NCBI GenBank assembly: GCA_025617745.1
Contig: CM046870.1
Span: 5,767,618 to 5,831,617 of the forward strand
Length of the DNA stretch: 64,000 nucleotides
Origin: Heliocidaris erythrogramma
Taxonomy: Eukaryota; Echinodermata; Echinoidea; Camarodonta; Echinometridae
Direction: 5' to 3'
The notes under the pieces were generated by a model. The model ran no database searches, was not told where the DNA came from, and worked only from the letters and a program-made list of their open reading frames with translations. A program made the position numbers and the translations under genes. Below are positions 1 to 64,000 of this stretch, piece by piece; position 1 is the stretch's first letter; every line of letters starts with the position of its first letter.

Positions 1-2064
1 GAGGATAAAGAAATGATCATTTTTGGTGATTTCAATAATGATTATCAAGTTAACAATCATCTGATTGAAAATCCATTATATGTTATTGAATGCCTATTTG
101 CACTCACTCAAATTGTTACCCAAACCCAGTAGAACTACTCCTACCTCTTCGAAGTGTCTTGATTTAATTTTTTACTAGTATACCTGAACAGCATGTAATA
201 TGTGATGTTTCCAAAATTGCTCTTAGTGATCACTATTTGATATTCACGTGTCTTGATTTCAAAATTGATGAACCTCAACATAAACTTGCCAAATATAGAG
301 ATTACAAGAAATTTGATGAATCTCTATTTCTTGCTGATATTCGTAATTGTAATATTTTGCATAACAGTTTAAACAATGATGTTAACTTGCCCGACCTCAG
401 TGAAAATATATGGCTGAAATGGAAACAGTCATTTTTGTCAATATGTGACAAACATGCTCCAATTAAACAGGTTCGTGTTTAAAATAGGTTTAATCCTTGG
501 ATAAATAGTGATATTTTAGAACTCATGTATCAGAGAGACTATTTAAAGGATAAAGCGGTTACGAATGGTGAATACAATGAAGCTTATTGTAAGGCAAGAA
601 ATTGGGTTACCAATTCTATCCGTGATCTAAAAAAGAATTATTTTAATGAGATCACTTTTAAATTTAGGAATAATCCAAAGAGACTTTGGAGGAATGTAAA
701 TATGGCAACTGGCAATTTTAAAAATTTAGTAACTCTGTCCACCATGATTTACCCCCCGAGACATTGAATGACCATTTTTCAAGTGTAGGTTGCATCATCG
801 CCAGTTCTTTTGAAAAAAAATCTTATGTTTGGAGAAATCCTGAGTGTATTCATAGATTTGTAATTGAAACTATTCCTGAGAGTGCAGTTTTTAAACTTCT
901 ATCTCGTTTAAATAGTGACTCCAATCTTGATATCCTAAATGTTGATTCGAAATTACTTAAGATTGCCACACCACTTATTCTAACATCATTGACGTCTGTT
1001 TTTAATTATTCCCTACGAAACGGGATTGTTTTTAGTGATTGGAAATATTTCAGAGTTACTCCCATTTATAAGGGTAAAGGTTCCAAAGAGTTCTGCTCAA
1101 ATTATAGACCAATATCGGTCGTATGTCACATAGCAAAGATTATAGAAAAAACAATTCAATCAAATTTGCATGAGTATCTTATCTCTAAAGATCTAATTAC
1201 AGTGGGTCAATCTGCCTTCTTGAAATACCATACTCTACTGTAGCTTGCCTCCATCGTGTGGTAGATGATTGGTATGATGCTTTACATAATCATGAAATGG
1301 TTGGGGCATGTTTCCTTGACATATCTAAATGTTTTGATACTATTAATAAGATTTATTATTGTTTAAATTAAGACACTATGGTATACTTGGTAATGAACTC
1401 AAGTGGTTTGAAAGTTATCTAACCAACAGAAGACAGTCTGTAAATTGTCATGGTAAGCAATCTCAAACAGTTGATCTTCATATTGGAATTCCTCAAGTAG
1501 GGGTTTTAGGGCCAGATTTATTTTTAATATTCATAAATGACATTGTTCAAAGTGTTTCAAATGGGATATGTAATATATTTGCTGATGATGTCATAAAATA
1601 TACCACTGAATCAACACTAGGAGTTATTGAAGAAAATAGCATCAATGACTGGTACAGTGATAACCGTCTTCAAATTAATGCTTCCAAAACAAATATTATG
1701 CTTATTTCTACGCTTAAATCCAGATGTAGAGGAGAGCTTAAAATCACTCTCAATGGGAATGAATTGCAAGTAAACAATGTTAAATATCTCGGTGTCGAAG
1801 TCGATTGTAATCTCTCATGGGACAATCATGTCAAGCAACTTTGTATTAAAAAATTAAAAAATATTACAAGAATTAAATTGGCAACCGTTTGAAATTAGAC
1901 GCAATTATTTTTAAAGTATTTTGGCATATCAATGCGTTTATGGTCTAGCGCCTTCAAGGTTATGCAATGAAATTGAAATGTACTTTGATAGGCACGGATT
2001 CAACACAAGAAATGCTAATTCATTAAATGCAGTTTTACCTAAAGTTTCAAGCAATCCTATAAAT
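1..2064 (+). pseudogene. Non-LTR retrotransposon ORF2 (endonuclease plus reverse transcriptase), decayed, 5' end outside window
   Basis: Consecutive frames read as one APE-type LINE polyprotein of the CR1/L2/Jockey group, broken by stops and frameshifts. Residues IIFGDFN near position 30-48 are the endonuclease GDFN box, and LSDHYLIF near 222-246 is the SDH box. A linker follows ending CDKHAPIK near 450-470. Reverse transcriptase fragments include NYRPISVV (about 1100), a decayed motif A near 1310-1340, IPQVGVLGPDLF (about 1490) and FADD (about 1580), where the catalytic aspartates survive. The thumb reads KYLGVEVDCNLSWDNHV. The C-terminal arm continues to NTRNANSLNAVLPK near 2040. The start lies upstream of position 1. 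The element is dead in this copy because at least four frame breaks separate these motifs. The clade is an inference from motif style only. Confidence 0.85.
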
Positions 2065-3083
2065 ATGCTGCTTTCAAATTGTGACCCGGCACCACAAAAC
2101 CACCAAAAAGTCGCAAAAAATAATTTTTCTGATTTTATCATATTTGGATAGAACAAAGTCTGAGCTTCAAAATGATATATGACTCATTATAATTGAAACT
2201 TTCTAATCCTTTTAATTCAGCGAATGAAAAGAGCTTGTAAGAGATGTTTACTGTTATTAAATAGGGAGGAAATGAGCTCTAAAGTTGGGGCCTATTCAAG
2301 CATGCGGAGAAAAACGAGAGAGAAAGTCGATACTGAGAGAATCAAAAGGCCATAGCACCCACTATGAATGAATTGTCGGATTAGGTTGATATTTGGTAGG
2401 AGTGTTAAACATAGTTTATTCATTCTATTGCCAAGACTTCAAATTGTGAACTTGAAAGACCCCAAGGAAAAGTGGGACCCCAAGGAAGAACAGCGGCATT
2501 TTGTAAATACTGCTGAATGTGGGTCATCCTCCGTTTTTTAAGCTCATGTATACGTTGTATTTTATGAAATGTATGTGGTTTTCTTAATACGGAAATAAAT
2601 ACAAACAAACAATTTGTTTTACGTAGAACTTAGATACTCTTTCCTTGCTCACATGAATAAACTTGATCGTTCGTTAGCAACGAAATCCTTTTTCAGACTC
2701 TGTTTCGTCATCGAAATGGAACTTAATGTAACTGCTCTGTAATTTGCTTTCGCGGCTATTGATTGATTATCAGTATGATGAGATTGCTGAGAATTTATTC
2801 TTTCTATCAGTATGAAAATCATTAGGGTTCAGGTAATTTAAGGCCCGTGAGATTGCAGTGATTTTACGAGGGTGAGCGGTACCGATTAAAAAAAATCATA
2901 CGGGAAGGCGAAGAATTAGGAAGAAACCGAAGCTGTGCGAAAGAAACTGGTCTAGGAAAACTGTTAAAAACTCATCTTCTACTGTGTTTTAAGCTTCCAG
3001 ATTTTGATATAAGGTACAGAAAAGAACGATCTTTCAGAAAAACCAAAAGTCCGAAAATAAAATTTTCCAACCCAAATTTCCAT
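2065..3083. other. About 1-kb segment splitting the LINE C-terminus; content unrecognised
   Basis: The LINE reading stops near 2064 and its expected continuation (SRVATLELWNFLP) resumes only near 3084, so this stretch looks like an insertion. No coding region is convincing inside it. Around 2590 an AATAAA is followed by an ACAAACAAAC run, which could be the 3' end of another retroelement. No exact target-site duplication was found; short TTTCA-rich sequence occurs at both edges. Confidence 0.4.
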
Positions 3084-3804
3084 TTCAGCTATTTACAAAA
3101 AATCACGGGTTGCGACTTTGGAATTATGGAATTTCCTGCCAACATCTCTCCAAAATCTTAAATCTCTCCGGTCGTTTAAACGTTTATATAAAGCAAACAT
3201 ACTTTTAAGTCTCCATAATAGTCTTCACGTTCCACATTTCACCTATAATTATTAACATATTCTACCTTTTTAAGTCATTACTGTCTCTATTAGTTCATAT
3301 ACCCAACTGGTTCATAGTCGTTAAATTATTGTTGTTGCTTTTATATATTAATTAAATTTTTAATTATTTCCATGCTAAGTTAGTAAATTTTTCATTGTGT
3401 GCTTTTATTACTAATGTACTTTCTTAAGTCAATTGCTATTATCTCATTCTATACATACCCAATTTAGCGGCTGGGTCTTATTTCAGTTATTCAGTTATGT
3501 TTTGTATTGTTTCGTTATTTCATTATGATAATACCAATACATGTTAATTCTTAAATAAAATTGACGCCATTTTGTTTTAAATTTATTATCTTATGCCACA
3601 TCTTTTACTTTCTGAGTTTATGCAAGAACATTTTGGAAAAATCATTTTTTTTCGACACATTATATATATATACTAACTGAATTATTTTTATCGATGCTTT
3701 TAATATACTGTTGATATCTCAGGACCATGATGTAAAACAGTTTTTAACTGATCTTGTCATCCTGATTAAATATGTTCAAATAAATAAAAAATAAATAAAT
3801 AATT
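3084..3804 (+). mobile_element. LINE C-terminal tail, 3' UTR and A-rich tail
   Basis: From about 3084 the + strand reads KKSRVATLELWNFLP followed by SLRSFKRLYKA and a stop near 3255. This is the usual C-terminal block of CR1/Jockey-type ORF2 proteins (LWN-LP ... SFK+). It plausibly belongs to the element that begins at the window edge. An AT-rich 3' UTR follows and ends at 3778-3804 in an AAATA-type repeat tail, which marks the 3' terminus. Confidence 0.65.
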
Positions 3805-3983
3805 TTTTTACGTTATGGTGAATGGAGCGCACGTATGAATAAATAGCCCGCACGATACACGCGCGCATCCAATGTGTCACTTCGTGAAAAAAAGTGAAAA
3901 GCGAATTAATGTGTAGTGCGCGGCATGGACAATCGTGTAAACTTCGCGAATACAAAAGCGCATACGGTGCGTACCAGATAATA

Positions 3984-4760
3984 GTTATGTTCATACGTAG
4001 TACATAGCATCGATGCTATGTAAGTCTCGAAACTATTTCCAGTACGTTCAGACAGGCCATGATCGACTTGCTTCTATCACCCACTCGTGACTATTCATCG
4101 CTCACTCGCTGCCAAAACAATAATTACTGCGCCACACACGGTGACCCGATTATAATTGGTATGCACGGTCAAAACGCGCGGAGGTTTGTGCACAGGGGTC
4201 ATATCATGCGAAGTTTTTGTTTTGAATAATATTTTATTTGTCTTCATAAATCAACATAATAACACAATAACAATTCATTTGTAATATATCGATAATACAA
4301 TCAACTAGCAAATACATGTGTTAAAATAATTAATTTAAAATAAACCTTGTACATGTCAAAATTGACTGAACTCCAATCTTATACCAACATAAAACACATG
4401 CACACTATTATCTGGTAAGCACATGTAAATAAATATCTAAAGACCATATCATATATATTAAAAGAAAAAGATAAAAAGAAGGAAAACAAAAACAAAAACA
4501 AAAAAACCTCCCTTACCACACAGTTATACACAGTAGCCTACTTACCCCTACATCACATGAATACATACATTACATTACAGCACCAGATGAAACAGACAGA
4601 ATGATAATAGAAAAAAGGAGGGAAGAGGGTACATCACATGAATATACACATTACATTATATTATAGCACCACATGAAACAGACAGAATTATAATAGTTGC
4701 GAGTGAAGGTAGCAGCGAGTAAAGCAGCGATTGCGCTCACATTACAAATAGTCACACGTG
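3984..4760. mobile_element. MITE copy 1 with AGCATCGATGCT palindrome, interrupted by a later insertion
   Basis: Positions 3984-4215 and 4695-4760 match the element at 6512-6810 almost base for base, including the start with its CATCGATG palindrome, the block GACAGGCCATGATCGACTTG and the block GCGAGTGAAGRTAGCAGCGA. The copy is split by a 479-bp insertion absent from the second copy. No coding capacity is seen. Confidence 0.75.
4216..4694 (-). mobile_element. Nested insertion inside MITE copy 1, retroelement-like
   Basis: Comparison with the uninterrupted copy at 6512-7030 places this segment precisely: AGTT occurs at 4212-4215 and again at 4695-4698, as a 4-bp direct repeat. Read on the minus strand it ends with AATAAA followed by an A-rich CAAAACAAAAA tail at 4216-4226, as expected for a retroposed 3' end. 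Its other half holds a tandem duplication of about 75 bp (4548-4620 and 4631-4697, sharing ACATCACATGAATA and AACAGACAGAAT). No protein is recognisable. Confidence 0.55.
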
Positions 4761-5429
4761 CGGTATCTGTGGAATGTGCCTGTCAGGCTGAAATGTACTA
4801 TTCATATGTTAAAGGTTGACTAAATTAGAGTGAAAATGGGTGCGGTTTCCATGTATTTTTGCCTTCTAATCACGAATCTGGCAATCGTCTCGTTTTGGCG
4901 AAAAGGGGGGAAAAGTAGAGGTTTTGCAACCGTTCCTTAAAACTCGTGAGCTGATTGGCTAATTGAGGTCACCTCCAAGTGACGTATGAAGAGTAAGAGG
5001 CACAAGATCTCCAGGCTGCAGCATATAACATTGTACACACAATGCGGTATTTGACCCCTCTGTTCAATGGACAATTTATGAAAAAAGGAAATTAATCAAT
5101 ATAGTATTCGGAGTGAATAATCATTTTCTACAACATCAGCAAACACTTTTGCCCAAATATACAGCTCTTGTTTTGTTTTTAACTTTGTTCTCATATATCT
5201 GAGCTTGCCGAATGCATTGCATTGGTCTTAAACGCGTGCACAGCCGTTTTATGCGCCAGAATGTACTGCACATCTTTAGTACGGCACTTACTATGTTCCC
5301 CTCGTACTTAGCGACTGGTGAACGTTTTTGTTTTGTTTATTTCACTTTTGGCTTTTCCCCCCTTTGCTTTACATAATAAGGTAGTACTGACTTAGATTTT
5401 GGCTGAATTCGAGTAACTGAAATAGAGAG
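4761..5429. other. Non-coding stretch, nothing recognised
   Basis: No convincing exon, RNA gene or repeat boundary was seen. The stretch contains short G6-7 and C6-7 tracts near 4905 and 5358. Confidence 0.4.
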
Positions 5430-5689
5430 ATGCAAAGTGACCGCGTTTACGAGTTGGAGGACTTTTTTGAGCCAGATACTAACTCTGATAATTTATATTA
5501 GATGATTTTTTAGATGATTTATCAGATCCCGAAGGCAAAGAAGCTCAAGTGGCAAGGGTAATTCGACCATATTACATGTTTGAACCCCTCGCAGAAGACG
5601 CACCGGGGCCTGGTGAGGGGGCCGTGGGTGAAGTAACTAAAGGGCTAGGGAGCTCCAACGCGTTTGAGCTCCCCTGGAGTTACGGGTGA
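5430..5689 (+). pseudogene. Acidic exon-like fragment with a PYYMFEP motif, one frameshift
   Basis: ATG at 5430 opens MQSDRVYELEDFFEPDTNSDN and hits TAG at 5499-5501. A shifted frame then continues as LDDFLDDLSDPEGKEAQVAR followed by VIRPYYMFEPLAEDAPGPG. A possible splice donor (CTG|GTGAGG) lies at about 5611-5613. Acidic N-termini with a PYxFEP block occur in lineage-expanded proteins of marine invertebrates often annotated as P2X7-like; that link is from memory of the motif and is weak. The fragment converges with the THAP ORF, and the MITE at 5692-5763 sits between them. It could equally be part of the transposon that carried the THAP ORF. Confidence 0.35.
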
Positions 5690-5691
5690 AG

Positions 5692-5763
5692 TAGACCGAA
5701 AATTCTGTCTCTCATCCGTGCTCTTCACTTAGCTAACCAACGAGAGACAGAATTTTCGGTCTA
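5692..5763. mobile_element. 72-bp micro-MITE with 22-bp perfect TIRs and exact 9-bp TSD
   Basis: The ends TAGACCGAAAATTCTGTCTC and its reverse complement form perfect 22-bp arms at 5692-5713 and 5742-5763, around a 28-nt centre. CGGGTGAAG flanks both sides (5683-5691 and 5764-5772) as an exact 9-bp target-site duplication. The same termini occur at 21055-21727, also with a 9-bp duplication, and at 9722-9786. A 9-bp duplication suggests a Mutator- or Merlin-type transposase supplied in trans (inference). Confidence 0.9.
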
Positions 5764-6112
5764 CGGGTGAAGCTGCTGCAGCTGCTGGAGATGATGTCGT
5801 TGAAAAAAGATTTGAAGACTTGACTCCAAATCTGATCGTTGGAATAGATGAATATTTTAGCTTGCTTCTCCCTTTCGCCATGCCAAATTCGGAATACAGG
5901 CCAGGATCCTCAAAATCATCTTCGGCAAAGTGATCACTGCACATTGTATTCCACTCACTAGTCTTGGCCGGCCTAGCTTGCCACTCTCCCCGCGTGAGCT
6001 TTACCTTTGCGACCCACAATTTCCGTAGATTTTCATCTTTAGGAAAAAGATGTAGGCTTACATAATCTTTAGGAGTCTCGCTACAGCCCGCAACTATACA
6101 CGGATTCGGCAT
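5729..6112 (-). CDS. THAP-domain zinc-finger protein, short ORF whose C-terminus is read from a MITE
   Basis: The 127-residue ORF starts with MPNPCIVAGC and fits a THAP domain (C2CH zinc-binding, DNA-binding) over residues 1-94. Visible ligands are C5, C10, C58 and H61 (CSDH). W33 and the SIPTIR block at residues 89-94 match the conserved Trp and the AVPTIF-like terminal box. The domain length of about 90 residues is normal. After an alanine-rich stretch (residues 109-113) the last residues, about VDRKFCLSLVS, are encoded by the micro-MITE at 5692-5763, so the original C-terminus has been replaced. THAP domains occur in host transcription regulators and in P-element-like transposases; no transposase core follows here, so it may be the first exon of a spliced gene or a transposon remnant. 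No host promoter was identified. Confidence 0.75.
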   Translation of the reverse strand: MPNPCIVAGCSETPKDYVSLHLFPKDENLRKLWVAKVKLTRGEWQARPAKTSEWNTMCSDHFAEDDFEDPGLYSEFGMAKGRSKLKYSSIPTIRFGVKSSNLFSTTSSPAAAAASPVDRKFCLSLVS

Positions 6113-6511
6113 TATTGATGAAACTGTGCCCCCAAATCAACGTTATTGTCAGGAATTAAACACGAAAATATGCAATGCAAATGGTCGATGCAGTGAATAT
6201 CACGCTCGCGCTCGGCACCGTACCGGGCTGGGCCTGCGGGCGTGCACGGTATACAGGTGGGTGGAATATTTTCCTTTACTTCTCGTACGTCACAGATCAA
6301 GTGATCACGATGTCGCTGAGATGGGGTTTTTTTTAGGGGCGGGGCTTATGACTGTGTAAATCAGCAAATATGTACTTTTGAAGTTTTCAAATGATTATGA
6401 AATTCGACTGAATGCATAAAAAAGTGTGTGATAGATATTTTTTGGCTTCTGATGACTCATTCTTACGAAAAATGGGCAATTAATTTTCTATTTTAGTGAC
6501 CCTTTAATTAA

Positions 6512-7030
6512 GTTATGTTTATACGTAGTACATATCATCGATGCTATATGTAAGTCTCTATGTAAGTCTCTATGTAAGTAACTATTTCCAGTACGTTCAG
6601 ACAGGCCATGATCGACTTGCTTCTATCACCCACTCGTGACTATCAGACTATCCATCGCTCACTCGCTGCCAAAACAATAATTACTGCGCCGCACACGGTG
6701 ACCCTTGTATAATTGGTATTGAAGTTGTGCACAGGGGCCATATCATGCGAAGTTGCGAGTGAAGATAGCAGCGAGTGAAGCAGCGATTGCGTTCACATTA
6801 CAAATAGTCACAAGCGCGGTGGGTGGTCTACCGCAAAGCATCGATGCTTTGTCGCTGGATCCTGAGATTTACTCGCTGCCAGAATAGTTTCGAAACCTAG
6901 CTCCAACTCGCTTCTATCTCGTGACTATCTGCGTTCAGACAGCGTTTGGTCTTAAAACTATCTGGTCGTGACCAAAATAGTCTCGAAACCTAGATAGCAT
7001 CGATGCTATCGCTCTACGTGTGAACGTACC
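6512..7030. mobile_element. MITE copy 2, about 520 bp, long imperfect TIRs
   Basis: The left end (from about 6512, TACGTAGTACATATCATCGA) and the reverse complement of the right end (about 6972-7030, with GATAGCATCGATGCTATC) form long imperfect inverted repeats that each include the CATCGATG palindrome followed by AAGTCTC or GGTTTCGAGACTATTT-like sequence. A third palindrome, AAAGCATCGATGCTTT, lies near 6836-6851. This copy is uninterrupted and matches 3984-4760. It is non-coding and presumably mobilised in trans. Confidence 0.7.
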
Positions 7031-7320
7031 ATGTTTTTTCGCGAAGTGACACGAATGTTTGCAAGCCTTGCAATGTTTACATTTCACATGAACAACTCTA
7101 TTTTGCTACATGAATGGGTACAAGATTCTTCTCGTTCTTAACATATATGATATATCAAATCATATCAACAAGTCTCAAGTCATTACTGACGTGCTATTAT
7201 TGTAGGTCATGTCTTGAAAATATTAAATATTTTGATCCCACTTTGAAGTGTTTTCTCTACTGAATATTTTACCATTCACCATTACCATACACCATTCATT
7301 CATTCCGTAGCGTTGCGTTT

Positions 7321-7520
7321 GCAGGGATTCACGCCGAACACGACAAACGACAAGACACCACGACATGAACGATTTTCTGAAAAATCGCTCTAATGCAAAA
7401 CCCTATGGCACCGTGCACACTGCCACTTCTTTCGAAACGCCGTGGACGACGTTTTTTAGGGTTTTTTAGTCGTTTCAGAAAATCGCTCAGCGAGCGATTT
7501 TCCCAGCACGACAAAACGAT
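7321..7520. repeat. Inverted-repeat remnant with CGAACACGACAAACGACA terminus
   Basis: The sequence GATTCACGCCGAACACGAC at 7327-7345 recurs as its reverse complement near 16497-16516 (CGTGTTCGGTGTGAATC), next to GTCGTGT repeats. Inside this stretch ATTTTCTGAAAAATCGCT (about 7372) and TTTCAGAAAATCGCTCAGCG (about 7471) form related blocks. This suggests ends of one DNA-transposon family; boundaries are not defined. Confidence 0.4.
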
Positions 7521-7894
7521 TTTGACCACCAACCAATTAGCGTGGAGGATTCGCAGTGACGTCACATTTATCCCCAGCTGTTGATTGATGGCAGAAACTT
7601 TTCATTTCTCCAGCTCAAATCTCTATAGGGTTTTATGTGTAAATTAGGTTATCGCACCGCACAAAAAGTACCATAGAGCTATACACTAAACATAGCACTG
7701 GTTGGATGTCTTTTCGTCCAGTCCAGCCGAAAACGACAGATCTACTTGATTAATATTTGGCTTTGCATGGTTCAAGGTTGCTGAAAAAAAGTATCTACGG
7801 TAAGTAAGACTAATACTCTTAATTTGATGAGAGGTTCTATAGATTAATGTTTGACCAACTTGACAAAGTCAAAGCCCAAAACTAACATTAATAT

Positions 7895-8007
7895 ACAAAT
7901 AATGCACAGTCGTGAGTGCGTTGGGACAGTGCGGCGCACCGAGGCGCAACGCGCCGAGTGCGCCGCACTGTCTCAATGTCACGAACATCACACTGTGCAT
8001 TATTTGT
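7895..8007. mobile_element. Foldback element, two nested pairs of perfect arms
   Basis: Outer arms ACAAATAATGCACA (7895-7908) and TGTGCATTATTTGT (7994-8007) are perfect inverted repeats. Inner GC-rich arms GACAGTGCGGCGCAC (7925-7939) and GTGCGCCGCACTGTC (7958-7972) are also perfect. The loop carries CGAGGCGCAACGCGCCGA. The whole 113 bp folds into a strong hairpin typical of a foldback MITE. No clear target-site duplication was seen. Confidence 0.75.
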
Positions 8008-8175
8008 TTTATAAGACAGGTCATAGGTATAAAATATTTTACTCACCATGAAAATTTGCCCCAAAACAGCAACTTCAGTCCAAAGTCCAACACATTTACA
8101 TTGAAGTCTCAGTCTCAAACTTGTAAGGAACATATTTGCAGTGTCTAGTGCTGTACATAGCCGAGGCCACAACAT

Positions 8176-8469
8176 CTAGATGCGAAACCTCGGCTCGTCG
8201 ACAAAGCGTCGTTGCACTGCATAGTGAATTGCTTGCATTGACCGCTTGGTAAAATTTGAGCCGCCTTCTTTGCGTATCGCGGGATAGAATGTAGACAAGA
8301 AAGTGTCCAAATTTTCAACAGAAATGTTCTCCAAGTTTGTAGTAGTATATCGAGCAAAGCTGTCAAATTTTAGAGTCCTCTTTGTACTTTTAGAATCAGT
8401 TCCGTCCACCAAGTCGGTTAATTCTTGCTCAGTAAGCAATCGAAACCTCGGTTCGTTGCAGGCAGCCAT
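8176..8469 (-). CDS. KIAA1958/DUF3504-like (Crypton-type recombinase-derived) N-terminal fragment
   Basis: The ORF starts in a good context (AAAATGGCT) with MAACNEPRFRLLTEQELTDL and continues with STKRTLKFDSFARYTTTN, FLSTFYPAIRKEGGSNFTKR and SMQAIHYAVQRRF. The pattern of a Lys/Arg-rich helix, an aromatic, then FYxxxRK-x-DG-x-xY/F-x-x-x-S-x-xAI-x-x-x-xxR matches the N-terminal region of KIAA1958-like and ZMYM/QRICH1-like proteins, which derive from Crypton tyrosine recombinases. Only 97 residues are present and the catalytic domain is absent, so it is a first exon or a truncated copy. The last residues DEPRFRI repeat the N-terminal NEPRFRL: the DNA encoding CCGAGGTTTCG is present at both ends, which hints at a local duplication or terminal-repeat origin. 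Confidence 0.55.
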   Translation of the reverse strand: MAACNEPRFRLLTEQELTDLVDGTDSKSTKRTLKFDSFARYTTTNLENISVENLDTFLSTFYPAIRKEGGSNFTKRSMQAIHYAVQRRFVDEPRFRI

Positions 8470-8682
8470 TTTTCTCCACAGCTCCAGGGTCGCAATTACG
8501 TAACATCAAAACAAACCAAAATTGCAATCGGCCAAGCGATCGCCAGACTGGTCGTGTATTTACTGAACTGATTGTATGGGCTTAGCTGGATTGATCGTCT
8601 GCCCTTTTGTGCGCTGCACAATACGCAAGTGCTTGCTGCGCGAAATCATTCACACGTGACTCGAATACGCATCTCCTATTGG

Positions 8683-9165
8683 CTACATTCTTGAACCTGT
8701 CTTATAATATACTATTAATACATGGTTGGGAGTGCGTCGGTGCGATCTGGCAACACAAAGGTTTTTATCGTGGTGTACTATACGCACGAGGCGCAAGCCG
8801 AGTGTGTTTGACACTGGTCACGATAAAACGGGTCGGCAATATGATTATGAAGTCTATAAAAATGGTTACGAACCCCATAGAAACGCCAAGAGTCGCACAG
8901 TCATGGAAGCTGCCATTTGCTTTCCTGGTTGACATCACTAGAAGCGCAGCCAACATCCCTGCGCTAAAATGACAATTAAACTACGCGATTTCATTCCGTT
9001 TTAAATTTGCACGCACCAGAGGTACGCGTACGCGCGGCTTATCCGTGGTTTAGAGCCTTTTTTGCCGTATGATACCACTTTTTTTTTCATGGTCACGTGG
9101 TGTTACTTGATTAATCAGGATGGCTACATTCTTGAACCCGTTTTATAGCATAATATCATACATGT
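8683..9165. repeat. Direct repeat pair flanking about 440 bp
   Basis: TGGCTACATTCTTGAACC followed by a TTATA-rich block ending in ATACATG occurs near 8680-8722 and again near 9121-9163 in the same orientation. The interval holds GAGGCGCAAGCCGAGTG (about 8788), which resembles the loop of the foldback at 7895-8007. The two may be related repeat copies. No coding region is supported. Confidence 0.45.
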
Positions 9166-9721
9166 ACTGCGGAGTGAATGGTGGCTAAACCTAACTCTTA
9201 TACCGTACTTAGCCCTAGCCTAGATTACGGTTATGAGCAACTTAAATGTGACTTAGTAGAGCTAGATCCCAAACCCTGGCTCCAGATCCGGGGGGGGGGG
9301 TCATTTTTTTCAGACGGGGGTGTGGCGCAACCACCGGCGAAACGGGTGTCTCTTAAAGGGCAAAATACACAGTGTGGCCAGCGACAAAAAATACTATTCT
9401 CCTAGGCCTAGGAAGAAGCGAAAATTATGCAAATTTTACTCTAAAATTCTCTGACAAGCGAAAAAAAAAAAAAGGTTATCACCATTTTCGGGGTGTATTT
9501 TTACTCAAAAATTCCCTGACACCAGAATTATGCTGAAATTCTGCTAAATTTTGTCAAATTATGCCTAGCATAAAATGCTAGGTGGTAAAGCTTTCAAAAT
9601 TCTTCTAGGTACACAGCGCTGTCGCACGGCGTCTGCTCGGGCTAAATTCTGCCACTCTGGCAACCTTGAAAATACAGGGTCTTGGGAACTACGGAACCAG
9701 GTCCAGGCCCACTAACTTTGT

Positions 9722-9786
9722 TAGACCGAACATTCTGTCTCTCGTTCGTTAGCTCTCAAAGAACGAGAGACAGAATTTTCGGTCTA
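9722..9786. mobile_element. 65-bp micro-MITE, TAGACCGAA family
   Basis: Arms of about 29 bp start TAGACCGAACATTCTGTCTC on the left and match the reverse complement of the right arm with two mismatches. It is the same terminus as at 5692-5763 and 21055-21727. The flanks TAACTTTGT and TAGGCCGAC do not form a target-site duplication, so this copy is older or rearranged. Confidence 0.75.
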
Positions 9787-10083
9787 TAGGCCGACCAGCC
9801 GAGTGAAAAAATAGCGTCTTGGGATCTGCATGATAGATCTAACAGCAGCAACAAATTACAATGTCTTAGGAACTGACAACCTTCATTTTAGGTCGTTCGT
9901 ATGCGTACAGTGTATATTTCGAAGCACTCAGGATCCAGAGGGAGCTACAATAAATCTTAAGGCCAGAGAACGGAGCAGAGCGTGTATTACGGGGCATTGT
10001 GTTTCTGCATATACCAGAAAAAAGGGGGTCGTCAAAGCGGCACACAGCCATAGGGTCTACCTGTCTGTCTAATATATTGAGTG

Positions 10084-10320
10084 CCCCCCCCCCCCCCCCA
10101 TGACCAGTCCAGGTCCAGGAGTCCAGACAGTGTATCTGGCTGGCCTGGAAAGCGGAGGAGGCATGGTCTGGATATGACTATCATGACTAGGTCTAGTGTC
10201 TATAGTATACACAGAGAGCCCCCCCCCCCCCCCCCCCACAAAAACAACAACAACAACAACAAACAAAACCAAAACCAAAACCAAAACAAACAAAACAAAA
10301 CAAAACAAAAAACAACAACA
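10084..10320. repeat. Poly-C tracts and CAA/AAAAC microsatellites
   Basis: C16 at 10084-10099 and C19 at 10219-10237 are followed by CAA repeats (about 10240-10262) and AAAACC/AAAAC repeats to about 10310. Apparent ORFs here are low-complexity artefacts. Confidence 0.9.
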
Positions 10321-10490
10321 CTGGGCTGGCTGCAGATTTTGAACCTGTCACTGACTTTTACTGGATTATAGAGTCTAGAGCATCTATTTTATATTTATTC
10401 TACTATTCTTAATTTATGAAGAGCCTAATTTTTTTTATTTTTTTTATTTTTTTTTTTGGGGGGGGGGCTTGTAAATTGGCAGTAAAGAAA

Positions 10491-10984
10491 AGGGTCGCTA
10501 TTCATAATCAAAGAAGAAGGTCGATATTCATAATCGAAGAAGAGGGTCGCTATTGATAATAAAAAAAGAGGGTCGCTATTCCTAATCGAAGAATAGGGTC
10601 GCTATTCATAATCGAAGAAGAGGGCCGCAGTTCAGAATCGGAGAAAAGGGTTGCTATTCATAATCGAAGGAGAAGGTGGCAATTCATAATCGAAAAAGAG
10701 GGTCGCTATTCATACTCAAAGAAGTGTGTTGCTATTCATAATCGAAGAGAGTCGCTATTCATATCGGAGAAGAGGGTCGCTATTCATAATCGAAGAAGAG
10801 TGTCCCTATTCATAATCGAAGAAGAGGGTCGCTATTCATAATCGAAAAAGAGGGTCGCTATTCATAATCGAAGAAGAGGGCCGTTATTCATCATTATTTA
10901 TAATAGGAGAAAAGGTTAGCGTATGATAATAGGTGAAAAGAGGGTTGCTTTTCATAATTAAAGAAGAGGGTCGCTATTTAAATC
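10491..10984 (+). repeat. 26-bp minisatellite, about 19 units
   Basis: The unit is approximately GAAGAGGGTCGCTATTCATA plus ATCGAA, repeated with substitutions and small indels from 10491 to 10984. The 26-bp period is not a multiple of three and stops are frequent, so it is not coding. The array ends in a decayed copy before an ATGGATGG stretch. Confidence 0.9.
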
Positions 10985-11034
10985 AAATAACAAAGGGAAA
11001 TGGATGGAGGACAACCACACGGTAGTGTAGGCCT

Positions 11035-11420
11035 ATTTTCTTTGTTCTTCTCTTTCTGTTTTTCCATATATTGTTATTTTCCCCTTTCTTTATCTTCTCT
11101 AGCTGTCTTTCTCGTTTTTATTCTTTGTTTTACCCTTCCATCATTTTGTCTTTTTTCTCTCCTTATGTTTTCCTTTATATTTTCCTTCTCTCATCTCTTT
11201 CATCCTCTTTTGTTCTACTCTACCCCGTGTATCTCCTCTTTTGATATTTCCTTTATCTCTTATTCTTCGTTTCTTCCTTTTATCATCATCTCTATTCTGT
11301 CTTTCCTATTCCAGCATCTTCTTCTCTTTCCTTCTTTTATGTTTTCGGTGTTTTTCTCTCATATCTTCCTTTATCATTTTGTATGAGTTTGTTTTATATT
11401 TCTCTTTTCGTTTTCTCCAG
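11035..11420. repeat. Pyrimidine-rich (CT) tract
   Basis: About 385 bp of + strand sequence is dominated by T and C runs such as TTCTTCTCTTTCTG. The hydrophobic Phe/Leu/Ser-rich reading frame across it is a compositional artefact and not a membrane protein. Confidence 0.8.
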
Positions 11421-11512
11421 AAGGGCGCAGTTTTTGCGAATGAACCTGCCATAAATTGTGACGTCATTTAAACCTAACTGAGATCCTGGATGCGTGCATA
11501 GGCGCCGGAGGT

Positions 11513-11550
<38 letters not shown>
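11513..11550 (+). repeat. G38 homopolymer
   Basis: An uninterrupted run of 38 G is the longest of at least nineteen G or C tracts of 15 nt or more in the window. It could adopt stacked G-quadruplexes. Length is likely uncertain in any assembly. Confidence 0.9.
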
Positions 11551-11551
<1 letters not shown>

Positions 11552-11888
11552 GTGTCCGGACGCCCAACAAAACTGAAGCCTTCTCTTTTATCTTGTAATT
11601 CAATAAAACATATTCATTCAATATAACACTAATCAGCATCAATTTTGTTCTCCATAATATTGTCTAAAACACAAGTGCTAGAAAATCTCAGAAGTATTGC
11701 TTGTAAACTTATTTCAGTGGCTGTTTTAAATCGACTGTCCGCATACACAACCTGTCCGGACGCACAACATCTGGGTATACCCAAGAAGTACCCCCTTTTA
11801 CATGGGAAAGTGCCCCTCTTACTTTATTAGAAGTGCCCCTTTTGCAAAAGGAAATGTGCCACTTTTACTTTGACAAGACAGTGTCACT

Positions 11889-11941
11889 TTTAGTAGTAGA
11901 GGTAGTAGTAGTAGTAGTTGTAGTAGTATAGTAGTAGTAGT
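11889..11941 (+). repeat. TAG/GTA microsatellite
   Basis: AGTAGTAGAGG is followed by about fifteen imperfect TAG units to 11941. It is a simple repeat. Confidence 0.85.
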
Positions 11942-13398
11942 GCTTATTCATTTGACCAAACAAACGAATACATGATAGAGTAATAGATAAAAGATTCAAA
12001 ATATAGGATGGCAAGTGGGTCGCGGTTCTTAAAAAATGAAATTCTTCCCTGTTAAGCATAGGCATGTGAACCATTCCCAGAAATATAATAGATGGGGCCT
12101 ATATCGCACAATTATGTCAAAGAATATATATATGAAAACAAACACAAATCCAGAAATTTATGGTAAAGCATTAAATGTTGTCAAATGTCAACTTCGGATC
12201 TGTATAAATCAGCCTGTCGGAAGAAAAATGGTTAAAATCAAGAATTTATCTACTTGAGGGAGGCCTCGAGAGAAAAGAAAAGAAAAGAACAAGAAAGAAA
12301 AAAAGAAAACCTGATTCTAGTTCCAAAGGTTAAATCATATTTGTACATCATGAAGAACATTAATGCATGTTACATTAAAAACTCTTAGATGCACAATGAT
12401 TGCAAACACTGCAATGCAAGTATACATAATGATTTAAATTTAAATAGATTGAAAAATAATTGGGATATAGGCTACATTCATAGTGGAAGATGAGAAGCAT
12501 AAATATGGAGGTAGATAATATTACCAAGTTACGTTAATTGTAAATCACTGTACCACCATGCTGCAGATAGAAAAGTGGGTCAAAATAATTTATAAATAGG
12601 AATCGAAGCATAGTAAATGTTGTGGTGTATCAATTCTTGTTAACGGGTGAATACATGATTTGAATATGTTTGCAGAATAATAAATTATGGCATTATGACG
12701 ATTCAAGTGCTTTTAAACATAGGAGTATAATTAAGTTATCTGTACATAATTATCTACATTTAGGGTGATATTTAGTAAGAAAAGGAAGAAAAGGAAGAAA
12801 AGGTCAAAATGGACTTAGAGACCATCTCTGAACTGAACAATAAAATGGATAAATCATATATCAAACTGAAGCTGATGGACCACAGAATACAGTAATTGCT
12901 ACTATTTGCTCACAAAGTGTCAGGCAGAGGAGAACAAATTGTGTGAAAGCTTGAATTCAAGAGCATCAATACCCGGAAATAATCTCGCGAAAAAACAGAA
13001 GACGACTTGATGACGTCATTATGTAGAGGCTATAGCCGGGCCAGCGGCTGCTTCTTCACGTGCTGTCAGATGATATCAACTGAGAAAGTAAAGAACATAA
13101 ATGAACAAGAGAAGAAGGGGGCATCAATCTAACTGGATACATTCAATATTAATTAACATCTGTTGTATTATCCTTCATACCCCTCTCTCTCTTTTGATAT
13201 TCGATTGGGGGATGTGCCCCCCCCCCCCACCCCAGTCGCCTATGAAGCTACGCCCCTGATTCTGTGTTACTTATCTGGGTCGGATTAATGTGTCCTACTT
13301 ATTATGGCCCTGCATTCACCCCTATTGAAATGCAGTATAAATTTGACTAGGTGAAAATATTCTTATATGGCTTCTAAGTCTGTTTATCATAAAGCAAA
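11942..13398. other. Non-coding, mostly AT-rich; nothing recognised
   Basis: A purine-rich AAAGAAAAG run lies at 12270-12312 and a GAAGAAAAG trimer near 12778-12802. A C9 tract lies near 13209. No exon with supported splice sites or recognisable protein was found. Confidence 0.4.
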
Positions 13399-13677
13399 GG
13401 GGGGGGGGGGGGGGGGGGAGGGCAATTCATATGTAATGATGTATTTCTTTTCCAATATCTATATTGTTTCATGACAATTCACGTCAGGCTTACTCCTCGT
13501 TTGTTTCGTTCCCTGCATTGTTATTTTTAGAAATTTGGTTCGGCTTTAAAGTCGGCCAAGTCTACTTCATTATTTATCATTCGTGTGTGAACCTACATAT
13601 TCCGCATCCAAAAGTAAAAACACAAATTTCTCCTAGAATTAGTGTCACTTTTATTTTATTGCACTATAGGCCTTATA

Positions 13678-14534
13678 ATAATAATAATAATAATAATAAA
13701 TGTAACTTATAGAGCGCCAAATCTATCTTAAAAATAAGTTCCTCAAGGTGCTGAAAACAAACCAAATTCATTATTAATTACCATTATATTGAACAAGTAA
13801 ATAGGCTAACGTTTCAACTGTGTTTTGAAAAGATCTACATTCTGAATAGATCGTAACTCAATAGGTAATAGATTCCATAGCAATGGCCCAGCGTGAGCAA
13901 AGGCCCTATACCCCCATGATTTCGTACATTGTGAGACTTTTAAAAGCCCCATAATTGAAGAACGTAACGACCTTGAAGGAATGTAACTGGTTAATAATGC
14001 CTGATTATAAAGAGGAGCAGATGAATTCACAACATGAAATACAGAAAGTAACAACTTAAAAACAATACGTGTTTTCAAGTGGTAACCAATGGAGAGATCT
14101 CAGTGTGGGAGTTTTATGATCATATTTTCGTCTGAGTGTCACGATGCGTGCAGCAGAATTTTGTAATGTTTGCAATTTCTTATGAGGCAAATTATAAAGC
14201 ACAGCATTTCCAAAATCAAACCGTGAAGAAATAAGTACATGAACGATTTTTACGGCAGCAGAGCGAGTTAAATATTTCCTTATGAATCCGAGATTTCGTA
14301 ATTGATATCGTACTGATTTGCATACATTAGAAACATGGGCGGACATTGTCATACCAGAGTCAAGAGTGATACCCAGGTAGCGGAAAGAATCTGATGGGTG
14401 GATGACTGCATCACCGATCGTCAGAGAATCAACATTGATCTTAGATAATTGTGCTCGTGATCCGAACAACATCAACTCCGACTTATTCTGATTCAGTTTC
14501 AGTGAATGCGCAGTCATCTACGCACTGACTTCAT
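13678..14534 (-). pseudogene. 5'-truncated CR1/L2-type LINE: RT thumb, C-terminus and ATT-repeat tail
   Basis: On the minus strand the element enters at about 14534, next to a poly-C tract, inside the palm/thumb region: HSLKLNQNKSELMLFGSRAQ, then FRYLGITLDSGMTMSAHVS. The C-terminal arm reads RFDFGNAVLYNLP, ARIVTLRRKYDHKTPTLRSL and HWLPLENT, where one frameshift occurs near 14060-14078. It continues as KTRIVFKLL, PSRSLRSS and WNLLPIELRS to a stop at 13806. The 3' UTR ends with the block TTGGCGCTCTATAAGTTACA and ATT repeats (13678-13700). A closely similar end occurs at about 47985-48021 (plus) and 40597-40630 (minus), suggesting a shared 3' tail. The copy is 5'-truncated and lacks the RT catalytic box. 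Confidence 0.85.
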
Positions 14535-14965
14535 CCCCCCCCCCCCCCCCCATACCCATCGCCACCACCACCACCTGAACCTCCAACAAAAAAAGAGTAA
14601 ATGTTTGGTTCACGGGGCGCGGAAGTGGGGCCCGGGGGCTGCAGCCACTCACAATTTCGCCGAACAACCCCCCTCCCCCCACCCATAGTAACCACAAAAA
14701 AAATGTATATAATTGTTAGTTGCTCATTTCATAGGCTTGCAAAACCATGAATTTACAATTAGAAAGAAAGGAGAAAATTGGAGGGTAGTCGGTTGTGACT
14801 GAGATTTTATTGCAGGTCTGCTGGTATTGAAGTTAGTATACTTTATAGATAGAATGTGAAGAAATAAGACCAATTAGAAGGAGAGGGTGCGTGAGGGGTC
14901 CTATCTATCATTTCACAGCCTTCCACTTCGCCATTTATTTCACCCCCCCCCCCCCCCCCCCCCCC
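14535..14965. repeat. Two poly-C tracts with unrecognised sequence between
   Basis: C17 lies at 14535-14551 and C23 at 14943-14965. The sequence between includes CACCACCACC and AAAAAAAT runs and no supported gene. Confidence 0.75.
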
Positions 14966-15095
14966 TGCAGTGGCTGCACCAAATCGTGGAGAGAATATTT
15001 TTTTTATAGGTTTCGGAAAATGTGCATATAATGTAACAGAGGTCAGATTTAATGCCGGAAAGACCACCATCGGTTATGTGTCATGGACAATCAGT

Positions 15096-16130
15096 GGCGT
15101 AGCCAGAATTTTTCAAGGGTGGGGGCAGACGTGCAGGATCCAACCGTGTAGCCTTTTTAAGGCGGAAAGTTATTTCGACGTTCGGACTGCTTTTCAGTTT
15201 ATTTGGTCGTAATACTGCACTGTATGTAACAGGGGTGGGTGCAGGGATGGGGATTTTCCCCAGTATGTAACAGGTGTTGGTGGGGTGGGGATTTTCCCCC
15301 TTCCCGCGCGAAGCGCGAAAGCTCTCACGTTTTAGCAAATTTGAGAGAAAAATAACGGCTCGTCCACAATTGTGTGGACTCAACATTTCACTGTACGTAA
15401 CAGCTAGGTAGCAGGGAGGGGGAGTTTCCCCCTTCCCGCGCAAAGCGTGAACGCTCTGACGTTTCATCACTTTTTTTTAGGCGGAATGTTAATTCGACGC
15501 CCTCGCTGCTTTTTAGTTATTTTGGACGCAATACTGCACTGTATGTGACAGGGGTTGGTGGGGTGGGGGGAGTTTCCCCCTCCCTGTGCGAAGCGCGAAA
15601 GCTCTGACGTTTTAGCAAATTTGAGAGAAGGATAATGGGTCGTAGCAAACAATTTTTGTAGGTGTAAAATTATAGTTCGACGCCCGGACTGCTTTTCAAT
15701 TACTTGGACGAAACATTTCATTGTATGTAACAGGGTTGAGTACGTGCAGGAAGAGGAAAGTTATTTCCCCCTTACCGCGTGAAGCTCGAAAACTTTGACG
15801 TTTTAGCAAATTTTGAGAGAAAAAAAAAACCCCGGCTTGTAGCGCCTTTTTAGGCCCTTTTCTCTCACCACCCCGCTTTTTCGCTCTCCCTTTGTTATTC
15901 TTCATTTTTGTGGATGAATAGGGGGCGCATGGCCCCCTGTGCCCCTTGTCTACACCAGTGGCTCTGACGTTTTATAGCAAATTTGAGAGAAAGATAACGA
16001 CTCGTAGCATCTGTTTTTAGGCGGAAAGTTAGTTCGACGCCCGGAGTGCTTTTCAGTTATTTGGACGCAGTACTGCGCTGTATATAACAAAGGTAGGTGT
16101 GGGGGGGGGGGGGGGGGGGGGGGATTTCCC
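15096..16130 (+). repeat. Degenerate tandem array with 150-180-bp units, starting CAGTGGCGTAGCCAGAAT
   Basis: The blocks GCACTGTATGTAACAGG (about 15217, 15536, 15716 and 16076), CCCGCGCGAAGCGCGAAAGC and GACGTTTTAGCAAATTTGAG recur in order, with the spacing of related blocks mostly 150-180 bp. The first unit opens with CAGTGGCGTAGCCAGAAT. The same blocks form a second array at 48760-49390. Each unit has a small GCGCGAAGCGCG hairpin. G23 lies at 16101-16123. The array is not coding despite long frames on the minus strand. Confidence 0.8.
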
Positions 16131-16439
16131 ACACGACCATATGAAGAAAAAAAAAACCCAGCTATGATTATTCCGAATATGCAACACCAAATATCACTTT
16201 TGTAATTCTTCAACATAGCACATGAACAATTTAACAACTTTTACAAAATCCAAATCAAGAATAAATGATTTCAAAAGTTAAAAATATAAACTTCCTTTTC
16301 ATCTTTGTAATTATTTTGATGACTACAATGATGAATTTCAAATCATTCTATCACGACATTCTCATCATCAAAGACGACTTCACCCTCTCTCCAGCATAAC
16401 TTTTTAGCGAATGTCGGGTGCGTGTTGTTCAGTGGTTTT

Positions 16440-16520
16440 TTGCCGTTTGTCGTGTAGCATGTCGTGTTGTCGTGTCGTGTGTCGTGTGTCGTGTGTCGTG
16501 TTCGGTGTGAATCCGCCTTA
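16440..16520 (+). repeat. GTCGTGT tandem repeat with transposon-like terminus
   Basis: GTCGTGT-type units run from about 16450 to 16503 and end in CGTGTTCGGTGTGAATC. The latter is the reverse complement of the motif at 7327-7345 with small changes, so both may be ends of one transposon family. Confidence 0.55.
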
Positions 16521-17011
16521 ATTGGGCTCTGTTTGCTTTTATTTTTGTCCCTTTGTGAAGGGTTGTGTACAATGAATACTACGCTACTACCAATTTCATG
16601 ATATTTGACGAAAAACTAGCTGTACATTTCGTTGATATTACGATCTCAATCCGGGTATGCATCACCTGCCGTGATCTAGTCGAAATAAGGTATTTTTTAT
16701 GTCGTTATTTAGGATTCAGTTGTTAAAAAAAAGGACAGAAAATCAACCATTTCTTAATTTGGTGAAATTTATTTATTTGTCATCCAACATTTGACCGAAT
16801 GTATCGCATTACTAATGATAAATACATCGCCCGTCTTGTCGTATGGTCCAACGAATATACCTGGCCCACTACTTTCCCTTTTAAAATGCTGAAAATAAAC
16901 TCAAACAACTTAGATTCATCAAAAAGTAGTAGCTACTGTGAACATCATCGACCCAAGAAGACATAATCAAGTCAAATTATATGCAGTTAAAGCAAATTGG
17001 TTCATGCGCAG

Positions 17012-18029
17012 TTAACCGAAGGACCGCGAGACCGAAGGCCCACGATACCGAAGGCCCAGGAGGCCGAAATCCATACACGGCTCTGACCGATTTCAGTCTC
17101 AGAAAGGAGGTTTAAAAAACCATGTGTAAGGTTTAAACCTCCGTAAGCGTACTAAAATAAGCGTAAATAAGCGCACATTGCCCATGCGCGCGCTTAAAGT
17201 AAACACATAATTGGATCGGATTCCGTGCGCATGTACGTAAAAAAACCACAAAAAAACTGGGGGGGGGGGGGGGGGGGGGGGTAAACCACCCCATGGTTTA
17301 AACCTCCTCTGTGAATTCGGGCCTGAGTTTAAAACATGTAATTTTCAAAAGGGCTGATATTGACACGAGAGTTTTATAGAATATTTTTTCACCTGCATTC
17401 ACAAACCCTCATGTCCGCACTTGCTGGCTATTCTTAGGTCATCATTGCTTCCAACCTTCCTTCCAATCATGTAGCCCCCTCCCCCCTACCCAACCGGCCG
17501 TTATCGACTCAACCATTCTTTGCGTATAATAGAGATCAGCCGAACCAAAAATTCTTGAAAAAAAAAATGAAAGAATTCGTGTCAATATTACTGTCCATGA
17601 TCACAAACAACTAAAATGGGATACATTGCAAAAAGTTTTTTTTTAATCATAAGATTAATCGAAGAGCTCGTTGAATATTAGTTTGTGATAAAATCAAACG
17701 TCGTGATAATGGGAAACAAAGATGCAGAAAATGCAGATTTCTAGTTTTCTCTTTCAGCAAAATCGTGAATCGTGAATCCTAACCATATTTATGTATGTAC
17801 ACGCACACTCACACACACGCACCCCCACAAATAAACACAGAGCCCGCATAAATTAAATGGCTATAATTATATTTTGGAATACCTGATTACAACAGGGAAT
17901 AGGTCATGTTGGATGAGTCTTTCTTCCATCAATCTCGCAGAGAAAGGACACAAACCTGACGGCAAAAATAAACAAATCTTAGGGGGAAAATCGACCTCGA
18001 AGGCCTTCGGTCTCGTGGTCTTTCGGTCA
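17012..18029. mobile_element. About 1-kb element bounded by inverted CCGAAGGCC repeats
   Basis: The left end has a 16-bp tandem repeat, ACCGAAGGCCCACGAT-like, present about three times at 17014-17062. The right end, 17995-18029, reads CTCGAAGGCCTTCGGTCTCG and TGGTCTTTCGGTCAA, the reverse complement of the left end with few changes. The interior carries no recognisable protein. A smaller inverted repeat lies inside it at 17101-17312. Confidence 0.6.
17101..17312. repeat. Small inverted repeat around a G23 tract
   Basis: AGGAGGTTTAAAAAACCATG near 17105 pairs with CCATGGTTTAAACCTCCT near 17291. Between them lie a GGTTTAAACC palindrome (17140) and G23 (17259-17281). It is a hairpin-forming, MITE-like fragment. 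Confidence 0.5.
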
Positions 18030-18304
18030 AGTGGTCAGACCCCAGCAATTTAAAGGTGCATAAGGCGAAAATCATCAAAACAGTGGTCAGTAGTTAAAGT
18101 TTCTTATTTTGTACTGTAGCATAGTCATATAAGCAGGCACGGTTGAATGACCTGCCCCGTGGGGACTCATTAGCAATGGCGACGTCAAAAGACGGCCAAA
18201 TAATAAATTGGTCGGCGGATCGGTCTATTAGGGCCGTACGTATACTTCCGACGGCTCCCATCACATCAATCTCAGAGTTTCTTTAAAATCGTGCTCACAT
18301 CCGC

Positions 18305-18607
18305 ACGTTCCATACGTGCATGTTTATGTCGTGCAGATTCATGTCCCGGGGTTGGCATATAAATAATTTTTCTAACCTCTTACCTGTGTGTTATTCCATG
18401 GCGAATAACATTGCTACTGAAGTCAAAGAAATATGACAAAAAGTTTTTTTAAGGTTAACGTTCCATACGTGCATGTTTATGTCGTGCAGATTCATGTCCC
18501 GGGGTTGGCATATAAATAATTTTTCTAACCTCTTACCTGTGTGTTATTCCATGGCGAATAACATTGCTACTGAAGTCAAAGAAATATGACAAAAAGTTTT
18601 TTTAAGG
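18305..18607. repeat. Identical tandem duplication, 150 bp, period 153
   Basis: Positions 18305-18454 and 18458-18607 appear identical by eye, from ACGTTCCATACGTGCATGTT to AAAAAGTTTTTTTAAGG. Identity implies a recent duplication. It lies just upstream of the HNMT-like exon, in its presumed last intron. Confidence 0.9.
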
Positions 18608-18734
18608 CCTACTAAAACTGTAAATGCCCTTCATTTTATCATGATTAAGTCCAGGACAAGAAAGACACCAAAAATAACACCCATTATTTATTTCTAATGC
18701 ATATTATTTTTTCGCTTTTACTTTCCATGTGTAG

Positions 18735-19087
18735 AAAACAACCTAATACAACGAACGCAAAGGCAGAATCCATGGCTGCCAGCATGTGATCACTATCCCC
18801 CCAAACCAAGGTCCCAGCAAGTCCTTGAGCTGGCTCAAAGAGAAGGATATACCGTCACCGCATTGGATCTCGATGTAAAGTGGGACCTCACCGATCTGTT
18901 TGATGAACACTCGGAGCTAGGGGACAGACTGGTTGATTTCCTGACGATGACGGCGTATTTTCGTAAAACAGCTCCAGCTGAGAAACTGGACGAATTGATG
19001 TCGTTTTGGCGGTCTTTTTGCTCTGAGGATGAAGATGGACGCATGAGTACATTGGCAAGAGAGAAGATAATTGTCGTCTCAAAATAA
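18735..19087 (+). CDS. Terminal exon of a histamine N-methyltransferase-like protein
   Basis: A pyrimidine-rich tract and AG at 18733-18734 precede an open frame whose first two bases complete a split codon. It reads RQNPWLPACDHYPPKP, then SQQVLELAQREGYTVTALDL, LTDLFDEHSELGDRLVDFLT and TAYFRKTAPAEKLDELMSFW, ending REKIIVVSK before TAA at 19085. Spacing and residues GD-L--DFLT-T--F--TAP---L-EL match the C-terminal end of histamine N-methyltransferase, an AdoMet-dependent enzyme. The AdoMet-binding N-terminal exons were not found upstream, so it is either the end of a gene with distant exons or an orphan exon. AATAAA overlaps the stop at 19083-19088, but no cleavage site can be assigned. The family call rests on recalled motif similarity, not a search. 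Confidence 0.65.
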
Positions 19088-19189
19088 ATCGCGAGACATT
19101 ATTACTCTAGGCTATGGTCTTACTCAAAATTGCCAGAATCGGATGTAAAGCCTTGAAATATTAACTTGACCGGTACAGATCAGACCCAA

Positions 19190-19900
19190 AGGAGTTACTA
19201 CGAGGGGAGGGCAGAGGGGGGCCCGTGCCCCGGGCGGCACTTGAAGGGGGCGCAAAAAACGCAAAAGAGAGAAAGAGAAAGGGGAAAAGGGAAGAAAAAT
19301 GTGGTTTTGTCGTTAAAATGCACCCCAATTCAAGATAAAGTGCATAGGAAATAGTGTTTAAAATGATTTTAAACGACAAAAGCTTCTAAAGCTCTGTCGC
19401 TTTGCTCCCTCGCTTATTTATGTTTCTTCAAGTTCTCGTAATTATGCCCCAGTATAAGATATAGGATATAAGATATATTACTTTAAGTAGGGTTTTAAAG
19501 GGTTCAGAATTCGCACTCGTTGCTTTGCTCCATAGCGTATAATTTTCATAAGAATCATGTAAACTTTTGTGCCCCCAATAACAAATTGCAAATTCAAAGG
19601 CTCAACAGTTTACTGTTAAGAAAAATCTCAACTTTCGACTCCCTTTCTAATTACATCGAATGTTTCATTTCGTTGATTTTGCGCCCCAAGGAAGAAAGGA
19701 ATACAACAGGGTTTTCAATGTTCGAAGTGAAAAGGCTAGGTTAATGTTCTCTTTTGCGAGTTGTTTCTCCAAAGGGTAAATGAAACAGATAGTGCATATA
19801 AGTTTTGAGCGTTGAAATTGCACCAAATAAAAATGACCGCTCAGCTGCTTTGCTCCCTCTCTTGGAGTCATTCATAAAACTTTGGCTGCTATATATCTGT
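19190..19900. repeat. Dispersed repeat: purine-rich block plus TCGCTTTGCTCCCT blocks
   Basis: GGGCGGCACTTGAAGGGGGC with AAAAAACGCAAAAGAGAGAA lies at 19230-19275. Related purine-rich blocks occur near 34050-34105, 37765-37815 and 46075-46105. It is followed by repeated CGCTTTGCTCCCT-type blocks (19393, 19519 and 19847) that recur near 35129 and 35259, and in the opposite orientation near 31033 and 31175. It is an old interspersed element of unknown class, with no gene. Confidence 0.5.
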
Positions 19901-20323
19901 GCATAGCATTAAAATCATTTCCACGTAATTTCTTAATTAAACACGAGAATTAATCTCAATTTAATTTCTAAGCTGAAATTTGTGCAGGAGGGAGGAGGTG
20001 GGGGCGCAATTTTATTGTTTGCCCCAGGCGACATATTCACTAGATACGCCACTGATCAGACCATCCCCCTCCCGCTCTTCAACACATTCCTACCGATTCA
20101 AGCTCTTCGCCATGATATTTTTAATAGAAAATGGTTGTCATAGTTGCATTAAAAATGTTTACTTAAAGGGCAACCTTTGTTAGTAATACATGTAGTTTGA
20201 TTTGTGTGAAAGGAGACAGATGAAAGATATTGATTGTAATTTCCTGTCATACCATGCGTATGAAATGAATAGAGTAATGACACGAAAAAACACTGCAGGC
20301 TGGTTAAAGAATGTACATACGTT

Positions 20324-20458
20324 AAGTGCTGACCAATAGCAGAGTCGCTGTGACTGCGGCATTGAACATTAGCGACGCTAGCAGCGGTTTTGCAGTTACG
20401 CTTCGGCTGTGCTCGGCTACCACAGCTACCACAGCGACTCTGCTATTGGTCAGCACTT
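20324..20458. mobile_element. Foldback element with 29-bp perfect arms
   Basis: Arms at 20324-20352 (AAGTGCTGACCAATAGCAGA onward) and 20430-20458 are perfect inverted repeats around a 77-nt centre. No target-site duplication is obvious. It is non-coding. Confidence 0.8.
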
Positions 20459-20647
20459 GCTAAATAGTCCGGCTTGTTCCAAGGCGTATAACCCGGCTGC
20501 GCGTTTACGTTTTACAACCAAGCCTAGGCAGATTTCGCATTTTTCATACTAATACGGTTTATTCCGTCAAGACTAATCTGCATGAATATTCATGAAAACG
20601 AATTATAGCAATATTAATAAAACGAGCAAGGGCATCGAGCAGCTGTT

Positions 20648-20722
20648 GTGTGTGGCGCAATCGGATAATCCAGTCCTCTCTTGGTGAAAGAAGTAGAACC
20701 ACGAGTTCGAACCTCGGCAGAA
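20648..20722 (+). repeat. tRNA-like promoter sequence (SINE head or tRNA pseudogene)
   Basis: TGGCGCAATCGGATAAT fits a Pol III A box and GAGTTCGAACCTC a B box, at normal tRNA spacing. The T arm pairs at four of five positions, but the acceptor ends do not pair, so a functional tRNA is unlikely. Confidence 0.45.
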
Positions 20723-20773
20723 GTTTATATTACGAAATTTTCTTTTGCTTATTTAAAAATAAGGTGACTGAGT

Positions 20774-20834
20774 AAGAAAATACAAGTCCGATGCAAGAAA
20801 ATACAAGTCCGATGCAAGAAAATACAAGTCCGAT
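20774..20834 (+). repeat. 21-bp tandem repeat, three units
   Basis: Units starting AAGAAAATACAAGTCCGATG repeat at 20774, 20795 and 20816, almost without change. Confidence 0.9.
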
Positions 20835-21054
20835 ACTTGTAGTCTGTTTCAAAGTCTTCAAAAAGGGGTTTCTGCCTAGGCTTGGTTGCAAAAAAGAAAG
20901 ACGCAACCCGGCTCAGTTCACTATTGTTGCCCGAGCACGCAGCTTTCAACATCTTCGCTTCTTAGAAGCGTTGTTCATTCAGTCGAGAGATCCGCTATTG
21001 TGCCGACAAAAGGAGTTTGTACAAGCGCTTCGATTATTCTAGCGTGCCCGGATC

Positions 21055-21727
21055 TAGACCGAAATTTTCTGTCTCCAGTACGTTAGCCTCTTATTTGGGT
21101 AGGGTCGGCTACTACTTGGAGACAGAAGCCGTCATATCACTTTGCTGTGCAAAATTTGTCTATGCCTTTTATATGGCGTTGTGCCTGCTGGAACAGTAGG
21201 AAAAAATCATTTTTCCTCTGTATTTTTTTTTAAATAATCATAAGGCCTAGGCTCTAATTCATATACTTAATCTGTTCAACATACCAATTTTACCAAATGA
21301 TCCATTTAATGCTCCTTTTTCATGTAATTCAGGGTCCAAGGTCTTCTCCGTTCGAAAATCCTGCTGCCGTATTCAAACCGTTACCCGAGCTTCTAGTCTC
21401 GTACAAGGCAAAATGATTATGAAGGAAAAAATACGATAAATTCATTACGAACTTGTGCACATTGATTTCAAAACGGTTATTTCTTTAACACTAAACAAAC
21501 ATATTTAATGTTAAAGAAATAACCGTTTTGAAATCAATGTGCACGAGTTCGTAATGAATTTATCGTATTTTTTCCTTCATAATCATTTTGCCTTGTACGA
21601 GACTAGAACGGCAAACGCCATAGACAAATTTTGCACAGCAAAGTGATATGACGGCTTCTGTCTCCAAGTAGTAGCCGACCCTACCCAAATAAGAGGCTAA
21701 CGTACTGGAGACAGAAAATTTCGGTCT
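21055..21727. mobile_element. 673-bp long foldback element, TAGACCGAA family, exact 9-bp TSD
   Basis: GCCCGGATC flanks the element at 21046-21054 and 21728-21736. Termini read TAGACCGAAATTTTCTGTCT and reverse complement. Outer arms of about 120 bp (21055-21180 and 21612-21727) and inner arms of 98 bp (21393-21490 and 21509-21606) are near-perfect inverted repeats. The left side has about 200 bp extra between its outer and inner arm, so the fold has one large bulge. Related 65-72-bp copies lie at 5692 and 9722. No transposase is encoded; mobilisation in trans by a 9-bp-TSD transposase is inferred. Confidence 0.9.
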
Positions 21728-21779
21728 AGCCCGGATCATACCCGGGTCGCTCTACACAACCTTCCTTGACTTTTGTATT

Positions 21780-22005
21780 TTCTTGTATTCTCTCATTCCT
21801 GCGTTGTGACCCGATGAGTGCAGGTCGAAAAGCTTCGTCACTATGAATTTGTTAAATGTTATACACTGATATATTTACATATTTGGTTATTTGAAATGTA
21901 TATAAGTTATTACTATATTATTTTCTCTCTCGTTTTTTTGTTGAAACAAAACATTGATGTACATATTATGTCAATGATGTTTAATAAAGTCAATTCAATT
22001 CAATT
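21780..22005 (+). mobile_element. Probable LINE 3' end with CAATT-repeat tail
   Basis: An AT-rich stretch ends with TTTAATAAAGTCAATTCAAT and further CAATT units near 22005. A polyadenylation signal directly followed by 5-bp repeats also ends the LINEs at 60890-60931 and 51075-51110. No coding part is seen, so the copy is heavily 5'-truncated. Confidence 0.5.
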
Positions 22006-22144
22006 AAAATGAGAGAAGCAGATTGGTGAAAGTTTGAACAAGATCGGACAAATAGTACGAAAGTTGTGATTATTTGAAAGTAAATCACTATACATATGGG
22101 AATTTCAAATTGGACTAATCGGATGTATTGACGGTCAACCTTCC

Positions 22145-22800
22145 CATTTGCTCCAACACCCAGAATGAATAAAATTTTCGTCTCACCTGCGTACCGTAGC
22201 GTCACTATTTCCGGCGTCGTCGGCGTCGACAACAATCATGTTGTAATCACAATAACTTTCTATGGACTTGAGGTAAAATCACCATTTTCATACCACAGGC
22301 ACATCTCTTAAAGGCGCAGGTCCAGTTTGAAAATGAGTCGAATCTGACTAAGGTCAAAGGTCAAAAGGGCAATGAACTTTCTGCAAAGAGCACTGTAATC
22401 ACAATAACTTTCTATGGATTTAAGGTAGAATCACGAAATTCATACCACAGGTACATCTCTTAAAGGCGCAAGCTAAGTTCGAAAGTGAGTTGAATCTGAC
22501 CAAGGTCAAAGGTCAATGAACTTTCTGCAAAGAGCACTGTAATCACAATAACTTTCTATGGATTTAAGGTAGAATCACCACATTCACACCACAGGTACAT
22601 CTCTTAAAGGCGCAGGTCAAGTTCGAAAATGAGTTGAATCTGACCTTGGTCAAAGGTCAAAAGTTCTCATTTTCCAGGGATAAAATGTATGTATTAAAAA
22701 CACCATTATTATTGCTTAGAATTTTAAAGCTGGCAGAACAAAGTTCACATTCTCATTCGCATAGCAAGATGAAGGCGAGACAACGCTTGGCGTTCGCCTT
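22145..22800 (+). repeat. Tandem-repeat element with AGGTCA half-sites, three units of about 155 bp
   Basis: The unit contains CACAATAACTTTCTATGGA, CATCTCTTAAAGGCGCAGGT and GACCAAGGTCAAAGGTCAA and recurs at about 22245, 22397 and 22547. It opens near 22170 with TTTCGTCTCACCTGCGTACC and closes near 22775 with GGCGAGACAACGC, so CGTCTC/GAGAC-type ends bound it. The array at 35290-36480 has similar GTCTCGCC ends and AGGTCA units. Confidence 0.65.
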
Positions 22801-24177
22801 GTTTTCAAAATGTATAACTTTGTAGGATCTTTTTCTCTATCTACAATATAGTTTGATTACTGCCCCGAGGGCAAAGGCGCTCAGGAGAAAACGGGAATTT
22901 AATTAAATTTTGGTGTACGGCAAACGGGAGAGTTGACAGTGAATACGTCACAATCGATTCACCAAACTGCCAATTTGAGATTCGCATAGATGTAGTGATC
23001 TCATTTTTCAAACATTCATAACTTTCTTATTCTTTGTCCGATTTCTTTCACCACTATGTTTCTTTTATTTTTCTGCTTTCACACAAATCGGGTTTTTACA
23101 CAGGTTGGATTGCCCTAATACGATATATGCAAATTGGATCAGTATTTACTTATATTACTGAAATATGCCATTTTTGCAGAGAGTCTGTTAGAAGTGGAAT
23201 AATCTTTAATTAATCGTATTACTGTGCATTGTAGTTTATTCACTTCCAATGTCATGCATGTGTAACACTACATTGCTTTGAATGTTTGTGTTTTCGGTTG
23301 TAGATTTCGATTTCGACTGATTTGAAGATGCAAAAAGAAGGCAAGCAAAATGCCAATTAAACAAATCCTGCAAAAGCAGATTTCCAAATTGTCAGTTTGC
23401 TGGCACATGTCCATTTACATGATTTCTGGCCATTTAGATTCCTTAATTCTATGGCAAATTTACAAAATGTGTGTGTTATTAAAATGTTCGATGTTGATGT
23501 AAATATATTATGTGAGTCAATAAAAGGAAAAACACACTCAATCTCTTATGTCTCTTCGTTAAAAATTCTTTACATTTCATGTACATTTCTTTCTCAAACA
23601 AAAAGCACAAATTCTGTGACCTGCTTACAACTGCCCTAATCTCGCTCACTCACTCTTTCTTTTTTGTTCTTTTTATTCCTTTTCTCTTACTATTTCACTT
23701 CATTTTTGGTATATAAACACCGGAAAAACAATCCCAAAATAATCTCGTGTCAGGGTTTAGTTAAGTGGGCTGTACTTCAAGTACAGACCACCTTAGGTTT
23801 TTGTACGAAGCGTTCTAAATTCTTATTTCTACCCACTTTTTTGGTATGCACAATATCTCCAAAACGGCTTAATCAAATGTACTCAAATTTTGCACAATGG
23901 TAGATACGGTTATCACAGCACAGAAACTTTTTCAAGATAGTTCAACACTTCAGCTTTCGCTCTTCATAATTCGAATAAGAGGGCCTTTTGAAGAGCAATA
24001 CTTTTCAGGGGACATTTCTACTCTGATATTCTTCCAAACTGCTATAAAAAGAATGAGAAAGCTCACAAATCATGTTTCACATTTACCAAAACTCAACCTT
24101 CACATTCAGCTTTCTACAGGTTTTATACAGGCCCCCCCCCCCAAAAAAAAAAAAAACTGAACAAACAAATTATTATG
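22801..24177. other. Non-coding AT-rich stretch; nothing recognised
   Basis: No exon, RNA gene or bounded repeat was identified. A C10/A14 junction lies near 24132-24156. Confidence 0.4.
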
Positions 24178-25150
24178 CATTTAAATGATACATTGATGGC
24201 ATCCATCCGTACATGCTTTACCGACAGCAGCATTCTGAAAATTATATTTAAGACTGTCTCGAATTTGGGTGAAAACGTTAGTATCACGTATGCGAAAATG
24301 ACTAAAGTAAAATACCAGATTTAAGAGATATGAGACGTGAAATTTCCTTGTGTGATGGCATGTATTGAGGACGTATTCAGAAATTCATAAAACACGGACT
24401 AATACCAATTTCCAGTCGTGGCAGGGGCATACACCCCAAATTTTCAAAATCAATAAATATCGGTCAAAAGATGAAAAAGTGCCCTTCCTGTGATAAAAAG
24501 TGCCCCACATGAGGTGGGAAATTGCCATAATCTTGATATTTTTTTCGCCTTATGTGCCATTTCTACCTTTTATTTCCATTTGATGACAATGGAAAGTGGC
24601 ACTTACTTTACTTTCTGTCAGCTTTGTTCTTAAAATAAATTTAAGTTCATAAAAATGCAAAAAAATGCTTTTCATTTCGATCATGTCGATGCAGGTACCA
24701 GTTTAATGCAAAACTTGCCGCCCCCAACATCGACAAAGCATAGACCATCCCTTATTATAAGATGAGGGCATTATCCTTACACTCATTATTGAAAGAAACA
24801 GATGAAAACAGTCTTGTCATAGGCATGTGTGAGGAGATTTATTATCACGGCCGGGGGGGGGGGGGGGGGGGGGGGGGGGGACGAGACTAGCATTTGGCAT
24901 TGGTTGCTGTACAAAATGAAGAATTTCCAGGGGCGCGTCCCCCCCCCCCCCCCCCCCCCCCGGGATCGCCGCCCATGCTCATAAGTTTCTAAATATCATG
25001 TTGCATTTGGGTTATGGTCGCATGTGATCCTAATGTTTTCACGGTTTTATCCAAATCCGGCACAACTAAGTTTTTACATATCATTTTCCAAATGCTGCTG
25101 CTCGGTAAAGCATGTACGGGTGTATGGCATAAGGTATCATTTAACTGCTT
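24178..25150. mobile_element. About 1-kb element with inverted ends and poly-G/C interior
   Basis: CCGTACATGCTTTACCGA at about 24207 pairs with TCGGTAAAGCATGTACGG at about 25102. The match extends outward with mismatches to about 24181 and 25146 (TTAAATGATA and TATCATTTAA). Inside are G28 (24853-24880) and C23 (24939-24961), which are themselves complementary. No protein is recognisable. Confidence 0.6.
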
Positions 25151-26299
25151 AAAAGCATATTACTTCTAGTTTATGGGAAATAAGTAATTATTGTCACAGA
25201 GCACATAGTGTGGTCAAAATAACCCTTTGTTTTAGGGTATAACACAATTATGAACAACATTTTCATGATTTTGTGAGGCGCTCCCTATACTGTATTTGTA
25301 TTTGTTCAGCTTGTTTTTAATTTTTGGGGGCCGGTAAGAGGGGAGAATGGGAAGTAGGCCGGGTCTGTCAGGATTATGTTGAGTACGTCTCTGGTACCAT
25401 CTTACAACACAAATTATTATTGTTCAATGTCAATGGACTCTTGTATTGAATATGTCTAGACTGTATGTTTCATTAATTCCATTCCTTAACAGTAGAACAT
25501 TATTCAATACCATGATTATGAGTCGAGATACACTGTCCTTTTAGAAATATCCACTGATTATACCTGACCTACCGTGAATGCGAGGTCACATGTAAATTGT
25601 AAATTCCAACATTTCATTGTTGAAAATAAAAAACCGAACCAGAAACCGGAATGTGTTTTTCAAAGTCCCTCTCCCACGCAAATATGAGTTCATTGTACTG
25701 TTTAACCGACAAAAGACCCAATTACAGTTGTTATTTTCGCTCTTTTTCATCGCAGCATTTACACTGGTCCCTAAAACCGCGGAATCAGGCGCGGCTCTAC
25801 ACCCCAATTAAATTCTTTGTAAAGTCGTCAAAGCTTTTGAATTCCTAACGGCTATCGAAACCCTCCGCTGAGCGAGGAGCAAAAATCCTCGAAAATTTAC
25901 ATTCTCCCTCATTCGGGCCTTAAATATCATGAAAATTCCAGAGTAGATAGGAAATGATGATATTATGCTTCATATTAATTTTCACTGAAAGCGGTTGAGT
26001 ATTTTTTGAGATAAGAGTATTTTTCTGTTTCAGAGGGCCGAAAAAATAGGTTTTGTTTTTTTTCCCGACACAATTCTGGGACGAAATGAATATGCAAACA
26101 AATAACATATTGCTAAACTTTAAACTCCAGTCGCACTCCCAGGGCAGTTTCACGTTTGCACAGTTAGTAGTTTTGTGTAAAACTGCCATCAAAAATCGCA
26201 GGCTTAACGTGAAAAATACTGAAATCCTTGCAATCTGATTGGCTGAGAGCAAATCTGTCGGTAACAATCACTGACAAGACACGCCCCCTGTTAAGCGTA
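25151..26299. other. Non-coding stretch; nothing recognised
   Basis: No supported gene. Short open frames near 25586-25848 overlap on both strands and lack splice or family support. Confidence 0.4.
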
Positions 26300-27003
26300 G
26301 ACTCGAGTTTTTCAATCCGCAGTACTGCTTTTGTTACAAAAGCAACCCGCACTAGAGATTCTGTAACAAAATCAATTCGCAGTACTGATTTTGTTACAAA
26401 AGTAACCCGCACTAGTGATTCTGTAACAAAATCAATCCGCAGTAACTGATTTTGTTACAAAAGCAACCTGCAGTATTGATTCTGTTACAAAATCAATCCG
26501 CAGTACTGATTCTGTTACAAAAGCAACCTTACTAGTGATTTTGTATCCGAAATAAATAAACGATACCTACTTGCGATACTTTTCACTCGAACTGCATGAT
26601 ATCGATATTACGAAGGAATCAATTAACAAAGATACTGGTTCTCATCCCCAAAAGTTTTAGTAATTTAAAATAAAATAGAGTATATTAGAACATATTTTTA
26701 ATGAAAATATGACATATCATTGCACAAAATATATTTTTATTTCCAATAAAAATTAACTGAAGAAGATTTTTGGTGGAAAAAGTGTCTCATGTTTACGCCC
26801 ATTTTCTTTGCCGTGAGAATAGGCGTCTCTTCAGTTCAACGCGTACGGCGGATCGGATCGTCGAATCTACAATTGATACGGCACGGTATCGTACACGTGC
26901 ATCTTTCGTCAGCTCAGATTTGCATCAGGTCTGTATGATTAATAATGTCACCCAATAACATCCAAAGAAATTAAAATTGAATGATCAATCCCCCACTAAT
27001 GAG

Positions 27004-27163
27004 TTTGTTGCAAAATCCATCCCCACTTTTGATTTTGTTACAAAAGTAAAATTGCAGGGTGACTAATCGGGCGCCAAGTGTACCCTGACGGCCCTGTTAC
27101 AAAATCACCCTGCAATTTTACTTTTGTAACAAAATCAAAAGTGGGGATGGATTTTGCAACAAA
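27004..27163. repeat. 59-bp perfect inverted repeat at the array edge
   Basis: 27004-27062 and 27105-27163 are perfect reverse complements around a 42-nt loop. The arms contain minisatellite-type TTTTGTTACAAAAG sequence plus CCATCCCCACTTTTGATTTT. A fold-back duplication at the start of the array is inferred. Confidence 0.9.
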
Positions 27164-27596
27164 ATCAATTCCAACTGGTGATTTTGTTACAAAATCAACC
27201 CCACCATTGATTCTGTTACAAAATCAATCCTTCTCTAGTGATTTTGTTACAAAATCAACCCCCACAAATGATTCTGTTACAAAATCAATCCGCAGTACTG
27301 ATTTTGTTACAAAAGCAATCTGCAGTAGTGATTCTGTTACAAAATCAATCCGCAGTACTGCTTTTGTTACAAAAGCAACCTGCACTAGTGATTCTGTTAC
27401 AAAATCAATCCGCAGTACTGATTTTGTGACAAAAGCAAGCTGCACTAGTGATTCTGTTACAAAATCAGTCCGCAGTATTGATTCTGTTACAAAATCAGTC
27501 CGCAGTATTGATTCTGTTACAAAATCAGTCCGCAGTATTGATTCTGTTACAAAAGCAACCCGCAGTATTGATTCTGTTACAAAAGCAACATAACTA
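27020..27596. repeat. 30-bp minisatellite, open on both strands
   Basis: Two alternating half-variants, TGATTCTGTTACAAAATCA and TGATTTTGTTACAAAAGCAA, followed by TCCGCAGTAC or CTGCACTAG, give a 30-bp period. It translates on + as repeats of SVTKSIRSTD and on - as FVTESILRTD, with about 170 and 160 codons open. A period divisible by three explains the dual open frames. No signal peptide or splice context supports a real protein. A second, shorter array is at 26320-26546. Confidence 0.8.
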
Positions 27597-28034
27597 GTGA
27601 TTTTGTATCCGAAATAAATGAACGATACGTACTGGCGATACTTTTGACTCCAATTGCATGATATCGATATCACAGAGGAAGCAACAAAAATATTGGTTCT
27701 CATCCCCCAAAGTTTTATGTAATTAAAAACAAAACCGAGTATATTAACACATTAAAACATATTTTTGATAAAAATATGACATATCTTTGCACAAAGTATA
27801 TTTTTATTTCCAATGAAATTAAATCGAAGAAGATTTTTGGTGGAAAAAAACTGTCTCATGTTTACGCCCATTTTCCTTGCCGTGAGAATAGGCGTCTCTT
27901 CAGTTCAACGCGTACGGCGGACCGGATCGTCGAATCTACAATTGATACGGCACGGTATCGTACACGTGCATCTTTCGTCAGCTCAGATTTGCATCAGGTC
28001 TGTATGATTAATAATGTCACCCAATAACATCCAA

Positions 28035-28295
28035 TACATATGGGGTAGTTTAACGATGCATTTAGAAGTAGTTATGTGGAACGTCTCACATCCCTGCTAC
28101 TCAGGCATAGAGAGTGACATTGGAGAGGTCCCTGCCCACCCTACTAACAGACTCGTACTATAGTAATACATAGTTTAATATAATAAGAGCATGCTACAGT
28201 TTGCTCAAACCTCAACATAAACAGAACAGAGCAGTCACATTCCAGAAGAAGACATGAAAGAAGCGTTTAGAAGGTGGTATGAAATAAAACATGAA
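28035..28295. other. Non-coding gap; nothing recognised
   Basis: Short AT-rich sequence between the duplicated module and the LINE 3' end. Confidence 0.3.
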
Positions 28296-29630
28296 TGACA
28301 AGAGTTTATTTTTTATTTTTTGTTTGTAAGGTTTAAATGTAAGGAATAACATTCAGTCAGAGTGCAAATTGCAACTGCACAATTTAGTTTGTAGTCATTC
28401 AATGAGTTATGAAGTAATTACCGAAAGAAGTTATGCTTCATTCATAAGGTCAACTAGGAATGGAATAGGGCTTTTCTTATATATGTTAGTTCTACATTTA
28501 ACACCTGCATATGCGGTGACTCTTCTGAGAGACCCTGATTATCGGTGTTCCAATTTGGCAGGTAGCCTGTCCCGGAAATGAGGAGAGGTAGTAATTGACT
28601 TCGCAAACTTTTTACATAAGTCACGTCTTCTTTCCGCCAAAGGTTTGAGTTTAGTTGTTTTCAAGGCACTATCATAAGTAAGGCCTATATAACCTGTTGA
28701 GCAGTAAGGCCAGGGTGCCAGACTGGGCATGCAAACTCTACCAATGGTCTTACATAACCAGTATAGACTCTCAATAGGTCATTCAGTGGGAGGTTAAATC
28801 GTTTAAGAGATCTTAGCATGTACAATCTCTTGTTTGCCCCAGACACCATGCTATGGACATGATCGTCCCACTTAAGGTTAGACTTTAATAAAATGCCTAG
28901 GACTTTCACTGACTGTACCTCGAGGAGAGGTTGGTCACCGAGTCGTATGATGGAAGCGGGAAGTGGTGCTCTTCCAAAATGCACTCGCATCACATGGCAT
29001 TTACTTGCATTCAGAAGCATCTTGTTGTTATTACACCAACTAATAAGGTCGTCTAAGGTACTCTGCATAACACCAACCGCACTCCGTGTTGTTGCTTCAG
29101 CGATGGTCATGTCGTCTACATATTTCCATTTTTCCAAGTTGGAGGATGCCAGGGCATCGTTAGTTAAAACTAAAAACAGAATGGGTCCTAGGCGTGTTCC
29201 CTGAGGTACCACTGCCCTTAAAGGGGCCCAACTGGACATGACACCATGATAGCGAATACACTGGGTGCGGTTACTGAGAGAGTTCATGATCCAGGGTATA
29301 ATGGATGGGCAAGATACAAGATTAATGAGATTAGTTACGACAATATTATGGTCCACCCTGTCAAAAGCCTTTGAAAAGTCAGTTGTGACCAGAGTGGACG
29401 TGGTACCTAGTTTGTCTGAGTTCTTTGACAGAAAGTTAACAATGTCTACAAGACAGTGAGTTGTTGATCTTCCAGGGATGCAGCCAAATTGCTTTACATC
29501 TAATTTTGTGGATATGTCTGTCATCAGCCATTTGGTGATAAACAATCTGTGAGTGCGATTGGTCTCAATTTGTCAATGCTCGCTGGCTTCTCCTTTGGGA
29601 TTGGGACGACAATTCCCTGTTATATACCTT
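28296..29630 (-). pseudogene. Non-LTR retrotransposon reverse transcriptase, 5'-truncated
   Basis: Minus-strand translation begins near 29630 with GIVVPIPKEKPASIDKLRPI followed by ALTD, then after a frame break reads FITKWLMTDI, FGCIPGRSTTHCLVDI, VTTDFSKAFDRVDHN (motif A), VPQGTRLGPILF (motif B) and WKYVDDMTIAE (YVDD catalytic box). NASKCHVMRV and VLGILLKSNLKWDDHV follow. A second frame break near 28700 leads to YDSALKTTKLKPLAERRRDL followed by CKKFAK, the usual C-terminal arm. The 3' UTR ends near 28296 in AAAAAATAAAAAATAAAC. The palm motifs are intact over about 286 codons, but the endonuclease is missing and two frame breaks make it inactive. Confidence 0.9.
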
Positions 29631-30177
29631 ATACTTTAAGAATCTTTCCTAATCCTGTCATCTTATTGGTTGAAAGTGAGGTCGTGTTTTTAACCATGCC
29701 CACAAAAATGACCTATGCCCACCGGCATAGTTAAATTTTGCTGCGATCCCCATTGGTTTATGTGAAAAAATTACTTTGTGCGAGCGCGGATACCATAATC
29801 GCAGTGCGATTTGGTTGCTAAATTTATTTTACTTGCGACGAAGACCGGCGATCTATCTCGATTTATCTCCGATTTTTTTAGTTCATTAACAGTTCGATGA
29901 TGATTTTTAATTGTGAGAACCCCATGATTCTTCGACTCCTCAAATATAAAATTTACATGCACTTTGCACAAGAAAATTTGCAAAGGAGCACTACAAGCAA
30001 GTGGTGGAGAGTTTCGAATTATGGACATGGAAATACAGGAGAATTCTGGTCGAGGAATTTAGTAAGGCAAACGAAAGTTAAGGAGAATTAACACTAGAAT
30101 ATAAATGTACTTATGTTCAAAGGTGTAATGTATTCTTAATCACTTACCTGTATCACTTTAGAAATAAAATATCAGAA
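29631..30177. other. Non-coding stretch; nothing recognised
   Basis: Sequence upstream (in its own sense) of the truncated LINE. No gene, RNA or bounded repeat was identified. Confidence 0.35.
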
Positions 30178-30830
30178 AAGGGTTTAAATCAAGACATTCT
30201 AGGACACGGTATCATCTGCTAACACTTCATGGGGGCTGCCATTTTCTTGATGACATGGAGTTGTACATGAACCATTGGAGACCGTTCCGGTCAGGAAGAT
30301 ATTTTTAATCCACGAGCTAAATTGCTTCTATTCATTATAAAAAGCCCCATATATATTATGATGGAAAATACATAACATGTGTATACATTTATTTTAAAAT
30401 TTGACATTTATAAATTTCTTTTTAAACTCTCCGGTTTTGCTAACAAGAAATCGGTTTCTTGGTCTTGCCTGGCGGGGCAGAACATAATTTATACAACGCG
30501 CATTCTGACTTTTGAAGTCCATTACCTCAAAGCAGGTGAATGCATAGTTTGTAACTATTGACGCTCGGGAAAGTCATCATCCATAAATTTGAATTAATTC
30601 GCTCCGTCACGTACGTCATAGTATCAAGAAAATAGATTGATATTTAGTAAAATCGTAATTTTCAAAGAAATATTAGAATATATGTATATATCTTTTAAAT
30701 ATTTTAAATCTCAAATGGAATTTTGTATCAGGACGAAGGACAATTTTGTACACATCAAGAAAATGGCAGCCCCCTGGTATCGCTAGCAGACGATAAATCC
30801 TGCTGAGAAAATCCTGATTTATACCCATCT
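30178..30830. mobile_element. About 650-bp inverted-repeat element
   Basis: A 22-bp perfect pair, GGGGGCTGCCATTTTCTTGA (from 30231) and its complement (30753-30774), lies within longer imperfect arms. The left arm GGGTTTAAATCAAGACATTC and CATCTGCTA matches the complement of GATTTATACCC and TAGCAGACGAT at the right. It is non-coding and MITE-like. Confidence 0.7.
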
Positions 30831-32268
30831 CGTATATTTTAATGCAAAACTACGTAGGGCAACAAGAATGAATAGATTAAATCTTTGAATATGAGCACAT
30901 TTATATTTTGAGGTTAATTCCCCTTTAAGATTCCTTTCAAATGTTGAACCTTTGCAAGTGCTATTTTAGCTTTATCCTGTATTAGGGGACAAAGTACTTA
31001 AAAGAAACTGATGAAACTTACAGACCAACGTGTATATTAGGGAGCAAAGCAACAAGAATTACATTTTTTTTTCTTATTTTCAATATAGACCCTTTTAAAA
31101 GCCATGTCGAAACTATATCATTATCAAATGTATACTGGGGCATGCAATTACAAGATCTGGAAGCAACTTTGTGTGAAGGAGCAAAGCAAATAAGCTTTAC
31201 AAAATTGTTAGCAATTTATACCCTAAAAAGACTCATTTCTAATGCAATTTACCCTGAGTATTGGAGCATATAATTATAATCCACATTATTACATAATTTT
31301 CTTCCTTTTTTACCCTTTCTCTTGTTCATATAATAATATTACACTATTACAAATTACACTATTCTAGTGGCCCCCTGCCAAAGAAAGCACACAGAAACAG
31401 ATATAGGCCTACACCTAAAACTTACCAGTTTTGCATATGACAATGGAATTAAGAATACAGCAGAAGCCTTTGACGGTTTGACCAAATCCACCAAATTTTG
31501 CAATTACTTCATTCAAACTTAGAAAATGATCACAGAAAGACAAGTAAAGCAATGCAAGTATTATGTTCCAATCTGCACTTATATTGCATACAGTATTGCG
31601 GTCATTCTATTATATTAATCTAAAAAATTGTAAAACATTAATTAATTTCTCAAGTCGATCATGATTACCTAGATGTTGTGTTAGCTACATAAAGTTTACT
31701 TGCAAAAATAGCAAAATTTCATATGCCTTGAAAATGCCTTGAATTAATTGGATATTATCAAGGCTTGGAACCCCAAGGCCAAGGCCAAGGCATCAAAGTC
31801 AAGGCCAAAAACAGAGCATCAAGGCACTACAACGCTGGTACCCAGGATGGTTTGCTGCCCCTCCCCCCCCCCCCCCCCGCCCCCGCCCCTAGTCTGCAAT
31901 CACATACCCTAATTTGACACTTTATCCGAAAATCATTGTGTCTTGAGGTAAGCCTATTTCAGCTACTTTCTGCTCGTGTCAGGAGCAGCTATTAGTACGT
32001 GGCCTTTTGTAGTCTTATAATGCAGACACTCTTTTACGACTGACCAGGGTTTGTGCCTGCAAACTACCCCGCACCCACCTTCCACCATCACAAGCGTCGT
32101 GGAAGTTTCGTTGAAGAAAAAGAATCATCATTGCAATACAAACTCCCTTTTCCCTTTCTCTCTGTCTCTCTTTGTCATTCTCTATGCTCCCGATCTATTT
32201 ATCTGTTTCCCTTACCCCCCCCCCCCCCCTCTCTCTCTCCCTCCGTCAATCCCTCCCTCACTATGTAG
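30831..32268. other. Intron or 5' flank of the FMO gene; no first exon found
   Basis: The FAD-binding first exon of the FMO gene should lie upstream of 32269, but no GxGxxG-encoding exon was seen here. The stretch has CAAGGCC short repeats near 31775, C16 at 31863-31878 and a CT-rich tract with C15 (32215-32229) that serves as the polypyrimidine tract of the next acceptor. Confidence 0.5.
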
Positions 32269-32417
32269 GTGGAGTATGGTATTATTCCGATGATGATCCT
32301 CGCTGTGATCCTCATGGACCTGGAGCTGTCTACTATGGTCTCCATACCAACGTACCCAAGGAAATGATGGCTTATTCGGACTTTCCTCTCGCAAAATCTC
32401 TAACGCCGTTTCCAAAG
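32269..32417 (+). CDS. FMO-like gene, first visible exon (GGxW region)
   Basis: Acceptor TATGTAG ends at 32268. The exon begins with two bases of a Gly codon and reads GVWYYSDDDPRCDPHGPGAV, then YYGLHTNVPKEMMAYSDFPL and AKSLTPFPK, ending in phase 0 at donor AAG|GTAAAG. This matches the flavin-containing monooxygenase segment around IGGLW, SLRTNLPKE and MAFPDFPF, which follows the FAD-binding fold. FMOs use FAD and NADPH to oxygenate soft nucleophiles such as amines and sulfides at the ER membrane. The 5' exon with the FAD dinucleotide motif is missing from view. Phase and motif order agree with the next exon at 33539. Confidence 0.9.
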
Positions 32418-32965
32418 GTAAAGGTCCTGTTTTACCTCAGTCACATGTTTATTTATACCAAAAGATTTTTACAGTTACGTAGCCGAACTTCCATCATAGT
32501 ATGCACAAACATGACAAATGACACTTCATATTTTATATTTTATACGTCGAAATTAACATCGGTCTTAGCCTCTTAGTCTACTAATATTATTTGATTTGAT
32601 TGGACTTCGTCAGTATCTATGAGATACGTTTTACCAAAACTCAGTAATGAGCTAAAATTCCATTTGGGCTGGGTGAAAAAAACATTGACTCGATGCAATA
32701 TCAGAAGAGTAAGAATTGAAACTATAAAAACCTTGTCATAACCAATTCAATTTACAATCATCAAAGATATAACTGTAAGAAAAGAAGAAGGAATTTCAAA
32801 TGAGGCAACGAAGATGAAAAGACAAACAAAGTCATTAGTCAGGGGAACAGCCGTTATAGAGGACACTGGATGTCCCCATATGAAATTTAAAAACAAAATC
32901 CCCATGGAATGTTTGTGTGATCGCAATTTGTGATCTTTAGTTTTCGTACACGTAAATCCACACAC

Positions 32966-33016
32966 TCGCGCACACCCACACACGCACACCCACACACACA
33001 CACACACACACACACG
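32966..33016 (+). repeat. CA dinucleotide microsatellite in FMO intron
   Basis: CA repeats, with interruptions by CCA and CGCA, run through this stretch. A 10-bp inverted pair TCCGAGGACA/TGTCCTCGGA follows at 33033-33042 and 33176-33185. Confidence 0.85.
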
Positions 33017-33538
33017 TTTACATGGCTTTACTTCCGAGGACAACTATTGTTCCTCTATTGTTACTCGTCCTAGGACAGTCGACGGAATAAGGCATACATT
33101 CATTGTTCGAGGACTATTGTCCGCCTTCCGAGGACCATTGTTGTCATGATTTTTTTTTTGTTCTCTGTCCGAAAATGTCCTCGGACATAATGCTGAACAA
33201 ACGCACTAGATTTACATGCCATAGGGATTTTTATATGGTCTGGTAGAAGAAATTGTACAAGTCACTTTCTACGCAGCGCTGCAAAGAGCCACGTGACCCT
33301 AGACCCCGTATTAATAAATGATGATTCGACAGACTATCACTACAAAGATTCGCTTCCGTCAACTTCTCTTTCCCTGGCCCTGCCCAGACAAAACGCGACT
33401 TGAATGAGAGAGTATACTGTTATAATAGTTCATGTAATTTGACTCCAGTTATATTGGAATCGGGTCAAAATGTTTATTGCACAAGTCCTGACATAATCAA
33501 TTGTCATGAAGGTGTTTCTTTCCATTGTATTTTCAAAG

Positions 33539-33857
33539 GCGAGTGACATCCAAAAGTATTACGAACTGTACGCTGATCACTTTAGTCTCCTCAAACATAT
33601 CAACTTCAACGTCGAAGTGGTATCTGTCGACAAGGCAAAGGATTTAGAGGATACCGGTCGCTGGAAGGTGACGGTCCGCCCGATCTCTGGGGAGATTCGA
33701 AGCGAGGTGTTCGATGCAGTGATGGTGTGTTCTGGTCTCTATCCAGCGGGCTACATTCCACCCTATCCTGGATTAGATTCCTTCAAAGGACAGATCATGC
33801 ACAGCTGCCAAATCAAACGGGAGTCTTACTTCACCGACAAGACAGTCCTGCTGATAG
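33539..33857 (+). CDS. FMO-like gene, exon with FMO signature motif
   Basis: The acceptor TTTTCAAAG ends at 33538 and the exon enters in phase 0: ASDIQKYYELYADHFSLLKH, then INFNVEVVSV, WKVTVRPISG, VFDAVMVCSGLYPAGYIPPY and PGLDSFKGQIMHSCQIKR, ending KTVLLIG in phase 1 at donor G|GTAATG. The FMO signature FxGxxxHxxx(Y/F) is present as FKGQIMHSCQI, with Ile at the last aromatic position. The exon ends at the start of the NADPH-binding Rossmann motif, which the next exon completes. The 106-codon length and order match the family. Confidence 0.92.
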
Positions 33858-35289
33858 GTAATGTAAATCCGTGCCTATTTCCGATTCCGACGTCCGTCAG
33901 AAGATCCAATGACCTTATGGTGGAAGAACATGATTGTCCATTGGCCCAATATAGGTCCCTGGGAGCTGGGAGTTCCAGCCACCCTCACAAAGGTTGAGGA
34001 TGCTGGGGGTGTTGCAGCACCCCCACATTTCTAGGGGGCGCTATCCCTAGGCGGGACTTAAAGCAGGGGCGCAAAAAGCGTAAAAAAGAGAGACAGAGAA
34101 AAAGGGAGAAAAGAAAGAAATTTATGCTTAAAGATCACATTTCAAGAAAATTCCATCAAAGTAAATATTGACTTAATACTTTTTATTGCATATATGGCAT
34201 AAATTAAACAAGGTTATCCAAATTCGACGCTTGGAAGCATTGAAGTAATGATTATTTTCAATTATAAAACGGTAAAATACAGCCCCCGATATAGCAGCTG
34301 AAGAGCTCCTCGAACGCTGCTGAGATGTGTGACGACACACCAGGGGCCAGTCCTGTCTAAGCAGACGATGTCCTATAACGTCTTACACATTTTTCAGTGC
34401 CTGTTTCGTCATCTCCTCTTCACTTATTTCTCTTACTTGACTAGCGTCAGTCTTAATGTTAGTCTTTGCCTCACTCTTAACTTCGTGTATGGTATTATTT
34501 TGATGAAAAATGCAGCGTTAAAAAAATAAAGGAATCAGTCACTTGTAAACAAAATAAGACGCCATTGTATTTTCAGCTGCTTGCACCGGGGCATGTTCGG
34601 CGTTTCAAGAGAGAACGAATACCATCCATGCTATTATTCGGAGGGCTTTTCAATTTGAAAATGGGGTTTATTTCATTGATCTTTGACCCTTCTCCTGTGT
34701 ATTTACAATCAAACGGTTTTAGTTATCAGAATCAGTTTCACTTTGCCTTTTAGAGTGGTGTGAAATAAGGTCATGTTAAATGTACCAAACTCTTTATAAT
34801 TTGATAAATAATTGCATTGCAATTACGTTCATTCATTATAGGACGTCGTCTGCTTAAGCTGGATCGATCCCTTGTGCGACGACATCAAAACATCGCTATA
34901 TTTCTGGCGAATCCTCGGATATTCCAGATGCTTAGAAGAGCTTTTATTTATGTTTTTTTTTTATAATCATCAGATACGCAGTTGACATAAAACTTATACG
35001 ATTGCCATCTGTAACCTTCCCAGTTTCTAGTGATACATTAATTGCCATATTTGTGATTTTCTTGCAATGTGATCTTTAAGAATTATTCGCCACCAAATAC
35101 TGAGTAAATTGCAATAGAAATTGATTATATAATACTCGGTCGCTTTGCTCTAATTGCATGTATTGCTTAATGACCTTTTAGTTTTGACTCCCGATATTGG
35201 CTATAAAAGCCTAAACAGCACTTTAAAAGGGTTCAAAATTGAAGAAAAAATGTTATTCTCGTTGCTTTGCTCCCTATTATATACTATTC
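33858..35289. other. FMO intron sequence; old repeats only
   Basis: A GGGGGCGC block with AAAAAGAGAGACAGAGA (about 34035-34105) repeats the family at 19190. GGTCGCTTTGCTCTAAT and GTTGCTTTGCTCCCT occur near 35127 and 35257. Nothing else is recognised. Confidence 0.45.
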
Positions 35290-36480
35290 ATCAGTCTCTT
35301 TTTTGTCTCGCCCACCGGAGGTGAAGGCGAGACTAAGGGATCCAAATGGCGTCCGTCCGTCCGTCGTCCGTCCGTCACAAACGTTAAAGTTTACCTGCAA
35401 GACTCTCTTATGATGCATTACTTGGCAACTGTTACGGCATTGGCAGCCACACTTGGGTGATAGAAGCACTAGGGGCATCTCCATGTTATTGTGTTGTCGG
35501 AGGTCACATGATGATGTCAAAGGTCATTTGAGGTTATATGTTAAAGTTTACCTGCAAGACTCTCTTTTCATATGTTAAATTTTACCTGCAAGTCTCTCTT
35601 TTGTGAAATAACTTCACATCAGTTGCTTGGATTACAACTTAACTTGGGTCATATTTGCACTTAGGGTACCTTGACGTTATGTTGCCGTTGGAGGTCACAT
35701 GATAGGGTCAAAGGTCATTTGAGGTCATACGTTAAAGTTTACCTGCAAGACTCTCTTTTGACAAATAAAGTCACATCAGTTGCTTGGATTACAACCTAGC
35801 TTGGGTCATATTTGCACTGAGGGTACCTTCACGTTATGTTGCCGTTGGAGGTCACATGATAGGGTCAAAGGCCATTTGAGGTCATATGTTAAAGTTTACT
35901 GCAAGACTGTCTTTTGACAAATAACTTCACACCAGTTGCTTTGATTACAACCTAACGTGGGTCATATTTACACTGAGGGTACCTTCACGTTATGTTGCCT
36001 TTGGATGTCACATGATATGGTCAAAGGTCATTTGAGGCTATACGTTAAAGTTTACCTGCAAGACTCTCTTGTGACAAATAACTTCATATCACTTGCTTGG
36101 ATTACAACCTAACTTGGGTGATAGATGCACTTGGAGTACATTCATGTTTTGGTACCTTCGAGCTCACATGGTAAGATCAGAGGTCATTTCAGGTCAGGTG
36201 TTATAGTTTACGTGAAGACTCTTCTTTGACAACCGTCACTGCTTTTGCAACCAAACTTCGGTTGTAGATGCACTTGGGGCACCTGCATGTTATGTAGCCA
36301 TCAGAGGTGACATGGTAAGGCCAAATGTCATTTTAGGTCATATATGAAAGCTTAGCTGGAAGAGTTATGCTTATTTGTTTGTCTCAGTTTTCACAGGTTT
36401 TTAAAAGCCTTATTTCATTTCCACTTTTCAACCTTAGCACTATTTTTAACCTTTTTGCATTTTTATGCCACCCAGAGACA
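35290..36480 (+). repeat. AGGTCA-bearing tandem array, about 157-bp units, with GTCTCGCC end
   Basis: Near 35305 the element opens with GTCTCGCC and its complement GGCGAGAC 13 nt later, then CGTCCGTCCGTC repeats. Units carrying GTTAAAGTTTACCTGCAAGA recur at about 35383, 35540, 35731, 35889, 36045 and 36200. Each includes GGAGGTCACATGATAGGGTC followed by AAAGGTCATTTGAGGTCA, so spaced AGGTCA half-sites as DR1 and DR4 recur. The array at 63336-64000 is the same family in the opposite orientation. It lies inside the FMO intron. Confidence 0.8.
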
Positions 36481-38668
36481 AACTCTACTTCGCCTCTATT
36501 GTACAACTGATTATCATCCTATTTTGTATTTGTGTAATCTAACAGGACTTGATGGTAACTTTTTATTCCATCAGTCGATGGAGGGAAGTAGTATTTTGTG
36601 AATAGTCCTTCTCATTAATGGGATATTTTCTGTGGCAGATACCCAGAGATACAATTCTTCTGCGTGGCAACGGAGATCACGATATTTCCCGTTTTCAGTG
36701 ATCCTTTGCATCCCCCTGTAAATCACGATTGGAAAGACTTTCGGTAAATCAACTTAAAGGCAATTCAAAGAGTCTATGGTACATGCAATAGAAATCAAGT
36801 TCGGATTACGTAATGCCCCCATTGTTGGCACATTTCAAAAACTGATGACAATGTCTATTGAAATTGCCTTGGGTTGATTTCGATCCAGTCCAATCGTGCT
36901 GTAAGTAAAAATTATAAGAAATTGCTCTTTTAAGGCTTCAAATGCACAAAAAAAAACTACCACTATGGGAAGGCGATTTCGTTTCTTGCCCTGAGCAATG
37001 ATAGTGAAAAGTGCCTGTAACGCTTGAAACCAGTAAAAAAAAAATTCAGTTGCAACGCTTTCGCTCGCTTCGCACACTCCTCGGCATACTCCACGGGCTT
37101 AGACACGCATAATTATCCATCGTTTTTGCGGGGATGGTCTATTCATCACCCCCCCCCCCCCCCCCCACTAACAATAGAAAGTGTGTGCGTATCTACGTCA
37201 CTGGCACACTCGCACTTATCATTAAAACAACACACATTTGTCATTTTTCACGTCATAAACTGATTTTCCCCCCTATATTTCCACGTAGCAAAAATAATAA
37301 CAATTATGCATGTATGTGCATTGCAAAGTTAGACAAAATTATGATTTAATAAAAAATTCGGATTTATTTCATTTAAATCGATTTATAGCACTAAATGTTG
37401 TTCCAATACAAAAGAAACAGACTATTTTGGTATCTATATATCTAATATCAGACATTATTTGAAACACAAAAACCCTCACTTGAATTAAATTCTTGAATTA
37501 AGAAAATCAAACAATATGTGGTGATTTTTGGTCACATCCACAGAATCAACAACAAACTTTCTCATGTATCTCTTTATTATTTACTGATTTCTTTTTTTAA
37601 ATCACGGCGATCTAAATCATACCAACCCCGGTGCATTGGTCGCAGAATGACCTACAATTATCTTTGCAAGCAACTTTGATTTCAGGTTCTGTGACCCTCC
37701 CCCCTCCTTTCCGAAACTCAGCGAAACAATGTGTAATAAAATCAGTGGCATATCTAGCATTTCTAGGGGCACTTGAAGGTGGCTCAAAAATGCAAAAGTG
37801 AGAAAGAAAAAGAGGAGGAAATGAAAAGCCCCAATCCGCAGGGTAAATGCATTAGAATGCATTAGAAGTACATTTTTTAAGGGTTTGACATGCAAAAGTT
37901 TCTCGTGTTTTTACCCCCAAGGTTTGAAAAGTAATTCTCAATGCTTTGCTCGCTAAGTTTCATCTGCCTCTTGTTAAATATTGCGTCTCCAACGTACTGC
38001 CTTTTGACAGTAGGTTTTTGTTACACCTGACGGTCGGAATTCGACTCTTAACCACTTCTGATTCCTAACTATTATTTCAATTCTGCAATCGTAACTGCAG
38101 GTTAACATTTATGTATTGCAAATTAATGTTTATGTATACCCAGACGTTGTGTGTCCGGGCATGTTGGTTATCAGGACATGTCACCTTTGAACCGTAAATT
38201 GCATATCGTCATAAATTTTTGCGCAAGATAGGTTGACAATATTGTTTGAATTGCAATATTCACTGATTTTAGTGTTACTTAATGCATATTTTTCATGAAA
38301 TCCGACCGCAAACTTGACAAGTTGATTTTTGTTGAGATCCGGACACACAACTCCCCATTCTATTATTTTTTTCATAAAGATTATGATTCATCCAGTAAAC
38401 GTTGAATATTATTGATATTATCAATCAATTACAAGCCATGACGGTTTCGCTGGCCTTCTGGCGATTATCTGACGGTTCGCGGGTCGACATAACCGGTCTC
38501 ATGCGCTGTCGGTCTAATGGGATATCGATCCCGACTCTCCTGAAGCAGTTAAGTACTCCGCTGCAAAACCTGTTGTTCTACATGAGTTCTAAAGAAATGA
38601 TGATTAATAGTTCATTATTCCAGTTATATTATATTCTTTCAACTTTGAAATTATGTTAATGCACACAG
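36481..38668. other. FMO intron sequence; nothing recognised apart from poly-C
   Basis: C18 lies at 37149-37166. Part of the old repeat family with GGGGCACTTGAAGGTGGC is near 37768. No exon was identified. Confidence 0.45.
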
Positions 38669-38724
38669 GTTCAGGGACTTCCGCAGGAGACATGGCACAT
38701 CATATCAGTCATCATGCAGATCAG
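38669..38724 (+). CDS. FMO-like gene, short exon completing the NADPH GxGxxG motif
   Basis: This 56-bp exon is flanked by CACACAG and GTGAGG splice sites. Its first two bases complete the Gly codon left by the exon ending at 33857. It reads GSGTSAGDMAHHISHHADQ, giving VLLIG-GSGTSAGD across the junction. This is the second dinucleotide fold (NADPH) motif, GxGxSxxD in FMOs. It ends in phase 0 and joins directly to VYLSLRRGAW in the next exon. The exon is too short to be found by ORF length, and phase agreement on both sides supports it strongly. Confidence 0.9.
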
Positions 38725-39002
38725 GTGAGGATTCTAACTTTATAGAATTATTTAAATGGGAAGTCCGCCCTGATACCTAGTTGGTTTTGATAAAAAAAAA
38801 CAGAAAATTGTAGAAACAGATGTGCGAAGGTTGAGCAAAATCCGATAGGAAATAAGAAAGTTATTACTCTAAAAAGTTGTAATCGATCAAACACAAGTGG
38901 CAACTCCGTGGCGAATATTTCGACGTCCTCTTCCATTTTGCTCTCTACAGAAACTTACATATTTCTTATTTGATGAAAGTTTCATTGTGGTTTTTATTGT
39001 CA

Positions 39003-39135
39003 CATACACTTGTGTATCAGTGTATCATTCGCATACATACCTACTGAGAAACCATCCTGGGCAAGGATGATGTTTTCCACAGGAGCAGTGTTGCTAATAA
39101 AGAGAAGCGGACCGATGATCAATCCTTGTGGCACA
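39003..39135 (-). pseudogene. LINE reverse transcriptase scrap (motifs B and C)
   Basis: Minus-strand translation gives VPQGLIIGPLLFISNTAPVE and, after NIILAQDGFSVG, MYANDTLIH. These align with RT motifs PQGSxLGPLLF and YADD, the latter mutated to YAND. Only about 44 codons remain, next to the SINE at 39420. Confidence 0.75.
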
Positions 39136-39419
39136 CTGCACAAGAGGAGGTCTACGATCAGATGTTACGTACTTGCTCATCACACATTGTTGTCTTCCCG
39201 AATAATAGAAAGCAAACCCGTCAAATGCCACTCCAGCCATACCACAGTCACATTCACTGTCACACCCAAAACAAGCAGATATATGTACGTTCAGGTTCGT
39301 CAGTCATCTGCAACGAGAATGGTAGCTGAGATAAGAAAGCGGAAGTGTAACGAATTGGTGATTGAAAAGAAGAATAACACAGGACCAACAACAATGGCAC
39401 GTGGATTCCAAGATGTGTA

Positions 39420-39640
39420 GAGGAGTCGTGGTCTATTGGATATTTCATTGGACTGTGGATCACATGGTTTGCGATCCGAGCCCCAGCAGCGGCAATGATA
39501 TCCTTTGGCAAGACATTAATCAATATTTGTCACTTTCCACACAAATTTAGTAAATGGGTACCTGGTAGAAAACTATTCCTTGAATGCTTTCAGCTGTACT
39601 GCTGTTATGGCTTTACTCCAGCTGCACATGATGCCGTGGT
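39420..39640 (+). mobile_element. tRNA-derived SINE, decayed copy
   Basis: GTGGTCTATTGGATATTTCA stands where a tRNA A box lies, followed by a B-box-like segment (GGTTTGCGATCCGAG) and the SINE body CCTTTGGCAAGACATT, CACTTTCCACACAAATTTAG and AATGGGTACCTGGTAGAA. The same body occurs at 46740-47060. The insertion lies in the FMO intron. Confidence 0.7.
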
Positions 39641-39689
39641 CATCAAAGTTTGGCCTGATACATTACTACTACAGGTGGGTTCGAGGGCA

Positions 39690-40110
39690 CTGCCCCCTGG
39701 ATAACCACCCCCCCCCCCGAAAACCACCCCTAGAATAACCTCTAGAACTACCCCCTAGGCCTAGGGCAACTACCCTCGTCGACGACTACCCCCGGGACAA
39801 TTACCCTCTAGGATGATTACCCCCCCCCCCCAAAAAAAAAAACAAAAAAACAAAAAAAAAAAAAAAAAAACAACCAAAAAAACCAAACAAACTAACTACC
39901 CCCTAGGACAACCACCCTCTAGGACAAGTACCTCCGGGACAATAACCGCAGACAATTACCCCCTAGGACAACCCCCCCCCCCTCCCGGCAACTACCCCCA
40001 CACAACTACCCCCCACACAACTCCCCCTAGGACAATTACCCCCCCCCCCCGGACAACTACCCCCAGACAACTGCCCCCTACGACAATGCATGAAGGCAGA
40101 TATTCCCATG
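39690..40110 (-). repeat. GGGTAGTTGTCCTAGG minisatellite, minus orientation, with poly-C
   Basis: On the + strand the unit is CCCCCTAGGACAACTACC with C8-C11 runs and a central A-rich block (39832-39890). It is the reverse complement of the array at 44830-45320 in the same intron. Open frames rich in Pro/Thr are artefacts. Confidence 0.8.
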
Positions 40111-40161
40111 TGCAATATCAAATCTCTGTTGGACGTTTGACATGGTCAGCATGGTCAGCAG

Positions 40162-40411
40162 CCCCCCCCCCCCCTCACCCCCCCCCCCCCCCCGGCCCAA
40201 AAATTAGAAATACCAGATCTTCTGACTAAATGGTGATTACCTCTTTTTGGATTTACCTGTTTCATCAAAAGTGCACTAAAACTGCGCAATTTTTGTCTCC
40301 CTTTGTCGTTATCCGACCTTCAAAGTAGTAACATTTAATGAGGAATTATGCAATCCCGGTGGGGGATGCATGTTCTCCCCGGAAATTCTGGGAACTTCTC
40401 TCCTTTTCAGT

Positions 40412-40442
<31 letters not shown>
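40162..40442. repeat. Poly-C and poly-G tracts
   Basis: C13 at 40162-40174, C16 at 40178-40193 and G19 at 40424-40442 lie within about 280 bp and could pair. Confidence 0.85.
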
Positions 40443-40719
40443 AGGGGTGGAAAACGCAGATTCGCCCCCACCCTCACGCATTCTACAATTTTGCAACTCG
40501 TTACAAAGCTACCACCCAATCGAGTTTTAAAGGATATTAGCATTGTGGTTGGTCGATTTAAAGAAAAAAAAAGAATATTATGGGGTGTACAATAATAATA
40601 ATAGTAAGATTCATTTATATAGCGCAGCTATACTCTTTGAATATACTCTACTGCGCTTTGCTGGAGACTCCTATATGCTTACATAACAGAACTAATCTAC
40701 TGGGGACTGATTGGGCTTT

Positions 40720-42239
40720 CCTTATTCCGAAGGGAAAAGGCCCTTTGAGAGAGACAAGTTAACAATTTTTGTAAAAACTGGGAGAAGTGATTCAGTGCAA
40801 TTTAATAAAAGCTTTGTAGGCATTGGGTCAAGAGAACTTGATTTCTTACTCAAGCCTTTGACTAATTTCTCAACCTCATTTTCAGATAATTTTTTGAAAG
40901 AAGGAAAAAACTGAGAAAGTGATATATAGTGATATAGATATAGAGTACAAGCTCTGTCATCTACAGTTGTCTTAATGTCAGAGTGGATTCCAACTATCTT
41001 ATCACAGAAAAGTTTCCTAAATCATTTGCAAATTGTATTCTATCAACGTGAGGAGGCATCATAGGATTAAGCCTGGTCATATTCAACAAAGACTTAGTGA
41101 CATTAAAAAGACTTCTTTGATCAGAACTGTTCTCCTTTATCATTTCAGAGTAATATATACGACGGGCCCTATTCATAACAAATAATGTCGTGTTACGAGC
41201 TGCTTTAAACCTATCGTAATCGGGAGGGGTACTTTTTCTCAACCATCTTTTCTCTGCTTTCCTTCTTTTTCTTTTTTCTGTCCTAACATCATCCGTAAAC
41301 CAAGGTACCTGTGGACGAGGAGTTACACTCTTGGTTATCAAAGGTGCATGTTTGTTTAAAATTGAACTGAGAGTATTATTGTATAAAGAAAACAATTCCA
41401 TAAAATCATCAGGAGTGTTTGTGCAAAGGGAACTATTAGCAACATCACTCTTCAGTGAATCCATGTCTATACAACCGAATTTGCGAAAAGATATTTTTTT
41501 AGAAATCAAAGGTGATTTGCATGAATTCAGCTGACACATAACAGGAAAATGATCTGAAATCAAAGAACCAGGCCAGGGTCGGCCCACAATTATGTCATCT
41601 GTCTTACGAGATATAACCAAATCTAGAGTATGACCGTGAGTATGAGTACTAAAGTCAACATGTTGAGTACAAGAAAGTGAGTCAAGTAAACCCATAAAAG
41701 ATCTTGATTCTTGATTATCAATGATATCAACATGAATATTGAAGTCACCAGTAATTATAACAGGAACATTACATAACAACTGATCCTGTATAAACTCACT
41801 GAATTCAAATAAGAAAACAGACATTGATACACGGTGAGCATCAGAATAAGGTGGTCTGTAGATATTAGCTAACTTGAGTTGAAAAGATCTAAATGATATA
41901 AGATATTGCGCAAACTCAAATGACACTTTTTCACCTGCAACAATCTGACGTGAATCTGACGTGAATCGATTGAATACTTGAAGAGAAGAGCAGTTCCGCC
42001 ACCACGACGAGCAATACGCGGACAATGAACAAAGCGATGACCAACAGGGGCGATATCATGAATGATGGCAGAATCATTTTCTGTCAACCAAGTCTCTGTT
42101 ATAGCATATAAGTCAGCCTTACTTTCACAGACAAAATCATACACAGATGCCGTCTTACTCCGTAATGAGCGAACATTCATGGCACACAACTTCAGGTAAG
42201 ATTGAGGAGGGGTAGATGATTTGATACCAGTAGTGTCTC
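40720..42239 (-). pseudogene. LINE APE endonuclease and RT start, frameshifted and truncated
   Basis: After the A6G3 frameshift the minus strand reads NVRSLRSKTASVYDF, ETWLTENDSAIIHDI and RRGGGTALLF. A shift near 41950 leads to ANIYRPPYSD, VIITGDFNIHVDIID, HTLDLVISR and SLISDHFPVMCQL, the standard APE boxes ending with SDH. The linker NKHAPLITKSV, VPWFTDDVR and ARRIYYSEMIKEN follows. A further shift near 41000 gives KLFCDKIVGIHSDI and KKSSSLDPMPTKLL, then LSLSKGPFPSE, the first RT segment, after which stops appear and the RT palm is missing. Endonuclease catalytic boxes are retained, but three shifts break the frame. Confidence 0.8.
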
Positions 42240-42719
42240 TTACCCTTTTTTCCTGTCCACCACGTGTTCCTCTCCTGGTTTTCTTCTTGCTATTAATTCT
42301 AAGCGATCTAAGAGATTTTTCCGATTAATTCCTAGTAATTCAATAATTTCAATTACATTTTTCGATAGCAATGATCTGCAACCCTTCCATTGGAGAAGCT
42401 CTGTTGGAGTGTAGTTTATTCGTTGTACAGCCGAAGATGGCCCTTGCACATTAGCATCACCAGTTCTGGCAGTCGACGATATAGGTGAAATTTGCCTGTC
42501 AGGGCCAGGGTTTGGATTAATATCTCCATCTTGTAGAAGCTCAAGCTGAAAGGTAGCATCACAGTTCAAGCTGTAGGAGATCCTTGTCTTTAGGAAATGC
42601 TTTCTGGTGAAGGGCTGCTGAACAAAAGGATGATAATGAACAGATTGCTTTCCATTGTAATGTTCAGGTCCATTCAGGCAAACACGTAGACACACAGCAA
42701 CCAGCAGAAATAGTCCCAT
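42240..42719 (-). CDS. LINE N-terminal ORF with signal-like start and 2A-like NPGP motif
   Basis: The 159-residue frame opens with a hydrophobic MGLFLLVAVCLRVCLNG, signal-peptide-like. Residues 61-73 read LLQDGDINPNPGP: a 2A-like ribosome-skipping motif, D-(V/I)-E-x-N-P-G-P in the consensus, with Asn in place of Glu (genomic 42501-42530). Skipping would separate residue G72 from P73. Such 2A-like sequences are known from APE-type non-LTR retrotransposons of sea urchins and other animals. The frame stops at 42240 after an A6G3 run; a one-base shift there leads into the endonuclease (VRDTTGIKSSTPPQSYLKLC, then AMNVRSLRSK). The original was therefore probably one polyprotein. Function of the segment after 2A is unknown. 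Confidence 0.75.
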   Translation of the reverse strand: MGLFLLVAVCLRVCLNGPEHYNGKQSVHYHPFVQQPFTRKHFLKTRISYSLNCDATFQLELLQDGDINPNPGPDRQISPISSTARTGDANVQGPSSAVQRINYTPTELLQWKGCRSLLSKNVIEIIELLGINRKNLLDRLELIARRKPGEEHVVDRKKG

Positions 42720-42840
42720 TGTGTCAAGGTTCTGGTTCAGTGCATCTACTTACGTAATACAATCAGTACATTAACATTAGACATGTATAGACAACTTCAT
42801 GTACTTACAATGTATAGGCAGCCATGTTATCTTGCTTTGA

Positions 42841-44829
42841 CTGAGAAAAAAAAAATGTCTTGGAAAAACTACTTAACAGTAATCACAAATGCTATGAAAA
42901 AGGTCTAGTAACATTTAGTTAACTAGCTTAATGAGATGACAATAAGCACAAAATATAATTGTGTATCTAAACCAATAAAATAGCAAAGCAAATAGGAGCT
43001 CTGTGGAGAGCTGCACATGCAATGTGCGCTAATCCACAGTATTAAAGGTGTTACTCGGAGATGTACAAACAAATCAAAATGCAATAAATTTGGTATCAAC
43101 AGAAAGGGGAAGATGCCCTAAAACATTCCATCAACATTCGAAATCCATAGGTTTTCATTAATTAATATTATTCTGTTTCAAATGTGTGCCAAAATATTCG
43201 CATATATTTGCCCCGCGAGTAGTTTCTTTTTCAACCTTGGAAATGTGACGTAATACTCGGGACACGCTTGCTTCTAGCTAGCTCACGATCACGTCAATAC
43301 AGCGCGCGCACATAACGTTCACGGTTCGAGGTAAGCTACTGATTTCTTCCAATCTTTGATAATCTTGTCGACAAAATGTCTGATTTTGGCCCTTATTCAG
43401 ATGTTAGAATCTGGAATCACACCGTCATTCCATCAATCACTGGATGAATCACTGCAGCAGCCACACACACATATACAATTCATACTGCTACAGTAGAGTC
43501 AAGTCGTATACCGTAAGCTAGCTGTCCCGAGAATGACGTCATTTTTCTAGTGCAAGAATTATCGCTTTCGTGGCTCATCTGAGACCCTGTCAGGGGCCTT
43601 GAAAAAAAAAGTCATGATAATCTTTATGAACAAGCTTACATCTCTAAAATTTAATTTCATCGTATTCTTTGGGTGATTAGCTTTCCAAAAATGTATAATT
43701 TGTCCTATTTCTTATTTTATGGGACATTTCTCCGGTTATCTGCTTTAAGATGGATGAGAAAGCAACCTAGAACACAGTGTTCGGAAATTTATGAATACTA
43801 GCATAACTGACTTTTGAAACATTTATTCCATCAAAGACGTTATCATAATCACGGAGAAAATAATCAGATCTTCACAATTTTGAGGCACTTAAAATTATTA
43901 TGAAACAAAACTATTTTTACAAAAAGTTGGGCAAAGTTCTGGCAAATTTCGGCAAAAATTTCAGTAAATTTGGGCAAAATGTTCACACACAATCTAATTT
44001 CCCGGAATTAATGCTTTTCTCTATGTTTCACTTTCTGTGTATTATTTCAGTAACTATTATTATTAAGAATTGAAAGACATATTTGTTGGTATTGTAATAA
44101 TCCTGGATAGCTTTAAAGCACATACAGCAGTTTTAATTGATTATGCGGTTTACAAGTTACGGTTATAATTATCATTTGGGGCCATAGATTCTGTCGGAAT
44201 TTTACTCGCAGACCGTTGTAGACTGTTAGTTTAAGTTCGCCTTTTCAGTCGGAAACACGGCAAGATATTGAATTTATTATTCGTGAAAATGCATAGGCCT
44301 ACTCACCCTTGGTTATAACCCCCAAATTTCCAGAAGATCTTACTGTGGGAGAGCAACCTCTTATACCCTTCCCAGTTGGTATTTAATATTGAATATATCA
44401 TAGAATTCCACAGAACGTTACCTTTGGAGAACAAAAAATCACAGAATTTTTCGCCCAAATTTTATGGAAAAAATCAACAGTACAATGCACCATCAATCAC
44501 CGAGTTTAAACACCCAACTTTTAAAACAAAAATGTAATACCAGGGGAAATCTCCCACCCCCCCCCCCCCCCCCCTCAAGGGTATAGACATTCAACTGCAA
44601 TCATATAATTTTTCACGTGGTGTGGTGAATTTTAACATTATAATGCACCAAATCCTATTCATAAACCAGATTTCCAAAAAGTTCTTACCGTGGGAGGTAG
44701 ATACCCCCTCCTCCGGAAACTCATTATATCCTTACTGATTGTTGGTCACCCCCCCCCCCCCCCCCGCTCCACGTCCTTATTAGGCCGAAATCAGTTTAAA
44801 TGCCGTCGAGTAACTGGGAGTTGTAACTG
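42841..44829. other. FMO intron sequence; no gene seen
   Basis: Apart from the inverted repeat at 43240-43545 and poly-C tracts C18 (44557-44574) and C17 (44749-44765), nothing is recognised. Confidence 0.45.
43240..43545. repeat. Imperfect inverted repeat with TGACGT and CTCGGGACA blocks
   Basis: TGACGTAATACTCGGGACA at 43247-43265 pairs with TGTCCCGAGAATGACGTCA at about 43523-43541, with AGCTAGCT next to both. The interval is CpG-rich (CAGCGCGCGCACA). It may be a MITE whose outer ends are not resolved. Confidence 0.45.
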
Positions 44830-45320
44830 TTTTGGGGGATAGTTGACCTACATGCTGCCATGGGTGAGAGTATGTTGGTTGTTGTCCGATTGATAATTAC
44901 CCTAAGTCGTTGTTGTCCGGGGGTAGTTATTTGGGTGGTAGGTATCTTAGGTGGTTGTTGTCAAGGAGATGTCCTAGAGGGTGGTTGCCCTCCGATGCAG
45001 TTGTCGGGGGGGGGGGTAGTTGAGCTAAAGGGTGGTTGTCCTAAAGTGTAGTTGTCTGGAGGTTAGTTGTCCGGGGGTAGTTGTCCTAGGTGCTAGTTCT
45101 CCGGGGTAGTTGTCCTGGGGGAGTTGACCTAGAGGGTGGTTGTCCTAAAGGGTAGTTGTCTGGGGGGGGGGGGGAGGTGGCTGGGGGTAGTTGTCCCAGG
45201 GGGTAGTTGTCCGGGGGGTACTAGACCTAGAGGGTGGTTGTCCTAGGGGGTAGTTGTCCGGCGGGTAGTTGTTCTAGAGGGTGGTTGTCCTAGAGGGTGG
45301 CGACGACAAAATAATTCCCC
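44830..45320 (+). repeat. GGGTAGTTGTCCTAGG minisatellite, plus orientation
   Basis: Units such as GGGTGGTTGTCCTAAAGGGT and GGGGGTAGTTGTCCTAGG repeat with variation from about 44860 to 45310. It is the reverse complement of the array at 39690-40110, so the two arrays form a large inverted pair in one intron. G16 follows at 45346-45361. Confidence 0.85.
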
Positions 45321-45498
45321 AGACCTCCTAAATTCGCTCAGTGGCGGGGGGGGGGGGGGGGTAATGGGGGTCCCTCCATAATTCTCTGACAAGCAAAAAA
45401 AAATCGATCTAAAAGCCATCAGTTAGTATACCAAACATGCAAAGTTTGAAATTTCACATAAAATAGCAATAAACGTTGCTGTTATATTTGTCTCACAG

Positions 45499-45892
45499 GT
45501 GTACTTAAGTTTGCGACGAGGAGCCTGGGTTCTTCCACGATTCTTTTATAACCACCAATTCATGCAAGATTTCTTCTCTCAAAGATGGAAGCGTTGGGTA
45601 CCTTCATGTCTACTGGCAAAATTGCTGCAAAACAAGCTAGACTATCTAATGGATTGGGAGAGCCTGGGTTTACAGCACTTGAGGCAAGCATTTGATGCCC
45701 ACGCTATGCTGGGCGAGGACCTGCCCTCTAGGATTATGGAAGGGAGAGTGAGAGTCAGGAGTGGGATCGAGAGGTTTGACGGGTCGAGTGTCATTTTCGT
45801 CGATGGATCGGTGGTTGACAACGTTGATTACGTCATCTTCGCCACGGGCTACGAGCTCAAGTTCCCTTTCTTCAGGGAAGAAGTCATACCAG
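45499..45892 (+). CDS. FMO-like gene, exon with FATGY motif
   Basis: Acceptor TCTCACAG ends at 45498. In phase 0 the exon reads VYLSLRRGAWVLPRFFYNH, then WVPSCLLAKLL, LGLQHLRQAFDAHAMLGEDL and PSRIMEGRVRVRSGIERFDG, and NVDYVIFATGYELKFPFF, ending in phase 1 at CCAG|GTGGGA. The block starting RRGAWVLPR after the NADPH fold, the pattern DELP-RI--G-V-VR--I--F, and the FATGY box near the end are all characteristic of FMOs. The 131 codons show no frame break. FATGY is a conserved C-terminal FMO/N-hydroxylating monooxygenase motif. Confidence 0.92.
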
Positions 45893-46739
45893 GTGGGATG
45901 GTTCGCTAAAACAGCATTAGAGGTCTATTGCATTTATGGCTATATATATTCATTTAGGCAGATGAGGATATCGGGCTCAGGCGGGAATTCACAAGCCTAT
46001 AAAATATGCGTGGATACTTTGTCAGTTTACTGGTTTAGATACAGGGGGCCGAGAATGCATGCCCCCATCAAACGGCGAAAAAAGGCAAAAACAAAAAAGA
46101 GAGAAAGGCCTTGTTTTTCTCTCATTCCTCCCGCCTGGTTGACCTAAATCCTCCCCCCCCCCCCTCCCCCCTTATGAAACCAGTACTCCCTCCATGGTTT
46201 CATCCTGGCAATGCCACTGTACTCATGGATCCAGGACTACCTTTAAATAGTTTCTTTCAAACTCCAATGCCATTAAGTTTGTCAAAACTCATCATTACTT
46301 TTGATAAAAAAACTGTCGTGGTTAAGATGCAAAATAAATTGTGATTTTTCTCTGCATGTCAGTTTGGAACAGCATCACAGTAGAAATGTAAACTGGGAAG
46401 GATTGCTGTTCATCTTTCCTCATATTCGAAATATGAAGAGAAATAGCTGAAAAGTCTTGACCAAATCCATGCTACATGAGACCTATATATGTACCTATTT
46501 CTGGGTGCAGTGCATGTGATTGTCAGCAAGATTGAGTCACTTTCTTATCATTATGATCATTCCAAAACCTCACAGTATACATCAAGTCTTATGTACTTCG
46601 TAATGATTAACAATTTTACTAATGGCTTCCAGACAAATTCTTTCACAATGTAATCACATGACCAGTACTACAGTATCTTCAAATGGGGCACAGTGCAAAA
46701 ACCTTCCATTCATTGGATTGCAACTGTCTACTTCCGACT
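45893..46739. other. FMO intron sequence; nothing recognised
   Basis: An A/G-rich block with AAAAAAGGCAAAAACAAAAA (about 46078) belongs to the family at 19190. A C12 tract lies near 46148. Confidence 0.4.
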
Positions 46740-47060
46740 AGATACAGGTTTCGTGATCTAGTGGATAAGTCACCGGACTATGAAGCTCATTGTGGGGTTT
46801 CAAATCCTTGCCATGGCACTAATGTCCTTTGGCAAGACAAGAATCTACATTTACCACTCTCCACCCAGGAGTTTAAAAAATATGGTTACCGGCCGACAGG
46901 AAGAAATTTCTTGAAAGCTTGAGCACCTTGCCAGAGTCGCTCGGATAAAGTCGGGGTAATGATTTGATTCCAGGGCCCTCAGTATTAACACTGATGAGGC
47001 TACCCTGGATAAACAAGATTTATTATTAATATCATTATTGTCATTATTATCTTTATACAC
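46740..47060 (+). mobile_element. tRNA-derived SINE whose tail abuts an FMO exon acceptor
   Basis: The head GATCTAGTGGATAAGTCACC fits a tRNA A box and GGGGTTTCAAATCC a B box. The body reads CCTTTGGCAAGACAAGAATC, ACCACTCTCCACCCAGGAGT and the tail is ATT-rich (TTATTATTAATATCATTATT). The tail continues into the AT-rich stretch directly before AG at 47073-47074, so the SINE sits within about 15-20 bp of the splice acceptor of the next FMO exon. A second copy lies at 39420-39640. Confidence 0.75.
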
Positions 47061-47074
47061 ACTATTCATCATAG

Positions 47075-47325
47075 ATGGGTATGATAAAATGGAGATGTAC
47101 CTGCACATGTTCCCAGTGCGGTTCCTTCACCCAACCCTGTCCTTCGTGGGCTTTGCGCTACCTTATTTCACTGGTCAGAACCCGGTGAGTTAGATGCAGA
47201 CCAGATACATCACAAAGGTCTTCAAGGGGGAAGTACACCTACCCAGCGTAAAGCATATGCACCAGGAAATTACGTCCAGAAAAGAAGCCTACTTCACGAG
47301 ATATGGTGATCACCATTCAACAATC
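47075..47325 (+). CDS. FMO-like gene, exon with in-frame TAG stop
   Basis: Two bases complete the Asp codon begun at 45892, then GYDKMEMYLHMFPVRFLHPT and LSFVGFALPYFTGQNPVS are followed by TAG at 47191-47193. MQTRYITKVFKGEVHLPSVK and RKEAYFTRYG then continue without a break to donor ATC|GTAAGT in phase 0. FMOs have a P-x-S/A-E-L/M-Q-x-R block here, so TAG stands at the Glu position, one G-to-T change from GAG. Both sides of the stop align with FMOs in the same frame. The product would be cut roughly 160 residues before the end and lose the membrane anchor. It may be a pseudogene, a segregating null allele or a sequencing error. Confidence 0.88.
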
Positions 47326-47692
47326 GTAAGTCGTAACAACAACAAAAAAGAGGAAAACCGATTGGGGGGGGGGGGGGTTAGGCTAGAAGAGAATTTACAG
47401 TCAATGTTCATCGTTGTATTGTTGTTGCTTTTTTCGTAACTGAAGGTGTTTAGCTCTGCAACAAGGAATTGCCATCCCAATTATTACTGTCGAAAGAAAC
47501 AGTTTTCACAATCTTTTAACCATTAAAGCAATGGACGCTAATTTTCAGTTATTCATATAATTATTCATATTCATAATACAAAGATCTTTACTACAAAACA
47601 AATAGGTATATTATAATATGGGCTCACATTGACAAATCACATTTGTCAATCCTTTGGTCAGTTGAATATGGGGTCGCCGAAACCACTAGCCC
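47326..47692. other. FMO intron start; nothing recognised
   Basis: A G13 tract lies near 47365. No gene or repeat boundary was identified. Confidence 0.4.
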
Positions 47693-47763
47693 GTCTCCGT
47701 TGTCTAGTGGTTAAGGGATTGGCTTTCTAACCCCGGGCTCCGGGTTCGATTCTCGGCGGAGAC
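47693..47763 (+). tRNA. tRNA-like sequence, possible anticodon UCU (Arg), or SINE head
   Basis: The 71-nt sequence has a perfect 7-bp acceptor stem (GTCTCCG with CGGAGAC), a four-pair D stem with A box TAGTGGTTAAGG, and a five-pair T stem around TTCGATT with B box GGTTCGATTCT. A TTTTTT Pol III terminator follows at once. The anticodon loop reads TTTCTAA (UCU), but its stem TTGGC/CCCCG is poorly paired. It is therefore more likely a tRNA pseudogene or SINE head than a working gene. It lies in the last FMO intron. Confidence 0.5.
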
Positions 47764-48021
47764 ATTTTTTCAACCTTTGAAAAAAAAAATCAAAAGGGCA
47801 GCAATGGGGAACCGTTTTTTTTTTTTTTTTTTTTTAGGGTTGTCTACTCTCTCACGGAATTCGTTAGTTTCATTTAACTGTATTGTATTAGTAATATTTT
47901 ATTTCATTTTGTTGCTTTTAAGTTATTAGATGTACAATGTATACTGAGTTAAACAGACCACCTGTGCGCTTAGAAACGACCGTATAAAGCGCCCTATAAA
48001 TGTAATTATTATTATTATTAT
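47764..48021 (+). mobile_element. LINE/SINE 3' body with ATT-repeat tail
   Basis: A T21 run lies at 47817-47837. The segment ends in TAAAGCGCCCTATAAATGTA and ATT repeats (48003-48021). This end resembles the 3' ends of the minus-strand LINEs at 13678 and 40597. With the tRNA-like head at 47693 it may be one SINE with a LINE-derived tail. Confidence 0.6.
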
Positions 48022-48045
48022 TTCGATTTTCCGTAATATACAGTA

Positions 48046-48590
48046 GGGTAGGTGCAGGTAATATGGGACCCTTAAGCTCATTTGCATAATTTGCATAAAG
48101 ACAAATAAAGACACACAGAATATACTTTGTTCCCATGAATCAGTAACGACTAGTCTAACTTTTAATGTAAAGAAAACAAAATTATCACCAGCCCCCTGTC
48201 CATTATATGCAAATTATGACATCATCACCAATAGTCCCATATTACCTACAGTGCAGGTAATATGGGACCATTAATTAAAGACATTAGGTTCACATTAAAA
48301 CGACTCTATTATGTCTGGTATTTACTTTAAAATGTATAAAAGTCATTAACTGTAAGATGATTTCACATTTTAAGGACCTTTAATGAATATGTTGACTTAA
48401 AATTATATAATTTATAGATCGTCTGAAGAAAAGTAAACCTGCAGACCAGTCCTATGCCAAGAATAATGCAATGCTTAGGCTTCCAGCTCAGTGAAATTGA
48501 CAAAATATGTATGGTTGCCTGTGGCTTTTACTGTGAACCTCAGCTCAGGGTCCCATATTACCTGCAGCCCCATATTACCTGCACCTACCC
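48046..48590. mobile_element. Mariner-type MITE, 545 bp, TA duplication
   Basis: GGGTAGGTGCAGGTAATATG at the left and CATATTACCTGCACCTACCC at the right form terminal inverted repeats directly flanked by TA (48044-48045 and 48591-48592). An internal pair around 48236-48270 repeats the terminus (CATATTACCTACAGTGCAGG), and another partial copy lies near 48550. TA flanks suggest a Tc1/mariner-type source. There is no coding capacity. Confidence 0.8.
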
Positions 48591-48679
48591 TATGTGTATA
48601 TGCATGTATATACATGTATTAGTGTATGGTCTGGGGAAATTGATATAAGCTCAGCAAAAATGATAATGCCTAAGTATGT

Positions 48680-48750
48680 TTTGGGGTTCGAATTCATGAC
48701 CTTCCAAACTTCAAGTACGTGTTCAAACCATTCGACCAACCGAGTAGTCA
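48680..48750 (-). repeat. tRNA-like sequence, minus strand (Ser-like), decayed
   Basis: Minus-strand GGTTGGTCGAATGGTTTGAA fits an A box and GAATTCGAACCCC a B box. The middle CACGTACTTGAAGTTTGG resembles a Ser(UGA) anticodon arm. The acceptor stem is not evident, so it is probably a SINE head. Confidence 0.35.
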
Positions 48751-48759
48751 GGATTTCAT

Positions 48760-49390
48760 TTTAGGGGGGGGGGGGGGGCGGTTGTGAGCGGTTGAACTGA
48801 ACTGTTCACCAGGAGATTGGATGCAGGTAAAGGGTGCTCTGACATTTGAGCAAATTTGAGAGAAAGATAACGGCTCGTAGCACCTTTTTTAAGGCAGAAA
48901 GTTCGACGCCCTGACTGCTTTTCAATTCTTTGGACGCAATACCGCACTAAATGTAACAGGGATTGGTGTAGGGGAGTTTCCCCCTTCCCGCGCAAAGCGC
49001 GAAAGCTCAGACGTTTTAGCACATTTTAGAGAAATATATCGGCTCGTTATCAGGGAGGGGAGTTTCCCCCCTTCCCGCGTGAAGCCAGAAATCTGATGTT
49101 TTAGCAAATTTGGGAGAAATATAACAGCTCCTAGCAAACCTTTTTTTTAGGCGGAGAGTTACTTCGACGCCATGACTGCCTTGCAATATTTGGAATCAAT
49201 ACTGAACTGTATGTAACAGGGTAGGTGCATGCAGGGGGCACTTTCCCCCTTCTTTGATGTTTTATGTTTTGAGAGAAAGATAACGGCTCGTAGCGTCTTT
49301 AAAAGGCTTGTTTCTCTCACTTCCCCCGCTTTTTCGCTCTTGCTCTTTTTTTTTTTGGGGGGGGGGAGGACCGCCCCCACCACCCTATAG
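48760..49390 (+). repeat. Second copy of the 15096-type tandem array
   Basis: AGCAAATTTGAGAGAAAGAT, GCTCGTAGCACC, GTTCGACGCCCTGACTGC and CTTCCCGCGCAAAGCGCGAA recur as in 15096-16130, with about three to four units. G15 precedes it at 48764-48778. It lies directly upstream of the last FMO exon. Confidence 0.8.
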
Positions 49391-49454
49391 CTACGCGCCT
49401 GCATTCGACTATGATTCTTCTATGACTTAACTTGATTCTTTTTTTTTTTCTCAG

Positions 49455-49793
49455 CTTGACCCAACTGCGTACTGTGATCAGTTAGCTGAAGCGATTGGGG
49501 CGCTACCAAGCTTGACAAAGCTTATATTCACTGATCCTGTACTAGCTTACTACTTCTACTTCTGCCCGGCCTACCCTCCATGTCACAGGTTGGTTGGTCC
49601 CGGGGCCACGCCCGGGGCGCGACAAGCTCTCATTGACTGCAAACAGAACCAAGTGCACGGTATCACATTGACGACTGTACGTAAAGATGCGAGAGAACTA
49701 TTACAGGCGTATAAAGACAGTCAGAGGTCCTCCAAGCCAGTCTATGTCATTACTGTCGCCATTTTGACTTTGGTCTTTTACATTTTAATGTAA
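49455..49793 (+). CDS. FMO-like gene, last exon with C-terminal membrane anchor
   Basis: A T-rich tract and TTCTCAG precede a phase-0 entry: LDPTAYCDQLAEAIGALPSL, then TKLIFTDPVLAYYFYF, YPPCHRLVGPGATPGARQAL and ETC-type charged linker RKDARELLQAYKDSQRSSK, ending PVYVITVAILTLVFYILM before TAA. DQLAEAIG, L-TDPVLA and HRLVGPG-x-GAR match the C-terminal block of FMOs. The final hydrophobic segment of about 18 residues is the family's tail anchor for the ER membrane. The exon frame is intact, though the in-frame TAG in the preceding exon would stop translation before it. The six visible exons total about 500 codons, which with one missing N-terminal exon fits the usual 530-560. Confidence 0.92.
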   Translation, partial: LDPTAYCDQLAEAIGALPSLTKLIFTDPVLAYYFYFCPAYPPCHRLVGPGATPGARQALIDCKQNQVHGITLTTVRKDARELLQAYKDSQRSSKPVYVITVAILTLVFYILM

Positions 49794-49924
49794 AATTTCA
49801 ACATGATTCAGGATGAAACGTTGCTTGGAATTATAATACGTACTAGGTGGCAAGGAAAGTAAGCTCGAGATTTTAATATAAAATATTTGGTGGGTAACCT
49901 ATCAGTCCATTTGACACTCCTATG

Positions 49925-50720
49925 TAGTCAACAGCGAACCTAGAAAAGTTGCGTACACTGAAGTTTTTTTGTTGATTTGTGATCTTTTGTGGTCCTAGAG
50001 CAATTTCAGCTTTGTTGCCCAAAGGGCAACCTTGAGCAATTTTCATAATTTGCATAAATCCCAAATGCCGCCTGGTAGCCATATTGAAACCCAAATTTTT
50101 GTCACATACTGGTGTGTGAATGTGATGCATGTATATATGGGTTTCGAGGGACGTAGAATTCATTTCTAACTCACTTTTTGCAATTTAAGGTCACGTTTAG
50201 GTCATAAAGGTCAAATAAAGGTCAAATTTGTTACATGTGTACATGACTGTGCATACGTTATAGATTGTTAAACTCTTCCAGAGTCTAACGTTTAAATGAA
50301 GGGGTTTGGGTGTGTTGAACTAATATCTGAGATCATTCATTTATTGGTCAGAAAGGGTCAATTCAAGGTCAAAGTTGAACTTGATATTATGGATAGTGCT
50401 TTGTTTACATGTGATACCGAATGCCTTGATGTTATATTTTCAGTTTAAGTCGAGTTCACAAACTAAAGGCCGGGTCAAAGTTCAATATTACGCCTGGGTC
50501 ACAAAGGTCAAAGTCAAATAAAGGGTATCTGTCATTTTTTTTTCATTGTCAAGGATTAGAGGATAATATTTGACTTCAGAATTATGTCTGACCAAATTGT
50601 GGATAATAATGCAGAATCAATCTATGATGAAATCATTCATTCTAAATTCCAGCTAATATCTGTCACAAAGGGATCAGTTCAAGGTCAAAGTTGAACTTTA
50701 CAGTGGATACTGCATTAGTA
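49925..50720 (+). repeat. Dispersed repeat of about 0.8 kb, AGGTCA-rich; inverted copy at 62170
   Basis: Blocks GAACCTAGAAAAGTTGCGTA, TGTTGATTTGTGATCTT, TGCATAAATCC and AGGTCATAAAGGTCAAATAA occur in order and reappear as reverse complements at 62170-62760. It is rich in AGGTCA and GGTCAAAG half-sites. No coding region is seen. Confidence 0.8.
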
Positions 50721-51074
50721 CAATATATGCCTATGAAGGTTTCGGGTCCGAATCTCGTGGTGGTGTTTTAGCTATATAAAACTCATCTTCAGCCAATTAA
50801 AGTTAAGTCAAACTCGGATGCATCTTGATCACAGTAAGAGAGGTCAAGTGCGTTTTGTATATGGCACAAATGAATGGGAATGATTTGTCTGCGGCCAAAA
50901 GCAAAAATTGAACTCCAAGTTGCTCTCTTTGGTCGACCAATGGAACAAAGAAGGGACTATACCACGGTCAGTTTTTGTCACTCGTATATTATAAATAATA
51001 TACATGTACTTCAAACAATTTTGTAGTCCAGGGTTTGAGTCCATTATATGCCATATCATCATTTAAACCCTCAG

Positions 51075-52640
51075 TTTGATTTGATTTGAATTTATTCAGA
51101 CATTATAAAAACATGTCTTGTGAAAAAAAAAAAAAGGTTTGACCGACCCGTATACAAGTCTGTTTCCCGGATATAAACAACCAATACATTCAATATGATA
51201 AACATATAGCACAAAGTATTATTTAAAAGATGTAAGCGATAGAAAATAGTGATGATTAATAATAAAATAAAATCATTGTAGTATTGCAGAGAACAAAATT
51301 ACTTAGTTGAGGTGAAGCATATTATGTGAAATTAACTATGTGGATTGAGATGGTTATTTAACGCTTTTTTAAACATGCTAAGAGTTTTCATATTGACTGC
51401 ATACTCCGGAAGTTTGTTCCAATCATTTATGGTCTTAGGATAAAATGAGTTCATATAATAATCTGTTCTTGCGGCGGGTATATGCATCTTTAAGTTATCG
51501 TTTCTTCCAATTCTTTTTCGCAGGTGTGCACCTGCTTTTATGTCCTATATCTATTAAACCATTAACAAGCTTATAATAAAATACAAGTCGGAGGTACTTT
51601 TGTCTATTCTCTAATGTATTCATACTTAACTTTTGTAATAAAGTATCATAACTAGTGTTCCATTGAAAATCTTTAATAAGCGTTTTTTAATTCGTTCGAC
51701 CAATTGTTTTGTGAATTTCTATATGGATCCCATGCTATACAACAATAATCCAAAACGTGAGCGTACTAAAGATTCATAAAGATTTGTTAAAACCGATTTT
51801 TGACAGTCAACAAAGTGCCTCCGTATAATACCAACAAGTCTATTGCACTTCACATGTAATTCAGAACATCCCAATTTAAAGTATTGTTTATCATAAGACC
51901 TAAATATTTCTCTGGCATTGTATTTTGTAACTCCTGACCATCAGTGGCATATGCATAACCTATATCGTGAAGCTTCCGAGACAGTCATGATCTTGCATTT
52001 AGATAAATTAAAATCGAGCATCCATGTCTTAGACCACTGATTTAAAAACTTCCAGATCATTTTGTAACATTTTACAATCGTCTAAAGTTGAAATACGACG
52101 ATATAAAATACAATCATCAGCATATAATCTAATGGTAGAAGCGATGTTATTAGATATATCACTAATAAAACATAGATATAACGCCGGACCCGAAATTGTG
52201 CCTTGAGCAACACCAGATTTAACATCAATCCATGCATGAAGAAAATTCAACATTAATAACAACTCTTTGCGATCTTTTTTTCACACAGTATACTTGTAGT
52301 TTTGTTCATGGGACACACTGTCAAATGCTCTAGCAAAATCAAGAAAAGCAATATGAATACTGTTTCCAAAATATATAACCAATCATCGATAACCTCTACT
52401 AACCTCTACTCTCACGAAAACCATGTTGGTTATCACATAAAATGTTATTGTTTTGTACCCAAAATGTTCAATTAGGATTATCTGCAAACATGGGATAAAG
52501 AGTACGAATTATGTTTAGTGTCGTCCAATATTTGTCTAGTTGAAAACCCAGAAACATGGTGATGGGATCAAGCACAAGTATGGTGGTATTTCTCATGTTT
52601 ATTACATAAGACTTTCCCCAAGCAACGTTTCTAATAGTAT
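51075..52640 (-). pseudogene. LINE reverse transcriptase and 3' end, decayed
   Basis: On the minus strand motif A appears as IHIAFLDFARAFDSVSHE (about 52365-52310), motif B as SGVAQGTISGPALYLCFI and motif C as IRLYADDCILYRR (about 52135-52095), with YADD intact. Downstream the frame is broken many times, but MLDFNLSKCKIMTV (about 52025-51985) and CNRLVGIIRRHFVDCQKSVL fit the RT C-terminal region. The 3' end at 51075-51110 reads AATAAATTCAAATCAAATCA, a polyadenylation signal followed by 5-bp repeats. The endonuclease is missing or unrecognisable. Confidence 0.8.
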
Positions 52641-52745
52641 CTTGCTTCATCTGGTTTGTCTACAGAAATTCAGAAGGGTTTACTGTATTCAAGTCTCAGT
52701 TTAGGCAGGAGAATGTTCTGACGAAGTGTTATATCTAGGTATATA

Positions 52746-53308
52746 GAGGGTTGGAAAAAAGTTTGGAATATTTTTTTGGCGATGAGTATGTCTGATTTTA
52801 AATGCTAGTTTCTACTATATTGTGATGAATAATTCATCCAAATCGGATTAACTGTGTTGAATGAAGTCTACTGTTCCATCTTGTACCAAAGATTACGTAA
52901 TATTGTTAAACATGTTACAATGGCTGACCAATGAACCACATGTTGTCAGATTTGCTCTATTTGTGTTTGAACATCTTGTTATACATTTCTGTACTTCACG
53001 TGGAATTTTGAAAAAGCTACGTGCAGTTTGCAGTCATTTTGAGGACTTCGGTATAGCAATTAAACTGTATCTGATTATTTAACTTTTTCGTTAGATATTT
53101 GCAAAAACAGCAAATATACGCTTCCGAATTCAAAGTGGACCTCTGCACTGCGTGATAAGCCTGATTTTTAATGTTGTGCTTTTAAAGTTAAAAAGGGACA
53201 CATATCTTTTATTTGAACCTCAAAGAAAAACTTAAAATGACGAGGGATATGTTTAAGACAAGAAATAATTCTTGGAATAAAAATATTCCAAACTTTTTTC
53301 CAACCCTG
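52746..53308. mobile_element. Mariner-type MITE, 563 bp, TA duplication
   Basis: GAGGGTTGGAAAAAAGTTTG and further GAATATTTTT at the left and the complement at the right (CAAACTTTTTTCCAACCCTG) form about 30-bp inverted repeats flanked by TA (52744-52745 and 53309-53310). The GGTTGGAAAAAAGTTTGGAA-type end is compatible with Tc1/mariner elements. The interior frame at 52861-53082 is not a recognisable transposase. Confidence 0.85.
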
Positions 53309-53310
53309 TA

Positions 53311-54061
53311 TATACTAGATTCATGGGTGGCTGTTCTGTTCTACAGTATTCATAATACCAGGAGTTATATTTGACGGAAACGAAACGAAACAACTACTTT
53401 GGTTATGACGAACCATCAAACACAAGCAGCATGGAGGATATTGAGACGATGTTCCGACTTATCTGGTATGGTTAGAAAGGCGAGGGTACCTTAACCACTG
53501 ATATCCATGTAAATTTTTTTGTGGAGAACAGTGCCTTAACAGAAAGGTCTGCAATCAATCGCAGATTTGAAACAACCGTTTTAATTGATCGGTAGAATGT
53601 ATGAGTCCTCATTTTGAACGAGATGTTCATGAGACAATGATTATAGAGATGTTAGTCCAGCTAAATTTAAGAAGGCACAATGTGCTCCTGGAAAAGCTTG
53701 TAAAATTTGCCTTTTTTGTACTCTTAAATCAATTCACGCTTGTTTTATCTTGACCTGATATGGAGTAGTCTACCAAGGGATGATTTTGGAGTCAACTTTC
53801 ACATTTATTTGATGGATTCTTCACAGTTCTGGAGACACTTTTCCCATCCAAAGATTTGAACATTGGAACCATATACCAGGCAAGTCCCATATATACACTT
53901 TGATGCTGTTCAGTTCTGGGACTGTGAAATTACCCTGTGAACGCTTCGAAACGGACCATTAATTGATCCTTTCATCGTTGTGGTCTGTTGTTACCTCCCA
54001 TTCACAAGGCTCTGAAGTACTATTCTGAGTCTTAATCCTTTAAGTATGAACCCTGACTACA
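53311..54061. other. Sequence before ORF1, possibly LINE 5' UTR; nothing recognised
   Basis: No protein was recognised. The last part before the ATG at 54062 may be the 5' UTR of the following LINE; its 5' boundary is unclear. Confidence 0.35.
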
Positions 54062-54661
54062 ATGGGTACCAGGCAAAAGAAGCAATTGTTAAAGGACCTA
54101 CTGGAGGATGATGAACTATTGGATACTCTCAATGCCTTAATATCAAAGGCTGTAGATACCAAATTGCTCCAAATTCAATCTCAACTTGATATACAAGATG
54201 GTATCATTCTTGATCTTCTGCGTAATTTGGAGAGGGCACGAAATGACCTCATTCATACCACTAAGGAGCTCGAATCTGCGTTGGAGCAATACTCCCGGAG
54301 AATTTCCATTGATCTCGAACCGAGGCACATCGACCGGAGTCATCAAGTTGGAAAGCAAAGGGAACCTGCGAAATCAGCTGGACCTAGGCCTGTACCGCCA
54401 AGACCAATAATAGTTAAATTGACCAGCTATAAATACAGGCAGCTACTAATCACCAACAGAAGATTCCTCAAACCTACCGGCATGGGAATTCAGGAAGACT
54501 TAACTGATTTCAATAGTAAACTGCTGGGTGAAGCTGGGCGTCATGTGAAAGTAGAGTCGGCATGGTCTTCTGACGGACGCATATTTGTTATTCCACGCTC
54601 AAGTTCAACAAAAAACCAGAAGAATATCATAATATGTAAGGGAGATCTTGACTTCCTTTGA
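54062..54661 (+). CDS. LINE ORF1 protein (L1 ORF1p/Transposase_22-like), with internal gap
   Basis: A 199-residue frame starts MGTRQKKQLLKDLLEDDELL. Residues about 5-90 are a heptad-like coiled coil (LLRNLERARNDLIHTTKELE). DIDRSH-like IDRSHQVGK then RPIIVKLTSYKYRQLLITNR and KPTGMGIQEDLTDFN, KVESAWSSDGRIFVI match the RNA-binding RRM and C-terminal domain of L1-type ORF1 proteins. Between SRRISI (about 99-104) and the IDRSH block roughly 30-50 residues usual for the RRM are missing, so this copy is internally deleted but still open. ORF1 packages element RNA into RNP. It precedes ORF2 by about 1.45 kb, unusually far. Confidence 0.8.
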   Translation: MGTRQKKQLLKDLLEDDELLDTLNALISKAVDTKLLQIQSQLDIQDGIILDLLRNLERARNDLIHTTKELESALEQYSRRISIDLEPRHIDRSHQVGKQREPAKSAGPRPVPPRPIIVKLTSYKYRQLLITNRRFLKPTGMGIQEDLTDFNSKLLGEAGRHVKVESAWSSDGRIFVIPRSSSTKNQKNIIICKGDLDFL

Positions 54662-56112
54662 TTCTGATACATGTTTTTACTAATTAGATGCATAACTATT
54701 CCTCAAATTCCTGAAACCATTTTGTGAACAGTCTCTATATTTGTTGTTTTGAATATCTTCAATGTGCAGTTATGTAAGCGCATCTATGATATATATATAT
54801 ATATATATATTTTCATGGTTTTTCATTAATGCATATGCATTATTTAATATTTTCAATGTCATTAATTTGATGACATATTTCTGCTTTTTGTAATCTACAA
54901 TTTGCAAATGTCATAGACTGGTGAATAGATATAATACTTCTGCTTTTTTTTTCTCTCTCTTTTAATTATACTTATATGTATAGCTATGTACTTATGAAGA
55001 ACAATATATATATATTTGTCTGCTTTTGGGTAATTTACAATTTGCAAATGTCATAGATCTGGTGAATTGAAATACATGTACTTCTACCCTTTTTGCTCTT
55101 TAATAATACGTATATGTACTGTTATGTACTAAAGTATTAATGGAGAACAATAGGCATATATTGTCTGCCATTTTATAATCTACAATTTGCAAATGTCATA
55201 GATTTGGTGAATAAAATGTACTTGTGCCTTTTTTGCTCTTTTAATTATACTCATATGTACTTTATGTACTAAAGTGTTAATGAAGAACAATAGACCTATA
55301 TTTTTCATGTTTTTCAGATTTTAGTTATATGCATAGCGTTCCTTGCAGTAACAGACTGGTAAATTGAATATACTTTTGCCTTCTGTTTTGCATATTCTTC
55401 TATATACGGTTATGTTGTGAAGTGTAATTTAAATTAAGAACAATATATTTTATACCTGTATGCTTTTCAGTTATGCATATATCATGTATTACTGTAATAT
55501 TTTAAATGTCATGAATTTTTAATGGCATATTATTATCTTTTGTTGTTCACAGATGTCCTAAATTTGACGACATGCAGGTACTTCTTCCGTTTTTATTTTT
55601 TTATTTTTTACTTCTTATGTATATCGGTTGGTCCTGAAATATTTATGAACTCATAATTAGACCAACATATTTTTATAAGCACGTGGTTTTCCTCACTTAT
55701 TCTAAATATGGCAATCCATCATGACTTCTACTGGCATAGTTATGATTTTCTTAAACTGTTCAATATTCTGAAAAATATATTTACATGTATAACTTCGTTG
55801 GAAATTATGATATACTTGACTCCTGTTAATCATCCCAATCTTCCCTCATATTGCATAAAGTTGCACACACAGTGTATATAAATGTTTTTTGTTCTCTCTA
55901 TCTCTCTCTCTCTCTCTTTACTTTGTTTATACTGTTACGTTACGTTTATTTATTCTGTAGTAAATTATGATGATGGTCTATGCACAGAATAACAATTACA
56001 ATACTTCTGAGATATATTATAACTATACTATCCTCTGCTATAATATTGCTTCATACCATATTACAAATGTATATATAATAATGACTTCAACATATCCCCC
56101 AAACTGTACTTG
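54662..56112 (+). repeat. Long inter-ORF spacer with degenerate tandem repeats of about 145 bp
   Basis: TACAATTTGCAAATGTCATA recurs near 54897, 55033 and 55181, each followed by a CTTTTTTGCTC-like block and TATATGTACT with GAAGAACAATA. A more diverged unit starts near 55315. The repeats cover about 54830-55560. A TA dinucleotide run lies at 54790-54810 and a CT run at 55900-55917. No protein is seen. Confidence 0.7.
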
Positions 56113-57023
56113 ATGAATAATCCCCTAGAAGATGTTGATCCAGACTTGCATGTGTATAATTTTCCCCAATCTTCATACTATCTTCTTTCAGAGTTTAATG
56201 TAAAGTTTTTATATAATTCATCTCTAAGTCTTATCCATGTTAATGCCCGAAGTTTACAGAAAAACTTGAAAATATTTCTCAATTCTTGTCAATGATAAAT
56301 CATTCCTTCTCTTTTATATCAATTTCTGAAATCTGGATATGTGATACAACCTCAGTTAATTTCAATCTAGATGATTATAATTTTTTGAATGTTAACAGGA
56401 TATATGGACGAGGGGGTGGTGTTGCGCTATTTGTGAAAAACAGATATACTATATACTGTAAGAACAGATATCGTTTATAAGCAAGAGTCCATTTTAACAT
56501 GTGAATATTTGTTTATTGATTTCTTAGATGTAAACCACAAGAGGTCTGTTGGTGTCATATAGAGAAACCCAGGATCAAATCATGAAATATTTTTTGAATT
56601 TTACAACAATGCTGTTAATACATTAAAGGGATACGCCACCGGCCGACCGTGGGGAAGTCAGGATTGCGTAAGCCCCATTCACTCGTACACAAAGTTTGTG
56701 CGTCGAACGCGTCCGTTGGACTAAGTGGGATTACATTTCGACTGCACGAAGCCGACCGAATCTCGCACGAGAGCTCGAGATCAGGTGGAGCGTATATGTT
56801 TGTGCGGCGACCAGTCTATCCGATGTTTGCGCTCCGAGGGGCAACGGCAGGATCAGGTAACGATCACGGTGCCCTCTCGCGGCATTAAAACGCCCACGAT
56901 CGGCCGTTGAGTATCCCTTTAAGTAATGAACATAGGAATATTTATTTCACTGGAGACTTTAATATTGATTTGTTTAAAGATGACGATACTGTTAATGAGG
57001 TCTTAGGCTTAGTTCTGTACTTG
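56113..57023 (+). pseudogene. LINE ORF2 5' part: APE endonuclease, split by a MITE
   Basis: From ATG at 56113 the frame reads MNNPLEDVDPDLHVYNFPQS, SLSLIHVNARSLQKNLKIF, then after a shift FISISEIWICDTTSVNF and RGGGVALFVKN. The reading is cut at 56622 by the TTAA-flanked MITE and resumes at 56923 as SNEHRNIYFTGDFNIDLFKD. HVNARSL, the ExW box and GDFN are endonuclease motifs of CR1/Jockey-type LINEs. Frameshifts and stops make it inactive. Confidence 0.8.
56627..56918. mobile_element. 292-bp MITE with TTAA target-site duplication, inside LINE ORF2
   Basis: AGGGATACGCCACCGGCCGA at the left and TCGGCCGTTGAGTATCCCT at the right form inverted termini. TTAA flanks it exactly (56623-56626 and 56919-56922). 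Removing the element and one TTAA restores an uninterrupted LINE reading across the site (NAVNTL then SNEHRN). TTAA specificity points to a piggyBac- or Kolobok-type source. The interior is GC-richer than the surrounding LINE. Confidence 0.92.
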
Positions 57024-57752
57024 GTATATTCCCCATTATACAAACCCAACTCGTATTACATCAAGCACTGCTACCCTTATCGATTCACCAATGTACTTGA
57101 TTCAGAATTCGACTCAGGTAGTCTCTGTTCTGATGTTAGGGATCATTTACCCATTTTTCTAGTCTATAAAAGTTCTAATAATAATACTTATCAACCAAGT
57201 TCAATTCGTTTTTTTGTAAATACTCAGATATTTTCAATATGACTTTTATATTTTTTTATTAACCGTTTTACTCAGTTGTTTGACAAACATTTTCCTTTGT
57301 TAAGAAGGAAACACACATTAAAAAAAATCATCGATAACAAAGTATTTATTGAGATGCATAAAGAAAAAGAATCGTTGTTATAAACTATTTCTCCAAAACA
57401 ATACCTTGGATAATGATAGAAAATACAAAAAATATAGAAATAAATTAAATAATCTGTTAAAGCACGCAAAAAAAATCATATTTTGCTAACAGATTAAAGT
57501 CATTTAAATGTAATGCAAAGCAGACTTGGTCAGTTATCGATTCATTACTAAATAAACCTAAAACATCTTTACCTTAATATTTTATTAATGAGACTGGAAA
57601 TGTTTGCGATCCACAACATATAGTAACTGAATTTAATCAATATTTCATGAACTGTTGTAGACGGATAACTAATTCAGTGACCAGTTCTCCTAATAATACT
57701 CCTTTTAAAGACTATCTGAGTGGTTTTATCAACAATTCTTATTTCAATAAGA
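57024..57752 (+). repeat. Duplicated LINE ORF2 segment, copy A
   Basis: This segment, from GTATATTCCCCATTATACAA to TATCAACAATTCTTATTTC, repeats at 58351-59155 in the same orientation with many small differences. It covers the SDH box region (DHLPIFLVYK) and the linker before the RT. Copy A has deletions relative to copy B. Confidence 0.85.
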
Positions 57753-58350
57753 CTCGTAGGGATTAAGGCATGACAATTTGCATAATTCGCATTTTTAAAT
57801 TATATGGGGATTTTATCACGGCTCATTTTGATAGTTTCTTTGTAAAAAAAGTTATTGAAATAAGAATACGTGTTTACATTTGATAATTCAGTCGGGATTA
57901 TATCATTTTAAGGGAAAGTGCTAGTTTTACTAACAGTTACTATACTGATTTGTTATAGGAATAGATAGTAGACTATACACTGCAACTTAAAAGTTGAATA
58001 AGTAATCCTAAATGTGAGACTGTAGAAGCCCCCGGGCGTGGCCTGATAGATTTCACCGAGGTCCCCTCATGGCGTGTATTGTACTGTCTGTGTTCTATGT
58101 GCGTGAAATATGAAATAACGGCAACTTTAAATGGTCTGCCGCCAAGCTGTGAAGAGGCGAGAATGGTGATCGATTGTCATCGACGTTGCACCCATTAGGG
58201 TGCAGTTATGAACCCAGAGGGTGCAAAAATGCACCCTATATTGGGGTGCAATTTTGAACCCCATACCGGGGTGCAAATTTTGAACCCCTTGGGGTGCTGC
58301 TATTGTACCAACCCCTAGGGGTTCAAATTTGAACCCCTATTTCTTAGTGT
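57753..58350. other. Unrelated 598-bp segment between the LINE duplicates
   Basis: ATTCTTATTTCAATAA at about 57735-57750 pairs with TTATTGAAATAAGAAT at about 57855-57870. Near the right edge, 58196-58338, GGGTGCA and GGGGTTCAAA motifs recur, including a 22-bp palindrome centred at 58327/58328 (AGGGGTTCAA and complement). It may be a composite of MITE pieces. No gene is seen. Confidence 0.55.
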
Positions 58351-60666
58351 GTATATTCCCGATTATACAAACCCCAACTCGTATTACATCAAGCACTGCT
58401 ACCCTTATCGATAATGTATTCACTAATGTACTTGATTCAGAATTCGACTCAGGTAGTCTCTGTTCTGATGTTAGTGATCATTTACCCATTTTTCTAGTCT
58501 ATAAATGTTATAATAATAATATTATCAACCAAGTTCAATTCGTTTTTTTCGTAAATACTCAAATAACAATATACGCAATTTTCAATATGATCTTTATCAT
58601 GAAGAGTGGACCAATCTTTATAATATTACAAATGCTAATGATGCTTATTCCTTTTTTATTAACCGTTTTATTCAGTTGTTTGACAAACATTTTCCTTTGT
58701 TAAGAAGTAAACACACTAAAAGAGGCATTAAAAAAACCATGGATAACAAAGTATTTATTGAGATGCATAAAGAAAAAGAATCGTTGTTATAAACAATTTC
58801 ACCAAAACAATACCTTGGATAATGAAAGAAAATACAAAAAATATAGAAATAAATTAAATAATCTGTTAAAGCATGCAAAAAACCCATATTTTTCTAACAG
58901 ATTAAAGTCATTTAAATGTAATACAAAACAGACTTGGTAAGTTATCAATTCAATACTAAATAAACATAAAACATCTTTACCTGAATATTTTATTAATGAG
59001 ACTGGAAATGTTTGCGATCCACAACATATAGTAACTGAATTTAATCAACATTTCATAAACTGTTGTAGACAGATAACTAATTCAGTGACCAGTTCTCCTA
59101 ATAATACTTCTTTTAAAGACTATCTGACTGGTTTTATCAACAATTCTTTTTACTTTAATCCCATAACAGAACATGAAGTTATTAACATTAGTAATTCATT
59201 ACATAACAGTAACTCTGCTGGATTTGATAATCTTAGTATTAACTTAATGAAAAAAAATCATATTTTATATTGTACATCCATTGATTTTTATATTCAATGT
59301 CTCTCTTTCTACAGGCATAGTCCCCGGATAAACTAAAAATTGCTAAGATAACCCCTGTATTTAAAAAGAATGACCCTCATAAATTCGATAATTATAGGCC
59401 CATTTCTATACTGCCATTCATATCAAAATTGTTAGAAAAATGCATTTATAATCGATTATATTCATTTTGTTTATATAATAATATTCTTACTGACTCACAA
59501 TATGGGTTTAAGAAAAATCATTCAACTACAAATGCTTTGATAGATTTACAAGATAAAGTTTTGTCAGCAATTCATACTAATAAATTTTGTATTGGCATTT
59601 TCATGGACCTCTCCAAAGCTTTTGATATAGTTGATATAGTGGAACACTATGGGATTAGGGGCTTACCACTAAGTTGGTTTGAAAGTAATCTTTGTAATAG
59701 ATCTCAATATGTAGTTTATAACAATAATTCTTCCAATTTCTCTTCTCTTACACATGGGGTACCACAAGGTTCAATACTAGGTCCATTATTGTTTTTAATT
59801 GATATAAATGATCTTACACATTCATCTGACATATTTGATTACATCATGTACCACTTTAATTTACACCCAACCTAACACTCATAATTTACAAAACAATATT
59901 AATACTGAAATAGATAAAGTAACAAAATGGTTCAAATATGGTTTAAATAGATTGTTGATAAATCCTAGTAAAACAAATTACATTACGTTCTTCCATAATT
60001 TAACTGATTCATTTGATAGTTTAATTCTTAAAATCAACAATGATATATTAAATAAGGTTAATAGTGTTAATTTTCTTGGGGTATACATTGATTAAAATAT
60101 GCATTGGGATACACATGTCAATAAGGTCATTCAAAAGGTATCTAAATATATTGGTACTTTGTATAGATTAAAAGACTCGCTTCCGCCTTCTGCTTTAATA
60201 CTATTATATAATTCATTTATGCTCTCATACCTAAACTATTGTGTTGCTGTTTGGGGCAATTGTAGTCGAACTAAATTAGATAAATTAATTTAAATTACAG
60301 AAAAAGGCCCGTCGCATATGCCTCGGATGTCCCTATCGTGCCCCTTCTGCCCCATTGTTCAAAAAATGGAAATCTCTTAATATTTTTGATTTGTACTATT
60401 ACTCTCTTGCTCTCCTTGGTTTCTTTTACTTTCAAAATAAATTACCCTCTAATATTTCTCATTTTAATTACCAGCGACATAATCATAATACATGTTTTAA
60501 GGATTGTTTTCACTTATGGCCAGTAAAAACAAATGATGCCATGAAATCAGTACGACATAATTTCCCTGTAATTTGGAACTCAACCCCCAAATATATTTCT
60601 AATTGCAATACAATCACTTCTTCCAAAAAAAAGTTGAAGCATTTTCTTTCCCTTAAATATGTATAG
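58351..60666 (+). pseudogene. LINE ORF2, late endonuclease to C-terminus, RT catalytic box lost
   Basis: Fragments read SDHLPIFLVY (58450s), the linker, INISNSLHNSNSAGFDNLSI, then KIAKITPVFKKNDPHKFDNY and RPISILPFISKLLEK, FKKNHSTTNALIDLQD, IFMDLSKAFDIVD (motif A), GVPQGSILGPLLFLIDINDL (motif B). Where FADDTTL is expected near 59840 the two frames give ITSCTTLIYT or DYIMYHF, so the catalytic aspartates are gone. LLINPSKTNYITF and NFLGVYID, HWDTHVNKVIQKVSKYIGTL and ARRICLGCPYRAPSAPLF follow to SSKKKLKHFLSLKYV and the stop. At least four frame breaks are present. It is the 3' half of the element starting at 54062. Confidence 0.85.
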
Positions 60667-60931
60667 TTATTTTTATTTTTCTTTGTTATCTATATTTGTG
60701 CTATATTTTTTTATTTTTATTTTTTGTTTTTGTTTTGTATTTGTCTATATAATTTTCGCAATATTTTCAGGGAACTATGCTTGTACAAGGCCCAAGGGCT
60801 TTATTTATGTAGTTCCCCATTTCATTTTCTTATTTCGCTTATGACATATTTTGTATTTGTTTTGAATGTACTTTTTAATTGAAAATGAAATAAATGAGAA
60901 TTGAATTGAATTGAATTGAATATAAATTTAG
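60667..60931 (+). mobile_element. LINE 3' UTR with GAATT-repeat tail
   Basis: A T-rich 3' UTR leads to AATGAAATAAATGAGAATTG and four GAATT-type 5-bp units ending near 60920-60931, the element terminus. CAAGGCCCAAGGGCTTTATT (60788) can form a small hairpin upstream. Confidence 0.8.
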
Positions 60932-61003
60932 ATCGGCTATTGACACTTCGCGGTTGATTGCAAACCTTTGTGTTACTGGGCCCTGGTCATCAAATCCGGC
61001 AAG

Positions 61004-61476
61004 GGAATGTCCTTTATATCGTATTAAACATCACACCCCGTGATGAACACATGGACCTTCCTGCATATAGAAACTGCATAGTCCTAATCTACATGCTAGG
61101 TCTGCAAGGTATATCTGAAATTGAAACTTTGCACTATAATTGCAACAATCTAGATCAGACTATCACACACAAAGTAAACATACTGACAAATTTCCATCAT
61201 AACATTTAACACGGCTTTTCAACATACACCTAGACATCAGTATTTGAGACATGTAAGGAATGTCCTTTATATCGTATTAAACATCACACCCCGTGATGAA
61301 CACATGGACCTTCCTGCATATAGAAACTGCATAGTCCTAATCTACATGCTAGGTCTGCAAGGTATATCGGAAATTGAAACTTTGTAAACAAAGTAAACAT
61401 ACTGACAAATTTCCATCATAACATTTAACACGGCTTTTCAACATACACCTAGACATCAGTATTTGAGACATGTAAG
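61004..61476 (+). repeat. Tandem duplication, period 253 bp, second copy shorter by 33 bp
   Basis: GGAATGTCCTTTATATCGTA starts at 61004 and 61257; both copies run to TTTGAGACATGTAAG. The second lacks about 33 bp after ATTGAAACTTTG. The rest is nearly identical, so the duplication is recent. A short open frame in copy 1 has no recognisable family. Confidence 0.85.
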
Positions 61477-61710
61477 AAAAAGCCTATACTGTGTTAAGGG
61501 ATGTTTCGTTCTCGGATAGTAGAGATACATTCCAGTATCATCCATTGGGATGATTTCCATGTTTTCCTGTCGAGCACCTCTCGTCAGCAATAATATAATT
61601 TGAAGTATCTGAACAATTAAAAGGAAATGCATCATCTTATTATACCGTAGTGCCACATCGTTTTGAGCAGAGAATAAACTATGCTGTCGCTATCTGTTAA
61701 CTTGGCCATC

Positions 61711-61837
61711 GTTTCATCAAACCGTCATAATTAAAGCACAAGTTCGCCGACATCCCATTGAAACGCATGCTAATTTTGATACACGCGTTTCCATGGGATG
61801 TCCACTTATGACTGTACTTATGACTGTTTGATGAAAC
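61711..61837. mobile_element. Foldback element of 127 bp
   Basis: GTTTCATCAAAC at 61711 pairs with GTTTGATGAAAC ending at 61837. The inner blocks GACATCCCATTGAAACGC and GCGTTTCCATGGGATGTC also pair with one mismatch. The right side has an extra tandem ACTTATGACTGT block. No target-site duplication is evident. Confidence 0.75.
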
Positions 61838-62169
61838 GCTGCCTTGATGTACAACAAAAATTATGTAACAGCTTCAAAATCTCAGTAACGATCGCTCTTG
61901 CTTCCAACAAAGATTGCCGGTAAAAATGATATTCCAATTGTTCAAGTGCATTACTACATCATCAACAGCCCAACAAAACTGTCACAGACGTCAGTGCTAT
62001 GCTCGAGTCATACGTCTTGATACTAGTATATATTTTATTAATTCAACATTCAATGGTTTGCAGTATACCAAAACGTAAAGAAACTAAACTGAAATGATTT
62101 GAAGCGGCACAATTCTGAATACAAATACTATTCTCTGAGTCCTAACAATGATCTAAAAATGACAGATAT

Positions 62170-62760
62170 TTGAATTTGACCTTGTGACCCAGGGGTAAGA
62201 TTGAACTTTGACCTGACCTTCACTTCGTGAACTCGACTTAAATTGAAAATATATCATCAAGGCATTCGGGCACCACATACCCGTCAAAGACAAATCGTAT
62301 CTAAACAAAGTACTATCCATTATATCTTAAACTTTGACGTTGAATTGACCCCTTCTGACAATGAATGAATGAATGATCTCAGAGATTAGTTCTACTCACC
62401 CAACATTAGACATCTAGAACAGTAAATCTAACGTATGCACGGTTATGTACACATGTAACAAATTTGTCCTTTATTTGACCGTTATGACCTAAACGTGACT
62501 TTAAATTGCAAAAAGTGCGTTAGAAATAAATTCTACGTCTCGCCAAACCCCTTTTTACATACATCATACATTAGTATGTGACATGTAGTTCAAAAGTTGA
62601 GTTTTAATATGGCTACCAGGCGCCATTTTGGATTTATGCAAATTATGAAAATTGCTCAAGGTTGCAATTTGGGCAACAAAGCTGAAATTGTTCTAGGACC
62701 ACATAAGATCACAAATCAACAACAAAAAATTCAGTGTACGCAACTTTTCTAGGTTCATGA
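62170..62760 (-). repeat. Inverted copy of the repeat at 49925-50720
   Basis: TTGACCTTGTGACC, TTTGACCGTTATGACC, GCGCCATTTTGGATTTATGC and CGCAACTTTTCTAGGTTC appear in the order expected for the reverse complement of 49925-50720. It carries TGACCT/TTGACC half-sites. Confidence 0.8.
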
Positions 62761-63335
62761 AATGTCAAGCCGACTATATCCCTTTCTTCCTCGTTTACAC
62801 AATACCCCATTTATCCATCGTTGCCTACCAATGCAATTAGGGAGTGGCGTAATGATCCCAACATTTTGAGGTGCTTATCCCGGTGGTTATGGAAAGTAAT
62901 ACAGGAACAATTTCTGAATACTTGCGAGCGAAGCGAACGAACAAATTCCCTTCACAGACAACTTTGCTTTTAAAAATTATTTATTATTGCCCCTTTCGTC
63001 AATTACGTTGTTTGTTGTATGTTTTATTTATTTAGGTAGTCCTTTCTATATTCTATGAAATGCACATTATTATGTGTATTTTTGCATGTTTTTTGACAGG
63101 CCTGTGGAAAAAATAAATATATATATTTTTTAATTATTACAATATCAAAGTTGTATTGTATTCAACATCTGTGTATAAGTCGTTTATATTTCTGCAGTTA
63201 TTACATGAAGATTTATATTTTATATCCGAACATTTCCAACACTAGATACAAATCTAGCAATGTATTTTCAATTTTTTAGGATTTATTTATAATTGCTAAA
63301 TTATACAAATAACAAGGCATTAGCGATAATGTGTC
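62761..63335. other. Non-coding stretch; nothing recognised
   Basis: AT-rich sequence without a supported gene or bounded repeat. Confidence 0.4.
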
Positions 63336-64000
63336 TCGCCCACATGCGATAACTAGAAATATCGTGATCTCTGTTGCCATGCAACAGGTCCCCCAAGTGC
63401 ATAAATCTGCATAAGTTATGCTTGCATATATCTACATTACTAATGTTTGGAAAGTGACGTTTACAAAGTTATGTCATAAGATAGTCTTGCGGGTAAACTA
63501 TAATGTTTGACCTGAAATGACCTTTGACCTTATCATGTGACCTCTGATGGCAGCATAACATGCAGGTCCCCCAAGTGCTTCTAAAACCCAAGTTTGGTTG
63601 AAAAGTGAGTGATGGTTGCAAAGTTATCTGTCATAAGAGAGTCTTGCAGGTAAACTTTAACGTATGACCTTTGACCTTATCGTGTGACCTCCAACGGCAC
63701 CATAATAATGCAGGTCCCCTTAGTGCATCTACAACCCAAGTTTGGTTGAAAAGTGAGTGACGGTTGCAAAGTTATGTCATAAGAGAGTCTTGCAGGTAAA
63801 CTTTAACGTATGACCTCAAAAGACCTTTGAACCTATGTGACCTCCAACGGCACCATAACATGCAGGTCCCCTCAGTGCATCTACAACCCAAGTTTGGTTG
63901 AAAAGTGAGTGATGGTTGCAAAGTTATCTGTCATAAGAGAGTCTTGCAGGTAAACTTTAACGTATGACCTCAAATGACCTTTGAACCTATGTGACCTCCA
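63336..64000 (-). repeat. AGGTCA-bearing tandem array, inverted relative to 35290, runs off window
   Basis: It opens at about 63330 with GTGTCTCGCCCACATGCGAT. Units of about 150 bp carrying AGAGTCTTGCAGGTAAACTT recur near 63485 (diverged), 63638, 63785 and 63938, each with TGACCTCAAATGACCTTTGA and GTGACCTCCAACGGCACC. These are the reverse complement of the units at 35290-36480. The array continues beyond position 64000. Confidence 0.85.

Follow-up and report, generated by a model that had tools for sequence, protein, structure and literature searches.

The sea urchin Heliocidaris erythrogramma has a flavin-containing monooxygenase (FMO) gene in which one exon carries an in-frame TAG, with coding sequence continuing on both sides. 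The locus therefore raises the question of whether this stop codon marks the loss of the gene, is bypassed in some way, or is an error in the assembly. The window analysed here is a stretch of 64,000 nucleotides (CM046870.1, referred to below as C18, positions 5767618-5831617), and related copies were sought in the same 1.06-Gb genome of 26 contigs.

Structure of the gene

Six FMO exons, A to F (Table 1), lie on the plus strand between 32269 and 49793. When they are joined they keep phase throughout, with AG at all six acceptors and GT at all five donors. The joined frame contains exactly two stops: the TAG, at codon 345, and the natural TAA, which is preceded by 501 codons. The preliminary description of this DNA, in which six visible FMO exons joined in phase and were otherwise open, is thus correct, the TAG being the sole stop in the 501 codons.

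Table 1. Features of the FMO copy, with positions counted from the first letter of the window.
Feature	Position	Strand	Evidence and remarks
Exon A	32269..32417	+	2+147 nt; homologue of coding exon 2 in the paralogues; junctions; 92-95% nucleotide identity to six C18 paralogues
Exon B	33539..33857	+	Junctions and paralogue comparison
Exon C	38669..38724	+	NADPH-binding turn GSGTSAGD in place of GxGxxG; junctions and paralogue comparison
Exon D	45499..45892	+	Contains FATGYELKFPF; junctions and paralogue comparison
Exon E	47075..47325	+	Carries the TAG; junctions and paralogue comparison
Donor-like site GTGAGT	47185..47190	+	Directly before the TAG; scored on a human weight matrix
In-frame TAG	47191..47193	+	GAG in all ten paralogous exons found
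Exon F	49455..49793	+	Hydrophobic C-terminus and natural TAA; junctions and paralogue comparison

With an X at the stop, the translation matches the Pfam FMO-like family PF00743 with 377 bits (E 1.7e-112) over profile positions 48-508 of 532; the unmatched start of the profile would include the first exon, which is missing from this copy. Exons D-F (327 aa) match solved ancestral FMOs, the best being 6sek (E 4.2e-49). The second GxGxxG-like turn, which binds NADPH, is present in exon C and takes the form GAGASAGD or GSGSSAGD in the paralogues; the third Gly is replaced by Ala in all three versions alike. The hydrophobic stretch that closes exon F, VYVITVAILTLVFYILM, was judged by eye to be a C-terminal anchor, and is located behind the TAG. 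This exon set goes far beyond a chance open frame.

The surroundings of the exons contain several other features. Two minus-strand open frames in or before the introns (40994-42749 and 28685-29572) look by eye like pieces of a LINE-type reverse transcriptase or endonuclease. A degenerate GTAGTTGTCCTAGGGGG-type minisatellite occupies 44965-45300, directly 5' of exon D, and a tandem array with units of about 152-154 bp runs from 63453 to 64000 and on past the end of the window, with further copies in L009. Just 3' of exon E, the segment 47693-47764 is tRNA-like in an Rfam search of 30000-52000 (Rfam tRNA, 32.6 bits), and ARAGORN run over the window reported no tRNA; the segment is perhaps a tRNA-derived SINE.

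The in-frame TAG

The frame around the stop, inside exon E, reads ...GTG AGT TAG ATG CAG ACC AGA TAC..., and the TAG is real in the assembly. Comparison with the FMO paralogues, which had been suggested as a check, gives GAG at this position in 10/10 paralogous exon E copies of the same genome, and in four ancestral FMOs the aligned residue is Glu in three and Asp in one. The earlier statements that the family has Glu here, and that the TAG is one G-to-T change from GAG, are therefore both borne out, a single substitution being the simplest history. The codon two before the TAG also differs, being GTG in this copy and GTT in the ten paralogues. Most simply, an ancestral string GTT AGT GAG would have become GTG AGT TAG, and at this divergence a pair of changes within nine bases is nothing unusual. 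The same stretch, 47184-47193, reads G-TTAG-TGAG in the paralogues and G-TGAG-TTAG here, as if two tandem 4-mers had traded places; the pattern is equally well explained by two substitutions.

By the usual distance rule, a transcript with a stop far enough before the last exon junction is degraded by nonsense-mediated decay. The TAG ends 132 nt 5' of the last exon junction and 156 codons ahead of the natural stop, so that a transcript of this copy would be a likely target of this process.

Several ways in which the stop might be tolerated were considered. It is followed by ATGCAG, in which no readthrough motif was recognised, and stop-codon readthrough is without positive support. A-to-I editing of UAG yields Trp; editing was rejected because this is not the Glu that is expected. 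Recoding was rejected on the basis of a protein search with exon E, in which 23 of 29 rows have no internal stop. The six rows with stops are this gene (TAG), the frameshifted copies C18:5960 and C10:3603, and three distant TGA rows on C19 and C20. Two of these distant exon E relatives, C19:6946506 and C19:7168364, each have one in-frame TGA in the matched stretch; they may be pseudogenes, or the match may overrun the end of the exon. A 15-nt mini-intron (GTGAGTTAGATGCAG, in frame, GT...AG) was rejected as well, as animal introns are far longer than this and its removal would take out conserved residues.

Paralogous copies

When the genome was searched at the DNA level with 47000-47500, there were 33 matches: this locus, ten further copies of exon E, and 22 short ones that fall in the initial 70 bases of the query, which are not part of the exon. 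The ten copies are 71-77% identical to the one described here, six of them lying on C18 and four on C10. The FMO clusters on the two contigs (C18:5836879-6303330 and C10:3603400-3699868) are near-identical, and the exon E peptide of two C10 copies is 100% identical to that of C18:5848. This could reflect a recent segmental duplication or misplaced haplotype sequence.

Three of the paralogues, C18:5848, C18:5925 and C18:6303, have the same exon order and phases as this copy, with Glu at the TAG site. They differ from it in having an open first exon and no stop over exons A-F. Protein identity of this copy is 76% to C18:5848 and 78% to C18:5925.

In the parts read, frame-breaking lesions are present in five of the eleven copies (four of the ten sisters), a count that is a lower bound because only exon E of the four C10 copies was read letter by letter. 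C18:5886 has a 46-nt deletion in exon B and an insertion of 5 in its first exon; C18:5960 has a 1-nt deletion in exon E, and its exon F did not turn up in the 5.9 kb read 3' of exon E; C18:6269 has a 1-nt deletion in exon F and +1 in its first exon; and C10:3603 has a 1-nt deletion in exon E. Exon E of C10:3653 carries a 9-base insertion that keeps the frame. Several lesions of the sister copies consist of one inserted or deleted base, in two cases at a short G/C run. These may be errors of the consensus or the assembly, which weakens the count as a measure of birth and death in the family.

The TAG itself might likewise be an error of base calling or consensus where the true codon is GAG, in which case this copy would be merely 5'-truncated. 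It is one base away from GAG, and the small indels in the near-identical sisters suggest that the consensus here may be imperfect. However, the change is a substitution, neither a homopolymer indel nor an indel between near-identical copies, and it sits in sequence that is just 71-77% identical to any other copy, the next best exon E in the one assembly examined being 77% identical. An error at this position is thus very unlikely.

The missing first coding exon

No first coding exon, with the start codon and the FAD-binding GxGxxG, could be found across the 47,268 bases 5' of exon A, made up of the window part and 15 kb above the window. The best piece had an E of 0.08, which is at chance level. 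There are no N runs in this sequence or anywhere in the window. In the six C18 paralogues the first exon stands 4-13 kb before exon A.

Genome-wide searches agree. At the DNA level a paralogue first exon hit 11 places: ten that belong, judged by position, to the ten respective paralogues, and a lone first exon at C18:6309127. A protein search with the first exon (E up to 10) gave 27 matches, none of which lies on C18 within this gene or 5' of it, and reached FMOs elsewhere at only 56-75% identity. The N-terminal GxGxxG was therefore not found in the window or the 15 kb upstream, and the genome searches place none beside the gene. In the protein search, the first exon of four C18 paralogues encodes one identical 38-residue peptide; that of C18:5886 is the one with the 5-base insertion, and that of C18:6269 lies partly under 500 N. 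The breakpoint of the loss could not be placed, as intron alignments between this copy and the paralogues are mostly confined to the flanks of exons, with scattered repeat-like matches besides. The first exon could sit further upstream in a gap, or could be too changed for detection.

If the exon lay in an unsearched stretch or a gap, or had been misplaced, the gene would be complete but for the TAG, which would then by itself make a segregating or fixed null allele, like human FMO2*2. This is unlikely. It is true that the remaining exons are intact and were formerly constrained, that a gap of 500 N occurs in the cluster at least once, on a first exon (L022), and that the lone first exon is only 0.5 Mb away. 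Against this, the window and the 15 kb above it have no N runs, and the genome-wide searches leave no spare intact first exon beside the gene. Judged by eye, the lone exon (L037:1496-1613) carries insertions of +3 and +4 relative to the paralogues, which put it out of frame. In the roughly 10.7 kb read after it, exons A, B, D and F gave just chance-level matches of 7-10 residues, and the exon E protein search gave no exon E beyond it on C18. A match between its flank and window positions 56623-56930 was attributed to a dispersed repeat with 1952 candidate places, of which 40 were scored.

Taking the TAG to be the only defect of a gene that is whole in other respects is therefore not supported, the first coding exon not having been found. 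The copy would probably be dead even if the TAG were absent; the TAG cannot be called the cause of the loss and may be a passenger in an already dead copy.

Selection and the time of decay

Compared with C18:5848, C18:5925 and C18:6303 over 500 comparable codons, this copy has Ks of 0.48-0.50, Ka of 0.13-0.14 and Ka/Ks of 0.27-0.28. The branch leading to it was taken as half of Ks (0.245), and indel rates of 0.05-0.15 per substitution were assumed. The expectation for a wholly neutral branch is then about 13-17 stops, the number varying with the transition bias, and 12-37 frameshifts, as against the one stop and no frameshifts observed. The best estimate of the neutral time is 0.005-0.009 substitutions per site, with an upper 95% bound of 0.022-0.040; this is about 2-3% of the branch, and at most 9-16%, the calculation leaving out the missing first exon and assuming no gene conversion. 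These values support the view that the FMO exons were held under purifying selection until recently, and the decay of the copy looks recent. An old pseudogene was rejected on the grounds that lesions are nearly absent, with the caveat of gene conversion.

Exon F has Ks of 0.26-0.29 against the paralogues, below that of exons B-E (Fisher p 0.001 and 0.002), and exon A is also low, at 0.21-0.30. Over 49455-49793, silent sites have diverged at most about half as much as in exons B-E. The pattern suggests that gene conversion is likely to have affected exon F, possibly erasing older lesions, and makes the dating soft.

Possible splicing around the stop

Directly before the TAG there is a sequence, CCG/GTGAGT (47182-47190), that resembles a strong splice donor. 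On a human donor weight matrix its score is 6.26, the native exon E donor scoring 2.12 and the corresponding sites of two paralogues (GTTAGT) 1.43. One native donor in the gene surpasses it, namely that of exon C (7.27). Only five of the 3514 GT sites on the plus strand of the window, this one included, reach 6.26. Splicing from 47184 to 49455 would drop 141 nt (47 codons) in frame, TAG included.

The stop might in principle be spliced out in this way, joining exon E early to exon F and leaving a shortened FMO. The GTG that replaces the GTT of the paralogues does create a donor-like site that ranks in the top five, and the part of exon E after it is less constrained (ratio 0.34-0.44) than the part before (0.16-0.17). 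However, the ratio after the site is close to that of exon F (0.31-0.39), which indicates that the removed part is still constrained; it carries the conserved MQTRYITKVFKGEV block; the weight matrix is human; and the first coding exon is missing regardless. Such a bypass is highly improbable. In a fuller version, the new 5' splice site six bases before the TAG would make the end of exon E intronic, and the copy would persist as an FMO-like protein shortened internally, with a new start in place of the FAD exon; this is extremely unlikely. The donor-like site just ahead of the TAG is best regarded as a neat coincidence.

Interpretation

On the basis of these observations, this is probably a recently inactivated, 5'-truncated FMO pseudogene in a tandem, birth-and-death FMO cluster. 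It shows features of an unprocessed pseudogene: five introns are kept, an in-frame TAG stands where the paralogues have GAG, and the first exon was not found. On this reading, selection maintained the copy through most of the period after its separation from the neighbouring genes; it then lost its first coding exon, with the start codon and the FAD-binding loop, and gained the nonsense change in its second-to-last exon. Both lesions would belong to one late period, in either order. A protein, if made, would be without its FAD-binding start and its last 156 residues, and with the TAG and the missing FAD exon together no working enzyme would be expected.

The preliminary description spoke of a fresh nonsense change and a recent loss. 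Its young pseudogene agrees with the Ka/Ks of 0.27-0.28 and the single stop; the TAG as the event of loss does not stand, with the first exon not found, a second and larger defect that the description had overlooked.

The case is an ordinary one for a duplicated gene that dies in a tandem family, and it changes no general idea. It does provide a clear case of a duplicated detoxifying-enzyme gene shortly after loss of function, with several sisters apparently broken too, and it carries a warning for annotation, in that the locus should not be labelled a working FMO.

Comparison with known systems

Among the papers listed in a literature search, none was seen to deal with this gene. The nearest known system is human FMO2, which PMC11576641 counts among the polymorphic pseudogenes. 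According to PMC4464233, the human allele FMO2*2 (FMO2 X472) has an in-frame stop that truncates the C-terminus by 64 residues and makes a non-functional protein, and it segregates with the full-length FMO2*1. The same paper calls an N-terminal truncation of FMO2 no option, as the FAD domain with its GxGxxG sits there. The sea urchin copy is like FMO2*2 in having an in-frame stop in an FMO gene that cuts off the C-terminus. It is unlike FMO2*2, which loses 64 residues and segregates with FMO2*1, in that 156 residues would go and that its first exon was not found.
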